From Streptomyces sp. NBS 14/10 (GTDB taxonomy: Bacteria; Actinomycetota; Actinomycetes; Streptomycetales; Streptomycetaceae), in contig NZ_NCSM01000066.1 of NCBI RefSeq assembly GCF_002224125.1, positions 41,731 to 105,730 of the forward strand: a stretch of 64,000 bases of DNA, written 5' to 3'. The translations under genes were made by a program, and so were the position numbers. Every line of letters starts with the position of its first letter. The first letter of the stretch is position 1. Shown here piece by piece: positions 1 to 64,000 of the stretch. A model generated the notes under the pieces. That model was not told the origin of the DNA. It was given only the letters and a program-made list of their open reading frames with translations, and did no database searches.

Positions 1-403
1 GGAGGAGGTCGAGGACGCGCGCCGAGGTCTCGGCGGCCACGGGGAGCGCGGCGGCGGACTCCCAGTCGAGGCCGGCCGGTTTGGGGGCGACGACGGTGGC
101 CAGGGCGTACGTGGCGTAGGCCCCGGTGTCGGTCCAGCCCAGCACCTCGTCGCCCACGGACAGGCCGGTCGCCCCCGGGCCGACCTCGTCGACGACCCCG
201 GACGCCTCCTGGCCGGGGATCGCCGGGAACTCGGCGGGGCCCATCTGGGGCATCCAGCCACGGCGGATCTTGCAGTCGAGGGGGTTCACGGCCGCGGCCA
301 CGACCTTCAGCCGGACCTGCCCGGGGCCCGGATGCGGCTCCGCCATCTCCTTGAGCCGCAGCACCTCGGGGCCGCCGTACTCCTCGTAGACGATCGCCTT
401 CAT
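1..403 (-). CDS. NADPH:quinone reductase-like oxidoreductase (3' part cut by window edge)
   Basis: The minus-strand reading frame starts at ATG 403-401 behind GGAG with an 8-nt spacer and runs 134 codons to the window edge without a stop. It begins MKAIVYEEYGGPEVL and continues with GPGQVRLKVVAAAVNPLD, the N-terminal GroES-like fold of medium-chain dehydrogenases/quinone oxidoreductases; PGQEASGVVDEVGPG and VGDEVLG follow. The zinc-ligand residues of true alcohol dehydrogenases are not seen where expected, so a zeta-crystallin-like NADP-dependent oxidoreductase is most likely. The Rossmann domain would lie outside the window. Substrate cannot be told. Confidence 0.85.
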   Translation of the reverse strand, partial: MKAIVYEEYGGPEVLRLKEMAEPHPGPGQVRLKVVAAAVNPLDCKIRRGWMPQMGPAEFPAIPGQEASGVVDEVGPGATGLSVGDEVLGWTDTGAYATYALATVVAPKPAGLDWESAAALPVAAETSARVLDLL

Positions 404-705
404 GTCTCTCACTCCAAGCTTCATGGCTTCATACGGGGTACACATCGGGGTTGGTCCAACGGCTCCGTCCTCGCCGTCGATGTGATCCGGGTACCCCTCG
501 ACGAGATCGTGCCGCGCCGGTCCGCCGTGCGGTCCCGGCCAGGTCGCCGCCGCGTGCTCCCGGGGAACGCGCTTCCCTCGCGCAACAATGAGCCACCGAA
601 TGATTACGTGTTGCGACCGGAAGTGATCGATCGACATGCGTTCCTGACATGCATCGCGTAAGACTCCGTCCGGTATCTGCAACCACGAGCAAGGGAGTGT
701 TCGAA
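404..705. other. Intergenic region between divergent genes
   Basis: About 300 bases separate the divergent oxidoreductase and the protease-inhibitor gene. It must hold both promoters; on the minus strand TTGGAC followed 17 nt later by CCGTAT (near 430-460) is a possible sigma-70-type site, but weak. Open frames here are short and lack Streptomyces codon bias. No RNA gene or repeat seen. Confidence 0.4.
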
Positions 706-1149
706 ATGCGGAAAACCGCAGGGGCGATCGCTCTGGGCGCCGCCTTGACCTTGAGCAGCGTGGTGGGGACAGGAGCGGGCGGCGTGGCAAGCGCCGCGCC
801 CGCGCAGCCGAGGAGTCTTTACCCGCCCTCGGCGCTGGTCCTCAGCTATGGAGAGGGGGAGGACGCGGGCTCGGCCGCGGTGCGGCGCGCGGTGACGCTG
901 AGCTGTCGCCCCACCTCGACCGGCACCCACCCGACGCCCGACAGAGCCTGCGCAGAACTGCGTGCGGTCGACGGTGAGTTCGGGACGCTGACGGCCAGAA
1001 CGGAGCACGGCCGGGCCTGTACGAAGGAGTGGCGCCCGGTCACCGTCACCGCCGAGGGGGTATGGGAGGGCCGCCGGGTCTGGTACGAGCACACCTTCCC
1101 GAACCCCTGCCTCAAGAACAACGTCCGGAGCCAGGTGTTCGACTTCTGA
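706..1149 (+). CDS. Subtilisin inhibitor-like secreted protease inhibitor (SSI family, P1 Lys)
   Basis: 147-aa protein with a Sec signal peptide (MRKTAG, hydrophobic core, cleavage after ASA about residue 29). The mature part matches Streptomyces subtilisin inhibitor: SLYPPSALVLSYGEGE, RAVTLSC, GTHP, GVWEGRRVWYEHTF and the C-terminal VFDF. Four cysteines sit as in SSI, giving two disulfides. The reactive loop reads ACTKEWRPV where SSI has a Met P1 after Cys-Pro, so P1 is Lys and the target should be trypsin-like rather than subtilisin-like. ATG 706 is chosen because AAGGGAG lies 9-10 nt upstream and the signal peptide starts there; an in-frame ATG at 649 has no such support. It converges on a secreted S1 protease gene. 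Confidence 0.93.
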   Translation: MRKTAGAIALGAALTLSSVVGTGAGGVASAAPAQPRSLYPPSALVLSYGEGEDAGSAAVRRAVTLSCRPTSTGTHPTPDRACAELRAVDGEFGTLTARTEHGRACTKEWRPVTVTAEGVWEGRRVWYEHTFPNPCLKNNVRSQVFDF

Positions 1150-1191
1150 GCGCCTGAGCGCCTGAGCACCTGAGCACGTCGAGCGACTGAG

Positions 1192-1234
1192 CGCGCTGAC
1201 CGGCAGGACCCCTGAGGCCCTGCCGGTCAGCGCG
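1192..1234. terminator. Bidirectional hairpin terminator
   Basis: A perfect 16-bp inverted repeat (1192-1207 pairing with 1219-1234, 11-nt loop) lies between the convergent inhibitor and protease genes and probably ends both transcripts. The 40 bases before it carry a degenerate repeat of TGAGCGCC. Confidence 0.85.
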
Positions 1235-1249
1235 TCAACCAGTCACTCC

Positions 1250-2323
1250 TCAGCCGATCTCGGCGCCGTACGCCTTAAGCGCCTCAGGCACCGGCTGGAA
1301 GAAGGTTTCGCCGCCCGAGGAGCAGTCGCCGCTGCCGCCCGAGGTCAGCCCCAGCGCGGTGTCGTCCGCGAAGAGCGAACCGCCGCTGTCGCCGGGCTCG
1401 GCGCACACGGTGGTCTGGATCAGCCCCTCGACCGTGCCCTCCTGGTAGTTGACGGTCGCGTTGAGGCCGGTGACCTCGCCGTCGTGCACCTTGGTCGTGC
1501 TGCCGCTGCGCTGCACCTTCTGGCCGACCGTCGCATCGCCGGCCTTGGTGATGGACTGCGTGCCGCCGTAGAGGTTCACCTCGCTCGGGTGCGCGGTGTC
1601 GCCGGAGTACTTGACCAGCCCGTAGTCGTTGCCGGGGAAGCTGCTGCCCGCGTTCTTGCCGATCTCCGGGCCGCCCTGGGACTCGGACCAGCTGCTGATC
1701 GCCTCGGTGCAGTGACCGGCGGTCAGGAAGTACGGCTCGCCGCCCTTGACGACGTTGAAGCCCAGCGAGCAGCGCCCGCCCTGGCCCCAGATGGCGTCGC
1801 CGCCCGCGATGAAGGTACGGAACGTCCCGGCCGAACGGCGCACCTCGACCTTGTCGCCGAGCCCGTCGGCCACCTTGTTCAGCCGGTCGAGCCGGGTTCC
1901 CTCGACCGTGCTGTCGGCCGTGACGACGACCTTGTCGGTCCTCGGGTCGACCGACCACGAGGTGCCGGGGATGGTCGCCTTGTCCTTCAGTACCGCGCGC
2001 GCCGCGCCGAGCTGCGCCAGCGAGTACTTGACCACCCTGGCCTCGGCCCCGGCCTCGCGCACCTGGTCGGCGGCTGCCTGGTCCAGGACGTTGACCACCA
2101 GCTTCTTGGCCTCGGCGTCGTAGTACGCCCCGGCCGCACCGTCCTTGAGATCGGCGATCAGGGCGGCCGCCGTCTGCCCGGCCTCGGCGGCCGAGAGGGA
2201 GGGGGGCGGCGGCGGGGTGGGGGCGGCGTTGGCGGTCTGCAGGGAGATGGCCCCTGCGGCCAGGGCCACGGCGGCGGCGCCGGTGACGGCCATACGTCGC
2301 CGGGATATGCGTCGGTGCTTCAA
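1250..2323 (-). CDS. Secreted S1E serine protease, S. griseus protease family
   Basis: 357-aa preproprotease. Residues 1-33 are a signal peptide (MKHRRISRRRM, Ala-rich core); about 34-171 are an alpha-lytic-type propeptide; the mature enzyme starts at IAGGDAIW (about 172) and is 186 residues, the usual size of streptogrisins. The triad is visible: His about 204 in TAGHC, Asp about 233 in NDYGLV, Ser about 313 in GDSGG. Paired cysteines RCSLGF/TAGHC and VCAEPG/GDCSSGG are present. The GLTSGGSG pocket resembles the chymotrypsin-like SGPA/SGPB rather than the Glu-specific SGPE. Start is TTG 2323 behind AGGAGG with a 6-nt spacer; upstream codons lack a signal peptide. Convergent to the SSI homologue; the mature enzyme acts outside the cell. 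Confidence 0.93.
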   Translation of the reverse strand: MKHRRISRRRMAVTGAAAVALAAGAISLQTANAAPTPPPPPSLSAAEAGQTAAALIADLKDGAAGAYYDAEAKKLVVNVLDQAAADQVREAGAEARVVKYSLAQLGAARAVLKDKATIPGTSWSVDPRTDKVVVTADSTVEGTRLDRLNKVADGLGDKVEVRRSAGTFRTFIAGGDAIWGQGGRCSLGFNVVKGGEPYFLTAGHCTEAISSWSESQGGPEIGKNAGSSFPGNDYGLVKYSGDTAHPSEVNLYGGTQSITKAGDATVGQKVQRSGSTTKVHDGEVTGLNATVNYQEGTVEGLIQTTVCAEPGDSGGSLFADDTALGLTSGGSGDCSSGGETFFQPVPEALKAYGAEIG

Positions 2324-2596
2324 CTCAAGCCTCCTGTGGGGGGTTGGGCCCGGCGATGAGGTACGTCGGACCCGGAGGGCTCTTGGCACAGGCGCACCTG
2401 CCCAGCACGGGGCGCGTCCATGCCAAATTGCGCCGCCGAGTATTCCGGGGTGCGCGGGGCGCATACAAGGTCGCGTACACGTCGCACGGAAGATCACGAG
2501 AATGCGCCCCGCCGCGCCGGGCACAGCCGTGCGGGCGTGCGGGCGTACGGCCGTGCGGGCGTACGGCAGTTCGGCACAGTGCTACCGCCGAGGGCC
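2324..2596. other. Protease upstream region with short repeats
   Basis: Apart from the binding site, this stretch has a GTGCGGGCGTACGGCC-type direct repeat near 2528-2568 and a relatively AT-rich spot near 2425-2440 (CCAAATTG), where the protease promoter may lie. No gene is supported. Confidence 0.4.
2330..2335 (-). promoter_or_regulatory. Ribosome binding site fixing a TTG start
   Basis: AGGAGG on the minus strand, 6 nt before TTG at 2323, decides the protease start in place of the longer open frame that runs to 2524. Confidence 0.75.
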
Positions 2597-3724
2597 TTAC
2601 CCCTGCAGACCGATGAGGGCGTTGTACGCCTCTTGGACAAGGGCGTTGCCGGGGCCGGGAGCGGCGTTGGCCAGGGCTACCAGGGCCGTTGCACGGCGCG
2701 GGTTGAAGCCGGCGAAGGCCGTGAATCCGCGGGTGGCGCCCGAGTGGTGGTACAGGTCGGAGCCGTCGGGGCGTCGGCGGATGTTCCACACCAGGGACAG
2801 GCCGCGGCCGTTCGGCAGCCGGACCCGGGGGCGGGTGACATCGCGCAGAGCGGTCCGCAGCGCGGCGGGGACGGCGGTCGAGGCGAGGGCCGGGGCGACA
2901 TCCGGGGCGGGGTCGAGGATGGCCTCGACGAGGGCGAGCAGATCACGCGCGCTGGTGCGGAGGGCTCCCGCGGCGGGCAGGCCGGGGATACGGAAAGCGG
3001 GCCGGGCTCGGCCGTACCAGTAGCCGGTGGCCTGCGCGCCCCCTTCGGCCGCCGAGGTGGCGCAGCCGGTGTCCCGCAGCCCGAGCGGCAGTAGCACTCG
3101 GGCGTCGAGGAGCGCGGGGTACGGAGTGCCGTCGGCCGCACCGGTCAGGGCGTGGCCCAGCAGGCCGAGGCCGAAGTTGGAGTAGCGCACACGGGTGCCG
3201 GGGGTGGCCCGCAGCCTGGTGCGGGCCAGCGCGCGCAGCACGTCGTCGGGGGTGAAGGCGGCGTAGGGGTTGGTGAAGAGGAGTGGCGCCGCCGAGCGGA
3301 GCAGTCCGGGTGGGAGGCGCGGCAGTCCGGAGGTGTGGGTGGCGAGATGGGTCAGGGTGATGGCGGTGCCGCCGGAGGGCAGGCGGGTGGCGGCGGGGAG
3401 GTGGCGGGCGAGGGGGTCGTGGTGGCCCAGGTCGCCGCGGGCCGCCTGTTCGGCCAGCAGCAGGGCGGTGAACGTCTTGGTGAGGGATCCGGCCTCGAAG
3501 CGGGTGTCCGCGTCGGCCGGCACATGGCTGTGGTGGGCGATATGGCCGCGTACCACCAGGGCGCGGCGGCCTTCGTGGTGCAGCCCGACCGCGATCGCAC
3601 TGGCCCCGGGCGCCGCCGACAGCAGCATGCCGGTCGCCCGGCGCACCACGGCGGGGGCGAGCAGGTGGTCCGCGCCGTCTGCCGGGCCGGCCACGAGGGC
3701 GCCGGTGGAGGTGTGGGTGGTCAT
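2597..3724 (-). CDS. Class C beta-lactamase-family serine hydrolase
   Basis: 375-aa penicillin-binding/beta-lactamase-fold protein. The nucleophile motif SLTK (Ser80, Lys83), the second motif YSN (Tyr181) in RVRYSNFGLGLLG, and HSG (about 327) in place of KTG are all present. There is no signal peptide or lipobox, so a cytoplasmic esterase or peptidase is more likely than a true beta-lactamase or DD-peptidase. Start ATG 3724 overlaps the stop of the preceding 328-aa gene by 4 bp (ATGA), so translation is coupled. It is the last gene of a five-ORF overlapping chain. Substrate unknown. Confidence 0.88.
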   Translation of the reverse strand: MTTHTSTGALVAGPADGADHLLAPAVVRRATGMLLSAAPGASAIAVGLHHEGRRALVVRGHIAHHSHVPADADTRFEAGSLTKTFTALLLAEQAARGDLGHHDPLARHLPAATRLPSGGTAITLTHLATHTSGLPRLPPGLLRSAAPLLFTNPYAAFTPDDVLRALARTRLRATPGTRVRYSNFGLGLLGHALTGAADGTPYPALLDARVLLPLGLRDTGCATSAAEGGAQATGYWYGRARPAFRIPGLPAAGALRTSARDLLALVEAILDPAPDVAPALASTAVPAALRTALRDVTRPRVRLPNGRGLSLVWNIRRRPDGSDLYHHSGATRGFTAFAGFNPRRATALVALANAAPGPGNALVQEAYNALIGLQG

Positions 3725-4707
3725 GGTGTGGGGCTGTCAGGTGTGCTGGTTGCGGGGGTGCCGATGGCGGAGGTGCCGGTTGCGGGGGTGTCCAGGGCGG
3801 GTGCGTCCAGGACGCGGGCCAGGGCGACGGAGGCGGCGATGGCGGCCACGGTGGTGGTGTGCTGGTGGTCGTGGAAGCGGGTGACGGTGTCGTCGTCGAC
3901 GGGCTGGTCGTCGCGGGGCATCAGACCGTCGGCGTGCTGGAGTTCCGCCAGCCGCCGCCAGTCGTCCGGCTCGGCGTACGGCGCGGGGAGGCAGCTGCCG
4001 ACCAGCAGCAACTCGCCGACCAGGTCCCACTGGCAGGTCTCGGTCCAGATATCCGTCCACACCGGAAGCCAGCGGGTGAGGTAGGCGGCCATATCGCCGG
4101 GCAGTCCGCCCGGCCACCGGCCCCAGTCGGTGAGGTGGAAGACGGTGTGGGTGACGTGGTACCCGGTCATCCAGTCGATGTACCAGGGCGCCGGGGTGCC
4201 GCCGAGCCAGGTGGCCCGGGCCGGCGTCTGCCAGTCGGGCGCCCCCGCGCCGCGGTCGTGGCCGGTGATGCGCAGGGCGTTGGCGACGGCGAGCCGGCGG
4301 TTGGGCACATGCTCGACGACATGGGCGGCGCCCAGCGCGGCGTGGTGGGGGATCAGCCGGTCCAGGCCGGGGTGGCGGTAGCCGGCCCGGGCGAAGTGGG
4401 CGTATCCCTCGATGGTGTCGGTGGCCAGGGGGTGGCGCAGCAGCCGCTCGTACAGCAGAGCGCCCTCCTTCAGCTGGGCCCAGCTGAAGTCCAGCAGTTC
4501 GCGGGCGAGGGTGGCCTCGCGGCTGCCGGCGGTGCCGTCGCGCAGGACCAGGGAGGCGGCCAGCCCGGTCTCCGCGAGTGCCTTGTAGCCGTCCGTGTTC
4601 CCGGTGATGTCCCCGCCGTCCAGCGCGCCCAGTTGGCGGTGGGTGTGCAGCCAGCCCAGGGCGCGGGAACGGATGTCATGGGCGACCCCGGCCAGAGCCG
4701 TGCTCAT
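3721..4707 (-). CDS. Uncharacterised helical protein, 328 aa
   Basis: I do not recognise a named family with certainty. The sequence is mostly helical with conserved-looking aromatic/charged blocks: ALGWLHTHRQLGALDGGD, SWAQLKEGALLYERLLRHP, WYIDWMTGYHVTHTVFHLTDWG and, near the end, HDHQHTTTVAAIAASVALAR. The Trp/His-rich centre looks like a toroidal helical fold or an enzyme. The last 30 residues are a Thr/Pro/Ala repeat (TPATGTSAIGTPATST), probably disordered. The start overlaps the preceding repeat ORF by ATGA, the stop overlaps the serine hydrolase by ATGA. No signal peptide. Confidence 0.75.
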   Translation of the reverse strand: MSTALAGVAHDIRSRALGWLHTHRQLGALDGGDITGNTDGYKALAETGLAASLVLRDGTAGSREATLARELLDFSWAQLKEGALLYERLLRHPLATDTIEGYAHFARAGYRHPGLDRLIPHHAALGAAHVVEHVPNRRLAVANALRITGHDRGAGAPDWQTPARATWLGGTPAPWYIDWMTGYHVTHTVFHLTDWGRWPGGLPGDMAAYLTRWLPVWTDIWTETCQWDLVGELLLVGSCLPAPYAEPDDWRRLAELQHADGLMPRDDQPVDDDTVTRFHDHQHTTTVAAIAASVALARVLDAPALDTPATGTSAIGTPATSTPDSPTP

Positions 4708-5063
4708 GCCCCTCCCTCCCGCTCAGTCCTGGCGCGCTCCAACGCGCGGGCTTCCCTCGTCACTGCCCGCTCCTCCGTCGCCGCGCGGCCACTCAGTCCA
4801 GCCCGCACAGCGCACCAGGACACGCACTCCTCCCCCCGCTCAGTCCCGACGCGCTTCCACGCGCGGGCTTCCCTCGTCACTGCCCGCTCCTCCGTCGCCG
4901 CGCGGCCACTCAGTCCAGCCCGCACAGCGCGCCAGGACACGCACTCCTCCCCCCGCTCAGTCCCGACGCGCTTCCACGCGCGGGCTTCCCTCGTCACTGC
5001 TCGCTCCTCCGTCGCTGCGCGGCTCCTCAGTCCAGCCCGCACAGCGCCCCGAGACACGCTCAT
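4704..5063 (-). CDS. ORF made of three 39-residue tandem repeats
   Basis: 119-aa frame consisting almost entirely of three copies of a 39-residue unit (containing AVRAGLSGRAATEERAVTRE and ARAWKRVGTERGEE). The 117-bp unit is an exact multiple of three, so the frame stays open through all copies. It is joined by 4-bp ATGA overlaps to the gene before (stop of the 292-aa ORF) and after (start of the 328-aa ORF), as real coupled genes are. Against it: rare Streptomyces codons (AGG, GGA, GAA, CGA, TCT) and similarity in style to non-coding intergenic repeats. It may be a repeat that became translated, or a translated linker that keeps coupling. Confidence 0.4.
   Translation of the reverse strand: MSVSRGAVRAGLRSRAATEERAVTREARAWKRVGTERGEECVSWRAVRAGLSGRAATEERAVTREARAWKRVGTERGEECVSWCAVRAGLSGRAATEERAVTREARALERARTEREGGA
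4721..5060. repeat. 117-bp tandem direct repeat, three copies
   Basis: Units begin at 4721, 4838 and 4955 with GCTCAGTCC; period is exactly 117 bp between the second and third and between the first and second. Copies differ at a few bases and the third diverges near 5050. Each unit contains a short GACGCG...CGCGGG hairpin. Confidence 0.9.
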
Positions 5064-5938
5064 TCCGCCACCTCCACGCCGAGCAGCCGGCGGGCGATCG
5101 CCGCGTCCAGCAGACAGCGGTCGTCGCCGCCGCGCAGCGCGATGTCCTCGGCCAGCAGGGCCACATCCAGCGGGAGCGCTACTCCGTCGGCGGCCAGCCA
5201 GGCCAGCCAGCGGGTGATACGCGCCGCGGTGGCGAAGTCCCGCCGCAGCAGCGCGCGGGTGGCGCCGCGGGACAGGGCCAGGACGCCGGAGCGCGCGGCC
5301 TGGTGCACGGGCCCGTCCAGACCGGGCAGCGCCAGCGACGCCAGCTGCCCCATCCGCAGCGACCAGGGCACCCAGCCCTCACCGCCGCTGGCTGCGCCAT
5401 CGGCCGAGCGGTGGCGGGGCGCGCTGTCGTCACCCGGCGGCGGCCCCTGCGGCACCGGTGCCGCGGCACACCACGGGTCGGGATCGAGCCGGGCCGCCAC
5501 GGCGACCAGCCCCCAGTCGATCCAGGCCCGGAGCCACGGCCGCTCCCGCCCGCCTGGTGGCGCGGCGGGCGGGCGCCGTACGGGAGGCAGCGCCGAAAGG
5601 CTGCCGCGTACGGCGGCCGACTCCTCCGGCAGCAGAGCCCGGCCGGTCAGCACATACGGGGCCAGCGCATCGGCCCCCAGAACGCGTACGGCGCCCACCG
5701 CGACCGCCGCGCTCGATGTCGCCGTCGCGCCACCTCCATCGCCGCCTCCGTCGCCGCCTCCGTCGCCGCCTCCCTCGCCGACTACGGACGGCTCACGATG
5801 CGCCGCCTCAGAATCCGCCGCCCGGAGGTGCGCCGCCACGACAGCCGTGCCCCCGACGCCCCGCAGGGCATCGAGGGCACAGCGCGCCAAGAGCTCGGCC
5901 GATGCGCTGACAGCAGCGCGTGACCGCTCAGTGATCAC
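5060..5938 (-). CDS. Uncharacterised protein with GGGD repeat, 292 aa
   Basis: Start is GTG 5938 overlapping the stop of a 64-aa ORF (GTGA); the stop overlaps the repeat ORF (ATGA). The protein is Ala/Leu-rich and helical with a Gly-Asp spacer (EGGGDGGGDGGGDGGG, about residues 55-70) dividing an N-terminal helical segment from the rest. Segments such as WLRAWIDWGLVAVAARLDPD and RRDFATAARITRWLAWLAAD suggest helical repeats. No motif identifies a function and no export signal is seen. Membership of the overlapping chain is the only clue. Confidence 0.6.
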   Translation of the reverse strand: MITERSRAAVSASAELLARCALDALRGVGGTAVVAAHLRAADSEAAHREPSVVGEGGGDGGGDGGGDGGGATATSSAAVAVGAVRVLGADALAPYVLTGRALLPEESAAVRGSLSALPPVRRPPAAPPGGRERPWLRAWIDWGLVAVAARLDPDPWCAAAPVPQGPPPGDDSAPRHRSADGAASGGEGWVPWSLRMGQLASLALPGLDGPVHQAARSGVLALSRGATRALLRRDFATAARITRWLAWLAADGVALPLDVALLAEDIALRGGDDRCLLDAAIARRLLGVEVAE

Positions 5939-6129
5939 CGGCGCCGAGGCTCCTTCGGGGTCCTCGGCTCCTTCGGCTCCTTCGCCGAAAGCACCATCAT
6001 GACCAGGGATGTCATGGCCGGGGTGTGCAGCGGAGCGCCGCTCACCGGCGCCTCAGGCCGTGCCATCAGCCCCTCCAGCAACTCCGCGTGCAGGGTCAGG
6101 CCGTCTTGCCGTTGTCTTTCGACCAGCAT
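5935..6129 (-). CDS. Small peptide ORF heading the overlapping cluster, 64 aa
   Basis: ATG 6129 is preceded by GGGAG with a 5-nt spacer; an in-frame GTG two codons upstream is less well placed. The product has a charged N-terminal helix (MLVERQRQDGLTLHAELLEG), a short hydrophobic centre (PAMTSLVMMVLSA) and a Lys/Glu/Pro tail (KEPKEPRTPKEPRRR) encoded by a GGCTCCTTC microrepeat. Its stop overlaps the next GTG. Length and layout would allow a precursor or regulatory peptide, but nothing shows a modification site. Confidence 0.5.
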   Translation of the reverse strand: MLVERQRQDGLTLHAELLEGLMARPEAPVSGAPLHTPAMTSLVMMVLSAKEPKEPRTPKEPRRR

Positions 6130-6169
6130 CGTCACTCCCGGTGAAGAGCGCCAACATTACGTGGATGCC

Positions 6170-6199
6170 TCCCTATCAAATCCCGCGAAAGAGTCTCAA
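6170..6199 (-). promoter_or_regulatory. Candidate promoter of the five-ORF cluster
   Basis: On the minus strand TTGAGA (6194-6199) is followed after 18 nt by TAGGGA (6170-6175), near the actinomycete TTGACR/TAGRRT pattern, in an AT-rich patch about 40 nt before the 64-aa ORF. Confidence 0.45.
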
Positions 6200-6244
6200 G
6201 CACAACACACCAGCCCAAAAGGGGACATTGTTAGTCATAACGGC

Positions 6245-6294
6245 GCACAGCAGAGCCGACGGTCCGCCGATGCGGACCGCCGGCTCTGCTGTGC
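6245..6294 (-). terminator. Hairpin terminator after the slipin gene
   Basis: 22-bp inverted repeat with one mismatch (6245-6266 with 6273-6294, 6-nt loop), 15 bp beyond the slipin stop, separating it from the cluster promoter. Confidence 0.85.
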
Positions 6295-6308
6295 CGCTGG
6301 TGCGGGGA

Positions 6309-7283
6309 TCAGCTCCGGCGGGTCACGGTGTCGGGGCTCGTCTCCGTACGCGCTTCACGGCGCGGACGGGGCTCGGCACGGGACTCGGTCGGCTCGACCA
6401 GTTCGGGCATGCCGGCGGATGCCGCGGCGGCCGGCCGATCCGCGGGCCGCTCCAGGGGCCGGTCCGACGGCCGATCCGCGGGCCGGGGCTCCGGAGCGGC
6501 CCGGGTGCCGTCGGGCTGGGGCGCCTCCTGGCCCTTCTCGAGGAAGCGCAGCAGCTCCACGGGGATGGGCAGCACCAGCGTGGAGTTCTTCTCGGCGGCC
6601 ACCGCCATCACGGTCTGCAGCAGCCGCAGCTGCAGCGCGGACGGCGTGTCGGACATCTGCGCGGCGGCCTCGGCCAGCTTCTTCGATGCCTGCAGCTCCG
6701 CGTCCGCGTTGATGACGCGGGCCCGCCGCTCCCGGTCGGCCTCGGCCTGGCGGGCCATCGAGCGCTTCATGGTCTCCGGCAGCGAGACGTCCTTGATCTC
6801 CACCCGGTCGATATGCACACCCCACCCCACGGCCGGGCTGTCGATCATCAGCTCCAGGCCCTGGTTCAGCTTCTCGCGGTTGGACAGCAGATCGTCCAGG
6901 TCGCTCTTGCCGATGATCGAGCGCAGCGAGGTCTGGGCCATCTGGGAGACCGCGAAGCGGTAGTCCTCGACCTGGATGATCGCGTCCGTCGGGTCCACGA
7001 CCTTGAAGTAGACGACCGCGTCGACCCGCACGGTCACATTGTCCCGGGTGATGCCCTCCTGGGCGGGCACGGGCATGGTCACGATCTGCATGTTCACCTT
7101 GCGGAGCCGATCGAAGCCCGGAACGATCATCGTGAACCCGGGGGGACGGACCGCCGACCGCAGCCGGCCGAGCCGGAGGACCACGCCCCGCTCGTACTGC
7201 TTGATCACGCGCGCCGCCGCCATCGCGTAGACAGCCCCACACGAGACCACGATCGCGCCTGCTGTCACTAGCTCCTCGACCAT
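6309..7283 (-). CDS. Slipin / SPFH-domain membrane protein
   Basis: 324-aa stomatin-prohibitin-type protein. Residues 1-25 form one membrane segment (MVEELVTAGAIVVSCGAVYA), followed by the SPFH domain starting RVIKQYERGVVLRLGRL and containing TRDNVTVRVDAVVYFKV, DVSLPETMKRSMARQAEADR and an Ala/Glu-rich coiled coil. A C-terminal tail of RPADRPSDRPLERPADRP repeats is unusual and likely disordered. Such proteins form oligomeric membrane scaffolds. ATG 7283 is used because AGGTGG lies just upstream; the frame is open to 7340 but there the sequence is not slipin-like. No NfeD partner gene is adjacent. Confidence 0.9.
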   Translation of the reverse strand: MVEELVTAGAIVVSCGAVYAMAAARVIKQYERGVVLRLGRLRSAVRPPGFTMIVPGFDRLRKVNMQIVTMPVPAQEGITRDNVTVRVDAVVYFKVVDPTDAIIQVEDYRFAVSQMAQTSLRSIIGKSDLDDLLSNREKLNQGLELMIDSPAVGWGVHIDRVEIKDVSLPETMKRSMARQAEADRERRARVINADAELQASKKLAEAAAQMSDTPSALQLRLLQTVMAVAAEKNSTLVLPIPVELLRFLEKGQEAPQPDGTRAAPEPRPADRPSDRPLERPADRPAAAASAGMPELVEPTESRAEPRPRREARTETSPDTVTRRS

Positions 7284-7407
7284 CACGGCCACCTGCCTGC
7301 CGTATCGCGAGCGATGCCCCATATGGGGCGTTCTTCTCAACGATAGCCCCGCCCCGACGGGCCGGGGAGGGGTGCGTCGGCAACCGAAATCTCCCCGAAC
7401 AGCACGA

Positions 7408-7435
7408 ACCCCCGCCCGGAGGACCGGGCGGGGGT
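7408..7435. terminator. Short GC hairpin
   Basis: ACCCCCGCCCGG and its exact complement CCGGGCGGGGGT are separated by 4 nt. It lies downstream of the SGPB-like protease on the minus strand and is its probable terminator. Confidence 0.7.
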
Positions 7436-7500
7436 CACGGGTCTCGGCCGGGCAGCCGGCCGTGGGTCGGTACGGCCGTGGGGATCCGTACCGGCCATGG

Positions 7501-7578
7501 ATCGGGTGGATCAGCAGATCAGCGGTCGATCAGCAGATCGGCGGCGAATCAGCGGTGGATCAGCGGTGGATCAGCGGA
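7501..7578. repeat. GATCAGCGGTG-type short repeats
   Basis: The 78 bases directly after the protease stop hold about seven degenerate copies of GATCAGCGG(TG), a local slippage repeat with no gene. Confidence 0.7.
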
Positions 7579-8481
7579 TCAGTAGACGCTCACGCCGTAC
7601 GCGTTCAGCGCCTCGACGACCGGCTGGAAGAAGGTCGTACCGCCGGAGGTGCAGTTACCGCTGCCGCCGGAGGTGAGGCCGAGGGCGGTGCTGCCGGCGT
7701 ACAGCGGGCCGCCGCTGTCGCCGGGCTCGGCGCAGACGGTGGTCTGGATCATGCCGTAGACGACGTCACCGTTACCGTAGTTCACCGTGGCGTTCAGCGC
7801 GGTGACCCGGCCGCTGTGGATGCCGGTGGTGGAGCCGCGGCGGGTGACCGTCTGGCCGACGGTGGGGTTCGCGGCGCTGGTGATGTCCTGGCTGCCGACG
7901 GTGCCGGCGGGGGTCACCGAGCCGCTGTACCGGACCAGACCGTAGTCGTTGGTCGGGAAGCTGGAGCCGGCGGTGGGGCCAATGGTCGTGGTGTGGCCGG
8001 AGTTGCTCCACCAGGTGCCCGCGCCGTCGGTGCAGTGACCGGCGGTGACGAAGTAGTTGGCGCCACTGCTGTTGCGCACGTTGAAGCCGAGGGAGCAGCG
8101 CCAGCTACTCGCGTAGATCGCGTCTCCGCCGGAGATCAGCTTGTTTATCTTGCCCGGGGTGCGCTTGATCTCGATCGCGTCGGCGTTCGCGCCGGCGGTG
8201 CTCTTGATCTTGGAGATCTCGGCCTGCGAGACGGTGCTGTCGGCGGTGACCACAAGGGTGTTGGTCGCCTTGTCGACATACCAGGCGGTGCCCGCGACGT
8301 CGGCCTCGAGCACGGCGCCGCCGGCCGCCTTGGCCTCGGCCGCGGTGGTCTTGGGAGGCGCGTCGTTTCCGGCGTAGGCGGGGGCGGCGAGTGCCGTCCC
8401 GGCCACCAGGGCCGAGGTGGCGGCCACCAGGGCGAGGCGTCTCGCGTGCTTGCTGTGGGGGGCGTTGCGCTTGATCCTCAA
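7579..8481 (-). CDS. sprB: Streptogrisin B-like secreted serine protease
   Basis: 300-aa preproenzyme. Signal peptide ([15 protein letters not shown] plus hydrophobic core ending AYAG), propeptide to about residue 115, then ISGGDAIY opens a 185-residue mature domain, the same length as SGPB, ending AYGVSVY as SGPB does. Triad: His about 149 (TAGHC), Asp about 179 (NDYGLV), Ser about 256 (GDSGGP). S1-pocket sequence [10 protein letters not shown] indicates chymotrypsin-like preference. TTG 8481 follows GGAGG with a 5-nt spacer; the longer open frame upstream has no signal peptide. The propeptide is shorter than in the paralogue at 1250-2323. The gene symbol rests on family resemblance only. 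Confidence 0.93.
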
Positions 8482-8670
8482 CTCTTCCTCCGGGGGAATC
8501 GGGGGTCCGCTTGGGTGGGCAGGCCCGTGAGGCGCAGTCAATGAGCACACGGACGGGAACGCCGCGGTCGTTTCCGTCGTGCTCCTGACAAGCGCTCCCG
8601 GAAGTATTCGTGGAGTCAACCAAGGTGCGCAAGAGGTCAATTAAAAAAGTCGTCGGCGCAAGTCGCATGG

Positions 8671-8695
8671 CCCCGGCGGCTTCCGGCCACCGGGG
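8671..8695 (-). terminator. Probable terminator of the monooxygenase operon
   Basis: CCCCGGCGG pairs with CCACCGGGG (one G-U) over a 7-nt loop, 50 bp past the last gene; on the minus strand a T-run (TTTTTTAATT) follows about 20 nt later. Confidence 0.6.
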
Positions 8696-8743
8696 CTGTG
8701 CACCCATCCCCTTGGGTAGCTGGTTGGACGAGTCGGCGGGGGA

Positions 8744-10084
8744 TCAGGTTCCACCCTCTGCCGGCGACTTCGCCCGGGGCCGTGAAAGACCGAGATGTTC
8801 GCGCAGCGTTCTCCCCTCGTACCGGGTCCGGAACGCACCGCGCTCCTGGAGCAGCGGCACCACCCGGTCGACGAACTCGTCGAGCCCGCCCGGGGTCAGA
8901 TGCGGTACGAGGATGAAGCCGTCGGCGGCCCCGGCCCGTACGAAAGCGGCCATCTCCTCGGCGACCGCCTCCGGTGTGCCGATGAAGGACTGCCGTCCGG
9001 TCGCCTCGATGACGGTCTGCCGGATGGACAGCCCCTTCTCCTCCGACAGCGCCCGCCACTTGGCGGCCAGGGCGGCCGGATCGCCATGCCGCACCCGGCC
9101 CTGGACCCGCCCGGAGTCGGGGTCCGGATCGATGTCCGGAAGCGGCCCGTCCGGGTCGTAGCCGGACAGGTCGACGCCCCAGATCTGCTCCAGGGTGAGG
9201 ATCGCGGTCTGCGGGGAGACCTGCTGCCGGCGGATCTCGGCGGCCCTCTCCTGCGCCTCGGCCGCGGTGTCTCCCAGCACGAAGGTCACCCCGGGCATGA
9301 TCTTCAGATCCAGGGGCGCGCGACCGTGGTCGGCCAGCCGCCGCTTGACGTCGGCGTAGAAGGCGCGGCCCGACTCCAGCGTGCCGTGCCGGGTGAAGAT
9401 GATGTCGGCGGCGGACGCGGCGAACTCGCGCCCCTCGTCGGAGTCCCCGGCCTGGATGATCACGGGGTGGCCCTGCGGGCTCCGCGGCACGCCGAACCGC
9501 CCCGAGATCCGGAACTGCGGCCCGGCGTGGTCGAAGGTGCCGGAGACGCCGGGGGCGCCGGAGGCGCCGCCGTCCGGCCAGGAGTCCCACAGCTCGCGCG
9601 CCGTGGCGACGAACTCCGCGGCCCGGGTGTAGCGGTCGGCCCGGTCGAGATAGCCGCCGCGCCTGAAGTTCTCGCCGGTGAAGGCGTCGGAGGAGGTGAC
9701 CACGTTCCAGGCCGCGCGGCCGCCGCTGAGGTGGTCGAGCGAGGCCAGCCGGCGGGCGAGCTCGTACGGCTCGTTGAAGGTCGCGTTGACCGTGGCGGCC
9801 AGGCCCAGCCGCTCGGTGACGGCGGCCAGCGCGTTCAGCACCGTGATCGACTCCGGTCGGCCGACCACATCGAGGTCGTGGATGCGGCCGTTGTGCTCGC
9901 GCAGCCGCAGCCCCTCGGCGAGGAAGAAGAAGTCGAACAGACCGCGCTCGGCGGTGCGCGCGAGGTGTTCGAAGGAGGAGAACTCGATCTGGCTCCCGGA
10001 CCGCGGATCAGCCCAGACGGTGGTGTTGTTGACCCCTGGGAAGTGCGCTGCCAGGTGCATCGTCTTCCTCGTCCCCTCGCTCAT
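8744..10084 (-). CDS. NtaA/DmoA-family FMN-dependent monooxygenase
   Basis: 446-aa luciferase-fold monooxygenase of the nitrilotriacetate monooxygenase type. Visible blocks are MHLAAHFPGVNNTTVWADPR, FFLAEGLRLRE, HLSGGRAAWNVVTSSD, GENFRRGG, RFGVPRSPQGHPVIIQAGDS and TPGGLDEFVDRVVPLLQERG, all in family order. It would use FMNH2 from a separate reductase to oxygenate a small sulfur or amine compound. ATG 10084 overlaps the upstream gene stop by ATGA. Third gene of a co-directional trio; no transporter or reductase is adjacent, so the substrate is open. Confidence 0.9.
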   Translation of the reverse strand: MSEGTRKTMHLAAHFPGVNNTTVWADPRSGSQIEFSSFEHLARTAERGLFDFFFLAEGLRLREHNGRIHDLDVVGRPESITVLNALAAVTERLGLAATVNATFNEPYELARRLASLDHLSGGRAAWNVVTSSDAFTGENFRRGGYLDRADRYTRAAEFVATARELWDSWPDGGASGAPGVSGTFDHAGPQFRISGRFGVPRSPQGHPVIIQAGDSDEGREFAASAADIIFTRHGTLESGRAFYADVKRRLADHGRAPLDLKIMPGVTFVLGDTAAEAQERAAEIRRQQVSPQTAILTLEQIWGVDLSGYDPDGPLPDIDPDPDSGRVQGRVRHGDPAALAAKWRALSEEKGLSIRQTVIEATGRQSFIGTPEAVAEEMAAFVRAGAADGFILVPHLTPGGLDEFVDRVVPLLQERGAFRTRYEGRTLREHLGLSRPRAKSPAEGGT

Positions 10085-11250
10085 CGGACCGTCTCCCTCG
10101 GCTGCGCGTTCGGCCGCGCGTATCGGTTGGCCGGGCGGGTCAGGCCCAGGTGGTCGCGGAGTGTGGTGCCGGGGTAGAAGGTGCGGAAGAGCCCGCGGTG
10201 CTGGAGCAGCGCCACCGTGCCGTTGACGAAACGCTCCAGGTCGAGGCGCGGTACGACGGGCGTGATGTGGAAGCCGTCGACGGCCCCCGCCTGGTGCCAG
10301 CGCGCGATCAGCTCCGCGAGGTCGACCGGGCCGCCGCGGTACAGCGGGAGCCCGTCGGCCCGTACCGCCAGCGGGCCGCTGGGCGGCGGGAGTTCGGAGG
10401 CCGGTTCGCCCTCGCACAGGTCGACCGCGAGGGCGGCGAGCACGGTGAGCGCGTCCTGGTCGCGGCCGTACGCCACCGCGCGCCGCCGCAGCTCGTCGCG
10501 GATCGCACCGGCCGCCTTGGGCGTGGCGGCCCGTACGTACGCCACATCGGCGTGCCGGGCCGCGGTCCGCCGGGCGACCGGGTCGGTGGCGTCGGCCACG
10601 ACGACCGGGTGGCCCTGGGGCGGCCTGGGCACGATGGACGGGCCGCGCACGCTGAACCGGGCGGACTCGAAGTCGACATAGTGCAGTTTGTCGCGGTCGA
10701 CGAAGCGGCCCGTGGCCTCATCGCGGATCTCGGCGTCGTCCTCCCAGCTGTCCCACAGCCGGGCCGCGACGTCCGCGACCTCCCCGGCCTCCGCCCACAG
10801 CTCCTCGGCGGGGGCGGCGGTGCGGCGGCCGATCAGCCGGGCCTCCGCCTCGGTCGGCGACACCTCGGCCCGCCAACCCGCCCGGCCGTGGCTGACCCAG
10901 TCCAAGGTGGCCACGGCGCAGGAGAGGTGGAACGGCTCGGTGTGGGTGGTGGTGACGGTCGGCACCAGGCCGATCCGCCCGGTGTCGGGCGCCACGCGCG
11001 AGAGCACCGCGAGCGCGTCGAGCCTGCCCTGCCCCTCCTCCGGTGGGCCCAGGGAGTCGTCCAGGGTGATGAAGTCGAGCATGCCGCCCTCGGCGAGGCG
11101 CGCGAGCTCGACGAAGTACGGCGCCCCGTACTGCCCGGCGCCGTCGACGGCGGCGGCCAGGTGGAGCAGACGGGGCCGGGGCGCGGGGCGGGCCCCGTGG
11201 GGGTACGGGGCGCGGCGGTGCGGGGCGGGAGGCGGCTGGGATTCGGCCAT
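10081..11250 (-). CDS. LLM-class flavin-dependent oxidoreductase
   Basis: 389-aa bacterial luciferase-like protein, divergent from its neighbour but ending with the same C-terminal signature (FVNGTVALLQHRGLFRTFYP, LRDHLGL). LDFITLDDSLGPP, VSHGRAGWRAEVSPTE and PRPPQGHPVVVADATDP mark the TIM-barrel FMN enzyme. The N-terminal 25 residues are Pro/Arg-rich. It lies 33 bp after the FAD-binding gene and overlaps the NtaA-like gene by 4 bp, so the two flavin monooxygenases are probably co-translated and may form a heteromer or act in sequence. Confidence 0.87.
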   Translation of the reverse strand: MAESQPPPAPHRRAPYPHGARPAPRPRLLHLAAAVDGAGQYGAPYFVELARLAEGGMLDFITLDDSLGPPEEGQGRLDALAVLSRVAPDTGRIGLVPTVTTTHTEPFHLSCAVATLDWVSHGRAGWRAEVSPTEAEARLIGRRTAAPAEELWAEAGEVADVAARLWDSWEDDAEIRDEATGRFVDRDKLHYVDFESARFSVRGPSIVPRPPQGHPVVVADATDPVARRTAARHADVAYVRAATPKAAGAIRDELRRRAVAYGRDQDALTVLAALAVDLCEGEPASELPPPSGPLAVRADGLPLYRGGPVDLAELIARWHQAGAVDGFHITPVVPRLDLERFVNGTVALLQHRGLFRTFYPGTTLRDHLGLTRPANRYARPNAQPRETVR

Positions 11251-11283
11251 GGTCAGGGGCCTTCCTGGTGAGGGGTCGACGGT

Positions 11284-13353
11284 TCAGCGGGCCTGGGCTC
11301 GGACAGTGAGCGAGGCGTGCGGGGCGCCTGGGGTGTGCGAGGCCTGCGGGGCCTGCACGGTCTGCGGGGCCTGCGGGGCCTGCACGGTCTGCGGGGCCTG
11401 CGGTGCCTGCGAGGCCTGCACGGTCTGCGGGGCCTGCGGTGCCTGCGGGGTCTGCGGGGCGCACGGGGCCTGCGGGGACAGGGAACGGAGCAGCGACAGC
11501 AGGGCGCGCGCCGTCGCGTCGTTCTGGCGGAAGACGGGCGCGTTCGTACGGGGCCGGGCGAACCCCCCGGAGCCGCGGGCGTCGGTGTGCGGGCCGAGCG
11601 CGAAGCGGCGCGGGTGGGGGCGGCCGGCCCGGTCCAGGATCCGGCCGTCGTCGGGGCTGACGGCGAGCAGCCCGGCGGGGGTGGCGGCGGCGCCGTCCCG
11701 GTGCAGCGAGCGCAGCAGCGCGTCACGGGTGTGCGCCACGGTCGGCTCGGGCAGCCGGGCCTCGACCAGCGCACGGGCCTCCACCGCCGGGCCCGCCACC
11801 CCGGCGCCGCTCGCCCGGAAGACCTTGCGCAGCGGATCGGCGACCACCCGCAGCTCCGGGCCGAGGAAGCGCACCACGCCTGCGCGGGAGAGCGCGAGCA
11901 GTTGGCGCAGCCGGGGGCCGGGCGGGCCGGAGGCGAGGTAGCTGAAGAAGCCGTGCCATTGGCCGCCGATGTCGCCGAGCCGCATCAGCTGGCCGTATAC
12001 GGACAGCAGGGCGAGGAAGACCGCGAGGTCGGGGCTGTGGCCGGGGTCGTGGCGGCGGGCGAGATCGGCCTCGATATGCGCGCGCAGGTCCTGCTGCAGT
12101 GCCTCGTGGCTCGCGAACCGCCGCCCGGCCAGGGGCCGGTCGAGGGCGTCGAGGTCGAGCCGGTCCGCCGGGTCGGGGACGGCGGCCGCGACCAGGGCGC
12201 GCAGTTCGGGGCCGCCGGGCGGGCAGGCGGCGTAGCGCTCCTCGAAGTCGGGCCAGGGCATGGCGGTACGGTCGGCATGGGCCGTGAACAGCCGGTGGTA
12301 GTGGGCGAAGCCGAGCTCCTTGGCGATCAGCGGCCAGATGTCGCGGCGGTAGTCGGGCCGGCCGGGGCGCCGCAGCAACTCCTCGACCTGGGCCGGTCCG
12401 AAGAAGCGGGGCAGCGGTGGGCGTTCGCCCAGCCAGCCGTAGCCGATCTTGGCGCGGTACGGGACGCCGCGCCGCGAGCCGACGTGGAGCACCGGCTCGC
12501 GGCCGGAGGGCCGGTACGTCAGCTCCCCGTCACCGGTCTCCTCGTACGCCCCGCCGCGCCCCTCGGTGAGCAGAACCATCAGGTCCACGAAGGCGAGCCC
12601 GAAGCCGCGCACGATCACCGGCTCGCCGGGGCGCAGTCGGCTCAGGTCGCTGTCGGCGGTGAACTCCGGCGGCAGGTGGACGAGTCCGTGTTCGGCGGCG
12701 AAGGCGGCCAGCGCCCGCTGCTCCTGGTCGGGTTCGGCGTCGAGGTGGCCGAGGGCGAGCACGACGGCGTCGGCGGCCAGCGGGGTGGTCCGCCCCTCCA
12801 GCCACACCTGCTGCACCCCGTCGCGCGGGCCGGTGATCCGTACGGCGCGGCAGCGGTGCCGGTGGACCGTGACGGCGGGCGGCAGGGCGGCCACCGCGCG
12901 CTGGTGCACCCAGGCCAGATACGCGCTCTGCAGCCGTCTGCTGGCGAAGCCACGGCCGGTCAGCGCGGCGGCTTCGGAGGCGAGTTCGGGGGAAAGGCCA
13001 GGGGAAAGGTCAGGCGAAAGCTCGGGGAGCGCCCCGGCGCGGGCGCGCTCCGCCCACTCAGCGAGGGAAGGTCCGGGGCGGACCGGGCCGTCCTGCTCGA
13101 CGGTCTCGTCCGAGAACACGGTGACGTCCTCGGCCATGGAGTTCATCCACAGCAGCGGGGACTGGTCCGGGCGCCAGATCCGGCCGCCGCCGGGCGGATG
13201 CGGATCGACCAGGTGCAGTTCGAGAGGGGCGGCCTCGCCGTACAGCTCGGGGGCGTTGGCGGCGATGCGCTCCACGAGGCCGGTGCCGCGGGGGCCCGCG
13301 CCGACGATCACAAGGGCGGGGGGTCGGGAGGGAAGGTCCGGTCGCACGGACAT
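11284..13353 (-). CDS. FAD/NAD(P)-binding protein with repeat tail
   Basis: 689-aa protein. The N-terminal LVIVGAGPRGTGLVERIA is a Rossmann FAD motif of the NAD_binding_9 (HI0933-unlike, FAD-NAD(P)) family; LWMNSMAEDVTVFSD and later VIVRGFGLAFVDLMVLLTEG are typical of it. Residues about 630-689 are a Gln/Ala/Pro/Thr/Val repeat (QAPQTVQ units) from a DNA tandem repeat. It heads the operon with the two luciferase-type monooxygenases, which supports a redox role on the same substrate. Start ATG 13353 follows GGAAGG-like sequence. No membrane segment. Confidence 0.85.
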   Translation of the reverse strand: MSVRPDLPSRPPALVIVGAGPRGTGLVERIAANAPELYGEAAPLELHLVDPHPPGGGRIWRPDQSPLLWMNSMAEDVTVFSDETVEQDGPVRPGPSLAEWAERARAGALPELSPDLSPGLSPELASEAAALTGRGFASRRLQSAYLAWVHQRAVAALPPAVTVHRHRCRAVRITGPRDGVQQVWLEGRTTPLAADAVVLALGHLDAEPDQEQRALAAFAAEHGLVHLPPEFTADSDLSRLRPGEPVIVRGFGLAFVDLMVLLTEGRGGAYEETGDGELTYRPSGREPVLHVGSRRGVPYRAKIGYGWLGERPPLPRFFGPAQVEELLRRPGRPDYRRDIWPLIAKELGFAHYHRLFTAHADRTAMPWPDFEERYAACPPGGPELRALVAAAVPDPADRLDLDALDRPLAGRRFASHEALQQDLRAHIEADLARRHDPGHSPDLAVFLALLSVYGQLMRLGDIGGQWHGFFSYLASGPPGPRLRQLLALSRAGVVRFLGPELRVVADPLRKVFRASGAGVAGPAVEARALVEARLPEPTVAHTRDALLRSLHRDGAAATPAGLLAVSPDDGRILDRAGRPHPRRFALGPHTDARGSGGFARPRTNAPVFRQNDATARALLSLLRSLSPQAPCAPQTPQAPQAPQTVQASQAPQAPQTVQAPQAPQTVQAPQASHTPGAPHASLTVRAQAR
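11330..11475. repeat. In-gene tandem repeat coding QAPQTVQ
   Basis: Repeats of GGCCTGCGGGGCCTGCACGG and shorter variants fill this stretch; translated on the minus strand they give the C-terminal QAPQTVQ/QASQAPQ tail. Confidence 0.85.
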
Positions 13354-13434
13354 GCGGAAGGCTCCGTCGGTTCGTCACCGAACACGCCAGTGGCCTTCAC
13401 ACCCGGCCGCGCCCCTCAGCACAGCCTGTTGCCG

Positions 13435-13465
13435 AGGCTAAGCCGTCCCCACGACCCGTTGTCAA
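13435..13465 (-). promoter_or_regulatory. Candidate promoter of the monooxygenase operon
   Basis: TTGACA (13460-13465 on the minus strand) is followed after 19 nt by TAGCCT (13435-13440). The -35 is perfect; spacing is long. About 80 nt of leader precede the start codon. Confidence 0.45.
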
Positions 13466-13537
13466 GGTTGTCCGAACTGTGGGCGGCGCGTCTCATGGCC
13501 AGTTGACGCGGAACCGCAAGGCTGTTCCACTTGGGCC

Positions 13538-13627
13538 ATGCAGCCACGTCAGCGACTGATCACGCGCGGACACATCGACTTCGGTCGGGTGTGGTCCGCG
13601 TCCTGTTCGGGTTCCTGTACGGGCTGA
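13538..13627 (+). CDS. Cys-containing leader peptide of the sulfur-gene type (29 aa)
   Basis: ATG 13538 to TGA 13627 encodes MQPRQRLITRGHIDFGRVWS followed by ASCSGSCTG. This fits the short actinobacterial leader peptides with an Arg-His-(Val/Ile)-Asp-(Leu/Phe)-x-Arg-Val-x-Ser-Ala core followed by cysteine, which precede sulfur-assimilation genes and are thought to sense cysteine supply by attenuation. Here no plus-strand gene follows until the sepF paralogue 1.7 kb away, across a minus-strand gene, so the leader seems orphaned, or it works with the divergent flavin monooxygenase operon. Too short for standard gene calling. Confidence 0.6.
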   Translation: MQPRQRLITRGHIDFGRVWSASCSGSCTG

Positions 13628-13795
13628 CCGCCGCCTCCGCCACCTAGGCGTTCCGAGGCTTTCTCATCTGCTCCGGCTGCCCGCCGCCGCCCGCTGTCCG
13701 GGTTCGGCGCCCGCCTTACCCATTCCCCCAGTTCACTCAGCACGCACCTTCACCCACGCTTCAGCGCTTCCCCTCCCCTCGCGCTTTCAGCCCGC
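13628..13795. other. Leader-peptide downstream region
   Basis: Pyrimidine-rich on the plus strand, with no start, no conserved frame and no clear hairpin; it could hold a decayed gene formerly behind the leader peptide and the end of the DUF5685 transcript. Confidence 0.35.
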
Positions 13796-15070
13796 CTAGC
13801 AATCACAGCTGCAGTCACAGCAGTCGCAGCTACAGCAGTTACCACAACAATCGCCACAGTCACAGCAGTCACAGCAGTCGCTGCAGTCATCGCACTTATG
13901 GCACCAGCCCTCGCGCGGCTCCCCGGTCCACGGGTCGTCGTACGGGTTCTTGCAGCACACCTGGCAGGTGCAGAAGAGCCCGGCCCACACCGCGCAACCG
14001 GCTATCAGCCCGCGCCGCCTGCGGTTCGGCGGCTCGGGCGGGGCGCCCCCGGGGCCGCCCGGGCCGGGCCCGTACGGGTTGTTGATCCAGGGCGACTGCG
14101 GCGGCGGCGCACCCTGCGCGGCGTACGGAGCGTCCGGGGCATGCGCGGCGTGCGGGGCATGCGCGGCGTGCGGGGCATGCGCGGCGCTCCCGGCGGACGG
14201 CCCGTGCGAGCAGGACGTGGTGCCGAACGCCCGGTCCACCGCGCGCCGCAGCTCATGTGCCAGCAGCACATGGGCGAGCTTGCCGTTCTCGAACTCCGCC
14301 TCGCGCAGCGCGAGACGCACCCCGTGCACCGCGTCGTCGCACAGCCTGCGCACCTCGGCCAGGTCCGTACCGGTGGCCGTGATCGGGTTCCAGGCCCCGG
14401 CCGCGGTGTCCTCCGCCAGGTCCTCCACCGCGTCCAGCAGATGCGCGAGCCGGCCGAACAGCCGCCCCGCCTCCTCCAGCGGCGCCCGGTTGCCGGGCCG
14501 CTCGGCCAGTACGGCGGTGTATCCGAAGGCCGCGGCGGTCGCGGTCTCGGTCGGCTCGGTGACGGCCAGCAGCGGGGTGCCGAGGCCCGCCGCCCGCTCT
14601 ATCCCCTCCTGACGGCCGACCGCGTCCAGCAGCACGGCCGTGTCGAAGCCGAGCTCCGCACCGCTGCGGGCGCCCGCCCGGTCCCATCCGGCGGCGACCC
14701 GACGGGCGGCCACGGCGACCGGCCGGCGCGCCAACGCCCCGTCCCCGTCGGCCACATGGTCGCGTATCTTCGCCGAGGCCAGCACCAGGGAGACGGTGGC
14801 CGCCAGCCGCGCGCCCTCGCCCTGGGCGACCGGCGCGCTCCGCATTCCGCGCAGCGGACAGGGCCCGGCGGTGCGCCGCCATCCCTCCGTACGCCGCGAC
14901 TGGGCCTCCACGAGCACCGAGATGACGAGTCCGTCGTAATTGGTGGCGACCCGCGCGAACTGGCCACGGGCTCCGCGCAACGCGAGGCACAACCCGCACA
15001 GATGCGCCATCCACTCCGTGCGCAGGTTTTCCGACAGCCGATGCCGGCAAGGGCGGATAATGCCAAACAA
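13796..15070 (-). CDS. DUF5685 family protein with Cys-rich tail
   Basis: 424-aa protein of a family common in Streptomyces. N-terminus LFGIIRPCRHRLSENLR and CGLCLALRGARGQFARVATN is typical. Helical domain to about residue 290, then an Ala/His/Pro repeat (HAPHAAHAPHAAHAPDAP), a Pro/Gly stretch, a short hydrophobic segment (GLIAGCAVWAGLFCTC) and a tail where 18 of the last 35 residues are Cys, alternating with Asp and Ser. The tail may bind metal. TTG 15070 is taken as start behind GGGGAG, spacer 4 nt. Function unknown. Divergent from the sepF paralogue. Confidence 0.85.
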   Translation of the reverse strand: MFGIIRPCRHRLSENLRTEWMAHLCGLCLALRGARGQFARVATNYDGLVISVLVEAQSRRTEGWRRTAGPCPLRGMRSAPVAQGEGARLAATVSLVLASAKIRDHVADGDGALARRPVAVAARRVAAGWDRAGARSGAELGFDTAVLLDAVGRQEGIERAAGLGTPLLAVTEPTETATAAAFGYTAVLAERPGNRAPLEEAGRLFGRLAHLLDAVEDLAEDTAAGAWNPITATGTDLAEVRRLCDDAVHGVRLALREAEFENGKLAHVLLAHELRRAVDRAFGTTSCSHGPSAGSAAHAPHAAHAPHAAHAPDAPYAAQGAPPPQSPWINNPYGPGPGGPGGAPPEPPNRRRRGLIAGCAVWAGLFCTCQVCCKNPYDDPWTGEPREGWCHKCDDCSDCCDCCDCGDCCGNCCSCDCCDCSCDC

Positions 15071-15307
15071 CTTTCTCCCCGTTCACCCATACGTCCCCGG
15101 CGTCACCCGTCCGGCCCGGCGGAGTCTACCCATCGCCTCGTCAGGGCCTGCTAGCAGGAGGAACTCTGATTCGTCGCCATACGTTGTGCACCAGTACCGT
15201 CACGAATCCCCTGTGCGGCCGCAATCCACGTGGCACACCTTCTGCATCATGGACGACGATAGAGGGGGCAGGTGCAGTACAGAGAGCGGCAGTGAAAGGA
15301 GGCGTCC
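15071..15307. other. Divergent promoter region of DUF5685 and sepF paralogue
   Basis: Holds start signals of both genes; GAAAGGAGG sits 6 nt before the sepF-like ATG. I see no clear operator. Confidence 0.4.
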
Positions 15308-15739
15308 ATGGGATCGGTGCGCAAGGCGAGTGCTTGGCTTGGCCTCGTCGACGACAGCGATGACGAGCGCTACTACGACGACGACTACGCCGAGGGACCC
15401 GAGCCCGGCGACGCCTGGGTGACCGACCCGCGGGTGCGGGTGGCCGACCAGGCCGCGCGGGACGAGGGCACCCGTATCGCCACGGTCACCCCCGAGAGCT
15501 TCCGGGACGCGCGCGGCATCGGCGAGATGTTCCGGGAGGGCGTGCCGGTCATCGTCAACCTCACGACCATGGAGGCCGCCGACGCCAAGCGCGTGGTCGA
15601 CTTCGCGGCCGGGCTGATCTTCGGGCTGCGCGGCTCGATCGACCGCGTGGCCAACCGCGTCTTTCTGCTGACGCCGCCGGACTACGAAGTCCTCAGCGCC
15701 AACAGACACCACGCCACCGGCTTCTTCAACCAGAGCTAG
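15308..15739 (+). CDS. SepF-like cell division protein (short paralogue)
   Basis: 143-aa protein. [16 protein letters not shown] is the membrane-tip amphipathic start of SepF; an acidic linker ([13 protein letters not shown]) and then the SepF core with [40 protein letters not shown] and [11 protein letters not shown] follow. SepF anchors FtsZ to the membrane. The ftsZ cluster is not here and the protein is shorter than the main SepF (about 210 aa), so it corresponds to the SepF-like proteins SflA/SflB that Streptomyces carries in addition. Strong Shine-Dalgarno GAAAGGAGG. Convergent with the acyl-CoA dehydrogenase gene, only 24 bp apart. Confidence 0.9.
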
Positions 15740-15763
15740 GCAAGGCCGCTCACCGGAACTCGC

Positions 15764-16960
15764 TCAGCGGAACGCATCCAGTCCGGTGAGCGCCTTGCCG
15801 AGCACCAGTTGGTGCATTTCGACGGTGCCCTCATAGGTGAGCACCGATTCCAGATTCGTCGCGTGCCGCATCACCGGGTACTCCAAGGAGATCCCGTTGG
15901 CGCCCAGGATCGTCCGGGCCGTGCGGCAGATCTCGATCGCCTCCCGCACATTGTTCAGCTTGCCGAAGCTGACCTGCTCGGGGCGGAGCGTTCCGGCGTC
16001 CATCCGCATTCCCAGGTGATGGGCCAGCAGTACGCCCTTGTGCAGTTCGACCGCCATATCGGCGAGCTTGGCCTGGGTGAGCTGGAAACCGCCGATGGGC
16101 CGGCCGAACTGCTCGCGGGACCCCGCGTACTCCAGCGCCGCCTCGAAACACGCCCGGGCCGCGCCCATCGATCCCCAGACGATGCCGTAGCGGGCGTGGC
16201 TCAGACAGCTGAGCGGGCCGCGCAACCCGGTGACCTCCGGCAGCACGGCGTCGGCGGGCAGCCGCACCTCGTCCATCACCAGCTCGCTGGTCACCGAGGC
16301 GCGCAGCGACCACTTGTGCCGGATCTCGGGGGCCGAGAAGCCGGGGGCGTCTGTCGGCACGACGAATCCCCGGATGCCCTCGTCCGTACGGGCCCAGACC
16401 ACGGCGACCCCGGCCACCGAGCCGTTGGTGATCCACATCTTGCGGCCGGTGAGCACCCAGTCGGAGCCGTCCCGCTTGGCGTAGGTGCGCATCCCGGCCG
16501 GGTCCGAGCCATGGTCGGGCTCGGTCAGCCCGAAGCAGCCGATGGTCTCGCCCGCGGCCATCGGGGGCAGCCACCGCTCCTTCTGCTCCTCCGAGCCGAA
16601 GCGGTGGATGGCGTACATGGCCAGCGAGCCCTGTACGGACACCAGGGAGCGGATCCCGGAGTCGGCGGCCTCCAGCTCCAGGCAGGCCAGCCCGTACTGG
16701 ACGGCGCTCGCGCCCGTACAGCCGTATCCCGTCAGCGACATGCCGAGCGCCCCGAGGGAGCCGAGCTCACGGGCCAGGTCGCGGATGCCGGGCAGTTCGC
16801 CGCGCTCGTACCAGTCGGCGATATCCGGCAGGACGCGGGTGGCGGCCCACTGGCGGACGGTGGTGCGGACGGCGAGGTCGTCCGGGGCGAGCAGATCGTC
16901 GATCCCGAGCGGATCGGCGGGGTCGAACGGCGGCAGGCTGCGGCGGGCGCCCTCGGACAT
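15764..16960 (-). CDS. Acyl-CoA dehydrogenase (glutaryl-CoA dehydrogenase-like)
   Basis: 398-aa flavoprotein. CFGLTEPDHGSDPAGMRT and WVLTGRKMWITNGSVAGVAVVWART are the acyl-CoA dehydrogenase signature blocks; EYAGSREQFGRPIGGFQLTQ and LGANGISLEYPVMRH follow. The C-terminal LTYEGTVEMHQLVLGKALTG carries the catalytic Glu in YEGT exactly where glutaryl-CoA dehydrogenases have it. It would oxidise a short or dicarboxylic acyl-CoA, passing electrons to ETF. ATG 16960 with GGAGG and a 7-nt spacer is preferred to the in-frame start 20 codons upstream. Confidence 0.92.
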   Translation of the reverse strand: MSEGARRSLPPFDPADPLGIDDLLAPDDLAVRTTVRQWAATRVLPDIADWYERGELPGIRDLARELGSLGALGMSLTGYGCTGASAVQYGLACLELEAADSGIRSLVSVQGSLAMYAIHRFGSEEQKERWLPPMAAGETIGCFGLTEPDHGSDPAGMRTYAKRDGSDWVLTGRKMWITNGSVAGVAVVWARTDEGIRGFVVPTDAPGFSAPEIRHKWSLRASVTSELVMDEVRLPADAVLPEVTGLRGPLSCLSHARYGIVWGSMGAARACFEAALEYAGSREQFGRPIGGFQLTQAKLADMAVELHKGVLLAHHLGMRMDAGTLRPEQVSFGKLNNVREAIEICRTARTILGANGISLEYPVMRHATNLESVLTYEGTVEMHQLVLGKALTGLDAFR

Positions 16961-17107
16961 GGTTCGGCCTCCGGTTCCGGTGCGGTTCGGTTCGGCTGCG
17001 TTGGGGTGCGGTTTCGGCACGGCCGGAGTGATCGTTCCGGTCGGATCCGACGCTACGGCCGGGTAATCCCCGGCGTCCAGACCGCGCCGGGCCGGAGGGA
17101 ACCGCCG

Positions 17108-18934
17108 TCAGCCGGAGGTCTCCGCGCCGACCGCCGCACGGTCGGCGCGGTCGGGGCCGACGCGGTCGGGGCGGTTCGGGCGAGGCACGCGCGCGGTGCC
17201 CGTGTCCTGCGCGGCGTCGCGTGCGGTGTCCGGGGCGGGGGCCGGGGCCGGCTCAAGGTCATGCCCGGCGCCGGCGTTCGTCGTATGCCCGGCATCGGTA
17301 CCGTGTTCGGTGTCCGTACCGTGCCCGGTGTCCGCCCCGTGCCCGGCGTCCGTACCGGCCTCGTCGGGTGCGCACTCCATCGACTTCGGCAGCCGCAGCG
17401 CCGCCAGCGCCCCCACCAGCAGCAGACCGGCGCTGACCACCAACGTGACATGCAGACCGTGGACGAAGGACTCGCGCGCCACCGCGCGCAGCGACTCGCC
17501 CTCCTTGCCGCCGAGCCGGTCGGAGACCTTGTAGGCCGCGCCGAGCGACGCGCTCGCGGCCTCGCTCGCGGACTCCGGGACGCCAGCGGCGTGGGAGACA
17601 CCGGGCGCGTAGGTGGCGTTCATGACGCTGCCCAGGAGGGCGATGCCGATACCGGCGCCGAGTTGGTACGAGGTCTCGCCGATCGCGGCCGCGCCGCCCG
17701 CGGACTTGACCGACGCCTCGTTGAGCATCGACTCGTATGCGCCGAAGAGCGTGGTCTCCAGGCCGAAGCCGAGGAAGAGGAAGGCGCCGACCAGGACCGC
17801 GGGCCGGTCGGACTGGCCCATGACGACCAGCGAGAGGACGGCCGCCGCGGTGAGCGAGAAGCCGAAGGCGACCATGGTGCGGGGGCCGAGCCGCTGCAGC
17901 ATCCGGGACCCGGCGAGCCCGGCGGCCATCGCGGCGAGGGTGAGCGGCAGCAGCCGCATGCCCGTCTCGAGCGGCGTGAGGCCGAGGACGAGCTGCAGAT
18001 ACTGGGCGGCTATGAGCTCCAGGCCGACGAGCGCCAGCAGGGCGAGCACGATACAGCCGACGGAGATGGAGAACGCGGGCCGGTTGAACAGCCGCAGATC
18101 GACCAGCGGATGCTTGCGGCGGCGCTGCCGGCGTACGAAGAGCACCAGCAGGACCACGCCGAACAGGGCCGGCGCGGCGGTGAGCGGATCCAGCGGGGCC
18201 GCGCCGCTGCCCACCCGCTTGACGCCGAAGACCAGACAGAACAGCCCGCACGCGGCCATCATCGCGCCCAGCACGTCCCAGGGGCCGTCGCGGTCGCCGG
18301 TGGACTCCGGCAGCAGCCAGCGGCCCACGGGCAGGGCGACCGCCATCAGCGGGATGTTGATGAGGAAGACCGAGCCCCACCAGAAGTGCTCCAGCAGGAA
18401 GCCCCCGAGCAGCGGTCCGGCGGCCGCGCCCACGGCGGCCACCGCGCTCCAGACGCCGATGGCCAGGGCGCGCTCGCGGCGGTCCGGGAAGACCTGGCGC
18501 AGGATCGACAGCGTCGCGGGCATGATCATCGCGCCGCCGACGCCCAGCAGGGCGCGGGCCACGATGAGGACCTTCGGATTGCCCGCCTCGGCGGCCAGGG
18601 CCGAGGCCACGCCGAAGAGGCCGTAGCCGAGCAGCAGCACCCGGCGGCGGCCGACCCGGTCGCCGAGCGTGCCGAACAGGATCAGCAGGGAGGCGCAGAC
18701 CAGCGGGTACGCGTCGACGATCCACAGCAGTTCGATGGAGCCCGGCCGCAGGTCCTCGGTGACGGCGGGCACCGCGACATGCAGCACGGTCCCGTCCACG
18801 GCGACCAGCAGCAGGCTGACGCAGAGCACGAGGAGCACGATCCAGCGGTTGGCCGCGCCGTCCGCGCCGGTGCCGCGCCACTGCCGGGGGACGCCCGTCG
18901 TCCGTCGATTGCCGGCCGTGGTCGTCCCGGACAT
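17108..18934 (-). CDS. MFS drug exporter, 14-TM EmrB/QacA type, with His-rich tail
   Basis: 608-aa transporter. WIVLLVLCVSLLLVAVDGTV begins TM1; LFGTLGDRVGRRRVLLLGY is the MFS loop 2-3 motif and LGVGGAMIMPATLSILRQVF together with GAAAGPLLGGFLLEHFWWGS is the motif-C antiporter region of the DHA2 group. After TM14 the hydrophilic tail (about 520-608) has repeats such as GHGADTGHGTDTEHGTD, rich in His, Asp and Gly. ATG 18934 behind GGGAGG (8-nt spacer) is used. No TetR regulator is adjacent; the divergent gene is a mannosyltransferase. Confidence 0.92.
   Translation of the reverse strand: MSGTTTAGNRRTTGVPRQWRGTGADGAANRWIVLLVLCVSLLLVAVDGTVLHVAVPAVTEDLRPGSIELLWIVDAYPLVCASLLILFGTLGDRVGRRRVLLLGYGLFGVASALAAEAGNPKVLIVARALLGVGGAMIMPATLSILRQVFPDRRERALAIGVWSAVAAVGAAAGPLLGGFLLEHFWWGSVFLINIPLMAVALPVGRWLLPESTGDRDGPWDVLGAMMAACGLFCLVFGVKRVGSGAAPLDPLTAAPALFGVVLLVLFVRRQRRRKHPLVDLRLFNRPAFSISVGCIVLALLALVGLELIAAQYLQLVLGLTPLETGMRLLPLTLAAMAAGLAGSRMLQRLGPRTMVAFGFSLTAAAVLSLVVMGQSDRPAVLVGAFLFLGFGLETTLFGAYESMLNEASVKSAGGAAAIGETSYQLGAGIGIALLGSVMNATYAPGVSHAAGVPESASEAASASLGAAYKVSDRLGGKEGESLRAVARESFVHGLHVTLVVSAGLLLVGALAALRLPKSMECAPDEAGTDAGHGADTGHGTDTEHGTDAGHTTNAGAGHDLEPAPAPAPDTARDAAQDTGTARVPRPNRPDRVGPDRADRAAVGAETSG
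17265..17355. repeat. In-gene repeat coding GHGTDT units
   Basis: GTGTCCGTACCGTGCCCG-like 18-bp units repeat four to five times in frame inside the MFS gene. Confidence 0.75.
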
Positions 18935-19229
18935 AAACCGCACCTCCCTGTCGTGCGCTCGCGGCCCCTCGGGAGCGGGACGTCGCAGGCTGAGGACGTC
19001 CGGCGACCCGGCGGCGAGGGCGAGTGAATGGTCAGCGTACGCGAGTCGTCACGCGGGTCGTGTGGCCCATCCCATGTTGAGACCCACGTCGCAGGGGTGA
19101 ACGAAGGCGTACGTTCCGGTGTCCCCCATTTGTCCCTCCCGTTTTTCCCCCGTGCCCCGTCCCCACCGTCTCGCCCCCACACCTCGTCCCGCACCGCACC
19201 GCCCCTTCGGCCCCGGGATAATCGGGTCC
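18935..19229. other. Divergent promoter region
   Basis: 295 bases between the MFS and mannosyltransferase starts. GC-rich with a pyrimidine run (near 19130-19155); no defined operator or RNA seen. Confidence 0.35.
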
Positions 19230-20441
19230 GTGACCGGACTCGCCCAAACCGACCCCCCGGCCGGAAAGCACGACGACCGGACGGGCCGCGCGGTTCCCAC
19301 CACGCTGCGCCGGGCCGCTCCGGCGCTCCTGGCGTATACGGGGACGCGGCTGCTGGGCGTCGTGGTTCTCGCGATCTGGTCGTCGGCGACGGGCAAGAGC
19401 TGGCACACGCTGCTCTCCGGGCGCTGGGACGCCGTCTGGTACTCGCGCATCGCCGAGGAGGGCTACGGCTACACGCTCCGGCTGCCCGACGGCTCGGTCC
19501 ACTCCGATCTGGCCTTCTTCCCGCTGCTGCCCTGGCTGGAGCGGCTGATCTCGGCCCTGACCCCGCTGGACGCCGCCGCCGCGGGCCTGGCGGTGAGCTG
19601 GCTCGCGTCGCTGTTCGCCGCGTGGGGGATCTTCGCGATCGGCGACCGGCTGCGCGGGCGGCGCGTGGGCACGGCGCTGGTGGTGCTGTGGGGGGTGCTG
19701 CCCGTCAGCATCGTGCAGTCGATGGCGTACTCCGAATCGCTGTTCACCGCGCTGGCCGCCTGGGCGATGTACGCGCTGCTCACCGGACGGTGGGTATGGG
19801 CCGGGTCACTGGCGGCGCCGGCCGGGCTGACCCGGCCGGTGGGGGCGGCGGTGATCGCGGCGGTGTGGATCACGGCGGCCGCGGCCGTGCTGCCCGCCGG
19901 GCGGTGGCGGCTCATGCGGTGGCGCCTCGTACGGCACCTACGGCGCGAGCACCGGCGGATGCTGCTCGGCGTGGCCCTCGCACCGCTCGGCTGGCTGGGC
20001 TATGTGGTGTGGGTGGGGGTGTGGACCGGCAGCGTCACCGGCTATCTCGACGTACAGAGCGGCTGGCGGAACGGATTCGACGGCGGTGTGGCCTTCGCGC
20101 GCTTCACCTGGGACCTGCTGGCGGGGCCGGGTTTCGCGGCCGGGCTGGCGATGCTGATCGGCGTGGCCCTGCTGATCTGGGTGTTCATCCGGTGCGTACG
20201 GCGGCGCGACCCGCTGCCGCTGCTGGTGTACGCCGGGGTGGTGCTGACCCTCGCGCTGACCGCGAAGGGCTACTTCGGCTCCAAGCCGCGGCTGCTGCTC
20301 CCCGCCTTCCCGATCCTGCTGCCGCTCGCGGCCGCCGTCGCACGCCTGCGTACCGCCAGGGCCGCGCTGATCCTGGGGTCGGCGGGGCTCGCCTCGGCGG
20401 CGTACGGGGCCTTCTGGCTGAACGGGACGGGGCCGCCGTGA
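19230..20441 (+). CDS. PIG-V-like mannosyltransferase family membrane protein
   Basis: 403-aa multi-pass protein. Near the N-terminus SGRWDAVWYSRIAEEGYGY is the GT-C catalytic-loop signature (Trp-Asp-x-x-x-Tyr) of PIG-V/Mannosyl_trans2 proteins, followed by SDLAFFPLLPWLERL and ten or so hydrophobic helices. In actinomycetes such enzymes use polyprenyl-phosphate sugars for cell-surface glycoconjugates. GTG 19230 is chosen because the family begins shortly before TRLLGVV; the frame is open back to 19119 but that part is Pro/Arg-rich. The binding site is weak. A hairpin about 110 bp downstream ends the transcript. Confidence 0.8.
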   Translation: MTGLAQTDPPAGKHDDRTGRAVPTTLRRAAPALLAYTGTRLLGVVVLAIWSSATGKSWHTLLSGRWDAVWYSRIAEEGYGYTLRLPDGSVHSDLAFFPLLPWLERLISALTPLDAAAAGLAVSWLASLFAAWGIFAIGDRLRGRRVGTALVVLWGVLPVSIVQSMAYSESLFTALAAWAMYALLTGRWVWAGSLAAPAGLTRPVGAAVIAAVWITAAAAVLPAGRWRLMRWRLVRHLRREHRRMLLGVALAPLGWLGYVVWVGVWTGSVTGYLDVQSGWRNGFDGGVAFARFTWDLLAGPGFAAGLAMLIGVALLIWVFIRCVRRRDPLPLLVYAGVVLTLALTAKGYFGSKPRLLLPAFPILLPLAAAVARLRTARAALILGSAGLASAAYGAFWLNGTGPP

Positions 20442-20549
20442 GGGGGCCGGTGGGGCGGCCCGGCGGCCGGGCGACGGCTGGGGAAACTCCAAGGAACGCC
20501 CCGGCTAATCGCCGATAAACGACCCTGTAAGAATTCCATAAAGAAGTCG

Positions 20550-20576
20550 GGGAGCCGCTTCGGGAACGCGGCTCCC
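20550..20576 (+). terminator. Hairpin terminator after the mannosyltransferase
   Basis: GGGAGCCGC pairs perfectly with GCGGCTCCC around a 9-nt loop (20550-20558 with 20568-20576), followed by GGAAAAG. The surrounding 20442-20717 is AT-richer and otherwise empty. Confidence 0.7.
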
Positions 20577-20717
20577 GGAAAAGCCGCGACCACCCGGGGA
20601 TTTCCGCCCGAATGGCGAGTTCAAAAACCCCGGACGAGACACACTCCACATCACATCGTCATCACAAAGCGACGTGATCGACCGAAGCGGCCTGTCACGC
20701 AATGTAACGTCGATTGA

Positions 20718-21758
20718 GTGCGTACCGATGACAAGCTCCCTCAGGTGAAGGGGCGCCCGACCGATCTGGCGCGACCGCGCATGACCCGAACACGCCGCTG
20801 GCTGCTCGGGTCCACCCTCGCTGTGTACGCGGCGACGGTGATCGGGGTGCTCACCACCTCGTGGCTGGTGCGGCTGGACTGGCAGGTCATGCTGTTCCGG
20901 CCGTACAAGCACTGGCCGGAGATCCACACCTTCCTGGACTACTTCGTGGTCATGGGCCAGCGCGGCCCCACCGCGGTGGCGGTGACCGCCTGGATCGGCT
21001 GGTGCTGCTACCAGCAGCGCACCCTGCGCCCGCTGATCGTGCTGGGGACCTCCCTGCTGCTGCTCAACATCACCGTCGGGTCCGTCAAGCTCGGCCTCGG
21101 CAGGCTCGGTCCGCACTACGCGACCAGCGTCGGCTCCAATGAGATGTGGGGCAACGGCGATATATTTCCTTCGGGTCACACCGCGAACGCGGTGGTCACC
21201 TGGGGTGTGCTGGCCTATCTGGCGACCACTCCCCATGCCCGCAGGATCGCCTCGGTCATCGCCGCGGTCTTCGCCTTCGGCGTCGGCATGACCACCGTCT
21301 ACCTCGGCACCCATTGGGTCAGCGATGTGGTGCTCGGCTGGGCCGCCGGGGTGCTGGTGCTGCTGGCGCTGCCGTGGCTGGAGCCGGCGATGGCGCGCGC
21401 CGAGGTGCTGCTGCGGGCCATGTACCGCAAGGTGCGCGAGTACCGGGACCGGGCGTCGGCGCCGCGGCCGCTGTCGCGGCCGGTGGCCGGTTCGGCCCTG
21501 GCCACCCCGCGTACGGCGCACGACGACGAGCTGCCGGCCCGCGAGACGGTGGGTGTCGGCGGCCGGCCGAGCGGTGTCGCGGCGCATATGTCCGAGGCCC
21601 GGCCGCACCACCCGCTGCGCCCGCATCCGATCCGCGCCGAGCGGGCCGGCGCCCCGGGCGGCAGCCGCCGCCCGCCGCACGCCGACCGGGTGCCGCGCGC
21701 CACGGCGCCGCTGGGCCCGACCGCGGGCCGCGGGCGCGCGGCCAGCACCGGCGGCTGA
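20718..21758 (+). CDS. PAP2-family phosphatase
   Basis: 346-aa membrane phosphatase. Five or six hydrophobic helices; the three acid-phosphatase motifs read KLGLGRLGP, FPSGHTANAV (catalytic PSGH) and YLGTHWVSDVVLGW. A C-terminal 110-residue Arg/Pro/Ala-rich tail is probably cytoplasmic and disordered. Substrate is likely a lipid or polyprenyl pyrophosphate. GTG 20718 has no Shine-Dalgarno; TAACGT lies about 10 nt before, so a leaderless mRNA is possible, or ATG 20781 is the start. A strong hairpin follows about 90 bp downstream. Confidence 0.88.
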   Translation: MRTDDKLPQVKGRPTDLARPRMTRTRRWLLGSTLAVYAATVIGVLTTSWLVRLDWQVMLFRPYKHWPEIHTFLDYFVVMGQRGPTAVAVTAWIGWCCYQQRTLRPLIVLGTSLLLLNITVGSVKLGLGRLGPHYATSVGSNEMWGNGDIFPSGHTANAVVTWGVLAYLATTPHARRIASVIAAVFAFGVGMTTVYLGTHWVSDVVLGWAAGVLVLLALPWLEPAMARAEVLLRAMYRKVREYRDRASAPRPLSRPVAGSALATPRTAHDDELPARETVGVGGRPSGVAAHMSEARPHHPLRPHPIRAERAGAPGGSRRPPHADRVPRATAPLGPTAGRGRAASTGG

Positions 21759-21850
21759 TCCGCCGGTACGGCAGCTGGGCCCGCGGGGACGGTACGCACG
21801 CCTCTCCCCCAGCCCCGCCGCCCACCGATCGCGCCGAGCCGAACGCACCA

Positions 21851-21885
21851 CGGCCCCGGACGCTCCTGCTGAGCGTCCGGGGCCG
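21851..21885. terminator. Hairpin terminator between convergent genes
   Basis: A perfect 14-bp stem (21851-21864 with 21872-21885) with a 7-nt loop lies between the PAP2 and I78-like genes and can serve both strands. Confidence 0.85.
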
Positions 21886-21940
21886 TCGCCGTATCAGCCG
21901 CCTCGACCGGCTCGGCCGCCTCGGCGTGTGCGCCCTGCCG

Positions 21941-22156
21941 TCACCCCTTCCAGCAGCGCTTCACGGTGTCGTCGGCCACCTCGAAGTTGATCCTCCCGCG
22001 CAGATACTCCATGGTGATGATCGCGCCCGTCGGAAGTGTGCGCACGGTGCTCCAGCCCCGCTCACGAGCGCGCTCCTGGGCGGTCCGGGCGTCGAGGCCC
22101 ACATAGCTGTCGAGATCGTCGTCGGGTTCGGCGGAGGGCGTCGGTAGAGGTGCCAT
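21941..22156 (-). CDS. I78-like peptidase inhibitor, 71 aa
   Basis: Small protein MAPLPTPSAEPDDDLDSYVG followed by LDARTAQERARERGW, TMEYLRGRINFEVADD and a terminal CWKG. The Gly...Ala-x-x-x-Ala start, the R-x-N-(F/V) strand and the Cys near the end are the layout of I78 (elastase/potato-I-like) inhibitors. No signal peptide, so it would act in the cytoplasm, unlike the SSI homologue at 706. ATG 22156 follows GGTGGC. Divergent from ctaD, half a kilobase away. Confidence 0.72.
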   Translation of the reverse strand: MAPLPTPSAEPDDDLDSYVGLDARTAQERARERGWSTVRTLPTGAIITMEYLRGRINFEVADDTVKRCWKG

Positions 22157-22688
22157 AACGCCACCGTATGCGCCGCGACTCGGCGGTGGAACCCGACTCT
22201 CCCCGACCGCTGACACATACTCACCCGTACCGCGTCCCTCACTCGTCACACTTGTGTCACAGAAAACACGCCCGGGTTTGTTTCCTTCTCTGTCACTCGT
22301 CCGTGTTCCGTGTTGACGGCACGAAGGTGACGGCGAGTTTCCGCCGGTTTCCCCGGCAAATCTTTCGCATTGACGCCGCTCTGGTATTGGCGGAGACCGG
22401 CTCACAGCAACTCCCGAGTAAATTCCCAAGGCCCGGCGGAAATCGACCGCCCACGCCCACGGAATACACAATTCCGCCACAAAATGACCGAGTCGGGAAC
22501 CGCGGGTTTTCCCCGGCCGATCGGCGGTACCTCGGCGCCCCACCCGGCTGCGGCATGCCGTATCCGGCTGCGGCACCCGGGTGCCGCCGACCGAGTGACG
22601 CAAGGGGTGGATCCTCGCGCCCGCCCGCCCGTCGTGCGCATCATGGCCACAGCCCAAATCCCGCCGAAATCACCTGAAGGGAGCGCCG
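22157..22688. other. 532-bp intergenic region upstream of ctaD
   Basis: Noticeably lower GC than its surroundings. TTGACG occurs near 22312 and 22371 but neither has a good -10 at 17-18 nt. The repeated TCACTCGTC / GTGTCA motifs near 22240-22300 may be a regulator site. I see no small gene with a plausible ribosome site and no recognisable riboswitch. Confidence 0.35.
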
Positions 22689-24422
22689 ATGGGGACGGAG
22701 ACCGCACAGGCGGCGGCTGCCGGACCGGCGCGGGTGCCGGGCGTGGGCCAGATCCTGGTGGACTGGCTGACCACCACGGACCACAAGAAGATCGGGCATC
22801 TGTATCTGATCACCGCGTTCGGCTTCTTCCTGGTGGCGGGGGCGCTGGCGATGGTGATGCGCGCCGAGTTGGCCAGGCCGGGGCTGCAGCTGATGTCGAA
22901 CGAGGCGTACAACCAGGCGTTCACCATGCATGGCACGATCATGCTGTTGCTGTTCGCGACGCCGGCCTTCGCGGGGTTCGCCAACGAGATCATGCCGCTT
23001 CAGATCGGCGCGCCAGATGTGGCCTTTCCGCGGCTGAACATGCTCTCGTACTGGTTCTTTCTGTTCGGCGGAATCATCGTGCTGTGCGGTCTGGCGCTGC
23101 CCGGGGGCGGTCCGGATTATGGCTGGACCGCGTATGCCCCGCTCAACAGCGCGGCCCGCTCCCCCGGCGTGGGCGCCGATATGTGGATCATGGGGCTTGC
23201 GCTGGCGGGGTTCGGCACCATCCTCGGCGCGGTGAACTTCCTGACGACCATCATCACGATGCGCGCCCCGGGCATGACGATGTTCCGGATGCCGATCTTC
23301 ACCTGGAACACCCTCTTCACCTCGGTCATGATCCTGATGGCGTTCCCCGTGCTGGCGGCGGCGCTACTGGCTCTGGAGACGGACCGGCGGTTCGGGGCGG
23401 TGGTCTTCGACGCCCGATTCGGTGGTGCGCTGCTGTGGCAGCATCTGTTCTGGTTCTTCGGCCACCCCGAGGTGTACATCATCGCGCTGCCGTTCTTCGG
23501 CATCATCACCGAGATCATTCCGGTCTTCTCCCGCAAGCCGATCTTCGGTTACGTGACTCTGATCGGCGCGACGATCGCCATCATGGCGCTGTCGATGATG
23601 GTGTGGGCGCACCATATGTTCGCGACCGCCGCGGTGCTGCTGCCGTTCTTCTCGCTGCTGTCCTTCCTGATCGCGGTGCCGACCGGGGTGAAGTTCTTCA
23701 ACTGGATCGGCACGATGCTGGGCGGCTCGCTGTCCTTCGAATCGCCGATGCTGTGGGCGGTCGGTTTTCTCGTCAGCTTTCTGTTCGGGGGGCTGACCGG
23801 GGTGATCCTGGCGTCGCCGCCGATGGACTTCCACGTCACCGACTCCTACTTCGTGGTGGGCCACTTCCACTACGTCGTCTTCGGGACGGTGACCTTCGCG
23901 ACGTTCGCGGGGTTCTACTTCTGGTGGCCGAAGTTCACCGGCAAGCTGCTCGACGAACGGCTCGCCCGGATCCACTTCTGGACGCTGTTCGTCGGCTTCC
24001 ACACCACCTTCCTGGTGCACCACTGGCTGGGTGCCGAGGGCATGCCGCGCCGCTACGCCGACTATCTGGCGGCCGACGGCTTCACCGCCCTCAACACCGT
24101 CTCCTCCATCGGCTCCTTCCTGCTGGGCATGTCGACGCTGCCGTTCCTCTACAACGTCTGGAAGACCAGCAAGCACGGCGCCAAGGTGACGGTCGACGAC
24201 CCCTGGGGGTTCGGCCGCTCCCTGGAGTGGGCGACCTCCTGCCCGCCGCCCCGGCACAACTTCCTCGCGCTGCCGCGGATCCGCTCCGAGTCCCCCGCCT
24301 TCGATCTGCACCACCCGAGGTTCGCCCCCGCCGCGGAGGCGGAGCGAGGGGCGGGGCCGCGGGGCCCGATCGGCCCGGGGCCGGGCCCGATCAGTCCAGG
24401 GCCCGGGTCAGCCGGTCCCTGA
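22689..24422 (+). CDS. ctaD: Cytochrome c oxidase subunit I, stand-alone copy
   Basis: 577-aa haem-copper oxidase subunit with 12 TM helices. Haem-a ligand His in [15 protein letters not shown]; CuB site and cross-linked Tyr in [22 protein letters not shown] gives the other CuB histidines; [11 protein letters not shown] gives haem a/a3 ligands. [18 protein letters not shown] is the A-type D-channel region. Length and sequence fit aa3 oxidase of actinomycetes, with a C-terminal Gly/Pro tail. GAAGGGAG precedes ATG 22689. ctaC, ctaE and qcr genes are absent, so this is probably a second ctaD. Its last 32 bp overlap the convergent WYL regulator gene. Confidence 0.95.
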
Positions 24423-25350
24423 GCTCCCGGATGTGATCGTTCAGCTCGGGCGGCTCCCGCACCTCGAAATCCAGCCCCAGCAGGGCGATATGGATCACCA
24501 TGACGTCCAGGCTCCCGGCGCCGGTGTGCAGCAGACAGCTGTGCTCGTCGACCGGCTCCAGCACCCCGGCGGCCGGCGACACCCGCTCCGCCGCGCGCTC
24601 GGCGGACACCCGCAGCAGCACGGTGGCCTTCGCGGCGTACACGGTGGTGGACACGCCCTCGCGGACATACGCGGCCAGGTCCTCGGCGGGCGGCCGGCGC
24701 GGGGCGAAGCGCGGGCCGTGCGGCGGCGTCGGGGTGATGCGGTCGGCCCGGAACGTACGCCAGTCGCCCCGGTCCAGATCCCAGGCGACGAGGTACCAGT
24801 GGCGCTGCGCGGCCACCAGCCGGTGCGGCTCGGCGGTGCGGCGGCTGACGGCGCCGCCGTGGGCGCGGTACTCGAAGCGCAGCTGACGGCAGTCCCGGCA
24901 GGCGTTCGCCAGCTCCGTCAGCACCGCCGGATCGACCGTGGGGCCCCGGAATCCGCCCAGCATGGGCACAGTGAAGGCGCTCAGCGCGCTCACCCGGCGG
25001 CGCAGCCGGTCCGGCAGCACCTGTTCCAGCTTGGCGAGGGCGCGTACCGAGGTCTCCTCGATGCCCTCCACCCCGCCGCCAGCCGCCTGGCGCAGCCCGA
25101 CCGCGACGGCCACCGCCTCCTCGTCGTCGAGCAGCAGCGGTGGCAGCTGGGCACCCGGGCCGAGCTGATAGCCGCCGGCCGTCCCGGGGCTGGAGTGCAC
25201 GGGATAGCCGAGTTCGCGCAGCCGGTCGATATCGCGGCGCACGGTGCGCGTGGTCACCCCGAGACGGTCGGCGAGCTCGCCGCCGGACCACTCGCGGTGG
25301 GCCTGCAGCAGGGAGAGCAGGCGGAGCAGGCGTGCGGAGGTCTCCAACAT
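24391..25350 (-). CDS. HTH-WYL transcriptional regulator
   Basis: 319-aa protein: N-terminal HTH_11 domain ([40 protein letters not shown]), a helical middle, and a WYL domain ([29 protein letters not shown]) about residues 140-220, followed by the WCX-type C-terminal. Such regulators sense ligands or nucleic acid through the WYL domain. ATG 25350 starts the HTH; the start 10 codons earlier is less likely. A perfect 13-bp inverted repeat lies 17 bp upstream. The 3' end runs into the end of ctaD. Confidence 0.9.
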
Positions 25351-25366
25351 GGCGCCGAGTGTGCCA

Positions 25367-25397
25367 GCCGCCGAGGACAAGAACTGTCCTCGGCGGC
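25367..25397. repeat. Perfect inverted repeat before the WYL gene
   Basis: GCCGCCGAGGACA and its exact complement, 5-nt spacer. It is both downstream of the small membrane protein gene (terminator position) and just upstream of the regulator start (operator position). Confidence 0.7.
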
Positions 25398-25430
25398 CGG
25401 GACAGCGGCGTCAGCCGCTGCCTTCACCGC

Positions 25431-25607
25431 TCACCAGCGGTACCAGTGCGTCCGGTGGCCGCCGGCCGCCCCGGTGCGGTGGAACAGGAAGCCGAGCAGC
25501 CAGACCACCAGGACCGCGAGCGCGATCCACCACAGCGCCTTGACGGCAAACCCGACCCCGAACAGGACCACCGCGAGAAGCAGGACCAGAAGGACAGGAA
25601 TCATCAT
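25431..25607 (-). CDS. Small hydrophobic membrane protein, 58 aa
   Basis: MMIPVLLVLLLAVVLFGVGF then AVKALWWIALAVLVVWLLGF and a short basic/aromatic tail ending HWYRW. Two membrane segments separated by a Lys, a very common small protein in Streptomyces with unknown role. GGAGG lies 5 nt before ATG 25607 (a second ATG follows directly). Below the length usually scanned for genes. Confidence 0.85.
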   Translation of the reverse strand: MMIPVLLVLLLAVVLFGVGFAVKALWWIALAVLVVWLLGFLFHRTGAAGGHRTHWYRW

Positions 25608-25716
25608 TCACACCTCCGCGGTGCGAGTTCCCCTGATGTACACCCCGATGCACACCCTTTACGTGCACCTTATGCCCAGATTAATACCGGCCTGTCGCTA
25701 AGGATCCCCGCGCTCG

Positions 25717-26616
25717 CTAGGCGCTCTCGACGCGCACCGCCAGATCGTTGTTGACGGTGTAGTACGGACCGGCCTTCGCGGCGCCGTGCGCAGCGGCGAT
25801 GACCTGTGCCGGGTAGGTGAAGATCTCCTTCTTGTCCGGGACGTCGTCCAGGATCCGCGCCAGCCGCGCCGGGGCCGCGTCCCGGTCGGCCGGGCGCAGC
25901 CACAGATCCCACGCCTCCTCACCGCCCTTCCAGCCGTCCGCCAACTCCGCGAGCGGCAGCGTGAAGGAGAACTCCGCGCCGTCCGCGCCGTGGCCGGCGT
26001 TCGCACCGTTCCTCTCGAGTTGCCCCGTCCACACCCGCGAGGGCTCGGGCCGGAGGCGGGCCTCGGCGACCGCGCCGGCCAGCCACTCGGCCGGGTGCTC
26101 CACCCGGTACAGCCGGCCGCGCACCGCCAGCCCGCCGCCCTGGACCCGCAGCTCCCCCGCCTCGGCGTGCGGGGTGCGGCGCCAGCTGCGCAGCGAGAGG
26201 TTGCCGTGCTTGGTCGGGTACGGGATACGGACGGCCAGCGGCGAGGTGCTGGGGCCCGGCTTGCGGTCGACGAGCGAGCGCAGATCGTTCAGGCCCGGCG
26301 CGAGCCGCTGCGTTTCGGCCTCGCCGAAGACCATATGGACGTCCCAGCGCCCCTCCAGCAGCGGCACCGTGCTCGGCAGCGCGGCCTGCAGCCTGCCGCC
26401 CTCGGTGGGCACCAGCGGCAGCCGCACCTCGCCCTCGGGGCCGGGGTCCGCGCCCCGGCGCACCAGCACCAGCGCGGCGTCCGGGCCGGCGTCGGAGCCG
26501 GCGGCCGGCCCGGGACGGGCCCAGTCCACGACCTGGAAGGTGAGCCCGCCGGCTGAGTCCGCCACACAGTCGGCGCGCGGCGGAGCGAACTCGGCGGCCG
26601 TGCTTGCGTCGCTCAT
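25717..26616 (-). CDS. Uncharacterised protein coupled to the GT4 gene
   Basis: 299-aa protein with repeated beta-strand-like blocks, e.g. LTFQVVDWAR, RLPLVPTEGGRLQAALPST, GRWDVHMVFGEAETQRLAPG, WDLWLRPADRDAAPARLARI and FTYPAQVIAAAHGAAK near the end. No signal peptide. ATG 26616 overlaps the GT4 stop by ATGA, so it is made together with that enzyme; similar pairs may exist in other Streptomyces, suggesting a role in the same surface-glycan step. No catalytic motif is seen. Confidence 0.75.
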   Translation of the reverse strand: MSDASTAAEFAPPRADCVADSAGGLTFQVVDWARPGPAAGSDAGPDAALVLVRRGADPGPEGEVRLPLVPTEGGRLQAALPSTVPLLEGRWDVHMVFGEAETQRLAPGLNDLRSLVDRKPGPSTSPLAVRIPYPTKHGNLSLRSWRRTPHAEAGELRVQGGGLAVRGRLYRVEHPAEWLAGAVAEARLRPEPSRVWTGQLERNGANAGHGADGAEFSFTLPLAELADGWKGGEEAWDLWLRPADRDAAPARLARILDDVPDKKEIFTYPAQVIAAAHGAAKAGPYYTVNNDLAVRVESA

Positions 26617-27863
26617 GCGGTACGCGCCCTTCCGAACATCGAGTAGCCCACGTCCTTCGTCGCGAACACACCGCTGAGGAGGGTGCCGCGGGCGCGGTGC
26701 AGGGTGCCGCGCATGGTGCTGCGCCCCACGAGGTCGGCGAAAAGCGACTCGTAGCGCCCGGCCACCTGGGACGGGTCGAAGCGGGCGGAGCGCTTCAGCG
26801 CCTCCCGGCCCATCCGCTGCCGCAGTTCGTCGTCGTTGATGAGGCCCAGAAGGGCCGTGGCGATGGCGTCGACGTCTCCGGTGGGGACCAGGCGGCCGTC
26901 CACGCCGTCATCGATGATCTCCGCGGGCCCGTGCGGGCAGTCGGTGGAGACCACGGGAAGACCGCAGCGCATCGCCTCGACGATGGTCATCCCGAAGGAC
27001 TCCATGCTGGAGGTCACGGCGGCGATCGAGCCCTTGGCCCACTCCGGGTCCAGGGGGTTGGCCGGGCCCATCAGATAGATGTGGTTGTACAGGCCGAGCC
27101 GGTCTATCAGGGTCCGCAGCTTGGCCCGCTGGTCGCCGCCGCCGTAGATCCGCAGCCGCCAGTCGGGGCGTTCCGCGGTGACCTTCTCGAACGCCCGTAT
27201 GAGCAGGTCGTACCGTTTCACCGGGGCGAGCCTGCCGGCCGCCACGACCCACTTGCCAGTGCCGTCGGCGGGCTCCAGACCCGATTCGGGCACGCTGTTG
27301 GGCACCGCCTCCAGCCGTACGCCCGGCAGCCGCATCTGCCCCCGGTACGTCTCCGCGTCCGCCTGAGTGACGGTGGTGACCGCGTCCAGCCGCGGGTACA
27401 CGCCGCGCAGCGTCCGCTTCAGCGCCTTGGAGTGGGTGCTCAGGGTCAGATGCTCCTGGCCGACGCGCACGGGCCCGCGGCGGGCCTCGCGGGCTATGTG
27501 CACATTCAGACCGGGGCGGGTGCCGACGACGACATCGCAGTCCAGCCGCCTCAGGTGCTCGGCTATCCGCCGGTCGGTGAGCCGGCTGTACTGCTTGTAC
27601 CGGCCCTCGCTCCTCGGGAAGACCCGCGCGGGGCGGGCGTGCTCGGGGTCGTCGCCCTCGTAGCCCGGGCTCTTCTTGCGGATGTCCACAAGGTGGCTGA
27701 GCCGCACGTTCGGGCCGGGGTCGAAGACCGGCACGTCACGGTGGCGGAACACCGACACGATCTCCACGTCGTGCTGTTCGCCCAGCGTTCGGGCGAGGTT
27801 GTACGTGGTGCGGATCGTCCCGCCGATCCCGTACGCGTTGTGAATCAGGAATGAGATATGCAT
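26613..27863 (-). CDS. GT4 glycosyltransferase
   Basis: 416-aa GT-B enzyme. MHISFLIHNAYGIGGTIRTT is the N-terminal acceptor half with the Gly-Gly loop; VVAAGRLAPVKRYDLLIRAF opens the donor half and SSMESFGMTIVEAMRCGLPV is the E-x7-E motif that binds the nucleotide sugar. GPAEIIDDGVDGRLVPTGD follows. Retaining transfer to a lipid- or polymer-linked acceptor is expected, in the cytoplasm. ATG 27863 is chosen as it begins the fold; an ATG 9 codons upstream has GGTGGG before it and cannot be excluded. Confidence 0.9.
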   Translation of the reverse strand: MHISFLIHNAYGIGGTIRTTYNLARTLGEQHDVEIVSVFRHRDVPVFDPGPNVRLSHLVDIRKKSPGYEGDDPEHARPARVFPRSEGRYKQYSRLTDRRIAEHLRRLDCDVVVGTRPGLNVHIAREARRGPVRVGQEHLTLSTHSKALKRTLRGVYPRLDAVTTVTQADAETYRGQMRLPGVRLEAVPNSVPESGLEPADGTGKWVVAAGRLAPVKRYDLLIRAFEKVTAERPDWRLRIYGGGDQRAKLRTLIDRLGLYNHIYLMGPANPLDPEWAKGSIAAVTSSMESFGMTIVEAMRCGLPVVSTDCPHGPAEIIDDGVDGRLVPTGDVDAIATALLGLINDDELRQRMGREALKRSARFDPSQVAGRYESLFADLVGRSTMRGTLHRARGTLLSGVFATKDVGYSMFGRARTA

Positions 27864-28136
27864 CCGTCCCGGTTTCCAACCATTTCCCACCGTTTCCCCG
27901 CGGACAGCCTCACACGTCCGCCTATCAATGGGTCAGACACGGGAAACGGTTGCTGGGTTGGGCTCCATAACCGTCTTGTTCTTGAACATATGTCAGATTG
28001 GTAGCGAACGTGCGGAACTTTTACCGGCCTTAGCTCATCAGAGCCTCAAGTGCAGTGACCCAGCCGCGGATGGCCCGTTGACTACATGGAGCCGGGAAAC
28101 CACCCGGCGCCACGGACCGATACCGAGGAGCCACCC
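27864..28136. other. Divergent promoter region
   Basis: AT-rich centre at 27960-28030 (TTGTTCTTGAACATATGTCAG) with a small TTCTTGAA palindrome; this could be the promoter/operator zone for the GT4 and the plus-strand gene. No RNA gene recognised. Confidence 0.35.
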
Positions 28137-28928
28137 GTGCCGCGCATGCTCGACGTCAGCGATGACGTACGCGCCGAGATCGGCGACGAAGAAGCCGACC
28201 GGCTGCTGGCCGGCGAGAACGCCCCGGGCAGCTACGACTGCACCTCCTGCCGCACGCCCGGGAACACCGACCAGGAGCGCACCAGCACCGTGCTCTTCGT
28301 GGGCCAGGAGACCGCGGTGCTCGCCTTCGCGCATGCCACCTGTGTCCCCTCCCAGGTCGTCCCGGTCTCCGAGGATCAGCTGCGCGGCGCCGTACGGTCC
28401 ATCACCGCCGAGGAGGCCGCGCCGCCCGCCCCCGAACCGCCGCCCGCCGCCGACACCCAGGCGGTGCTCGGCGTCACCAGCGGGGTGGTCCTGGTGGGCG
28501 GCGAGGCCCGGCCCGCGCTCGTCGTCGAGCCGACCGAGCCGATCGCCCGGCCCGGTATCGGCGGCGCGGGCGATGACTTCCTCCCCCTCCTGACCGAGCA
28601 GGGCTTTCTGCCGGTGTACGACCTCGGCCGGCCGCCGGCGCCCATCCCCGGCTGGTCCGTACTGCTGGCCGCGGGTCAGCTGCACGCCGTACTGATGCCG
28701 GCCCCGGGTGGCGGCGCGCCCGTGGCGTGGTGGCAGGCCCACCACCCGATGCCGGTCAGCGACGGCTGGCGGTCCGCCGTCGGCCGCTCCCAGCAGGTGC
28801 TGCTCTACGCCGCCTCGGCCGGCACGATCGGCACCCAGCCGCGCGAGGACCAGCTGCGCACCGCCCTCGACCGGGCCGCCGCACGCGGCGCCCTGGTCGG
28901 CGCCGCCATGCCGCTCGCGGGCACCTGA
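28137..28928 (+). CDS. Uncharacterised cytoplasmic protein, 263 aa
   Basis: GTG 28137 follows GAGGAG with a 6-nt spacer. The protein begins VPRMLDVSDDVRAEIGDEEAD and has a YDCTSCRTPG motif plus a further Cys (HATCVPSQV), possibly a metal site. Further blocks are TSTVLFVGQETAVLAFAHAT, a Pro-rich linker, and GWSVLLAAGQLHAVLMPAPG. I do not recognise a function. The next gene starts 5 bp later in the same direction, so they form an operon. Confidence 0.8.
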   Translation: MPRMLDVSDDVRAEIGDEEADRLLAGENAPGSYDCTSCRTPGNTDQERTSTVLFVGQETAVLAFAHATCVPSQVVPVSEDQLRGAVRSITAEEAAPPAPEPPPAADTQAVLGVTSGVVLVGGEARPALVVEPTEPIARPGIGGAGDDFLPLLTEQGFLPVYDLGRPPAPIPGWSVLLAAGQLHAVLMPAPGGGAPVAWWQAHHPMPVSDGWRSAVGRSQQVLLYAASAGTIGTQPREDQLRTALDRAAARGALVGAAMPLAGT

Positions 28929-28933
28929 TCCCC

Positions 28934-29644
28934 ATGACCGCGCCCACGCCCCGCCCCGCCGACCTCGTACACGCGGCCCATTCACCGCCGATCCCGCATC
29001 CGACGGGCGGCCGGGTCGTTGGCACATACGTGCACGCATACGACCCTCCCTCCCGGGCCCCGTACCCCCCACCCTCCCGAACCTCTTCTCCCCCACCCTC
29101 CCGAGCTTCTTCTCCCCCACCCTCCCGAGCTTCTTCTCCCCCACCCTCCCGAGCCCCGTATGACCCCCTGCCCCGGGCCTCGTACCCCCCGCCCGCCCGG
29201 GCCGCCCTGCAGCACGCCCATATTCCGGCCATGCGCCCGGCGCAGGACATGCTGGGCGATCATCGGTGGCCCTCCGCCACGCCGATCTACGACGCGCTGT
29301 ACGCGGAGTACCGGAGGCTGTTCCGGGCCCTGCCCGGCGACCGCTCGGACGAGGAGAACCTGGAGTTCACGGCGTTCAGCGCCATCGGGCAGCCCGGCCA
29401 GCCCCGCGGGCTGACCAGCGGCGGCCACGGCCACACGGGCGGCTACCCGGGCCATACGGGCGGCCACGGTCCCACGAGCGGGCACGGCCATACGGGGCAC
29501 ACCGGGCACGCGGGATACACGGGTCACACGGGCGGCCACGCGGGGGGTCACACCGGGGTCTGGGAGCCCATCGGGCGCCACCACCGCACCTATCTGCCCG
29601 CGCTGCCGCCCGGACAGCGCGACGGGCGGGGCCACGGGTACTGA
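28934..29644 (+). CDS. Uncharacterised repeat-rich protein, 236 aa
   Basis: ATG 28934 is 5 bp after the previous stop. The N-terminal half contains four copies of an 8-residue unit (SSPPPSRA); the centre (PIYDALYAEYRRLFRALPGD, RSDEENLEFTAFSAIGQ) is the only non-repeat, probably folded part; the C-terminal half has GHTGGHGPTSGHGHTGHTGH-type Gly/His/Thr repeats. Homologues might be recognised only by the central segment and the final HRTYLPALPPGQRDGRGHG. Low-complexity ends make function guesswork. Confidence 0.7.
   Translation: MTAPTPRPADLVHAAHSPPIPHPTGGRVVGTYVHAYDPPSRAPYPPPSRTSSPPPSRASSPPPSRASSPPPSRAPYDPLPRASYPPPARAALQHAHIPAMRPAQDMLGDHRWPSATPIYDALYAEYRRLFRALPGDRSDEENLEFTAFSAIGQPGQPRGLTSGGHGHTGGYPGHTGGHGPTSGHGHTGHTGHAGYTGHTGGHAGGHTGVWEPIGRHHRTYLPALPPGQRDGRGHGY
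29062..29158. repeat. 24-bp tandem repeat, four copies
   Basis: TCTCCCCCACCCTCCCGAGC plus CTTC repeats in frame, giving SSPPPSRA; the outer copies are diverged. Confidence 0.85.
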
Positions 29645-29716
29645 CCCCGCGCCCCGCCCGTGACTGCTTCCGGATCGCTTCCGGATCGCTTCCGGAGCCG
29701 ATTCGGCTCGCGGAAG

Positions 29717-31183
29717 CTACTTCTTGCGGCCGCGCTTCTCGCGCACCCGCACCGAGATCTGCAGCGGAGTCCCCTCGAAGCCGAACTCCTCGCGCAGCCG
29801 CCGCTCGACGAACCGGCGGTAGCCCGCCTCCAGGAAGCCCGAGGCGAACAGCACAAAACGCGGCGGCTTGGTCCCGGCCTGCGTCCCGAAGAGGATGCGG
29901 GGCTGCTTGCCGCCGCGGACCGGGTGCGGGTGGGAGGCGACGATCTCACCGAGGAAGGCGTTCAGCCGCCCGGTCGGCACCCGGGTCTCCCACCCGGCCA
30001 GCGCGGTCTCGATCGCCGGAACCAGCTTCTCCATATGGCGGCCGGTGCGCGCCGAGACATTGACCCGCGGCGCCCACTGGATCTGGCCCAGCTCGGTCTC
30101 GATCTCGCGCTCGAGGTAGTAGCGGCGCTCCTCGTCGAGCGTGTCCCACTTGTTGTACGCCACGACGATCGCGCGCCCGGCCTCGACCGCCATCGAGATG
30201 ATCCGCTGGTCCTGGACGCTGATCGACTCGCTGGAATCGATCAGAATGACCGCCAGTTCGGCCTTCTCCACGGCGGCGGCGGTGCGCAGCGAGGCGTAGT
30301 AGTCCGCGCCCTCCTGGAGGTGCACCCGGCGGCGGATACCGGCCGTGTCCACGAACTTCCAGGTCACCCCGCCGAGTTCGATCAGCTCGTCGACCGGGTC
30401 GCGGGTGGTGCCCGCCATCTCGTTGACGACCACCCGCTCCTCGCCCGCCACCTTGTTGAGCAGGGACGACTTACCGACGTTCGGGCGGCCGATGAGCGCG
30501 ATACGGCGCGGACCGCCGATGGCGGCGCCGAAGGTCTGGGCCGGGGCCTCGGGCAGCGCCTCCAGCACGGCGTCCAGCATGTCGCCGGTGCCGCGGCCGT
30601 GCAGCGCGGAGACCGGGTACGGCTCGCCGAGGCCGAGCGACCACAGCATCGCCGCGTCCGCCTCGGCGCTGGGGCCGTCGACCTTGTTGGCGCACAGTAC
30701 GACGGGCTTCCCGGCCCGGCGCAACAGCTTGACCACGGCCTCGTCGGTGTCGGTGGCGCCGACCGTGGCGTCCACCACGAAGACCACCGCGTCGGCGGCC
30801 TCGATGGCGAACTCGGCCTGCGCGGCCACGGACGCGTCGATGCCGAGCACGTCCTGCTCCCAGCCGCCGGTGTCGACCACCTTGAAGCGGCGGCCGGACC
30901 ATTCGGCCTCGTAGGTCACCCGGTCGCGGGTGACGCCCGGGCGGTCCTCCACGACCGCCTCGCGACGGCCGATGACGCGGTTCACCAGAGTCGACTTGCC
31001 GACATTCGGGCGGCCGACGACGGCGAGGACGGGCAGCGGGCCATGCCCCGCCGCGGCCAGGTCGCCCTCGACCTCCTCCGGGTCGAAGCCTTCCTGCGCG
31101 GCGAGCTCCATGAACTCCGCGTACTCGGCGTCGCCAAGCTCACCGTGCTGCTGGTCGCCGCCGGTGTGGATCTGGTCGTTCAT
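29717..31183 (-). CDS. der: Ribosome-assembly GTPase Der (EngA)
   Basis: 488-aa protein with two GTPase domains in tandem: GRPNVGKST (57-65) with DTGGW and NKVD, and GRPNVGKSS (232-240) with DTAGI and NKWD, followed by the KH-like C-terminal domain ending EKRGRKK. Der is needed for 50S subunit maturation. The N-terminal 45 residues (acidic, Gln/Glu-rich) are an actinomycete extension. ATG 31183 with GAGGA (8-nt spacer) is the start. First genes downstream of plsC/cmk in the same direction. Confidence 0.96.
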
Positions 31184-31272
31184 GAAGTCATTCCTCGTCG
31201 TCCTTCGCTGCTGTCCGCAGCTGCCGCGGGCCCGTACGGCCCGCTGGTGTGTCACGTCTATGGGTGGCCGAT

Positions 31273-31983
31273 CTATGGGTGACCGGCGCGGCCGGTGAGC
31301 CGCCTGGCGTCCGCCAGATGCGCTCCCAGCCGCTTCTGGACGCGCACGGTCGCCTCGTCCAGGGCCGAGCGGGTCCGCCGGCCGCTGCCGTCCCCCGCCT
31401 CGAAGGGGTCACCGAAGACCACGTCGATCCGGCTGCGCAGCGGCGGCAGCCCCGGCACCACCCGGCCGCGCCGCTGCGCGGTGCCCAGCACCGCCACCGG
31501 CACGATCGGGGCGCCCGACCGTACGGCGAAGTAGGCGAGCCCGGCGCGCAGCGAGGCGAAGTCGCCGTCGCCGCGGGTGCCCTCCGGGAAGATCCCCAGC
31601 ACGCCGCCGCGCTCCAGCACGCCCAGAGCGTCCGTGATCGCCGTCCGGTCGGCGTTCACCCGGTCCACCTTCAGCTGACCGATTCCGCGCAGGAACGGGT
31701 CCAGCGGGCCGACGAACGCCTCCTTCTTGACCAGGAAGTGCACCGGCCGCGGCGAGGTGCCGATCAGCATCGGGCCGTCGAGGTTGTGGGAGTGGTTCCC
31801 CGCGAGGATGACCGGACCGCCGGCCGGAATCCGCCAGGCGCCCAGCACCCGCGGCTTCCACAGCCCGTACATCAGACCAATGCCGATCCGGCGGCCGACC
31901 GCGGCGCCGCTCGCGCTGGGCAGCGCGGCGGCGTCCTTGCCGGCCTTGCCTGCCTTGCCGGTCGTGTTGGGGGTTCGGGTCAC
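31273..31983 (-). CDS. plsC: 1-acyl-sn-glycerol-3-phosphate acyltransferase family protein
   Basis: 236-aa PlsC-type enzyme. [12 protein letters not shown] carries the H-x4-D catalytic motif; [20 protein letters not shown] the substrate-binding motif; [12 protein letters not shown] motif IV. It would acylate lysophosphatidate at the membrane. GTG 31983 overlaps the cmk stop (GTGA), pairing lipid acylation with CMP kinase as in other Streptomyces. The N-terminal 30 residues are a Lys/Ala/Gly stretch. Confidence 0.9.
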
Positions 31984-32693
31984 GCGGAACGCTTCTCCTC
32001 GACGAGGGTCACCACGCACTCGATGACCTGCTCAAGGGTGAGGCTGGTGGTGTCGACCTCGATCGCGTCGTCCGCCTTGGCGAGCGGCGAGGTCTTACGG
32101 CCCGAGTCGGCGGCGTCCCGCTTGGCCAGCGCGGCCTGGGTGGCGGCCAGGTCCACGGCCTCCTTGCCCTTGAGCTCCCCGCTGCGGCGGGCGGCCCGCG
32201 CCTCGGCGGAGGCGGTCAGGAAGATCTTGACGTCGGCGTCCGGCAGCACGGTGGTCCCGATGTCCCGGCCCTCCACGACGATGCCGCGCGGCGCCTCGGC
32301 GGCGATGGACCGCTGCAGCTCGGTGATCTGCGTCCGCACCTCGGGGACCGCGCTGACCGCGCTGACCCTGGAGGTGACCTCCTGGGTACGGATCGGGCCG
32401 GCGACGTCCACGCCGTCCACGGTGATGGTCGGGCCCGACGGGTCGGTGCCGGAGACGATGACGGGCTTGGCGGCGGCGTCGGCCACGGCGGTGGCGTCGT
32501 CGACGTCGATGCCGTTGTTCACCATCCACCACGTGATCGCCCGGTACTGGGCGCCGGTGTCGAGGTAGCCGAGGCCGAGCTTGGCCGCGACCGCCTTGGA
32601 GGTGCTGGACTTGCCCGTGCCTGCGGGGCCGTCGATCGCGACAATCACTGCTGCCGGGGCGGTCCGGGCGGCGGTTTCCACGGTGACAGACAC
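31980..32693 (-). CDS. cmk: Cytidylate kinase
   Basis: 237-aa CMP/dCMP kinase. AIDGPAGTGKSSTSKAVA is the P-loop; YLDTGAQYRAITWWMV and IVVEGRDIGTTVLPDADVKI are the CMP-binding signature blocks of the family; the LID region RDAADSGRKTSPLAKADDAI follows. GTG 32693 is chosen from family length; the binding site (AAGAAAG) is weak and a GTG three codons later is an alternative. Stop overlaps plsC by GTGA. Confidence 0.95.
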   Translation of the reverse strand: MSVTVETAARTAPAAVIVAIDGPAGTGKSSTSKAVAAKLGLGYLDTGAQYRAITWWMVNNGIDVDDATAVADAAAKPVIVSGTDPSGPTITVDGVDVAGPIRTQEVTSRVSAVSAVPEVRTQITELQRSIAAEAPRGIVVEGRDIGTTVLPDADVKIFLTASAEARAARRSGELKGKEAVDLAATQAALAKRDAADSGRKTSPLAKADDAIEVDTTSLTLEQVIECVVTLVEEKRSA

Positions 32694-32870
32694 CTTTCTT
32701 GCGTTTCTTGCGCACGGGCGGTTTCGCAGCCCCACTCAAGGGCCTCGCACAAGGTTACTGCCGGATCGACCAAGCTCGTGCCGCCATATCGCCGCCCTCG
32801 CACCGCTCGGCGCCAGAGCGCCTCCCAGGCTTCGGGACAGCTGCGCCGGACTCCGTCCGCCGGCCGACGG
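32694..32870. other. tyrA-cmk intergenic with duplicated gene end
   Basis: Contains a 16-bp copy (32757-32772) of the sequence that encodes the last residues of tyrA (32873-32888: ACTGCCGGATCGACCA). Otherwise empty. Confidence 0.7.
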
Positions 32871-33956
32871 TCACTGCCGGATCGACCATCCCCGTTCGCG
32901 TAGGGCGGCCGTGAGGCCGGGCGCGGCGAGGGGTTCGACGAAGAGCTGGATCAGGCCGGCCTGCTGGCCGGTCGCGTGCTCGATCCGGACGTCTTCGATG
33001 TTGACCCCGGCGCGGCCCGCGTCGGCGAAGATACGCGCCAGCTCGCCGGGCTGGTCGCCGATGAGCACCGACACCGTCTCGTACGCGGCCGGGGCCGCGC
33101 CGTGCTTGCCCGGCACCCGCTCGCGCCCCGCGTTGCCGCGCCGCAGTACGTTCTCGATGCCCTGCGTGCCGTCGAGGCGCTTGGCGTCGTCGGCCGACTG
33201 CAGTGCGCGCAGCGCCCGGACGGTCTCGTCGAGGTCGGTGGCGACCGCGGCGAGTATGTCGGCCACCGGGCCCGGGTTGGCGGAGAGGATGTCGACCCAC
33301 AGCGCGGGGTCGGAGGCGGCGATCCGGGTCACATCGCGGATGCCCTGCCCGCACAGCCGTACCGCCGTCTCGTCCGCGTCCTCCAGCCGCGCCGCGACCA
33401 TGCTGGAGAGCAGCTGCGGGGTGTGCGAGACCAGCGCGACGGCCCGGTCGTGGGCGTCCGCGTCCATCACCACGGGCACGGCCCGGCACAGCGCGACCAG
33501 TTCGAGCGCGAGGTTGAGCACTTCGGTGTCGGTGGCGGAGGTCGGCGTGAGCACCCACGGGCGGCCCTCGAAGAGGTCGGCCGTCCCGGCCAGCGGCCCG
33601 GAGCGTTCGGCGCCCGCCATGGGGTGGGTGCCGAGGTAGCGGGTCAGCGGGCAGCCGAGCGCTTCCAGCTCGCGGCGCGGCCCGCCCTTGACGCTGGCGA
33701 CGTCCAGGAAGCCGCGCGCGATACCGCGGCGCATCGCGTCGGCGATGGTCCGGGCCACATGCGCGGGCGGTACGGCGACGACCGCCAGGTCGACCGGGCC
33801 CTCCGGCTCGTCCACCGTGCCGCCGCCGAGGGCCGCCGCGGTACGGGCCCGGTCCGGGTCGTGGTCGCTGAGATACACCCGCACCCCGCGGCCCGCCAGG
33901 GCGAGCGCCACGGAGGTGCCGATCAGGCCGGTGCCGATGACGAGGGCGGTTCTCAC
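32871..33956 (-). CDS. tyrA: Prephenate dehydrogenase with C-terminal ACT domain
   Basis: 361-aa enzyme of tyrosine synthesis converting prephenate to hydroxyphenylpyruvate with NAD. ALVIGTGLIGTSVALALAGR is the Rossmann start; DVASVKGGPRREL, YLGTHPMAGAERSG (active-site His) and VSHTPQLLSSMVA follow. Residues about 285-361 form an ACT domain (YETVSVLIGDQPGELARIFA) for likely feedback by tyrosine. GTG 33956 overlaps the chorismate mutase stop (GTGA), so the two consecutive pathway steps are coupled. Confidence 0.95.
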   Translation of the reverse strand: MRTALVIGTGLIGTSVALALAGRGVRVYLSDHDPDRARTAAALGGGTVDEPEGPVDLAVVAVPPAHVARTIADAMRRGIARGFLDVASVKGGPRRELEALGCPLTRYLGTHPMAGAERSGPLAGTADLFEGRPWVLTPTSATDTEVLNLALELVALCRAVPVVMDADAHDRAVALVSHTPQLLSSMVAARLEDADETAVRLCGQGIRDVTRIAASDPALWVDILSANPGPVADILAAVATDLDETVRALRALQSADDAKRLDGTQGIENVLRRGNAGRERVPGKHGAAPAAYETVSVLIGDQPGELARIFADAGRAGVNIEDVRIEHATGQQAGLIQLFVEPLAAPGLTAALRERGWSIRQ

Positions 33957-34315
33957 TGGGCGATGTCCTTACGGAGGGCGGCGGCGGCGCCGAGGTAGAC
34001 ATGGGCGAGATCGGACTTGGCCAGGTCGGTCTCGATATGCGCGAGGATGCGGACCACGCGCGGCATGGCCCCGGCGATATCGAGCTCCTGTGCGCAGAGC
34101 AGCGGCACGTCGGTGATCCCGAGCTTGCGGACGGCGACGGCCGGGAAGTCGCTGTGCAGATCGGGGGTGGCCGTGAACCACACGCTGATCAGATCGTCCG
34201 GCGTCAGGCGGTTGCGCTCCAGGATGGCGGTGAGCAGTGCGGAGACCTGCTCGTGCATATGCCGCGGCTCGTCCCGCTCCAGCTGGACAGCCCCGCGGAC
34301 CGCTCGTACCGCCAC
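33953..34315 (-). CDS. aroH: Chorismate mutase, AroH class
   Basis: 120-aa monofunctional enzyme converting chorismate to prephenate. VRAVRGAVQLERDEPRHMHE gives the active-site Arg (AroH Arg7-like), with ISVWFTATPDLHSDFPA and DVPLLCAQELDIAGAMPR-type motifs of the B. subtilis fold. GTG 34315 behind GAAGGGAG (7-nt spacer). Makes the substrate for the adjacent tyrA. Confidence 0.95.
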   Translation of the reverse strand: MAVRAVRGAVQLERDEPRHMHEQVSALLTAILERNRLTPDDLISVWFTATPDLHSDFPAVAVRKLGITDVPLLCAQELDIAGAMPRVVRILAHIETDLAKSDLAHVYLGAAAALRKDIAQ

Positions 34316-34473
34316 GTCTGGGCTCCCTTCCGTACCCGGCGTCCCCCGGTCAGCCTAGCGAGGCGGACCGGGCGCGACGACGCCGCGCCCATCCTGCGGA
34401 CACCCACCGTCACCGGTGGGGGACGGGATGGGACGGGACGGACGCGGCGGGGGAACCGAACGGGATGGTGCGG

Positions 34474-35580
34474 TTAGAGGTCGACCTCGCGCATCAGCAT
34501 GCCGACCTCGGTGTTGGTCAGCCGCCGCAGCCAGCCGGACTTCTGGTCGCCCAGCGCGATCGGCCCGAAGGCCGTACGCACCAGCTTGTCGACCGGGAAG
34601 CCGGCCTCGGCGAGCATGCGCCGCACGATGTGCTTGCGCCCCTCGTGCAGGCTCACCTCGACCAGATAGTTCTTGCCGGTGTTCTGCACGACCCTGAAGT
34701 GGTCGGCGCGGGCGTAGCCGTCCTCGAGCTGGATGCCGTCCTTGAGCCGCTTGCCGAGGTCGCGCGGGAGGGGGCCCTGGATCGCGGCGAGGTAGGTCTT
34801 GGTGACGCCGTAGCGGGGGTGGGTGAGGCGGTGGGCCAGCTCGCCGTGGTTGGTGAGCAGGATGATGCCCTCGGTCTCGGTGTCGAGGCGGCCGACGTGG
34901 AAGAGCCGGGTCTCGCGGTTGGTGACATAGTCGCCCAGGCACTGGCGGCCGTCCGGGTCCTCCATGGTGGAGACGACGCCCGCGGGCTTGTTCAGCGCGA
35001 AGAAGAGGTACGACTGGGTGGCGACGGTCAGCCCGTCGACCTTGATCTCGTCCTTCTCCGGGTCGACGCGGAGCCCCTGCTCCGTGACGATCTTGCCGTT
35101 GACCTCGACCCGGGCCTGGTCGATGAGCTCTTCACAGGCGCGGCGCGAGCCCATGCCGGCGCGGGCGAGGACCTTCTGCAGTCGCTCGCCCTCCTGCTCG
35201 GCTCCGGGGAACGTCTTGGGCAGACTGACCCGCGGCTTGTCGTGCCGGGCGCGGTTGCGTTCCTCTATCTGCGCCTCGTACTCGCGCGGGCGGGCCGGGG
35301 CGGCGGGCTTGCGGCCGCGGCCGCCACCCCTGGGGCCGCCGCCCTGGGCGGCGCCACCGGCCCCGGCCCCGGCGCCGGACTTCGGGCCTCCGCTGCCCCG
35401 GCCGCCGCCCTTCGGGCCGCCGCTCTTCGCGCCGCCGGGCTGACCACCGCCCACGTCGTAGCGGCGCTCCTCAGGACGGGGCCGGCCCGTGCGCTTCTGC
35501 TTGTCGTCGCGCCCGTTGCCCGCGCCCCGGTAGTTCTGGCCACCGCCGGTGCCCCTGCTGTTCCTGCCGCTGCTTCGCAT
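34474..35580 (-). CDS. rRNA pseudouridine synthase, RsuA/RluB family
   Basis: 368-aa enzyme. The first about 110 residues are Gly/Arg/Lys/Pro-rich and disordered; an S4 domain (RLQKVLARAGMGSRRACEEL, VEVNGKIV) is followed by the catalytic core with FHVGRLDTETEGIILLTNHG (catalytic Asp in GRLD) and VEVSLHEGRKHIVRRMLAEA. It acts on 23S or 16S rRNA. ATG 35580 shares one base with the scpB stop (TGATG). The location after scpAB is common in Gram-positive bacteria and suggests RluB. Confidence 0.93.
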   Translation of the reverse strand: MRSSGRNSRGTGGGQNYRGAGNGRDDKQKRTGRPRPEERRYDVGGGQPGGAKSGGPKGGGRGSGGPKSGAGAGAGGAAQGGGPRGGGRGRKPAAPARPREYEAQIEERNRARHDKPRVSLPKTFPGAEQEGERLQKVLARAGMGSRRACEELIDQARVEVNGKIVTEQGLRVDPEKDEIKVDGLTVATQSYLFFALNKPAGVVSTMEDPDGRQCLGDYVTNRETRLFHVGRLDTETEGIILLTNHGELAHRLTHPRYGVTKTYLAAIQGPLPRDLGKRLKDGIQLEDGYARADHFRVVQNTGKNYLVEVSLHEGRKHIVRRMLAEAGFPVDKLVRTAFGPIALGDQKSGWLRRLTNTEVGMLMREVDL

Positions 35581-36296
35581 CAAGATTCCGTCTGAGAGTG
35601 GCCGCTGTCGTGGCCCTGGTTGTCATGACCCTGGTTGTCGTGGGCTCGGTCGTCGTCCTGCGGGTCCGGTGCGTCCGGGTCGAAGGACGGCAGCCCCTCC
35701 TGGGACTCGCCCTCGACCGCATCCGCCTCCGGGAGGAACGGGGCGAGCTCGGGAAGCTCGTCCAGGCCGCGCAGGCCCATCCGCTCCAGGAAGTAGTTCG
35801 TCGTCCTGTACAGGATCGCACCTGTTTCAGGTTCTGTTCCCGCCTCCTCCACCAGACCGCGCTGCAGGAGGGTCCGCATCACGCCATCGCAGTTCACGCC
35901 GCGTACGGCCGAAACGCGGGAACGGCTGACCGGCTGACGGTACGCGACCACGGCGAGGGTTTCCAAAGCGGCCTGGGTGAGCCGGGCCTGCTGACCGTCC
36001 AGGACGAAGCGCTCGACGGCCGCGGAGTAGGCGGGGCTGGTGTAGAAGCGCCAGCCGCCCGCGACCAGCCGCAGCTCGAAGCCGCGGCCCTGCGCGGTGT
36101 ACTCGTCGGCCAGCTCGCGCAGCGCGCCCCGGACCGCCCGGCGCGGCCGGTCCAGGATCTTGGCCAGGTGTTCCTCGGTGGCAGGTTCGTCGACGACCAT
36201 GAGCACGGCCTCAAGGGCGGGCTTGAGGTCGAGCTCGGCAAGGTCCGAGGCCCCGGCCAAGGCCTCGGCGGTGCGGGATGGCTGCTGCTCGCTCAC
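35580..36296 (-). CDS. scpB: Segregation and condensation protein B
   Basis: 238-aa kleisin-partner with two winged-helix domains (LKPALEAVLMVVDEPATEEH; LTQAALETLAVVAYRQPVSR, followed by VRGVNCDGVMRTLLQRGLVE), the SMC-ScpAB subunit. Acidic/His tail GHDNQGHDSGHSQTES. GTG 36296 overlaps scpA stop (GTGA). Confidence 0.95.
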   Translation of the reverse strand: MSEQQPSRTAEALAGASDLAELDLKPALEAVLMVVDEPATEEHLAKILDRPRRAVRGALRELADEYTAQGRGFELRLVAGGWRFYTSPAYSAAVERFVLDGQQARLTQAALETLAVVAYRQPVSRSRVSAVRGVNCDGVMRTLLQRGLVEEAGTEPETGAILYRTTNYFLERMGLRGLDELPELAPFLPEADAVEGESQEGLPSFDPDAPDPQDDDRAHDNQGHDNQGHDSGHSQTES

Positions 36297-37435
36297 GTCT
36301 CTGCCTCCTTTTCGGGCCGCGACTGCGGTTCCTGGTCGAACTCGTCGGTCACCTGCGGCTGCCGCCCCTCCGCGCCCGTCCAGCGCACCATGAGCGAGCC
36401 GAGCGCCTCTTCCTGGTCCAGATGCACCGCGCGCTCCCGGTAGAGCTCCAGCAGCGCCAGGAACCGCGCGACGACGGTCAGCACATCGGGCGCGTCCTCG
36501 GTCAGCGTCTGAAAGCTCGCCTCCCCCAGCTCCCGCAGCCGCGCCACCACGACCTCGGCCTGCTCCCGGACGCTGACCAGCGGGGCGTGGATGTGCTCCA
36601 CGTACACCTGCGGCTTGGGCTTGGGCTGCATCGCCTTCACGGCCAGCTTCGCGAAGCCCTCCGCGCCGATGCTGATGACGACTTCGGGAAGGAGGTCCGC
36701 GTGGTGCGGCTCCAGGCCCACGGTGCGGGGGTAGCGGCGGGACTCCGCGATCAGCCGGTCGTTGAGGATGTCCGCGATCTGTTTGAACGCGCGGTACTGC
36801 AGAAGACGCGCGAAGAGCAGGTCCCGCGCCTCCAGCAGGGCCAGGTCGGCCTCGTCCTCGACCTCGGCCGCGGGCAGCAGCCGGGCGGCCTTGAGATCGA
36901 GCAGGGTCGCGGCGACGACCAGGAACTCGGTGGTCTGGTCGAGGTCCCAGTCCGGCCCCATGGCCCTGATATACGCCATGAACTCGTCGGTGACCTTGGA
37001 GAGGGCGACCTCGGTGACGTCGAGTTTGTGCTTGGAGATCAGCTGGAGCAGCAGGTCAAAGGGCCCCTCGAAGTTCGCCAGCCGGACGGTGAACTTCCCC
37101 TGCCCATCCCCACGCGCATCCCCGTCGCCGGGTACAGCCTCCGGCGTGGGCTCCGCGGCGGGCTCGGCGTCCGCGGGCGGCGCGCCGTTGTCGGCGTCCG
37201 TGGGCTCCGCGACGGGCTCGGGCGGCTGCGGTGGCTCGGCGGGCTCGGGCGGCTGTGTCGGCTCAGCAGGCTGCGGCGGCTCAACAGGCTGTGTCGGCTC
37301 GACGAGCGGGGCCTCAGGGGCCGGGGTCTGGTCACCGGGTGCGGTGCCCGTCGCGCGCGGCCCCGTGCCGGGGCCCCGGCCGAGGCTGCGGCGGGGTGAG
37401 CGAGGGGGCTGGGCGGGGGTGGGGTTCGTGGGCAT
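36293..37435 (-). CDS. scpA: Segregation and condensation protein A
   Basis: 380-aa kleisin. The first about 110 residues are Pro/Glu/Thr-rich (EPTQPVEPPQPAEPTQP), then FTVRLANFEGPFDLLLQLIS, the SMC-head-binding start of ScpA, and EFLVVAATLLDLKAARLLP. C-terminal winged helix ends near SLMVRWTGAEGRQPQVTDE. Bridges the SMC dimer with ScpB. ATG 37435 is the only start with a plausible context; the N-terminal extension is longer than in most homologues. Confidence 0.93.
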   Translation of the reverse strand: MPTNPTPAQPPRSPRRSLGRGPGTGPRATGTAPGDQTPAPEAPLVEPTQPVEPPQPAEPTQPPEPAEPPQPPEPVAEPTDADNGAPPADAEPAAEPTPEAVPGDGDARGDGQGKFTVRLANFEGPFDLLLQLISKHKLDVTEVALSKVTDEFMAYIRAMGPDWDLDQTTEFLVVAATLLDLKAARLLPAAEVEDEADLALLEARDLLFARLLQYRAFKQIADILNDRLIAESRRYPRTVGLEPHHADLLPEVVISIGAEGFAKLAVKAMQPKPKPQVYVEHIHAPLVSVREQAEVVVARLRELGEASFQTLTEDAPDVLTVVARFLALLELYRERAVHLDQEEALGSLMVRWTGAEGRQPQVTDEFDQEPQSRPEKEAET

Positions 37436-37505
37436 CGCGGTCCAGGGGGCGGGGGTCGGGGCAGCTCGGCCCTACAACAAGCCGGCAGGCTATCGCCCGA
37501 CCCCC

Positions 37506-38105
37506 TCAGCGACCGCGCAAGCGGCGCACCAGGATGCTCGCGTCGCCGCGCGACTCGAGGTCGGCGAGGACGACCGCGACCGCCTCGCGGACGATCCGGC
37601 CGCGGTCGACGGCGAGGCCGTGCTCACCGCGGAGCACCAGGCGGGCGTGCTCGAGGTCCATCAGCTCCTCGGCGGAGACATAGACCGTGATCTTCTCGTC
37701 GTGGCGCTCGCGCCCGCTGGGGCGCCGGTTGGCCGCGCGGCCGCCGCGGCGGCGCGCCGGGCCCGCCTGGGCGGGCGCGGACGGGCCGTCCTGCGGCTGG
37801 CGGCCGCCTCGCCGCTCCCCGCCGCCCGGCGGGCGGCGGTCGCCGACGGTGTCGGCGCGGGCGGCGGCCTCCCGGCCGCTGTGCTCGGCCGGGCCTGACT
37901 GCTCCGCGTCCTCCGTCGCCCGTCGCTCTCCCGGGCCGCCCTCGGCCCCGTCAGCGGCCGTGTCGGGCTCACTGGCGGGGGCGGGCACCCGCGCCTCGCC
38001 GCCGTTCTGACGGCGGGAGGACGCGGGGGAGGACGACTGCAGCGCCGTTCCTCCGGTGGTGCGGAACAGTTCGTCGGCTCCCGGCAGACTCACTCGGCGT
38101 GACAC
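37506..38105 (-). CDS. Uncharacterised protein between parA and scpA
   Basis: 199 aa. Residues 1-130 are Gly/Arg/Pro/Ala-rich; the last 65 (KITVYVSAEELMDLEHARLV, then VDRGRIVREAVAVVLADLE) look like a ribbon-helix-helix or ParB-type DNA-binding end: a strand followed by two helices. GTG 38105 lies 10 nt after GGGAGG, inside the parA end; GTG 38093 gives a GTGA overlap and is the alternative. A partner or regulator of the ParA/SMC machinery is an inference from position. Confidence 0.8.
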   Translation of the reverse strand: MSRRVSLPGADELFRTTGGTALQSSSPASSRRQNGGEARVPAPASEPDTAADGAEGGPGERRATEDAEQSGPAEHSGREAAARADTVGDRRPPGGGERRGGRQPQDGPSAPAQAGPARRRGGRAANRRPSGRERHDEKITVYVSAEELMDLEHARLVLRGEHGLAVDRGRIVREAVAVVLADLESRGDASILVRRLRGR

Positions 38106-39256
38106 CGGGCGAGCACCTCCCTGGCGAGCTGGCGGTAGGCGGCGGCACCGACGGAGTTGGACGCGTACGTGGTGATCGGCTCACCCGCGACCGTGGTCTC
38201 GGGGAAGCGGACCGTGCGGCCGATGACCGTGTGGTAGACGTGGTCGTCGAACGCCTCGACCACGCGGGCCAGGACCTCACGGCTGTGCACGGTGCGCGAG
38301 TCGTACATCGTGGCGAGGATGCCGTCCAGTTCGAGCTCGGGGTTGAGCCGTTCCTGGACCTTCTCGATCGTCTCCGTGAGCAACGCCACACCGCGCAGGG
38401 CGAAGAACTCGCACTCGAGCGGCACGATCACCTTGTGTGCCGCGGTGAGCGCGTTCACGGTGAGCAGGCCGAGCGAGGGCTGGCAGTCGATGACGATGTA
38501 GTCGTAGTCCGCCATCAGCGGCTTGAGCGCGCGCTGCAGGGTGGACTCCCGGGCGACCTCGCTGACCAGCTGCACCTCGGCGGCCGACAAGTCGATATTG
38601 CTGGGCAGCAGGTCCATATTGGGCACGGCCGTCTTGAGCAGCACCTCGTCGGCCGACATGCCCCGCTCCATGAGCAGGTTGTAGACCGTGAGGTCGAGCT
38701 CCATCGGGTTGACGCCGAGGCCGACCGACAGGGCGCCCTGCGGGTCGAAGTCGACGAGCAGGACCCGGCGTCCGTATTCGGCGAGGGCCGCGCCGAGGTT
38801 GATGGTGGAGGTGGTCTTGCCGACGCCGCCCTTCTGGTTGCACATCGCGATGATCTTCGCGGGGCCGTGGTCGGTCAGCGGTCCCGGGATCGGGAAGTAC
38901 GGCAGCGGCCGCCCGGTGGGGCCGATGCGTTCGCGTCGCTGGCGGGCCGCGTCGGGCGCGAGTGTGGCCGCGTACTCGGGGTCCGGCTCGTACTCGGCGT
39001 CCGGGTCGTAGAAGTGCCCGTCGGGGAGGTCGTCGTAGGCGGCGAAGCGGGCGGGATCCATGCCCCCCTGGTCGCCGGCCATGGCGTTCACGTGATGGCC
39101 GTCCATGCTCTGACTCTGGTGGGCTGTTGTCAAGTTCTGGTGCGTGGCGAAGGTGCGGACAGCTACAGAGCCGACAGCCTCGAGCCCCGAGGGACCCTGG
39201 CCCCGCGCAGCCGATCCTGGTTGACCACCCCCGGGAGAAAATGTCGACTCATTCAC
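38090..39256 (-). CDS. ParA-family ATPase
   Basis: 388-aa MinD/ParA ATPase: deviant Walker A KGGVGKTT (142-149), VLLVDFDPQGALSVGLG Walker A', YDYIVIDCQPSLGLLTVNAL Walker B. It corresponds to the ParA-like protein that sits beside scpAB in actinobacteria, not the parAB locus at oriC. The first about 130 residues are acidic/His-rich and without fold. GTG 39256 is preceded by AAGGAGGT at 10 nt. It lies upstream of the RHH-like gene and scpA-scpB, all co-directional. Confidence 0.93.
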   Translation of the reverse strand: MNESTFSPGGGQPGSAARGQGPSGLEAVGSVAVRTFATHQNLTTAHQSQSMDGHHVNAMAGDQGGMDPARFAAYDDLPDGHFYDPDAEYEPDPEYAATLAPDAARQRRERIGPTGRPLPYFPIPGPLTDHGPAKIIAMCNQKGGVGKTTSTINLGAALAEYGRRVLLVDFDPQGALSVGLGVNPMELDLTVYNLLMERGMSADEVLLKTAVPNMDLLPSNIDLSAAEVQLVSEVARESTLQRALKPLMADYDYIVIDCQPSLGLLTVNALTAAHKVIVPLECEFFALRGVALLTETIEKVQERLNPELELDGILATMYDSRTVHSREVLARVVEAFDDHVYHTVIGRTVRFPETTVAGEPITTYASNSVGAAAYRQLAREVLARCHAE

Positions 39257-39618
39257 AAGTCGTCCTACCTCCTTGGTGACCAGGAAATTTCTAGATAGGT
39301 CAGCGTGACACCATGCCGACGGTTGGCGACTCTATGGCGTGTCGGCGGTTCGCAGCAACACAATCCACCGGACACGGCACGATGTGTCGGCAATCGAACA
39401 CCGCGCTGTCAAGGGCGTATGGGGGGTGAAGCGAGGATTCCTCGACGGGTAAAGCGTCTGAATAGTTACTTTTAGGGCGAGTTGGCGAAGCGAACTGTCA
39501 TCCGCGTTACGGGTCGTATCGGACACATCAACGGCCGGACCCCGCCTCACGGCAAGACCCGGCCGGATGCCCGTTATTGACCTGTTGTTGACGGTCGACG
39601 TTGACCGCCCGGCCGGTT
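39257..39618. other. ald-parA intergenic region
   Basis: 362 bases, less GC-rich than neighbours. On the minus strand TATCTAGAAAT (near 39283-39295) could be a parA -10. CGGCCGG occurs three times (39533, 39562, 39608) and two GTTGACGGTCGACGTTGAC-like direct repeats lie at 39583-39606. No gene is supported. Confidence 0.4.
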
Positions 39619-40734
39619 TCAGCCGATCAGCGAGGTCAGTTCGACGGTCGACAGACCGTGCGCCTCGGCGACCGGACCGTAAACGACCTCGCCCTCATGG
39701 ACATTGAGCCCCCTGGCCAGCGCGGCGTCCCGGCGCAGCGCGTCCCGCCAGCCGCGGTTGGCCAGCTCCACGATGTACGGCAGCGTGGCGTTGGTGAGCG
39801 CGTGGGTGGAGGTGTTGGGCACCGCGCCCGGCATGTTGGCCACGCAGTAGAAGACCGAGTCGTGCACCGTGAAGGTGGGCTCGGCGTGGGTGGTGGGCCG
39901 GGAGTCCTCGAAGCAGCCACCCTGGTCGATCGCGATGTCGACAAGTACACTTCCGGGCTTCATCCGGGAGACCAGCTCGTTGGTGACCAGCTTGGGCGCC
40001 TTGGCCCCGGGGATGAGCACCGCGCCGATGACGAGGTCGGCGGCGAGCACGGCCTTCTCCAGCTCGTAGGCGTTGGAGGAGATGGTCTGCACCCGGTTGC
40101 CGAAGACCTTGTCGGCCTCGCGCAGCTTGTTGATGTCCCTGTCGAGCAGGGTGACGTGGAAGCCCATGCCGAGGGCGATCTGCGTGGCGTTCCACCCGGA
40201 GACGCCGCCGCCGATGACCACGGCCCGGGCGGCGGCCACGCCCGGCACCCCGCCGGGCAGCACCCCGCGCCCGCCCGCCGACCGCATCAGGTGGTACGCG
40301 CCGACCTGCGGCGCGATCCGGCCCGCGACCTCGGACATCGGCGCGAGCAGCGGCAGCGCGCGGTTCGCGGTCTCGACCGTCTCGTAGGCGATGGCGGTGG
40401 TGCCGGACTCCAGCAGCGCGTCCGTGCACTCGCGGGAGGCGGCCAGGTGAAGGTAGGTGAAGAGGGTCTGGTCCTTGCGCAGCCGGTGGTACTCCTCCGC
40501 GACGGGCTCCTTGACCTTCAGCAGCAGGTCGGCGGTGGCCCATACGTCGTCGGCCGAGCCGAGGATGCTCGCACCGGCGGCGGTGTACTCCTCGTCCGTG
40601 ATCGAGGAGCCGACGCCGGCCCCCCGCTCCAGGAAGACCTCATGGCCATCGCGGACCAGCTCATGCACACCGGCGGGGGTGATGGCCACGCGGAACTCGT
40701 TGTTCTTGACCTCGCGGGGGATACCGACCTTCAC
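39619..40734 (-). CDS. ald: Alanine dehydrogenase
   Basis: 371-aa NAD-dependent L-alanine dehydrogenase. [20 protein letters not shown] start; KVKEP and [10 protein letters not shown] give the catalytic Lys and His; [20 protein letters not shown] is the NAD site; [19 protein letters not shown] the conserved hinge. GTG 40734 gives the usual 371 residues with AAGGA 11 nt before it; a GTG three codons upstream is only 2 nt from AAGGA and less likely. Catabolic alanine use or ammonium recycling. Confidence 0.95.
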
Positions 40735-40911
40735 GTCGATCACGGTCCTTGAATCTGAGGGATATCCGGGTTTTAAGCAGACAAACCGGAATGCGTCCGC
40801 ATGCCGGAGACGACCGCAACAATCGCGGTACAGCCAGTCTAATGAAGGATGCCCCGCTGTCTAGCCTTGCATTGCATCAACCTTTTGCCGATCCGCTGCC
40901 GGTTTCTTAGG

Positions 40912-43155
40912 TCACTCTGCCTCTTCGACTCCATCTGCCCGCTCGCTGCCGCCGCCTCCGCGCTGTGCTTCCCCCGCCCCACTGCCGCGCTGTGCTTCCC
41001 CCGCCCCACTGCCGCCCTGTACTCCCCCCACCCCGCTGCCACCCCGTTGTCGCGCCGCCAGCCGCCGCGCGGCGCGCCGGTGCGCATCCGCCGCCGCCGG
41101 GTCGCCGAGCCGGTCCAGGGCGTCCGCGGCCCGCAGCGCGCCCTGCGGATTGCCCGCCCGGCGGAACGCGGCCCCCGCCGCCCGCCAGGCGCGCAGCGCC
41201 TCGCCCCACTGGCCGGTGCGGGCCTGGACCGTGCCCAGCCGCTCGTACAGCAGCGCCTCGCCGATCCGGTCGCCGCGGGACAGCCGCAGCTGGAGCGCCC
41301 GCCCGTACCAGTCGGCCGCCCGGTGCCAGTCCCCCAGGTCCTCGTACGTGCCGCCGATGGACTCCAGCGAACGCCCGGTGGTGTACGGGTCGCCCGCGTC
41401 CCGGGCCGCCTCCAGCGCGTGCTTGTAGCGGACCAGCGCCTCCTCCACCCGGCCCGCCCGCGCGTCCAGGTCGCCCAGGTTCAGCAGCGCCGCCGCCTCC
41501 TCCACCGGCAGATCGCGGCGGCGGGCCACATCGAGCACCAGCCGGTGCAGCCCGTACAGCTCCGGGGCGGCCGCCTCGGCGCCGCGGTGGGTGCCGAGGG
41601 CATGCGTCAGACCGGCCACCAACCGGCGCGCCAGCGTGTCGAGTCCGCCGTCCTCGACGGCCAGCCGGGCGATCTCCAGCAGCACCGGCAGCCGCGACTC
41701 CAGCCAGACCGACGCGGCCCCGGACGAGGTGAACCTCAGCGGCCTCGGCATCGCGGCCAGCTTCTCGCGGGCGGGCGAGCCGGGCGGCTGGGCGGCCAGA
41801 CGGCAGGCGTGCAGCTGCCGTACGGTCCGCTCCAGCATCCGGGCACCGGCCAGCTCCACCTCGGCCGGGCGCTCGGTGGCCCGCAGCGCCGCCCGCAGCA
41901 TCGGGTCGAGGCAGCCGGGCACCTGGTACCGGCGCTCGGCCAGCGGGCGCAGCAGCCCGTGCGCGACAAAGCCCTCCAGCGCGGCCTCGGCGTCCGCCAC
42001 CGAGCAGCCGGCCAGCGCTGACGCGATCTGGGCGTCCACCCAGCCACCGGGCGCGAGCACCAGCAGCCGCAGCAGCCGTGCGGCGGCGGGCGGCAGCGCC
42101 TCGTACGCCAGCCGGAAGGCACGGGCCAGCGGGCGCCCGCCCCGGTCCTGGTCAGCGGCGGTCGGCGGCAGTTCGCTCAGCCGCCGCACCGCGTCGGCGA
42201 CGGACGACTGGGGGCGCGCCGCGAGCCAGCCGCCGACCAGCACCAGCGCGGCGGGCTGGCCGCCGCACTCCTCGACCAGGGACTGCGCGGCCACCGGGTC
42301 GCAGGTGATACGGGTGGTCCCGGCGTACTGCGCGAGCAGCCCGATGGCCGCGCTCACATCGAGCCCGCCGAGCGTGCACGGCCGTACGTCAGGCACCCCC
42401 GTCAGCGGGCCGCGCGAGACGGCGACGACCAGGCTGTCCGGGGCGTCCGGCAGTAACGCGCCCACCTGCTCGGCGCCGGTCGCGTCGTCGAACAGCAGCA
42501 GCGCGCGCTTCCCGGCCAGTGCGTCGCGCAGCGCCTCGCAGAGCTCGTCCTCGTCGGCCCCGGCCGGGACGGCCACCCCGAGCACGGCCAGCAGTTCGCG
42601 GGCGATCCGCTCGATGGGTACGGGATCGCCCCCGGACGTGGCCAGCCGCGCGCGCAGGGTCCCGTCGGGGTAGTCGTCGGCGAGCCGCCGCACCAGTTCC
42701 TCGGCCAGCGCGGTGCGGCCGGAACCGGGGCGGCCCGCGATCAGCAGCACCCGGCTGCGGGGGGCCTTGCGGCCGGCGAGGGTGTCCAGGCCGGCCCGGT
42801 CGATATCGGCGCGCAGCGCCAGCAGTTCGCGCCGCCGCCCCGCGAAGCCGCGCCCCACGGACGCCGCCGCCGCGAACAACACGGCCCGCATCGCGCCACT
42901 CCACAGCCCGCCGGCGTCGTCCTGCGGCCTGGCGGGGGACTGGGCGCGTTCGGCGGCGGATTCGGCGCGCCCGGGTTCGTGGCCCTCGGCGCCCTCGGCC
43001 GAAGATCCCTCGCGCCCTACGGTCCGAGGCGCCGGGGCCGCGGCGCGACGAGGCGCGAGGGCAGGCGCGGGACGGGGCTGGGGTTCGGCGGCAGGCGGCG
43101 GCAGCCGCTTCCGGGGGGTCGGCCCCCCATCGGTGTCGACCGCCTGCTCCGCCAC
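40912..43155 (-). CDS. P-loop (NB-ARC-like) protein with TPR repeats
   Basis: About 747 aa from GTG 43155 (frame open to GTG 43230). After a Pro/Ala/Arg-rich lead of about 100 residues comes an AAA/NB-ARC-type core: RVLLIAGRPGSGRTALAEEL (Walker A), GKRALLLFDDATGAEQVGAL (Walker B), then a winged-helix region and about five TPR-like helices (AALLNLGDLDARAGRVEEAL, RSLESIGGTYEDLGDWHRAA, LLYERLGTVQARTGQWGEAL). This resembles the ATPase/TPR half of AfsR/SARP regulators without the DNA-binding N-terminus. The C-terminus has GSGAGEAQR repeats. Signalling or regulatory role inferred. Confidence 0.82.
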   Translation of the reverse strand: MAEQAVDTDGGPTPRKRLPPPAAEPQPRPAPALAPRRAAAPAPRTVGREGSSAEGAEGHEPGRAESAAERAQSPARPQDDAGGLWSGAMRAVLFAAAASVGRGFAGRRRELLALRADIDRAGLDTLAGRKAPRSRVLLIAGRPGSGRTALAEELVRRLADDYPDGTLRARLATSGGDPVPIERIARELLAVLGVAVPAGADEDELCEALRDALAGKRALLLFDDATGAEQVGALLPDAPDSLVVAVSRGPLTGVPDVRPCTLGGLDVSAAIGLLAQYAGTTRITCDPVAAQSLVEECGGQPAALVLVGGWLAARPQSSVADAVRRLSELPPTAADQDRGGRPLARAFRLAYEALPPAAARLLRLLVLAPGGWVDAQIASALAGCSVADAEAALEGFVAHGLLRPLAERRYQVPGCLDPMLRAALRATERPAEVELAGARMLERTVRQLHACRLAAQPPGSPAREKLAAMPRPLRFTSSGAASVWLESRLPVLLEIARLAVEDGGLDTLARRLVAGLTHALGTHRGAEAAAPELYGLHRLVLDVARRRDLPVEEAAALLNLGDLDARAGRVEEALVRYKHALEAARDAGDPYTTGRSLESIGGTYEDLGDWHRAADWYGRALQLRLSRGDRIGEALLYERLGTVQARTGQWGEALRAWRAAGAAFRRAGNPQGALRAADALDRLGDPAAADAHRRAARRLAARQRGGSGVGGVQGGSGAGEAQRGSGAGEAQRGGGGSERADGVEEAE

Positions 43156-43370
43156 TGGGCCCCATCCCCGTCCACCTGCGCGTACGAGCCCGCCGCGGGT
43201 GCGGTCGGGAGTAATCCGAGCGTAGTTCACCGCGCGTCAGCACTTCGGCACTCCCGGCCGATATGGCGGGGAGAAAATCACCTGATCGGATGCACGGATG
43301 TTCGGATTTGGGGTCTGTTTCGAGGTCTGGTTCGGGGTCTGTGGAGAGCCGTCCCGCGGCGGGAGGGCCC

Positions 43371-43997
43371 TCAGGCCTCGAAGGGCCGGGCCGGCCAGGG
43401 GGCGTCCGCCGGGCGCAGGGACTCGAAGCCGGCGCCGGTCTGTGCGGCGTGGGCCGCCAGGACGCCGGCCACCAGGCAGGTGTTGTGCAGCTCGCCCGCG
43501 AGGACGCCGGCGATCAGCTCGTCGAGGGGGATACGGGCGCGCTCCATGTCCGCCTCCTCGTGATCCCCCTCGTACCGCTCGCCCTCGGCCTCCGAGACCC
43601 CCCGGGCCAGGAAGATCCGTACGGCCTCGTCGGAGCCGCCCGGCGAGGTGTAGACGTCGGTCAGCACCCGCCAGTCCTCAGCCTTGACGTGCGCCTCCTC
43701 GTACAGCTCGCGCTGCGCCGCGTGCAGCGGGTTCTCGCCGGGGATGTCGAGGAGGCCGGCCGGGATCTCCCACAGCCGCTGCCGCACCGGGTGGCGGTAC
43801 TGGCGCACCACGATGACGCGGCCTTCGCCGTCGAGGGCGAGGATGGCGACCGACCCGGGGTGGACCTGGTAGTCGCGGGTGGTCCGGGAGCCGTCGGGCA
43901 TGACGACCTCGTCGGTGCGCACGCCGGTCTTGTTGCCGGTGAACGGCGTGGTGGTGGCGGTGATCCGCCACTCCTCGGGGGTGTCCTTGATGCGCAT
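43371..43997 (-). CDS. Nudix hydrolase (ADP-ribose pyrophosphatase-like)
   Basis: 208 aa. The Nudix box is GLLDIPGENPLHAAQRELYE then EAHV; the usual final Gly is His, the rest (G-x5-E-x7-R-E-L-x-E-E) is intact. VRQYRHPVRQRLWEIPAGLL is the ADP-ribose pyrophosphatase pattern. ATG 43997; it lies 98 bp after pyrG and is co-directional, as in other actinobacteria. Confidence 0.92.
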   Translation of the reverse strand: MRIKDTPEEWRITATTTPFTGNKTGVRTDEVVMPDGSRTTRDYQVHPGSVAILALDGEGRVIVVRQYRHPVRQRLWEIPAGLLDIPGENPLHAAQRELYEEAHVKAEDWRVLTDVYTSPGGSDEAVRIFLARGVSEAEGERYEGDHEEADMERARIPLDELIAGVLAGELHNTCLVAGVLAAHAAQTGAGFESLRPADAPWPARPFEA

Positions 43998-44095
43998 GCT
44001 CGACTCAGCGTCCTCTCGTCAGCGAACGGCCCGACAGCCGAAACGGGGCCCGGGCGGGGCGGCACAGCCGCTCCCGCCCAGGTCAACCGTATCCC

Positions 44096-45865
<1,770 letters not shown>

Positions 45866-46322
45866 AACAGGGCTCCCGTGGTCGCGAGGTGAGGGTGCGG
45901 GGTCCGGCGACCGCCCCGGTTGTTCCGGGGGCGCCGTTGGTGAGGTTCGGGGGTTTTGCGCCCACCGCTCCACGGGCTACCAGGGTATCAGTGCCCTCCC
46001 CCGGCTACGGTTGGGCCGGGTGCGCCTCCCGGGAGAAGTCGGGCGAGCCGGGGAGCGTTCCGCGGCCGCCGGGGGTACGGATCCGCTACCGCTCGAACAC
46101 CATGCGTGACCTGGCCACCCGATCGGCCGCCGGGTCCAAGCCACGATGTGGGACGACTCAAGCGGATCACTGTTCTCCGTCGTATCCTGCTCGGACGCAA
46201 TGCTGCGAGCCGGCCGGCAAGGGACCACCAGCACGTCCCCGGAACAAGCGCTCGTCGAGAACTTCCAAGACCGTGGACAATAGCCTTCCGGGGCACCGCG
46301 GCCGTTCGAATGGGGATAGTAC
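45866..46322. other. Intergenic region between pyrG and the GH15 gene
   Basis: 457 bases with divergent promoters. GGGGATAG just before the GH15 GTG is its ribosome site. The stretch 46140-46300 has alternating AT-richer patches; no clear sigma sites, attenuator hairpin or gene was found. Confidence 0.35.
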
Positions 46323-48125
46323 GTGGCCGGGCGTATCGAGGATTACGCACTGATCGGGGATATGCAGACCGCCGCCCTGGTCTGCAGAGATGGCACGGTC
46401 GACTGGCTTTGTCTGCCGCGCTTCGATTCGCATGCCGTCTTCGCCGGGCTGCTGGGCACCGAAGAGCATGGCTTCTGGCACCTGGGGCCCGCGCAGGCCG
46501 CGGGCGCCACTCCCGCGACCGCCGACCGCCGCCGCTACCGCGGCGACTCGCTGGTCCTCGAATCGGAATGGGACACCCCGCGCGGCACGGTCCGCGTGAT
46601 CGACTTCATGCCGCCCCGTGACGGGGCCCCTCAGCTGGTGCGGATCGTCGAGGGCGTGAGCGGCCGGGTGCCGATGCGCTCGGCGCTGCGGATGCGCTTC
46701 TCGTACGGCTGGGTCGTGCCGTGGGTACACAAGATCGACGGGCGGACGGTCGCCGTCGCAGGACCCGATTCGGTGTGGCTGGACACCGAGATCGACACCT
46801 ACGGCAAGGACCTGACCACCTACTCGGACTTCACCGTCGCCCCCGGCGACCGGATCGCCTTCACCATCAGCTGGCAGCCCTCCCACAAGGAGCCGCCCGC
46901 GCTCCCCGACCCGGAGGGCGCGCTCGAGGCGACCGAGGTCTTCTGGCGCGAATGGGTCGAGCACTGCACGTACCACGGCCCCTACCGGGACGCGGTGGTC
47001 CGCTCGCTGATCACCCTCAAGGCGCTCACCTACGCCCCCACCGGCGGCATCGTCGCCGCGCCCACCACCTCGCTGCCCGAGGAGATCGGCGGCGTCCGGA
47101 ACTGGGACTACCGCTACACCTGGCTGCGGGACGCGGCGATCACCCTGTCCTCGCTGCTGCGCACCGGCTACCGCGAGGAGGCGCGCGCCTGGCGCGAATG
47201 GCTGCTGCGCGCGGTCGCGGGCGACCCGGAGAACCTCCAGATCATGTACGGCATCGCGGGTGAGCGCGAGCTGGGCGAGGCCGAGCTGCCCTGGCTCCCC
47301 GGCTACGAGGGCTCGCAGCCGGTCCGGGTCGGCAACGGCGCGGCCGGCCAGCTCCAGCTGGATGTGTACGGCGAGGTCACCGAGGCGCTGCACCTGGCGC
47401 ATATGACCGGCCTGGCCCGTAACGACTACGCGAGCATCCTGCAGCTCAAGCTGATCCGCTACCTCGAAGAGCACTGGGACGAGCCGGACGAGGGCATCTG
47501 GGAGGTGCGCGGACCGCGCCGGCACTTCGTGCACTCCAAGGTGATGGCCTGGGTCGCGGTGGACCGCACCGTCAAGCTCATCGAATCGGGCGACGTGGAC
47601 GGGCCGTTGGAGCGCTGGCGCGAGCTGCGCGACGAGATCCACCGGGATGTGTGCGAGAAGGGCTACGACCCCGAGCGCAACACCTTCACCCAGTCCTACG
47701 GCTCGCGGGAGCTGGACGCCTCGCTGCTGCTGATCCCGCAGATGGGCTTTCTGCCGCCGGACGACAAGCGGGTCATCGGGACCATCGAGGCCATCCAGCG
47801 CGAGCTGTCGACCACGGACGGCTTTGTGCTGCGCTACCCGACGGCCGGCGAGGACGCGGGCGTGGACGGTCTCGAGGGCGACGAAGGGGCCTTCCTGGCC
47901 TGCTCGTTCTGGCTCGCCGACGACCTGGCGATGATCGGCCGGGTCGACGAGGCGCGCAAGCTCTTCGAGAAGCTGCTCGCGCTCCGCAACGACCTGGGGC
48001 TGCTGGCGGAGGAGTGGGACCCGCGCCTCCAGCGGCAGGTGGGCAACTTCCCGCAGGCCTTCAGCCATGTGCCGCTGATCGACACGGCGCTGCGGCTGAC
48101 CGCGTCCGGGGCGTACGGAGGGTAG
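46323..48125 (+). CDS. GH15-family glucoside hydrolase (trehalase-type)
   Basis: 600-aa cytoplasmic enzyme of the glucoamylase/trehalase family. VAGRIEDYALIGDMQTAALV and DGTVDWLCLPRFDSHAVFA are the conserved start; GGVRNWDYRYTWLRDAAITL the core; the catalytic acid Glu in DEPDEGIWEVRGPRRHFVHS and base Glu in LGLLAEEWDPRLQRQVGNF. In actinomycetes this type (as in the mycobacterial homologue) is a trehalase, so alpha,alpha-trehalose is the likely substrate. GTG 46323 has GGGGA upstream. Strong hairpin terminator 14 bp after the stop. Confidence 0.92.
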   Translation: MAGRIEDYALIGDMQTAALVCRDGTVDWLCLPRFDSHAVFAGLLGTEEHGFWHLGPAQAAGATPATADRRRYRGDSLVLESEWDTPRGTVRVIDFMPPRDGAPQLVRIVEGVSGRVPMRSALRMRFSYGWVVPWVHKIDGRTVAVAGPDSVWLDTEIDTYGKDLTTYSDFTVAPGDRIAFTISWQPSHKEPPALPDPEGALEATEVFWREWVEHCTYHGPYRDAVVRSLITLKALTYAPTGGIVAAPTTSLPEEIGGVRNWDYRYTWLRDAAITLSSLLRTGYREEARAWREWLLRAVAGDPENLQIMYGIAGERELGEAELPWLPGYEGSQPVRVGNGAAGQLQLDVYGEVTEALHLAHMTGLARNDYASILQLKLIRYLEEHWDEPDEGIWEVRGPRRHFVHSKVMAWVAVDRTVKLIESGDVDGPLERWRELRDEIHRDVCEKGYDPERNTFTQSYGSRELDASLLLIPQMGFLPPDDKRVIGTIEAIQRELSTTDGFVLRYPTAGEDAGVDGLEGDEGAFLACSFWLADDLAMIGRVDEARKLFEKLLALRNDLGLLAEEWDPRLQRQVGNFPQAFSHVPLIDTALRLTASGAYGG

Positions 48126-48138
48126 ACGCAGGAAAACG

Positions 48139-48171
48139 CAGGAGCCCGGGCTCATACGGCCCGGGCTCCTG
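48139..48171 (+). terminator. Hairpin terminator between convergent glycosidase genes
   Basis: Perfect 13-bp stem CAGGAGCCCGGGC / GCCCGGGCTCCTG with 7-nt loop. Confidence 0.9.
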
Positions 48172-48203
48172 TGACGCGTTTACGCGTTTACACGCTTCCG
48201 CGT

Positions 48204-49385
48204 TCAGAAGGCGGTCAGGGTCAGCGTGACTCCCGTCGGGGCGGTGTCCTGGATGTACGACGCGAAGTCGGCGACGTCGTCGAAGGCGAAGCCGTACGCC
48301 TTGCCGTCCGCGGTCGCCGCGTGCATGGCCTTGGCGTAGTGGTTGGTGACCTGCGGGGTGTAGAACGAGGCCGGGTCGGTGGTCGGCTGGGCGGGTGTGT
48401 TGTGCAGGGTGGTGCGGTTGAGGCCCGCGCCGAGGATGGCCGCGACCGGGCCCGTGGTCCCGTCGTTGGGCGCGGCGAGCGCGCCGTCGCAGAAGAGCAC
48501 GTCCCTGGTGGAGGGCTTGTTGAAGGCCACGGATGCGGGGCCGGTGAAGGACAGCCGCCCGCCGCTCACCCGGCCGGTGAAGGTGCCCGCGTTGGTGGTG
48601 ACCTTCAGGTCCTTCGCGGCGTAGGCCGCCCAGACGTCGTCGATATAGGCGGCGAGGTAGTCCTTGCCGAACAGCCCGGCGTCGAGGCCGTGTCCGGGGG
48701 CGATGACCCTGAGCTTGTCGCCGAGGACCAGGGGCGCGAAGGCGTCGACCGCGGCGAGGTCGGAGAAGACCTTGGCGCGGGCGCCGCTCTTGAGGGTGCC
48801 GGTGGTCTGGTCCTTGGCCCCGGTGAGGCGGATCGACAGCGGGACGCTGAACATGTCGACCATGGTGGTGTTGCAGAACATCCCGGCGGAGTTGAAGGTG
48901 AACTCCGCGCAGTCGTGCAGGATGTCGTAGTTGGGGTCGCTGGACACCCAGCCCGCCGGGTACTGCAGGGCCGCGTTGCCCGCGCCGTCGGTGACCGCCT
49001 TGAACTTGAGCTTGGAGCCGAGGGCGACGTAGATCCGGCCGGACATGTTGGGCAGGGTCAGTTTGGTGTCCCCGCTCGCGGTGAGCGGGATGGCGTAGTC
49101 GGTCCAGCCGTCCGGTCCGTTGTCGGAGAGCGCGATGGGCGCGACCTTGCCGTCCGGGGTGACCCGGACCTGGCGACCGCCCTCATTGCCGACGATGTAG
49201 ATCCATATCGATGAATTGCCGAACTGACCTGTGTTGTTGACGACCGTCAGCGGCATCGTGGCCGCGCGCTCCGCGCCATTGGCCCGGCCGCCCGCGAGGG
49301 TGAGGCCCGAACCCGCGGCGGCAGCGGCGGCGAGGCCGCCGAGCAGCGTCCTGCGGCCGATCGTCCCGTTCTTCATCCTGCTCAT
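48204..49385 (-). CDS. Secreted GH64 beta-1,3-glucanase
   Basis: 393-aa protein with a twin-arginine signal (GRRTLLGGLAAAAAAG) and then PLTVVNNTGQFGNSSIWIYI, the first strand of laminaripentaose-producing GH64 glucanases. The two acidic catalytic residues are visible in CAEFTFNSAGMFCNTTMVDM (Glu of AEF, Asp of VDM). No carbohydrate-binding module, unlike many homologues. ATG 49385 (MSRMKNG) lies 8 nt behind GAGGAG. The LacI-type palindrome 80 bp upstream suggests glucan-dependent control. Confidence 0.92.
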   Translation of the reverse strand: MSRMKNGTIGRRTLLGGLAAAAAAGSGLTLAGGRANGAERAATMPLTVVNNTGQFGNSSIWIYIVGNEGGRQVRVTPDGKVAPIALSDNGPDGWTDYAIPLTASGDTKLTLPNMSGRIYVALGSKLKFKAVTDGAGNAALQYPAGWVSSDPNYDILHDCAEFTFNSAGMFCNTTMVDMFSVPLSIRLTGAKDQTTGTLKSGARAKVFSDLAAVDAFAPLVLGDKLRVIAPGHGLDAGLFGKDYLAAYIDDVWAAYAAKDLKVTTNAGTFTGRVSGGRLSFTGPASVAFNKPSTRDVLFCDGALAAPNDGTTGPVAAILGAGLNRTTLHNTPAQPTTDPASFYTPQVTNHYAKAMHAATADGKAYGFAFDDVADFASYIQDTAPTGVTLTLTAF

Positions 49386-49461
49386 GACATGTACTCCTCG
49401 GCGCTGTGGGGGATTTGCCGGGATATCGGAGAGGGGTGGGGGGTGACGGGAACCGTCTCCG

Positions 49462-49475
49462 TGAGAGCGCTCTCT
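49462..49475. promoter_or_regulatory. LacI-family operator upstream of GH64
   Basis: TGAGAGCGCTCTCT contains a perfect 12-bp palindrome GAGAGCGCTCTC with the central CG of LacI/GalR sites, close to the CebR box TGGGAGCGCTCCCA. It lies 77 bp before the glucanase start. Confidence 0.75.
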
Positions 49476-49546
49476 CCCTCTCCTAGCCCTGCACCCTGCC
49501 TACCGGCCGCCCCATGCGTCAAGGACTTGGGCCGACTTGGATCAGA

Positions 49547-50698
49547 TTAGGTCTGGACCAATTCGTCGTAGACGCTGAGGACATGGGCGACCGTGTCGTC
49601 CTCCGTCGGCCAGCCCGCGGTCCGCGACCGCCCCGCCGCGGCCAGCTCCACCCGGCGCACCGGATCCGCGAGCAGCCGGATCACCGCACCCGCCAGGTCC
49701 TCCGGCACCCCGTACGGCACCAGTTCGGCCGCCTCTCCCACCAGCTCAGGCACCCCGCCGACCGCCGTGGCCACCAGCGGCACGCCCGCGTGCAGCGCCT
49801 CCTGCGCCAGCAGCGACCGCGCCTCCCATCGGCTGGAGAGCACCGCGACATCGGCCGCAGCCAGCAGCGCGGGCACATCGTCCCGGCGGCCGAGCAGCCG
49901 CACCGGCAGCCCCTCCCCGTCGATCCTGCGCTGCAGCGCCGCCCGGTCCGGCCCCTCCCCCGCGACCGCCAGCAGCGGCTGGGGGTCCAGCGCACGCCAC
50001 ACCCGGGCCGCGTCCAGCAGCGGCCCGAAGCCCCGGTCCAGCACCAGCCGCCCCACCGCGAGCAGCAACGGCCGCTCCACGGCACCCAGTTCGGCCCGCG
50101 CCTTCTGCCGCCACCCGTCCTCCCTGGGCGGCGTGGCGCGCGGCGCGGGCACCGCGACCGGCGCGAGCCGGGCGTCGCGAGCCCCCCGCGCACGAGCCCG
50201 CTCCACCAGATCCGACGACGCGCCCAGCACGATCGCGGCGTGGCGCGCCACCCTGCGCTCTATGAGGCGTACGGCTTGCGCCCGCGCGCCCTCGGCGTGC
50301 GGTTTGCTGTGCCAGGTGACGATCAGCGGCACGCCCCGGCCGTGCAGCGCCAGCACGGCCAGCAGCCCGGACCGCAGCCCGTGCGCATGCACCAGACCCG
50401 CCCCGGCACCTGCCGCCCGCAGCGTCGCGACGGCCCCCGCGTCCGTACGGGCGTCCAGTCCGGCGAACCACGCGCCCGCCTGCGTGAACCCGTACCCCCG
50501 CTCCGCCCGCCACGGCCCGCAGACCGTCACCCGCAGCCCGCGCGCCACCAACCCGGCCGTCAGCGACCGGACATGCACCCCGCTGCCGGAACTGCCGCCG
50601 CCGAGCACTTGGAGGGCGTGCAGGGGCGGCTGCCCATGCGGATTCCCGTGCGGATTCCCGGGCGGCGGGGCCGGTGTGCTGCTCACGGTGCTGCTCAC
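49547..50698 (-). CDS. GT4 glycosyltransferase
   Basis: 383-aa GT-B fold: HALQVLGGGSSGSGVHVRSL acceptor side; RPLLLAVGRLVLDRGFGPLL opens the donor half; SRWEARSLLAQEALHAGVPL the E-x7-E region and GGVPELVGEAAELVPYGVPE. Substrate unknown. GTG 50698. The N-terminus has an NPHGNPHG repeat. A MITE sits 46 bp upstream. Confidence 0.88.
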   Translation of the reverse strand: MSSTVSSTPAPPPGNPHGNPHGQPPLHALQVLGGGSSGSGVHVRSLTAGLVARGLRVTVCGPWRAERGYGFTQAGAWFAGLDARTDAGAVATLRAAGAGAGLVHAHGLRSGLLAVLALHGRGVPLIVTWHSKPHAEGARAQAVRLIERRVARHAAIVLGASSDLVERARARGARDARLAPVAVPAPRATPPREDGWRQKARAELGAVERPLLLAVGRLVLDRGFGPLLDAARVWRALDPQPLLAVAGEGPDRAALQRRIDGEGLPVRLLGRRDDVPALLAAADVAVLSSRWEARSLLAQEALHAGVPLVATAVGGVPELVGEAAELVPYGVPEDLAGAVIRLLADPVRRVELAAAGRSRTAGWPTEDDTVAHVLSVYDELVQT

Positions 50699-50743
50699 GC
50701 GGGAAAAGCTCCTGAGAGGACGGCGTTCGGGCGTGGGGTCTTA

Positions 50744-50906
50744 GGGCCTGTCGTCAAAGAGGGCGTCCTGCTCCCGACGCCTGGCACGGCACCTCGCTGC
50801 GTTGTCGCATCGCCCAAGTACGCCCAGTACGAGGGCGACGCTCCGCCTTGCGAGGCACCGCACCAGACGCCGCTCGCGGCCGGACGCCCCCTTTGACGAC
50901 AGACCC
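50744..50906. mobile_element. MITE-like element, copy 1 (163 bp)
   Basis: Ends are GGGCCTGTCGTCAAAGAGGG and, inverted, GGGTCTGTCGTCAAAGGGGG: about 22-bp terminal inverted repeats with two to three mismatches. TA flanks both ends (50742-50743, 50907-50908) as a target duplication typical of IS630/Tc1-like or some IS5 elements. No ORF; the inside is itself partly palindromic (CGCTGCGTTGTCGC...). Copy 2 at 53010-53172 differs at four of 163 bases. Confidence 0.88.
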
Positions 50907-50908
50907 TA

Positions 50909-51166
50909 GGCGCGCGGCGGTACGGATGCGCCCCGCCCAGGATGCCAGTCTTCAGGCCGCCCCCACCGCCACGGCCCCGCACCGGGCCCGCCGTCGGCGC
51001 GCCCGTACGTCCACGGATTCACCCGTACGGGGGACAGCACCGAACACCGGAACGCCCTCGGGCCCCTGCGGAGCGGGCGGCCCGGCCCGCCGGCACTGCG
51101 GCGCGGGCGGCCCGGCCCAGGCTCGTGGCCACCGGCCCTCGGCGGCGGCGGACCCGCGGCCGACAG
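50909..51166. other. Intergenic stretch after MITE copy 1
   Basis: GC-rich, with a GCGGGCGGCCCGGCCC direct repeat near 51075 and 51105; no gene seen. Confidence 0.35.
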
Positions 51167-52918
51167 TCAGCGCGTCGCCCGCGCCGTCTCCAGAAGCTCT
51201 TCCGCGTGGGCGCGGGCGAGTTCGGAGTCCTCCTGGCCCGCCAGCATGCGCGACAGCTCCCGTACCCGGTCCTCGCCCTCCATCGCCTTCACACCGCTGC
51301 GCGTGACCGCCCCGTCGTTGGTCTTCTCCACCACCAAGTGCCGGTCGGCGAAGGCCGCGACCTGGGGCAGATGGGTGACGACCACGACCTGCGCGGTCTG
51401 GGCGAGCTTGGCCAGCCGTCGGCCGACCTCGACCGCCGCCTTGCCGCCGACGCCCTGGTCCACCTCGTCGAAGAGATAAGTCGGCACGGGGTCGGAGCCC
51501 GCGAAGACCACCTCCACCGCGAGCATCACCCGGGACAGCTCACCGCCGGACGCCCCCTTGGCGATCGGCCGGGGCGGGGCGCCCGGGTGGGGGGCGAGCA
51601 GCAGCTCGACCTCGTCGGCTCCGTGCGGCCCGAACAGCACCGCACGGCCGCCCACCTCGATGCCCGCCGTCTCCTCCGCGGCCTCGCTCTGGCTGATCGC
51701 GAAGGTCACCCGGGCATGCGGCATCGCGAGCGAGGCCAGCTCCGCGGTGACCGCGTCGGCGAAGCGCGCCGCCGCCTCCGTACGGGCGTCGGTGAGCGCC
51801 TGCGCGAGCTCGCCCAGTTCGGCGCGGAGCGCGTCGCGCTCGGCGGTCAGCTCGCCGATACGGTCGTCGTCGCCGTCCAGTTCGGCCAGCCGCGCGGCGC
51901 CCTGTTCCGCCCAGGCCAGCACGTCCGCGATGTCCTGGCCGTACTTGCGGGTCAGATGGGACAGCGCGGCCCGGCGCTCCTCGACGACCGCCAGCCGCCG
52001 CGGATCGGCGTCCAGATCGTCCGCGTAGCCCGCGAGCTCCCCGGCCACATCGGACATCAGGATGCCGACCTCGGCGATCCGATCGGCGAGCGCGGCGAGC
52101 TTCGGATCGTGGGAGCGCACGCCCTCCAGCGCCCGGTGCGCGCCCGCTACGAGGCTGGCCGCATCCACGCCCTCGGGGTCCTCCGGGTGCCCGGCCAGCG
52201 CGGCGTGCGCGGCGGTGGCGGCGGAGGCGAGGGCTTCGGCGTGGCCCAGGCGCTCCGCCTCGGCGGCGAGCTCGGTGTCCTCGCCGGGCAGCGGTTCGGC
52301 CGCGGCGATCTCCTCGAGGCCGAAGCGCAGCAGATCGGCCTCCTGCGCCCGCTCCCGCGCCCGGGTGGTCAGCTCGTCCAGCTCGGCGGCGACCGCGCGC
52401 AGCCGCCGGTAGGCGGCCCCGTACTTCTCCAGCGGCCCGGCGACCGCGGCTCCCGCGTAACGGTCCAGGGCCTGCCGCTGCCGGGCCGGGCGCAGCAGCC
52501 CCTGCTGATCGGTCTGGCCGTGCACAGCCACCAGGTCGTCCGCCAGCTCGCCCAGCAGCCCCACGGGCACCGAGCGGCCGCCCACATGGGCGCGGGAACG
52601 GCCTTCGGCGGAGACCGTACGGCTGATCAGCAGCGCGCCGTCGTCGAGTTCGGCGCCCGCCTCCTCGGCCCGGACGGCCACCGTCGACCGCCCGTCGACG
52701 GTGATCCGGCCCTCGACGACCGCCGCCTTGGCGCCGATCCGCACCAGGGCCGCGTCGGCCCGCCCGCCCAGCAGCAGGCCGAGACTGGTGACGACCATGG
52801 TCTTACCCGCTCCGGTCTCACCGGTCACCGCGGTGAAGCCGGGCGACAGTTCGACGACGGCGTCGTCGATGACGCCCAGGGCACGTATCCGCATCTCCTC
52901 CAGCACGCCCACGACCAT
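51167..52918 (-). CDS. recN: DNA repair protein RecN
   Basis: 583-aa SMC-like ATPase. Walker A GETGAGKT (33-40) after FTAVTGETG; QTDQQGLLRPARQRQALDRY; long Ala/Glu/Arg coiled-coil about 170-370; signature GASGGELSRVMLAVEVVF and Walker B TYLFDEVDQGVGGKAA. It loads at double-strand breaks. ATG 52918 is chosen; the frame reads on upstream into the MITE, which is not RecN. Bracketed by two MITE copies, and in the tlyA-nadK-recN order usual in Streptomyces. Confidence 0.95.
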   Translation of the reverse strand: MVVGVLEEMRIRALGVIDDAVVELSPGFTAVTGETGAGKTMVVTSLGLLLGGRADAALVRIGAKAAVVEGRITVDGRSTVAVRAEEAGAELDDGALLISRTVSAEGRSRAHVGGRSVPVGLLGELADDLVAVHGQTDQQGLLRPARQRQALDRYAGAAVAGPLEKYGAAYRRLRAVAAELDELTTRARERAQEADLLRFGLEEIAAAEPLPGEDTELAAEAERLGHAEALASAATAAHAALAGHPEDPEGVDAASLVAGAHRALEGVRSHDPKLAALADRIAEVGILMSDVAGELAGYADDLDADPRRLAVVEERRAALSHLTRKYGQDIADVLAWAEQGAARLAELDGDDDRIGELTAERDALRAELGELAQALTDARTEAAARFADAVTAELASLAMPHARVTFAISQSEAAEETAGIEVGGRAVLFGPHGADEVELLLAPHPGAPPRPIAKGASGGELSRVMLAVEVVFAGSDPVPTYLFDEVDQGVGGKAAVEVGRRLAKLAQTAQVVVVTHLPQVAAFADRHLVVEKTNDGAVTRSGVKAMEGEDRVRELSRMLAGQEDSELARAHAEELLETARATR

Positions 52919-53009
52919 ACGAGGTTTCACGGCCTCGATGCGACGGCGGGTTCCTCCTATGGGGCGCCCGGTCCGGACTGAGCCCGCCCTCGGCGCCCCG
53001 TCGGTGGTA

Positions 53010-53172
53010 GGGCCTGTCGTCAAAGGGGGCGCCCTGCTCCCGACGCCTGGCACGGCGCCTCGCTGCGTTGTCGCATCGCCCAAGTACGCCCAGTACGAGG
53101 GCGACGCTCCGCCTTGCGAGGCACCGCACCAGACGCCGCTCGCGGCCGGACGCCCCCTTTTACGACAGACCC
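53010..53172. mobile_element. MITE-like element, copy 2 (163 bp)
   Basis: Same orientation and length as copy 1, TA at 53008-53009 and 53173-53174. Its right end abuts the nadK stop: the TAG codon is the flanking TA plus the first base of the element. It sits in the mRNA between nadK and recN and could form a long hairpin. Confidence 0.88.
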
Positions 53173-54101
53173 TAATGCGGTGCGCCGCGCCAGCCCGCGA
53201 CCGGGAGGGCGAACTTCGCCACCAGCCGGTCCGTGAACGACGCGTGGTGCAGCCGCGCCAGCCGCACCGGCACCGCCCCCCGCCGCACCTCCACCCGCGC
53301 GCCGGCGGGCAGTTCGACGGTGCGCCGCCCGTCGCACCACAGCACCCCGTGCGGGGTCTGCGGCTGCACCTCCACGGCGAGCACCGAGCGCGGCGAGGTG
53401 ACCAGGGGCTTGGCGAAGAGGGCGTGCGCGCTGATGGGGACCATCAGCAGCGCCTCGACCTCGGGCCACACCACGGGCCCGCCCGCCGAGAAGGCGTACG
53501 CCGTCGAGCCGGTCGGGGTCGCACAGACAACGCCGTCGCCGCCGAAGCGGGAGACGGGGCGGCCGTCGACCTCGGTGACGACCTCCAGCAGGCGCTCGCG
53601 CGCGGCCTTCTCGACCGACGCCTCGTTCAGCGCCCAGTCGGTGTGCACGATCTGCCCGTCGGTTCGGACCAGCACATCGATGGTCATCCGCTCTTCGACC
53701 TCGTAGCTGCGGGTCACGACCCGGTCCACGACCTTGTCCAGGTCGTCCCGCTCTGCCTCGGCGAGGAAGCCGACCCGGCCCAGGTTGACGCCGAGCATCG
53801 GCACCCCGGAGATCCGCGAGAACTCCGCGCCGCGCAGCAGCGTGCCGTCACCGCCGAGGACGATCAGCAGCTCGCAGCCGTCCAGGACGTCCGCGCCCGC
53901 GTCGACCAGCTCGACCGCGGCCGGCAGCGGCAGGTCCGCGGCCTCCGCGGCCAGCACCCGCACCCCGATGCCGCAGCGCAGCAGTCCTTGGACGACCAGC
54001 TCGGCGCTGCGAATGGCCGCGGGGCGGCCGGTGTGCGCCAGCAGGAATACGGTGCGCTCCGCTGCTGCCGAGGCTGCTGCTGAAGCTTCTGAAGTGGTCA
54101 A
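53172..54101 (-). CDS. nadK: NAD kinase
   Basis: 309-aa enzyme phosphorylating NAD to NADP. GGDGTLLRGAEF (GGDGT 83-87), GVNLGRVGFLAEAERDDL, and GGDGVVCATPTGSTAYAFSA are the family motifs. TTG 54101 overlaps the tlyA stop (TTGA) with GGAGGGG 5 nt upstream. The stop codon TAG at 53174-53172 is formed by a MITE insertion edge, so the C-terminus may be altered from the ancestral one. Confidence 0.95.
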   Translation of the reverse strand: MTTSEASAAASAAAERTVFLLAHTGRPAAIRSAELVVQGLLRCGIGVRVLAAEAADLPLPAAVELVDAGADVLDGCELLIVLGGDGTLLRGAEFSRISGVPMLGVNLGRVGFLAEAERDDLDKVVDRVVTRSYEVEERMTIDVLVRTDGQIVHTDWALNEASVEKAARERLLEVVTEVDGRPVSRFGGDGVVCATPTGSTAYAFSAGGPVVWPEVEALLMVPISAHALFAKPLVTSPRSVLAVEVQPQTPHGVLWCDGRRTVELPAGARVEVRRGAVPVRLARLHHASFTDRLVAKFALPVAGWRGAPH

Positions 54102-54973
54102 CTGGGCCCCTCCGCCACTGCACGGTCGACATCGGCCGGGTCAAGTGCCGGCGCCCCGGCGCGCATCCACAGAAAGTACTCGACGTTGCCGGCCGGGCCG
54201 GGCAACGGGCTCGCGGTGACCCCCAGGACTCCAAGGCCAAGCCCCGCCGCCTGCTCCGCGACCGTACGGACGGCCTCGGCGCGCAGCCGCGCGCTACGGA
54301 CCACGCCGCCGCTGCCCAGCCGCTCCTTGCCGACCTCGAACTGAGGCTTGACCATCAGTACCAGGTCGGCCCCGGGCGCGGCACAGCGCACCAGGGCGGG
54401 CAGCACCAGCCCCAGCGGGATGAAGGACAGGTCACCGACGACCAGGTCCACGGGGTCACCGCCGATCTGCTCGAGCGTCAATTCACGTACATTCGTACGG
54501 TCCATGACGGTCACGCGTTCATCGCTCTGCAATGACCACGCGAGTTGTCCGTATCCGACGTCGACGGCGAGGACATGGGCGGCGCCGGCGCGCAGCAGGA
54601 CATCGGTGAAGCCTCCGGTGGACGCCCCCGCGTCCAGGGCGCGCCGCCCCGTGACCTTCAGACCGCCGCCGCTCGCGGTGCCGTCTGTGACGGCGCCCGC
54701 GCCCGCCCCCTGGCGGTACTCCTCGCTGAAGGCCAGCAGCGCGCCCGCGAGCTTGTGCCCGCCGCGCGAGACGTAGTCAGGGTCGCTGTCGTCCGCCCTG
54801 ACCACGAGCGCCGCGCTGGTCTCCACCTGGGTGGCGGGCTTGGTCGCGACCTGCCCGCCGACGGTCACCCGGCCCGCGGCGATCAGCTGGCCGGCGTGCT
54901 CGCGCGAGCGGGCCAGCTCGCGGCGCACCAGCTCCGCGTCGAGTCGTGCGCGTCGTGGGCGGGTCACAGCCAC
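54098..54973 (-). CDS. tlyA: TlyA-family rRNA 2'-O-methyltransferase
   Basis: 291 aa. N-terminal S4 domain (RRARLDAELVRRELARSREH), SRGGHKLAGALLAF, SAM-binding LDAGASTGGFTDVLLRAGA, and VGDLSFIPLGL, LMVKPQFEVGKERL give the K-D-K-E methyltransferase set. Homologues methylate 16S/23S rRNA and give capreomycin sensitivity. GTG 54973, CAGGAG at 11 nt. Coupled to nadK by TTGA. Confidence 0.94.
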   Translation of the reverse strand: MAVTRPRRARLDAELVRRELARSREHAGQLIAAGRVTVGGQVATKPATQVETSAALVVRADDSDPDYVSRGGHKLAGALLAFSEEYRQGAGAGAVTDGTASGGGLKVTGRRALDAGASTGGFTDVLLRAGAAHVLAVDVGYGQLAWSLQSDERVTVMDRTNVRELTLEQIGGDPVDLVVGDLSFIPLGLVLPALVRCAAPGADLVLMVKPQFEVGKERLGSGGVVRSARLRAEAVRTVAEQAAGLGLGVLGVTASPLPGPAGNVEYFLWMRAGAPALDPADVDRAVAEGPS

Positions 54974-55114
54974 GGGTGGTTCAGCTCCTGTCGTCTGTCG
55001 TCATACGAGACGAGGTCGTCTACGGGGCGGCGGGTCGGCTACGGGACGGGGCCTCTTACGAGGTGGGGTCGTCTTACGAAGGCGGGGTCGGTCGGCTTAC
55101 GAGGCGGAGTCGGC
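54974..55114. repeat. Short tandem repeat (TCTTACGAGGCGGGG type)
   Basis: Five degenerate copies of GTCGTCTTACGAGGYGGGGTC between the tlyA start and a small gene; possible source of slippage. Confidence 0.65.
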
Positions 55115-55516
55115 CTACGAGGCCGGCACCGGCGGTGCGGGGGCCGGCGGGCCGGGCCGCCGGTCCAGGGCGGTCAGCGCGTCGCGCAGGCCCCGGTGCA
55201 CATCCTCGTACACCTCCAGATGGCCGCTCGCGGCGAGGTGGTCGGCGTCGGCCAGCCGGTCCAGCTGCGCGTCGATCTCGGCGACGCCGGTGGGCGTACG
55301 GGTGACGCCGAGCGGCGCGGGATCCGCCGGACGCGCCGACTCCGCGGAAAGCTCCGAAGAAGGCCCCGAGGGAGCCTCCGAAGACGGTTCGGAAGACGAT
55401 TCGGAAGACGGCCCCGCCGTCGGCGCGGCCATGGACTCCGCGGCCGCCGCCTCGGCGGCCGCCACCCCGGGATCAGGCTCCGGCCCGGGCCGCGCACCCT
55501 CGATCGGCTCACTCAT
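55115..55516 (-). CDS. Small uncharacterised protein, 133 aa
   Basis: MSEPIEGARPGPEPDPG, then Ala-rich, a Ser/Glu/Pro stretch (SSESSSEPSSEAPSGPSSEL) and a folded-looking end (GVAEIDAQLDRLADADHLAA, EVYEDVHRGLRDALTALDRR) that could be a helical hairpin. ATG 55516. Conserved neighbour of tlyA in Streptomyces by position; function unknown. Confidence 0.75.
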   Translation of the reverse strand: MSEPIEGARPGPEPDPGVAAAEAAAAESMAAPTAGPSSESSSEPSSEAPSGPSSELSAESARPADPAPLGVTRTPTGVAEIDAQLDRLADADHLAASGHLEVYEDVHRGLRDALTALDRRPGPPAPAPPVPAS

Positions 55517-55581
55517 GGTCTCGACGCTACCGCGAACCACACATTCTCCGACGTACGGGACCTGGGGTACCGTCTGTCGCG

Positions 55582-55929
55582 ATGGCGACCATGGAGGAGT
55601 GCCGCAGCGCACTCGACAAGCTGGCGGAGAACCTGGCGGGCGCGAACGGGGACCTCCGCAGCGCCGCCGCGCTCGATCGCTCGGTGAGCTGCCGTATCAC
55701 CGACCTCGACATCACCTTCTTCGGACGGCTCACCGATGGCCGCATAGAGGACGTGACGGCCGTGCCCGGCCCGCCCGCCGAGCGCGCCGAGATCCGGCTG
55801 ACGATGTCCGGCGACGACCTGGTGGCCCTGGTCGACGGCGAGCTGCACTTCGCGCGCGCCTGGGGCAGCGGCCGGGTCAAGCTGGAGGCCGGCTTCCGCG
55901 ATCTTCTGCGGCTGCGGAAGCTGCTGTAG
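55582..55929 (+). CDS. SCP2-type sterol-binding domain protein
   Basis: 115 aa. ATMEECRSALDKLAENLAGA, LDRSVSCRITDLDITFFGRL and RLTMSGDDLVALVDGELHFA are the SCP2 hydrophobic-tunnel fold. A lipid or small hydrophobic carrier role is likely. Its last 53 bp overlap, on the opposite strand, the end of the siderophore ATPase gene. Confidence 0.85.
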   Translation: MATMEECRSALDKLAENLAGANGDLRSAAALDRSVSCRITDLDITFFGRLTDGRIEDVTAVPGPPAERAEIRLTMSGDDLVALVDGELHFARAWGSGRVKLEAGFRDLLRLRKLL

Positions 55930-56929
55930 CCGCGGCCATCTCCGTCGCGGGCGCCTCCGTCGCGGGCCCCTCCGTCCCGCCCGGGGTCGTAGCTTTCGCG
56001 GGCACGGCTTCCGCCCGCGTACGGGATCGCCGGGCGGCGGGCACCACCAGCGGGGTGCCGGTCTCGGGGTCGTCGATCACCTGGCAGCGCAGCCCGAAGA
56101 CCCGCTCCACCAGCCCGGCCGTCACCACCTCCCCGGGCGCGCCCTCGGCGACGACCTCCCCGCCGCGCATCGCGATCAGGTGGGTGGCGTAGCGGGCGGC
56201 GTGGTTGAGGTCGTGGAGGACGGCGACGAGGGTGCGGCCCTGCTCCTCGTGGAGCTGCGCGCACAGGTCGAGCACATCGATCTGGTGCTGGATGTCCAGG
56301 TAGGTGGTCGGCTCGTCGAGGAGCAGCAGCGGGGTCTGCTGGGCGATGGCCATGGCGATCCACACCCGCTGCCGCTGACCACCGGACAATTCGTCGACAT
56401 AGCGATCCGCGAGCTCGGCCACACCGGTCGCCGCCATCGACTCGCCGACAATCCGCTCGTCCGTCTCCGACCACTGCCGCAGCAGCCCCTGGTGCGGATA
56501 GCGGCCACGGGCGACCAGGTCCGCGACGGTGATGCCGTCCGGCGCGATCGAGGACTGCGGCAGCAGCCCGAGGGTGCGGGCGACCTTCTTGGCGGGCATC
56601 GAGCCGATCGCCTGCCCGTCCAGCAGCACCGACCCGGCGGTCGGCTTGAGCATCCGGGACAGCGCGCGCAGCAGGGTGGACTTGCCGCAGGCGTTGGGCC
56701 CGACGATCACCGTGAAGGAGTGGTCGGGGATGGCGACGGTCAGGCCCTCGGCCACCGTGCGCCGGTCGTAGGCGAGGGTGAGCCCTTCGGCGGTGAGCCG
56801 CTGCGACCGGGCGCCCTTACCGCCTGTACCGCCTGTTCCACTGACGCCGCTCATGTCATCCATATCGTCGTCGTTGCCGTCCCTACCGTCCACGTCGCCC
56901 CTCGTCACATCCGCACCGTTCCTCGTCAT
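55877..56929 (-). CDS. Iron-siderophore ABC transporter ATP-binding protein
   Basis: 350-aa FecE-type ATPase: Walker A GPNACGKST (77-85), signature LSGGQRQR, Walker B LLLLDEPTTYLDIQ, His switch VLHDLNHA. Energises the two permeases encoded just upstream. ATG 56929 overlaps the permease stop (ATGA). A Pro/Thr/Ala tail (about residues 300-350) extends into the antisense of the SCP2 gene; this late part looks like run-on sequence. Confidence 0.94.
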   Translation of the reverse strand: MTRNGADVTRGDVDGRDGNDDDMDDMSGVSGTGGTGGKGARSQRLTAEGLTLAYDRRTVAEGLTVAIPDHSFTVIVGPNACGKSTLLRALSRMLKPTAGSVLLDGQAIGSMPAKKVARTLGLLPQSSIAPDGITVADLVARGRYPHQGLLRQWSETDERIVGESMAATGVAELADRYVDELSGGQRQRVWIAMAIAQQTPLLLLDEPTTYLDIQHQIDVLDLCAQLHEEQGRTLVAVLHDLNHAARYATHLIAMRGGEVVAEGAPGEVVTAGLVERVFGLRCQVIDDPETGTPLVVPAARRSRTRAEAVPAKATTPGGTEGPATEAPATEMAAATAASAAAEDRGSRPPA

Positions 56930-58041
56930 ATCCGCCCCGCCCGGCGCTCGGTGATCAGCAGCCCCAGCAGATAGCAGCCGCCCAGCACCCCGGTGACCAC
57001 CCCCACCGGCAGTTGGTCCGCCCCGAAGAGCCGCTGCGCGGACCAGTCGGCGCTGATCAGCAGGGCCGCGCCCATCAGGGCCGCGGGCACCAGGTTGGGC
57101 CCGGTCGCGCGGGTGAGCCTGCGGGCCAGCTGTGGCGCGACGAGCGCGACGAAGGCCACGGGCCCGGCGGCGGACGTGGCGACCGCGGTCAGCAGGACGG
57201 CCGACAGGACCAGCACCAGCCGCGTCCGCTCGACCCGCACCCCGAGCGCGTACGCGCTGTCGTCACCCATCTCCAGCATCCGCAGCCCCCGGGCGTGCCC
57301 GAGCACCACCGGCACCAGCACCGCGCACGTGCAGGCCAGCGGCCAGACCTGCGCCCAGTCCCGCCCGTTCAGCGAGCCGGTCAGCCACACCATGGCGCGC
57401 GCCGCGTCCTCCTGGTGGCCCTGGGTGAGCAGATAGCCGTTGACGGCGGTGAGCGTCGAGGACGCGCCGATGCCCACCAGCACCAGCCGGTAGCCGTGTA
57501 CGCCCCGCCGCCAGGCCAGCGCGTACACGCCGAGCCCGGTCAGCAGGCCGCCGGCGACGGCCCCGGCCGCGACCTGGTTGGGGTCGCCGTTGAACAGCAC
57601 GAGGACGGTGAGCGCCCCGGCCGCAGAGCCCTGCCCGAAGCCGACCACGTCGGGGCTGCCCAGCGGATTGCGGGACACGCTCTGGAACAGCGCGCCCGCC
57701 AGGCCCAGGGCCGCGCCGACGAGCAGCCCGACCAGGACGCGCGGCAGCCGCACCTCGTTGACGATGAAGTGCTCGATCGGGGTGCCGCCGCCGAAGAGGG
57801 TGCGTACGACGTCGCCGGGCGGGATCGAGAAGTCGCCGGTGCCGATCAGCACCACGCTCATGGTCAGCGCCCCGGCGGCCAGCAGCAGCCCTGTCAGCGC
57901 CGCGCGGACGTCCACCCGGACCGAGAGCCCGCCCCGGGTCCGCAGCGTGGCCCCGCGCGTCCTGGGCGCCCTTTCGCCGCCGTTCCCGACCCCGACGCCG
58001 CCGTTGCCGACCCCGACCTTGTCGCTCGCGCTCGCGTTCAC
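56926..58041 (-). CDS. Iron-siderophore ABC permease (FecCD)
   Basis: 371-aa permease with about nine TM helices: FIVNEVRLPRVLVGLLVGAA, GLAGALFQSVSRNPLGSPDV and GPVAFVALVAPQLARRLTRA are FecCD hallmarks. An N-terminal repeat VGVGNGGVGVGNGG precedes the first helix. GTG 58041 overlaps the preceding permease stop (GTGA). Confidence 0.93.
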   Translation of the reverse strand: MNASASDKVGVGNGGVGVGNGGERAPRTRGATLRTRGGLSVRVDVRAALTGLLLAAGALTMSVVLIGTGDFSIPPGDVVRTLFGGGTPIEHFIVNEVRLPRVLVGLLVGAALGLAGALFQSVSRNPLGSPDVVGFGQGSAAGALTVLVLFNGDPNQVAAGAVAGGLLTGLGVYALAWRRGVHGYRLVLVGIGASSTLTAVNGYLLTQGHQEDAARAMVWLTGSLNGRDWAQVWPLACTCAVLVPVVLGHARGLRMLEMGDDSAYALGVRVERTRLVLVLSAVLLTAVATSAAGPVAFVALVAPQLARRLTRATGPNLVPAALMGAALLISADWSAQRLFGADQLPVGVVTGVLGGCYLLGLLITERRAGRI

Positions 58042-59087
58042 AGCTGGGCCATCCTTCGGCGCCGGACGAGGTAGATGAAGACGGGCCCGCCGATGAGCGT
58101 GGTGACGACCCCGGCCTGCAGCTCCGAGGGCCGCGACACGACCCGGCCGATCACATCGGCGCCCAGCAGCAGCACCGGCGAGAGCACCGCGGCGTACGGC
58201 AGGATCCAGCGCAGATCGGGCCCGGTGAGCGCCCGTACGGCATGCGGCACCATCAGGCCGACGAACGCGATCGGCCCGCAGGCGGCCGTCGCGGCCCCGC
58301 ACAGCAGGGTGACGGCGACCATGGCGAGCGCGCGGGTGCGGGTGAGGTTGGTGCCGAGGGCGCGCGCCGTGTCGTCGCCGAGCGCCACCGCGTTCAGCGC
58401 CCGGCCGAGCGCCAGGGCGAGGACCACGCCGACGGCGATGAACGGCGCGACCTGCTTGACGACCGTCATGTTCGCGGAGGCGAGCGAACCGACCGTCCAG
58501 AAGCGCATCTTGTCCAGGGCCGCCGTGTCCAGCAGTTCAACGGCGTTGAGATAGCCGTACAGCGCCGCGTACACGGCCGTACCGGCGAGCGCCAGCCGCA
58601 CCGGCGTGGCCTCTCGGCTGCCGCCGAGCGCGAAGACGAGCACGGACGCGACGGCGGTGCCGAGGAAGGCGAACCACACATAGCCGGTCAGGGAGGTGAC
58701 GCCGAGAAAGCTGATGGCCGTGACGACGGCGGCGGACGCGCCCGCGTTCAGCCCGAGCAGCCCCGGGTCGGCGAGCGGGTTACGGGTGAGCGCCTGGATC
58801 ACCGCGCCCGCGAGCCCGAGCGCGGCGCCCACCAGCAGCCCGAGCACGGTACGCGGCACCCGCACATCCCGGACCACCACATCGGTGTCACTGCCGCTGT
58901 AGTGGAACAGCCCGTGCCACACGTCGCCGAGCGAAATCGGCTTGGCACCGATCGCGACGCTGGCGGCCACGACCACCAGCAGGACCCCCAGGGAGACGAC
59001 GAGCCCGACCGCGCGGCGCGCGGCCTGCCGCCCGGGTGGCGCGGTCGCTGTTTCGGTCCCGGCTCTCGCCGGACTGAGCAGGGTCAC
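58038..59087 (-). CDS. Iron-siderophore ABC permease (FecCD)
   Basis: 349-aa FecCD permease: DVRVPRTVLGLLVGAALGLA, GAVIQALTRNPLADPGLLGL, GPIAFVGLMVPHAVRALTGP. GTG 59087, with GGAG 6 nt upstream, is preferred to GTG 59099. First gene of the operon, 36 bp after the iron box. No substrate-binding protein gene is found next to it, so that part must be encoded elsewhere. Confidence 0.93.
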   Translation of the reverse strand: MTLLSPARAGTETATAPPGRQAARRAVGLVVSLGVLLVVVAASVAIGAKPISLGDVWHGLFHYSGSDTDVVVRDVRVPRTVLGLLVGAALGLAGAVIQALTRNPLADPGLLGLNAGASAAVVTAISFLGVTSLTGYVWFAFLGTAVASVLVFALGGSREATPVRLALAGTAVYAALYGYLNAVELLDTAALDKMRFWTVGSLASANMTVVKQVAPFIAVGVVLALALGRALNAVALGDDTARALGTNLTRTRALAMVAVTLLCGAATAACGPIAFVGLMVPHAVRALTGPDLRWILPYAAVLSPVLLLGADVIGRVVSRPSELQAGVVTTLIGGPVFIYLVRRRRMAQL

Positions 59088-59122
59088 GCGGAACTCCACC
59101 TCGCAGCAAGGCCGATCACAAT

Positions 59123-59141
59123 TGAGGTTAGGTTAACCTAA
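59123..59141. promoter_or_regulatory. DmdR/IdeR-type iron box
   Basis: The 19-mer TGAGGTTAGGTTAACCTAA matches TTAGGTTAGSCTAACCTAA at 17 of 19 positions and is part of a perfect 20-bp palindrome (59125-59144). It lies 36 bp before the first permease start, so the ABC genes are probably repressed by iron. Confidence 0.92.
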
Positions 59142-59186
59142 CCTTTCTTGTCACGCCTCGGGAGGGGTCTTCGTCACAGCCCTTCG

Positions 59187-60254
59187 TCACAGCCCCAGCC
59201 GCGCCAGCGCCTTCCCCGCGTCCGCGGCGCAGGCCCCGTCCCCGGCCTCGGTCCACGCCGCCGCGCACAGCGCCCGCAGCCCGTCCATCGGGTCGCCGCC
59301 GTCCCCCTCCAGCACCAGCACGCCCTGGCGCACCCGGGCCAGCCAGCCCCCGCACCGAAAGCCGCCGTCGTCCCCCGCCCCGGCAGGCTCCACCGCCGCC
59401 TGGGGCGTCAGCAGGCCCCGCAAGTCGCGGTCCACATACGTCGGCCGGTGCTCGGGCTCGGCGGCCAGCAGCTGCGCGGGGGTGGTCACCCCGGTCAGGA
59501 CCAGCAGCGAGTCGACGCCGCCCGCGTGCGCGCCCTCGATATCGGTGTCCATCCGGTCCCCGACCACCAGCGGCCGCTCCGCGCCGGTCCGCAGGATCGT
59601 CTCCCGGTGCATCGGGGGCAGCGGCTTCCCGGCGATCTGCGGGGAGCGGCCCGTGACGATGCGTACGACCTCCACCGCCGCGCCATTGCCCGGCGCGATG
59701 CCCCGACCGCTCGGAATCGTCAGATCCCCGTTGGAGGCGTACCACGGCACGCCGCGCCCCACCGCGTACCCGGCCTCCGCCAGCCGCTCCCAGGGCATCT
59801 CGGGCCCGCCGTACCCCTGGACCACCGCCGCCAGGTCGTCGTCGTCCGCCGAATCCACCGGCACCAGGCCCCGCTCGCGCAGCGCCACCCGCAGCCCCTC
59901 CCCGCCGATCGCCAGCACCCGGGCCCCGGCCGGGACCTGCTCGGCGATCAGCCGGGCCACCGCCTGCGCCGAGGTGATCACGTCCTCGGGCCGCGCGGGC
60001 ACCCCGAGCCGGGTCAGATGCTCCGCCACCGCCTCCGGCGTGCGCAGCGCGTTGTTGGTCACGTACGCCAGCCGCATCCCGCCGTCCCGCACGGTGCCCA
60101 GCGACTCCACCGCGTGCTCGACGGCCTCGCCGCCCGCGTACACCACCCCGTCGAGGTCCAGCAGGGCGGTGTCGTACGCCGCGCTCAGCGGCCGTTCGCC
60201 GGCCGCGGGCCGGGTCCGGACGTTCTGGGTCACGGGGGGCACGGGGGGATTCAT
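59187..60254 (-). CDS. HAD-IIA (NagD-like) phosphatase
   Basis: 355-aa HAD hydrolase: LLDLDGVVYAGGEAVEHAVE with the DxDGV nucleophile, AYVTNNALRTPEAVAEHLTR (motif II), GKPLPPMHRETILR (Lys motif) and PLVVGDRMDTDIEGAHAGG (motif IV). The C-terminal 80 residues are an unusual Ala-rich extension. ATG 60254, GAGGAG at 11 nt. Substrate unknown (sugar or nucleotide phosphate). Confidence 0.9.
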   Translation of the reverse strand: MNPPVPPVTQNVRTRPAAGERPLSAAYDTALLDLDGVVYAGGEAVEHAVESLGTVRDGGMRLAYVTNNALRTPEAVAEHLTRLGVPARPEDVITSAQAVARLIAEQVPAGARVLAIGGEGLRVALRERGLVPVDSADDDDLAAVVQGYGGPEMPWERLAEAGYAVGRGVPWYASNGDLTIPSGRGIAPGNGAAVEVVRIVTGRSPQIAGKPLPPMHRETILRTGAERPLVVGDRMDTDIEGAHAGGVDSLLVLTGVTTPAQLLAAEPEHRPTYVDRDLRGLLTPQAAVEPAGAGDDGGFRCGGWLARVRQGVLVLEGDGGDPMDGLRALCAAAWTEAGDGACAADAGKALARLGL

Positions 60255-60333
60255 CGGGGGACACGCTCCTCGCATACATGTGCGTCTGTCCCTCGATCAT
60301 CGCTCATCGCGCCGAACGGCATAGCATTCACTG

Positions 60334-61668
60334 ATGAGCACTCCAGGGCCTGTCGGGCAAGGTCTGCAGCTCGCCCCGTTCCGGGGATTGCGCTATGTCG
60401 CGGAGCGGGTCGGCAGCCTGGCCGCCGTGACCTCGCCTCCGTACGACGTCGTGGTGCGCCCCGATGGTCTGCGCGCGCTCGAGACGGCGGATCCGTACAA
60501 CATCGTCCGCCTCATCCTCCCCCAGGCCGACACCCCCGCCGACCGCCACCGGCAGGCCGCCGAGACGCTGCGCCGCTGGCAGGCCGACGGGATACTCGCC
60601 CCCGACCCCGAGCCCGCGCTCTACGTCTACGAGCAGCGCGACGGCCATGTGCTCCAGCGGGGGATCATCGGCGCCCTGCGGCTGAGCCCGCGCGAGGAGG
60701 GCGTGGTCCTCCCACACGAGGAGGTCATGCCGCATGTGGTCGAGGACCGCGCCGCCCTGATGCGCGCCACGGACGCCAACCTGGAGCCGCTGCTCCTCGC
60801 CTACCGCAGCGACGGCTCGGTGACCGGCGCGGCGGCCGTCCTCGAACGCGCCGTCCAGGGCCGCCCGTTGCTCTCCACGCCCACCGAGGACGGCTTCAGC
60901 CACCACCTGTGGCGGGTGACCGACCCCGCCGACCTCGCGCAGATCGCCGCCGACCTGCGCCACCGGCAGGCCCTCATCGCCGACGGGCACCACCGCTGGG
61001 CCACCTATCTGCGGCTGCGCGAGGAGCGGACGGAGCCCGGCCCCTGGGACTTCGGCCTGGTCCTGCTCGTCGACACCGCCCGATACCCGCTGCGGGTCAG
61101 GGCCATCCACCGGCTGCTGCACCAGCTGTCCCCGGCCGAAGCACTGGCCGCCCTGGGCGCCCCGGACGCACACCGTACGCCTGCTGGCCCGCCCGGCTCG
61201 GGGAGCGCAGCCTTCCGCGTACGGCCGGTCGACGGTCCGCTCTCGCAGGCGCTGGCCACGCTCGCGAAGGCCGCCGACGAGCCGGGGGCCGGCAACGCCT
61301 TCCTGCTCGCCGGGCACGGCGGCTTCCTCCTCCTGGACCGCCCCGATCCGGCGCTCCTGGCCCGTACGATCCCCGCCGACCGGCCGGAGGCATGGCGCAC
61401 CCTCGACGCGACGGTCCTGCACTCCGTGCTGCTCGAGCACATCTGGAAGGTCCCTGACACGCCAAGCCACATCGGCTACATCCATGACGCGGCGGCGGCC
61501 GTGGAACAGGCGGAGCGGCACGGCGGTACGGCGGTGCTGATGCACCCGGTGCGGGAGGGGGTCGTCCACGACCTGGCCCGGGAGGGGATCCCCATGCCGC
61601 ACAAGTCGACCTCCTTCGGGCCGAAGCCGGCGTCCGGGCTGGTCCTGCGGAGTCTCGCGCTCGGCTGA
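60334..61668 (+). CDS. DUF1015 family protein
   Basis: 444 aa. APFRGLRYVAERVGSLAAVT, SPPYDVVVRPDGLRALE, ADGHHRWATYLRLRE and MPHKSTSFGPKPASGLVLRS are the family marks. Homologues are HPr-kinase-unrelated and may take part in serine metabolism in some bacteria; not shown here. ATG 60334; a strong hairpin ends it 24 bp after the stop. Confidence 0.9.
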   Translation: MSTPGPVGQGLQLAPFRGLRYVAERVGSLAAVTSPPYDVVVRPDGLRALETADPYNIVRLILPQADTPADRHRQAAETLRRWQADGILAPDPEPALYVYEQRDGHVLQRGIIGALRLSPREEGVVLPHEEVMPHVVEDRAALMRATDANLEPLLLAYRSDGSVTGAAAVLERAVQGRPLLSTPTEDGFSHHLWRVTDPADLAQIAADLRHRQALIADGHHRWATYLRLREERTEPGPWDFGLVLLVDTARYPLRVRAIHRLLHQLSPAEALAALGAPDAHRTPAGPPGSGSAAFRVRPVDGPLSQALATLAKAADEPGAGNAFLLAGHGGFLLLDRPDPALLARTIPADRPEAWRTLDATVLHSVLLEHIWKVPDTPSHIGYIHDAAAAVEQAERHGGTAVLMHPVREGVVHDLAREGIPMPHKSTSFGPKPASGLVLRSLALG

Positions 61669-61691
61669 CGCAGCTGGTCAGCTGACGAGAA

Positions 61692-61722
61692 AGGGCGGAA
61701 CCCCTGGCCGGGGTTCCGCCCT
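61692..61722. terminator. Hairpin terminator between convergent genes
   Basis: Perfect 13-bp stem (61692-61704 with 61710-61722, 5-nt loop). Confidence 0.9.
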
Positions 61723-61747
61723 CACTGTCTCTCGCTGTCTGCCGCCG

Positions 61748-63841
61748 TCAGCGGCCGTCGCCCTCGTCGGCTTCCTTCTTCAGGTCGTCCGACTCGATGT
61801 CGTCCGACTCGGCGGATGCCTCGGGCTCGCCCGCGGGCTCGTCGTCCTCAACGTCCGACTCGTCCTCGACCAGCTCCGGCTCGTCCTCGACCTCGGCCTC
61901 GGCCTCCGGCTCATCCTCGGGCTCGAGCTCGGCCTCGGGCTCCAGCTCGTCCTCCGGCTCCTCGGGGGCGAGCGCGTCCACGAACTCCACACCGTCCAGC
62001 TCCGCAAGCCGGTCGGAGGCGTCCGTGGTCCCGCCCTGATCAGCCTCCAGGGCCTTCGCGAACCACTCCCTGGCCTCGCCCTCACGCCCGACGGCCAGCA
62101 GCGCGTCGGCATACGCGTAGCGCAGCCGCGCGGTCCACGGCTGTACGGACTGGGAGGCCAGCTCGGGGCTCTGCAGCGTCACCACGGCGGCGTCCGTCTG
62201 CCCCATATCGCGCCGGGCACCCGCCGCGACCAGCCGCATCTCGACCTGTCCGGCCCGGTCCAGCTTCTGCACCTCGGGCTCGCCGGCCATCGCCAGCGCC
62301 CGCTCCGGGCGGCCCATACCGCGCTCGCAGTCGGCCATCACGGGCCACAGGTCCACGCTGCCGGTCATCCGCCGCGCCGCGCGGAACTCCGCCAGCGCCT
62401 CCGAGTACTTCGCGACGCCGTACGAGGCGAAGCCCGCCGCCTCGCGCACGGCCGCGACGCGGGAGGCGAGCCGCAGCGCGACGCGCGAGTACTCGTACGC
62501 CCGCTCGGGCTCGTCGTCCAGCAGCTTGGCGACCATGACGAGGTTCTTCGCCACGTCGTCGGCGAGCGTCTTCGGCAGGCTCATGAGCTCCTGCCGCACA
62601 CTCTTGTCGATCTCGTCCCCGGTCACATCCTCGGGGATCGGCAGCCGCTTGACCGGCTCGCGGTCACGGTCGCGGTCGCGGGGGCGCTCGTCCCGGCGAC
62701 CGTAGCCGCCGGACCGGTCGTCCCGGCGCTTGTAGCCGCCACCGGGACGCTCATCGCGCCCACGGCCCTGCCCGCCGCTGTACGGCCGACGCGGCCCGCG
62801 GTCGTCACGGCCCCGGTAACCGCCCTCGCGGTCGTCCCGGCGCGGGGCGCGGGGCCTGTCGTCACGACGGTCGTCACGGCGATCATCCCGCCGGTCGTCA
62901 CGGCGCTCATACCCACCGACGCGGCCACCACGGTCCCGGTCGTCGCGGCGCGGCCCACGAGGCCGGTCATCACGGCGATCATCACGGCGGAAACCGCCGC
63001 GGTCGTCGTCACGGCGGTACGAAGGCCGGTCATCCCGCCGGTCGTCACGGCGCCGGTCGTCCCTGCGGTCATCACGACGATCGTCGCGGCGGTAGCCACC
63101 ACGGTCGTCATCGCGCCGGAACCCACCACGGTCGTCGTCCCGGCGGAAACCACCGCGGTCGTCAGCACGGCGGTGGCCGCCACGGTCGTCATCGCGCCGG
63201 AACCCCGGCCGGTCATCGCGGTCCCGGTCACGACGGAACCCACCCTGGCGGTAGCCACCGTCACGGTCATCGCGCCGGGGCCCACGGGGACGGTCGTCAC
63301 GACGATCATCACGTCGGTCGTCACGACGATCATCACGCCGGTCGTCACGTCGGTCGTCACGCCGGTCGTCACGTCGGTCGTCGCGGCGGTCGTCGCGGCG
63401 GTCGTCGCGGCGGAAACCGCCACGGTCATCACGCCGGTCGAACCCACCACCGGGCCGGCCACCGCGGTCGTCCCGACGCGCATACCCTCCGGGTCGGCCA
63501 CCACGGTCATCGTCACGGCGCGGCCCACGCGGCCGGTCATCACGGCGCTCGCCACGGCGGTCGTCACGCCGGTCGTCGCGACGGTAACCACCGCGATCGT
63601 CGTCGCGGCGGTAGCCGCCACGGTCGTCGTCGCGCCGCTGGCCACCGCGGTCATCATCGCGGCGGAATCCACCGCGGTCGTCATCACGCCGCGGACGGTA
63701 CGGGCGGTCGTCCCGCCCCTGCCGGAACCCGCCACGATCACCGTCGCGTCGCGGTCCGGACTCACGGAAGTCGCGCCGATCACCGCCTTCCCGGCGCCGC
63801 GGCTCCCGGTTCGGCCGATCGTCGGGGGAGTTGGTGGACAT
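61748..63841 (-). CDS. Arg/Asp-repeat protein with TPR domain and acidic tail
   Basis: 697 aa. Residues about 10-400 are RRDDRGGFRRDD / DDRRDDRRDDRR repeats (dozens of copies), highly charged and disordered; about 400-620 hold TPR-like helices (KLLDDEPERAYEYSRVALRL, YGVAKYSEALAEFRAARRMT, RYAYADALLAVGREGEAREW); about 625-697 are Glu/Pro/Ala-rich acidic. Start ATG 63841 after CAGGAG at 8 nt. The RDD repeats suggest RNA binding or condensation; position beside the rrn operon is notable. Confidence 0.85.
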   Translation of the reverse strand: MSTNSPDDRPNREPRRREGGDRRDFRESGPRRDGDRGGFRQGRDDRPYRPRRDDDRGGFRRDDDRGGQRRDDDRGGYRRDDDRGGYRRDDRRDDRRGERRDDRPRGPRRDDDRGGRPGGYARRDDRGGRPGGGFDRRDDRGGFRRDDRRDDRRDDRRDDRRDDRRDDRRDDRRDDRRDDRRDDRPRGPRRDDRDGGYRQGGFRRDRDRDDRPGFRRDDDRGGHRRADDRGGFRRDDDRGGFRRDDDRGGYRRDDRRDDRRDDRRRDDRRDDRPSYRRDDDRGGFRRDDRRDDRPRGPRRDDRDRGGRVGGYERRDDRRDDRRDDRRDDRPRAPRRDDREGGYRGRDDRGPRRPYSGGQGRGRDERPGGGYKRRDDRSGGYGRRDERPRDRDRDREPVKRLPIPEDVTGDEIDKSVRQELMSLPKTLADDVAKNLVMVAKLLDDEPERAYEYSRVALRLASRVAAVREAAGFASYGVAKYSEALAEFRAARRMTGSVDLWPVMADCERGMGRPERALAMAGEPEVQKLDRAGQVEMRLVAAGARRDMGQTDAAVVTLQSPELASQSVQPWTARLRYAYADALLAVGREGEAREWFAKALEADQGGTTDASDRLAELDGVEFVDALAPEEPEDELEPEAELEPEDEPEAEAEVEDEPELVEDESDVEDDEPAGEPEASAESDDIESDDLKKEADEGDGR
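62650..63790. repeat. In-gene GGTCGTCACGGCG-type repeats
   Basis: Over 1.1 kb of 12- to 24-bp repeats coding DDRRDDRR and DDRGGFRR on the minus strand. Confidence 0.9.
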
Positions 63842-63916
63842 CGACGTGACTCCTGTCTTGAGGTACTGCAGCCATTCTCGCGCATCGGCCTCGCCAACGC
63901 GTTCCAGTAAAAACAA

Positions 63917-63960
63917 AAGGACCCCTGGTCCCAGCATGAACGCTGGGACCAGGGGTCCTT
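63917..63960 (-). terminator. rRNA operon terminator
   Basis: Perfect 19-bp stem (63917-63935 with 63942-63960) with a 6-nt loop, followed on the minus strand by TTTTGTTTTTA. It lies 9 bp after the 5S rRNA end. Confidence 0.93.
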
Positions 63961-63968
63961 CAAAGATT

Positions 63969-64000
63969 GTTCGGCGGCGTCCTACTCTCCCACAGGGTCC
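63969..64000 (-). rRNA. rrf: 5S rRNA, 3' end (cut by window edge)
   Basis: The minus strand reads GGACCCTGTGGGAGAGTAGG then ACGCCGCCGAAC, the 3' end of actinomycete 5S rRNA, with a terminator directly after. The rest of the rrn operon lies beyond the window. Confidence 0.95.

Follow-up and report, generated by a model that had tools for sequence, protein, structure and literature searches.

Two TA-flanked MITEs bracketing recN in a Streptomyces genome and the folded core they share with elements of other ends

The recN locus and its two 163-bp elements

The window, by which we mean the whole stretch of 64,000 nucleotides of Streptomyces sp. NBS 14/10 DNA that was analysed, carries recN (TIGR00634, 543 bits) between a NAD kinase gene and a GT4-type glycosyltransferase gene. 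Two repeats of 163 bp lie beside recN, copy 1 between the end of recN and the start of the glycosyltransferase gene, and copy 2 in the interval that separates recN from the NAD kinase gene (Table 1). The sequence-only reading had taken them for near-identical MITEs that bracket recN in direct orientation, with terminal inverted repeats, TA on either side and no transposase nearby. Direct reading bore out the coordinates of both copies, the TA on either side of each, and an ungapped match of 159 of 163 bases (4 differences). The terminal inverted repeats were the longest inverted pairs in the window (30 nt including the TA, 90% and 87% complementary), and the two copies, with recN between them, were confirmed to run in the same direction. 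At 163 bp the element is too short to encode a transposase, as befits a MITE, and the absence of a transposase nearby holds for the three neighbours examined (recN, NAD kinase and the GT4-type glycosyltransferase). Folding of copy 1 compared with 200 shuffles gave z values of -8.2 for the plus strand and -13.1 for the minus strand. The folding strand of the element is hereafter called S, and is the minus strand for both window copies.

Table 1. Positions of the two elements, their parts and the neighbouring genes in the window
Feature	Positions	Strand	Basis
GT4-type glycosyltransferase gene	49547..50698	-	PF00534
TA target duplication, left of copy 1	50742..50743	.	direct reading
MITE copy 1 (folding strand S)	50744..50906	-	reading, inverted repeats, genome copies, fold
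Terminal inverted repeat, one end of copy 1, GGGCCTGTCGTCAAAG...	50744..50765	+	
Conserved folded core, copy 1	50773..50874	-	
Internal loop 3' side, copy 1, CGACAACGCAGCGA on S	50794..50807	-	
Internal loop 5' side, copy 1, TCGCAAGGCGGAG on S	50841..50853	-	
Terminal inverted repeat, other end of copy 1, GGGTCTGTCGTCAAAG...	50885..50906	-	
TA target duplication, right of copy 1	50907..50908	.	
recN	51167..52921	-	TIGR00634, 542.8 bits; start assigned in present analysis
TA target duplication, left of copy 2	53008..53009	.	direct reading
MITE copy 2 (folding strand S)	53010..53172	-	
Conserved folded core, copy 2	53039..53140	-	
Internal loop 3' side, copy 2	53060..53073	-	
Internal loop 5' side, copy 2	53107..53119	-	
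NAD kinase TAG stop: duplicated TA + end base of copy 2	53172..53174	-	
NAD kinase gene	53172..54101	-	NF002892, 448.6 bits

The host genome comprises 12.1 Mb in 127 contigs, and both window elements lie on contig C91. A search for copies in this genome listed 24 matches, of which six were full-length (93-100% identity, E 3e-80 to 4e-65); two of the six are on the minus strand of their own contigs, and the genome also holds fragments of the element and single ends. Since there are six full-length copies and the fold goes far beyond that of shuffled sequences, the repeats are not a product of chance. Gene conversion between the recN copies, which had been suggested as one source of their similarity, left no sign: the two show 4 differences, as against 3 differences and a 5-base gap to the copy on contig C36, and are no closer to each other than each is to that copy.

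Derivatives of several kinds were seen in the same genome. A 47-bp palindrome at C95:65032-65078 (L013) consists of two element ends only, flanked by TA, and is a minimal derivative without the core. Two mosaics of about 130 bp, at C96:78880-79006 (L012) and C34:949470-949599 (L015), have the middle of the core swapped for another hairpin, CCCCCAGCTACCGCTGGGAGG..., and sequences of this kind also flank core fragments at C34:322663 (L011) and C62:76769 (L021). Four cores (L258-L261) carry a common hairpin insert of about 40 nt at the tip, GGATGGGGTATCCCC...GGGGAAGG, and are bordered by three kinds of ends. Lone ends with one mismatch occur at C43:15895, C51:189078, C57:263123, C80:64268 and C95:86004, all on the minus strand; TA adjoins four of these five, which are either remnants or lone sites.

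We read 18 orthologous NAD kinase-recN regions, 17 from the same genus and one from the same order, and searched them for the letter pattern of the loop. The interval between NAD kinase and recN was without the core in all 18, so that relatives do have the empty sites expected of a mobile element. The core was likewise absent downstream of recN in 18 of 18, where 14 of the stretches reach the glycosyltransferase gene and the other four were searched over at most 600 bases. Mobility of the element is thus supported by six full copies, by the TA on either side of the window copies and by core-free sites in relatives. The NAD kinase frame ends in most relatives at the same place or within one or two residues of it, with TAG in 9 of 18. 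In the window, the NAD kinase TAG combines the duplicated TA with the G at the end of the element, and the simplest reading is that copy 2 inserted into a TAG stop codon and restored it. When the flanks of copy 2 are joined at a single TA, however, the NAD kinase strand reads CAT TAC and not CAT TAG, a misfit with a formerly intact TAG. Either the base outside the far TA, dispensable once the element had inserted, has since mutated, or the stop was made by the element.

Distribution, insertion sites and helper insertion sequences

The whole element, when searched against the genus, matched 161 of 199 Streptomyces genomes, and the matches listed span mostly positions 24-130. The flanks of these core matches again formed inverted repeats, of different sequences. 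The ends of 104 TA-flanked elements showed 30 distinct versions of the first ten bases, some of them variants of one another, and fell by eye into at least 10 kinds; 70 of the 104 were exactly 162 bp long, many of these coming from few genomes with uniform copies. A covariance model built from 65 cores (R1) matched 176 of the 199 Streptomyces genomes, with 16 to 67 copies per genome at E 1e-5 in seven genomes picked for high copy number. R1 found 12 cores in the host genome, of which the six beyond the full copies bear other ends. Among the listed plasmid records with element matches, 49 of 50 were from Streptomyces. These genome comparisons show a core of about 100 nt common to Streptomyces MITEs of similar length with many different ends, and the core is older than the ends.

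Insertion sites were studied in 154 elements (two of them, L298 and L300, from outside the genus) after excluding loci shorter than 1800 bases, core alignment scores below 60 and repeated flanks. Genes were placed with a purpose-made caller, which is rough and whose codon statistics were trained on the same loci. TA was found on both sides of 104 elements, and CTA on both sides of 88 of those 104. The stop codon of a neighbour overlapped the boundary in 83 of 154 elements as compared to 16 of 73 unoccupied CTAG sites that lie in the same stretches but not within a called gene (Fisher p 7e-6, with many elements from a handful of genomes and few control sites), lying on the left in 44 and on the right in 44. 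The gene context was convergent for 62 elements and divergent for 10, while in 32 the genes ran with (++) and in 34 against (--) the folding strand; 16 elements had no neighbour within reach and 2 were flagged inside a gene. An orientation bias relative to host genes, hinted at early by a ratio of about 14 to 4 in a small set judged by eye, was gone at n=154. Orientation to genes being random (++ 32, -- 34), there was no sign of a host 3'-UTR role. At one locus (L230, G064:C1:598500-601000) an insertion sequence (IS) with ends GGGGGTGTCTTCAAAT abuts a core-bearing MITE with other ends, and the TA between them is common to both.

From the TA duplication an IS630/Tc1-like or IS5-group helper had been proposed, and ISs with matching ends speak for the second. 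IS5-family ISs with TA flanks and GGGTCCGTCTTCAAAG-type ends are present in the host genome and in relatives. The host-genome IS is 914 bp long, is flanked by TA, has the ends GGGTCCGTCTTCAAAG and AGGTCCGTCTTCAAAC (with 2 and 4 mismatches to GGGYCTGTCGTCAAAG over 16 positions) and encodes a transposase of the IS5 family (NCBIfam NF033580, 275 bits). Of 30 transposase loci found by searching the genus, 11, this one among them, had GGGTCCGTCTTCAAAG-type ends with TA on both sides. The Streptomyces plasmid NZ_CP130719.1 carries an IS5-family IS whose ends agree with GGGCCTGTCGTCAAAG at 16 of 16 and 14 of 16 positions, with TA outside both; its transposase is split over two frames (NF033580, 132 bits and 102 bits, cut-off 110), and an additional small gene lies inside the ends. 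Three other plasmid stretches have an end GGGCCTGTCTTCAAAG (one mismatch), and one of these adjoins an annotated IS5-family transposase. An IS with the exact window ends was not found in the host genome by an end pattern scan in which part of the pairs was examined; the end pattern alone is weak, with 40 host-genome matches at up to 2 mismatches as against 25 with the reversed pattern, and searches for IS ends at loose settings gave mostly chance inverted repeats. An IS5 helper suffices and an IS630/Tc1 helper is not needed. The IS5-family element at L636:2503-3849 has a two-frame transposase and an extra open frame of 142 aa between transposase and end, a possible passenger. We also considered the core as a fragment of a helper IS and rejected this: the transposase gene nearly fills the 914-bp IS, and a core pattern matched only one of the eight plasmid stretches inspected, L640, which has a MITE-type end and no annotated transposase.

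Outside the genus, R1 gave 6 of its 14 matching genomes in a sample of 296 from the phylum. Five of these six were read (a match near a contig edge in G249 was left out) and showed inverted ends of further sequences around the shared loop. For a wider view, the genome_contigs collection (84,980 species genomes by description) was scanned with a 21-base signature of the internal loop, TGGCAAGGCGG and AACGCAGCCA separated by 20-50 bases of any kind. The scan gave at least 118 loci, against a chance expectation of about a dozen with no preference among 31 lengths, a rough figure from base composition alone; 106 among the 118 loci listed had lengths of 57-62, in a permitted range of 41-71. The inverted-repeat score of the arms was above 20 shuffles in 87 of the 99 usable loci among those listed (usable meaning enough flank and distinct cores, with related copies remaining), and many elements measured 155-170 bp. 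The titles of 80 of the 118 records name Nocardioides, Pseudonocardia, Frankia, Lewinella, Bacteroides, Clostridia, Selenomonas, Verrucomicrobiaceae, Lentisphaerae, Burkholderiales, Geothrix, Geobacteraceae and others, which we take to represent Actinomycetota, Bacteroidota, Bacillota, Verrucomicrobiota, Acidobacteriota and Proteobacteria; judging by title, most of the records from outside Actinomycetota are MAGs, with a single Lewinella MAG accounting for 10 of the 80. A Sphingobium match resembles coding sequence and is probably due to chance. A further model (R2) matched 17 of 17 source genomes, more than once in 15 of them and up to 98 times, these genomes having been picked for holding a match. 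The occurrence of the same core with different ends in many bacterial groups beyond Streptomyces is strongly supported. Viral contigs, which served as an approximate background to the genome scan, gave 63 matches to a looser pattern, with lengths spread across 40-70 without a peak and three marginally significant arms, none of them convincing; phage records gave no match.

Fold, covariation and strand asymmetry

Covariation was assessed in two alignments. The first (A2) holds 65 cores out of 69 distinct references, L219-L221 being left out for a replaced outer stem and L004 for a 5-base gap. The second (A3) holds 56 wider cores out of 63 candidates, without L405, L409, L418, L476, L501, L505 and L296, which were judged chance, oversized or odd. 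In A2, 98.1% of cells pair, compared to only 25-52% for slid structures; two-sided changes occur in 17 of 34 pairs and in 168 cells as against 35 after shuffling, and covariation beats the controls on all five measures. In A3, 94.0% of cells pair, the covariation score is 0.528 against 0.131 shuffled, and there are 176 two-sided cells against 63. Four of the five measures beat shuffling here, and the fifth, the number of pairs with two-sided changes, did not (8 against 7.7 shuffled, 329/500). The unpaired internal loop is nearly invariant in the 65 cores of A2, which were selected without the loop pattern; in A3 the scan pattern itself prescribed the loop letters for most rows, so that their invariance proves nothing and the stems alone count.

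Mismatches in the arms were counted on S in dereplicated elements, 56 of 65 wider ones and 58 of 64 from Streptomyces being usable. G·T mismatches outnumbered A·C mismatches by 435 to 64 in both sets together. The ratio was 186:33 in the 56 wider elements (130:21 in the inner arms, 56:12 in the outer 20 bases) and 249:31 in the 58 Streptomyces elements (200:19 and 49:12, respectively). Counted by element, with the elements sharing ancestry, the G·T excess prevailed by 51 to 1 in the wider set (4 equal) and by 47 to 4 in Streptomyces (7 equal). When split by record title, 30 actinobacterial elements gave 118:16 with an A·C excess in none, and elements from outside Actinomycetota gave 42:9 (13 to 0, 3 equal; 16 of 19 usable). 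S was the stabler strand in all 66 cores compared, in 92 of 99 wider elements and in 58 of 67 variable inner hairpins. The seven exceptions among the 99 (L404, L409, L418, L433, L455, L457, L496) include one Burkholderiales, one Sideroxydans and three Verrucomicrobiota (L418, L433, L457). Since upkeep of a palindrome at the DNA level predicts no preferred side, the one-sided G·T excess points to folding of S, as RNA or as single-stranded DNA. A C-to-T mutation bias on S is a possible mimic of this excess.

With respect to replication, the folding strand pointed toward the origin in 27 of 35 listed copies of one genome out of 12, G151 (27:8, p 0.002). A replication-arm bias as a general property was rejected, being absent among the copies listed for the other 11 genomes (71:69, or 51:50 without G012).

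Interpretation and comparison with known systems

The six full copies, the TA on both sides and the recN flanks without the core in 18 of 18 relatives uphold the assignment as MITEs. We give a probability of roughly 0.6 to the reading that these mobile MITEs are moved by an IS5-family helper and that their core is kept as a folded RNA of one strand, which aids persistence or spread. Each repeat would then be a non-autonomous DNA transposon, the ends of which are presumably recognised by an IS5-family transposase encoded elsewhere and acting in trans. Insertion would occur at TA, mostly within CTAG and often at the TA of a stop codon, and would be nearly harmless there because the G at the element's end completes TAG. 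Insertion at TA/CTAG is supported by the anatomy, the empty sites and the site statistics, from which we infer the act of transposition itself. The core module, which we did not detect in the helper elements inspected, would come into play on transcription of S, perhaps by read-through. Covariation and the one-sided G·T excess suggest that this RNA folds into a rod of about 160 nt whose internal loop is asymmetric (GGC/AAG/GCGG against C/AA/CGC/A/GCC). Its conservation would best be explained by a widespread bacterial factor that recognises the loop and so lets the element persist or spread, and the ends may change to suit whichever helper is present. Random orientation to genes and the lack of replication bias outside G151 fit a benefit to the element and not to a host gene. 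Only tentatively do we extend this to a bacteria-wide class of selfish structured RNAs, in which a module of about 100 nt with a near-fixed asymmetric loop would have been carried across phyla by one set of transposon ends after another, its carrier being protected or promoted through a universal cellular component that binds the module; such an extension is possible, though it may well prove wrong.

The one-strand G·T excess and the extrahelical bases are equally expected if S folds as single-stranded DNA while it is replicated or transferred and a hairpin-binding enzyme then recognises it, as happens at attC sites and IS200/IS605 ends, and the 27:8 bias of G151 agrees with this. We hold it to be unlikely, because TA duplication and IS5-type ends indicate a double-strand DDE transposase and because, among the copies listed, the replication-arm bias is absent in the other 11 genomes. 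It is also conceivable, if rather improbable, that the elements are ordinary MITEs in which the core survives as a neutral remnant of a single ancient lineage with swapped ends, its covariation arising through template switching between the arms. Palindromes can indeed self-correct, and the mosaics at C96:78880 and C34:949470 show module shuffling; template switching, however, yields perfect pairs and not a lasting one-strand G·T excess, and it does not account for an unpaired loop that is near-invariant in 65 cores and was recovered through R1 in five genomes outside the genus. A regulatory RNA or terminator of the host, maintained at its site, would suit the strong fold and the convergent placement of 62 of 154 elements, but is largely refuted, and thus very improbable, by the missing core at these sites in 18 of 18 relatives, the random orientation to genes and the TA with matching IS ends. 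Of the conserved RNA that the sequence-only reading had set against a MITE, vertical conservation in place therefore fell, whereas RNA-like conservation of structure was found, alongside mobility.

Scans of Rfam 15 with 18 loci gave three unrelated RNAs only at the gathering score, and weak matches to unrelated eukaryotic families, or none, at permissive settings. Among the open-licence papers listed by our searches none describes the core, and an earlier description, as in subscription papers or preprints, is possible. A 2024 review of prokaryotic MITEs (PMC10969869) does not mention Streptomyces, and no such core appears in the passages covered. The recN elements share with IS5-family MITEs the short length, terminal inverted repeats, TA duplication, many copies and a helper in trans, but add to these a structured core common to varied ends and bacterial groups. 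The Correia/NEMIS elements, known from Neisseria, are likewise small and TA-duplicating, with transcripts that fold into hairpins, and are alike by description, as are the ERIC and RU-2 repeats of enterobacteria, which are small mobile intergenic repeats. Integron attC sites and REP sequences form one-strand hairpins with extrahelical bases, but are moved by tyrosine recombinases or Y1 transposases, without TA duplication or IS5-type ends; nor does the core have a replication strand bias of their kind (51:50 in 10 genomes among the copies listed, G151 alone being biased). MITEs are usually viewed as decayed leftovers of insertion sequences with meaningless interiors. In the present elements the interior proves more durable than the ends, the same fold recurring within differently ended elements of distant bacteria. 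If this fold functions as RNA, Rfam would be lacking a very widespread structured RNA, one that would help account for the success of some MITEs.
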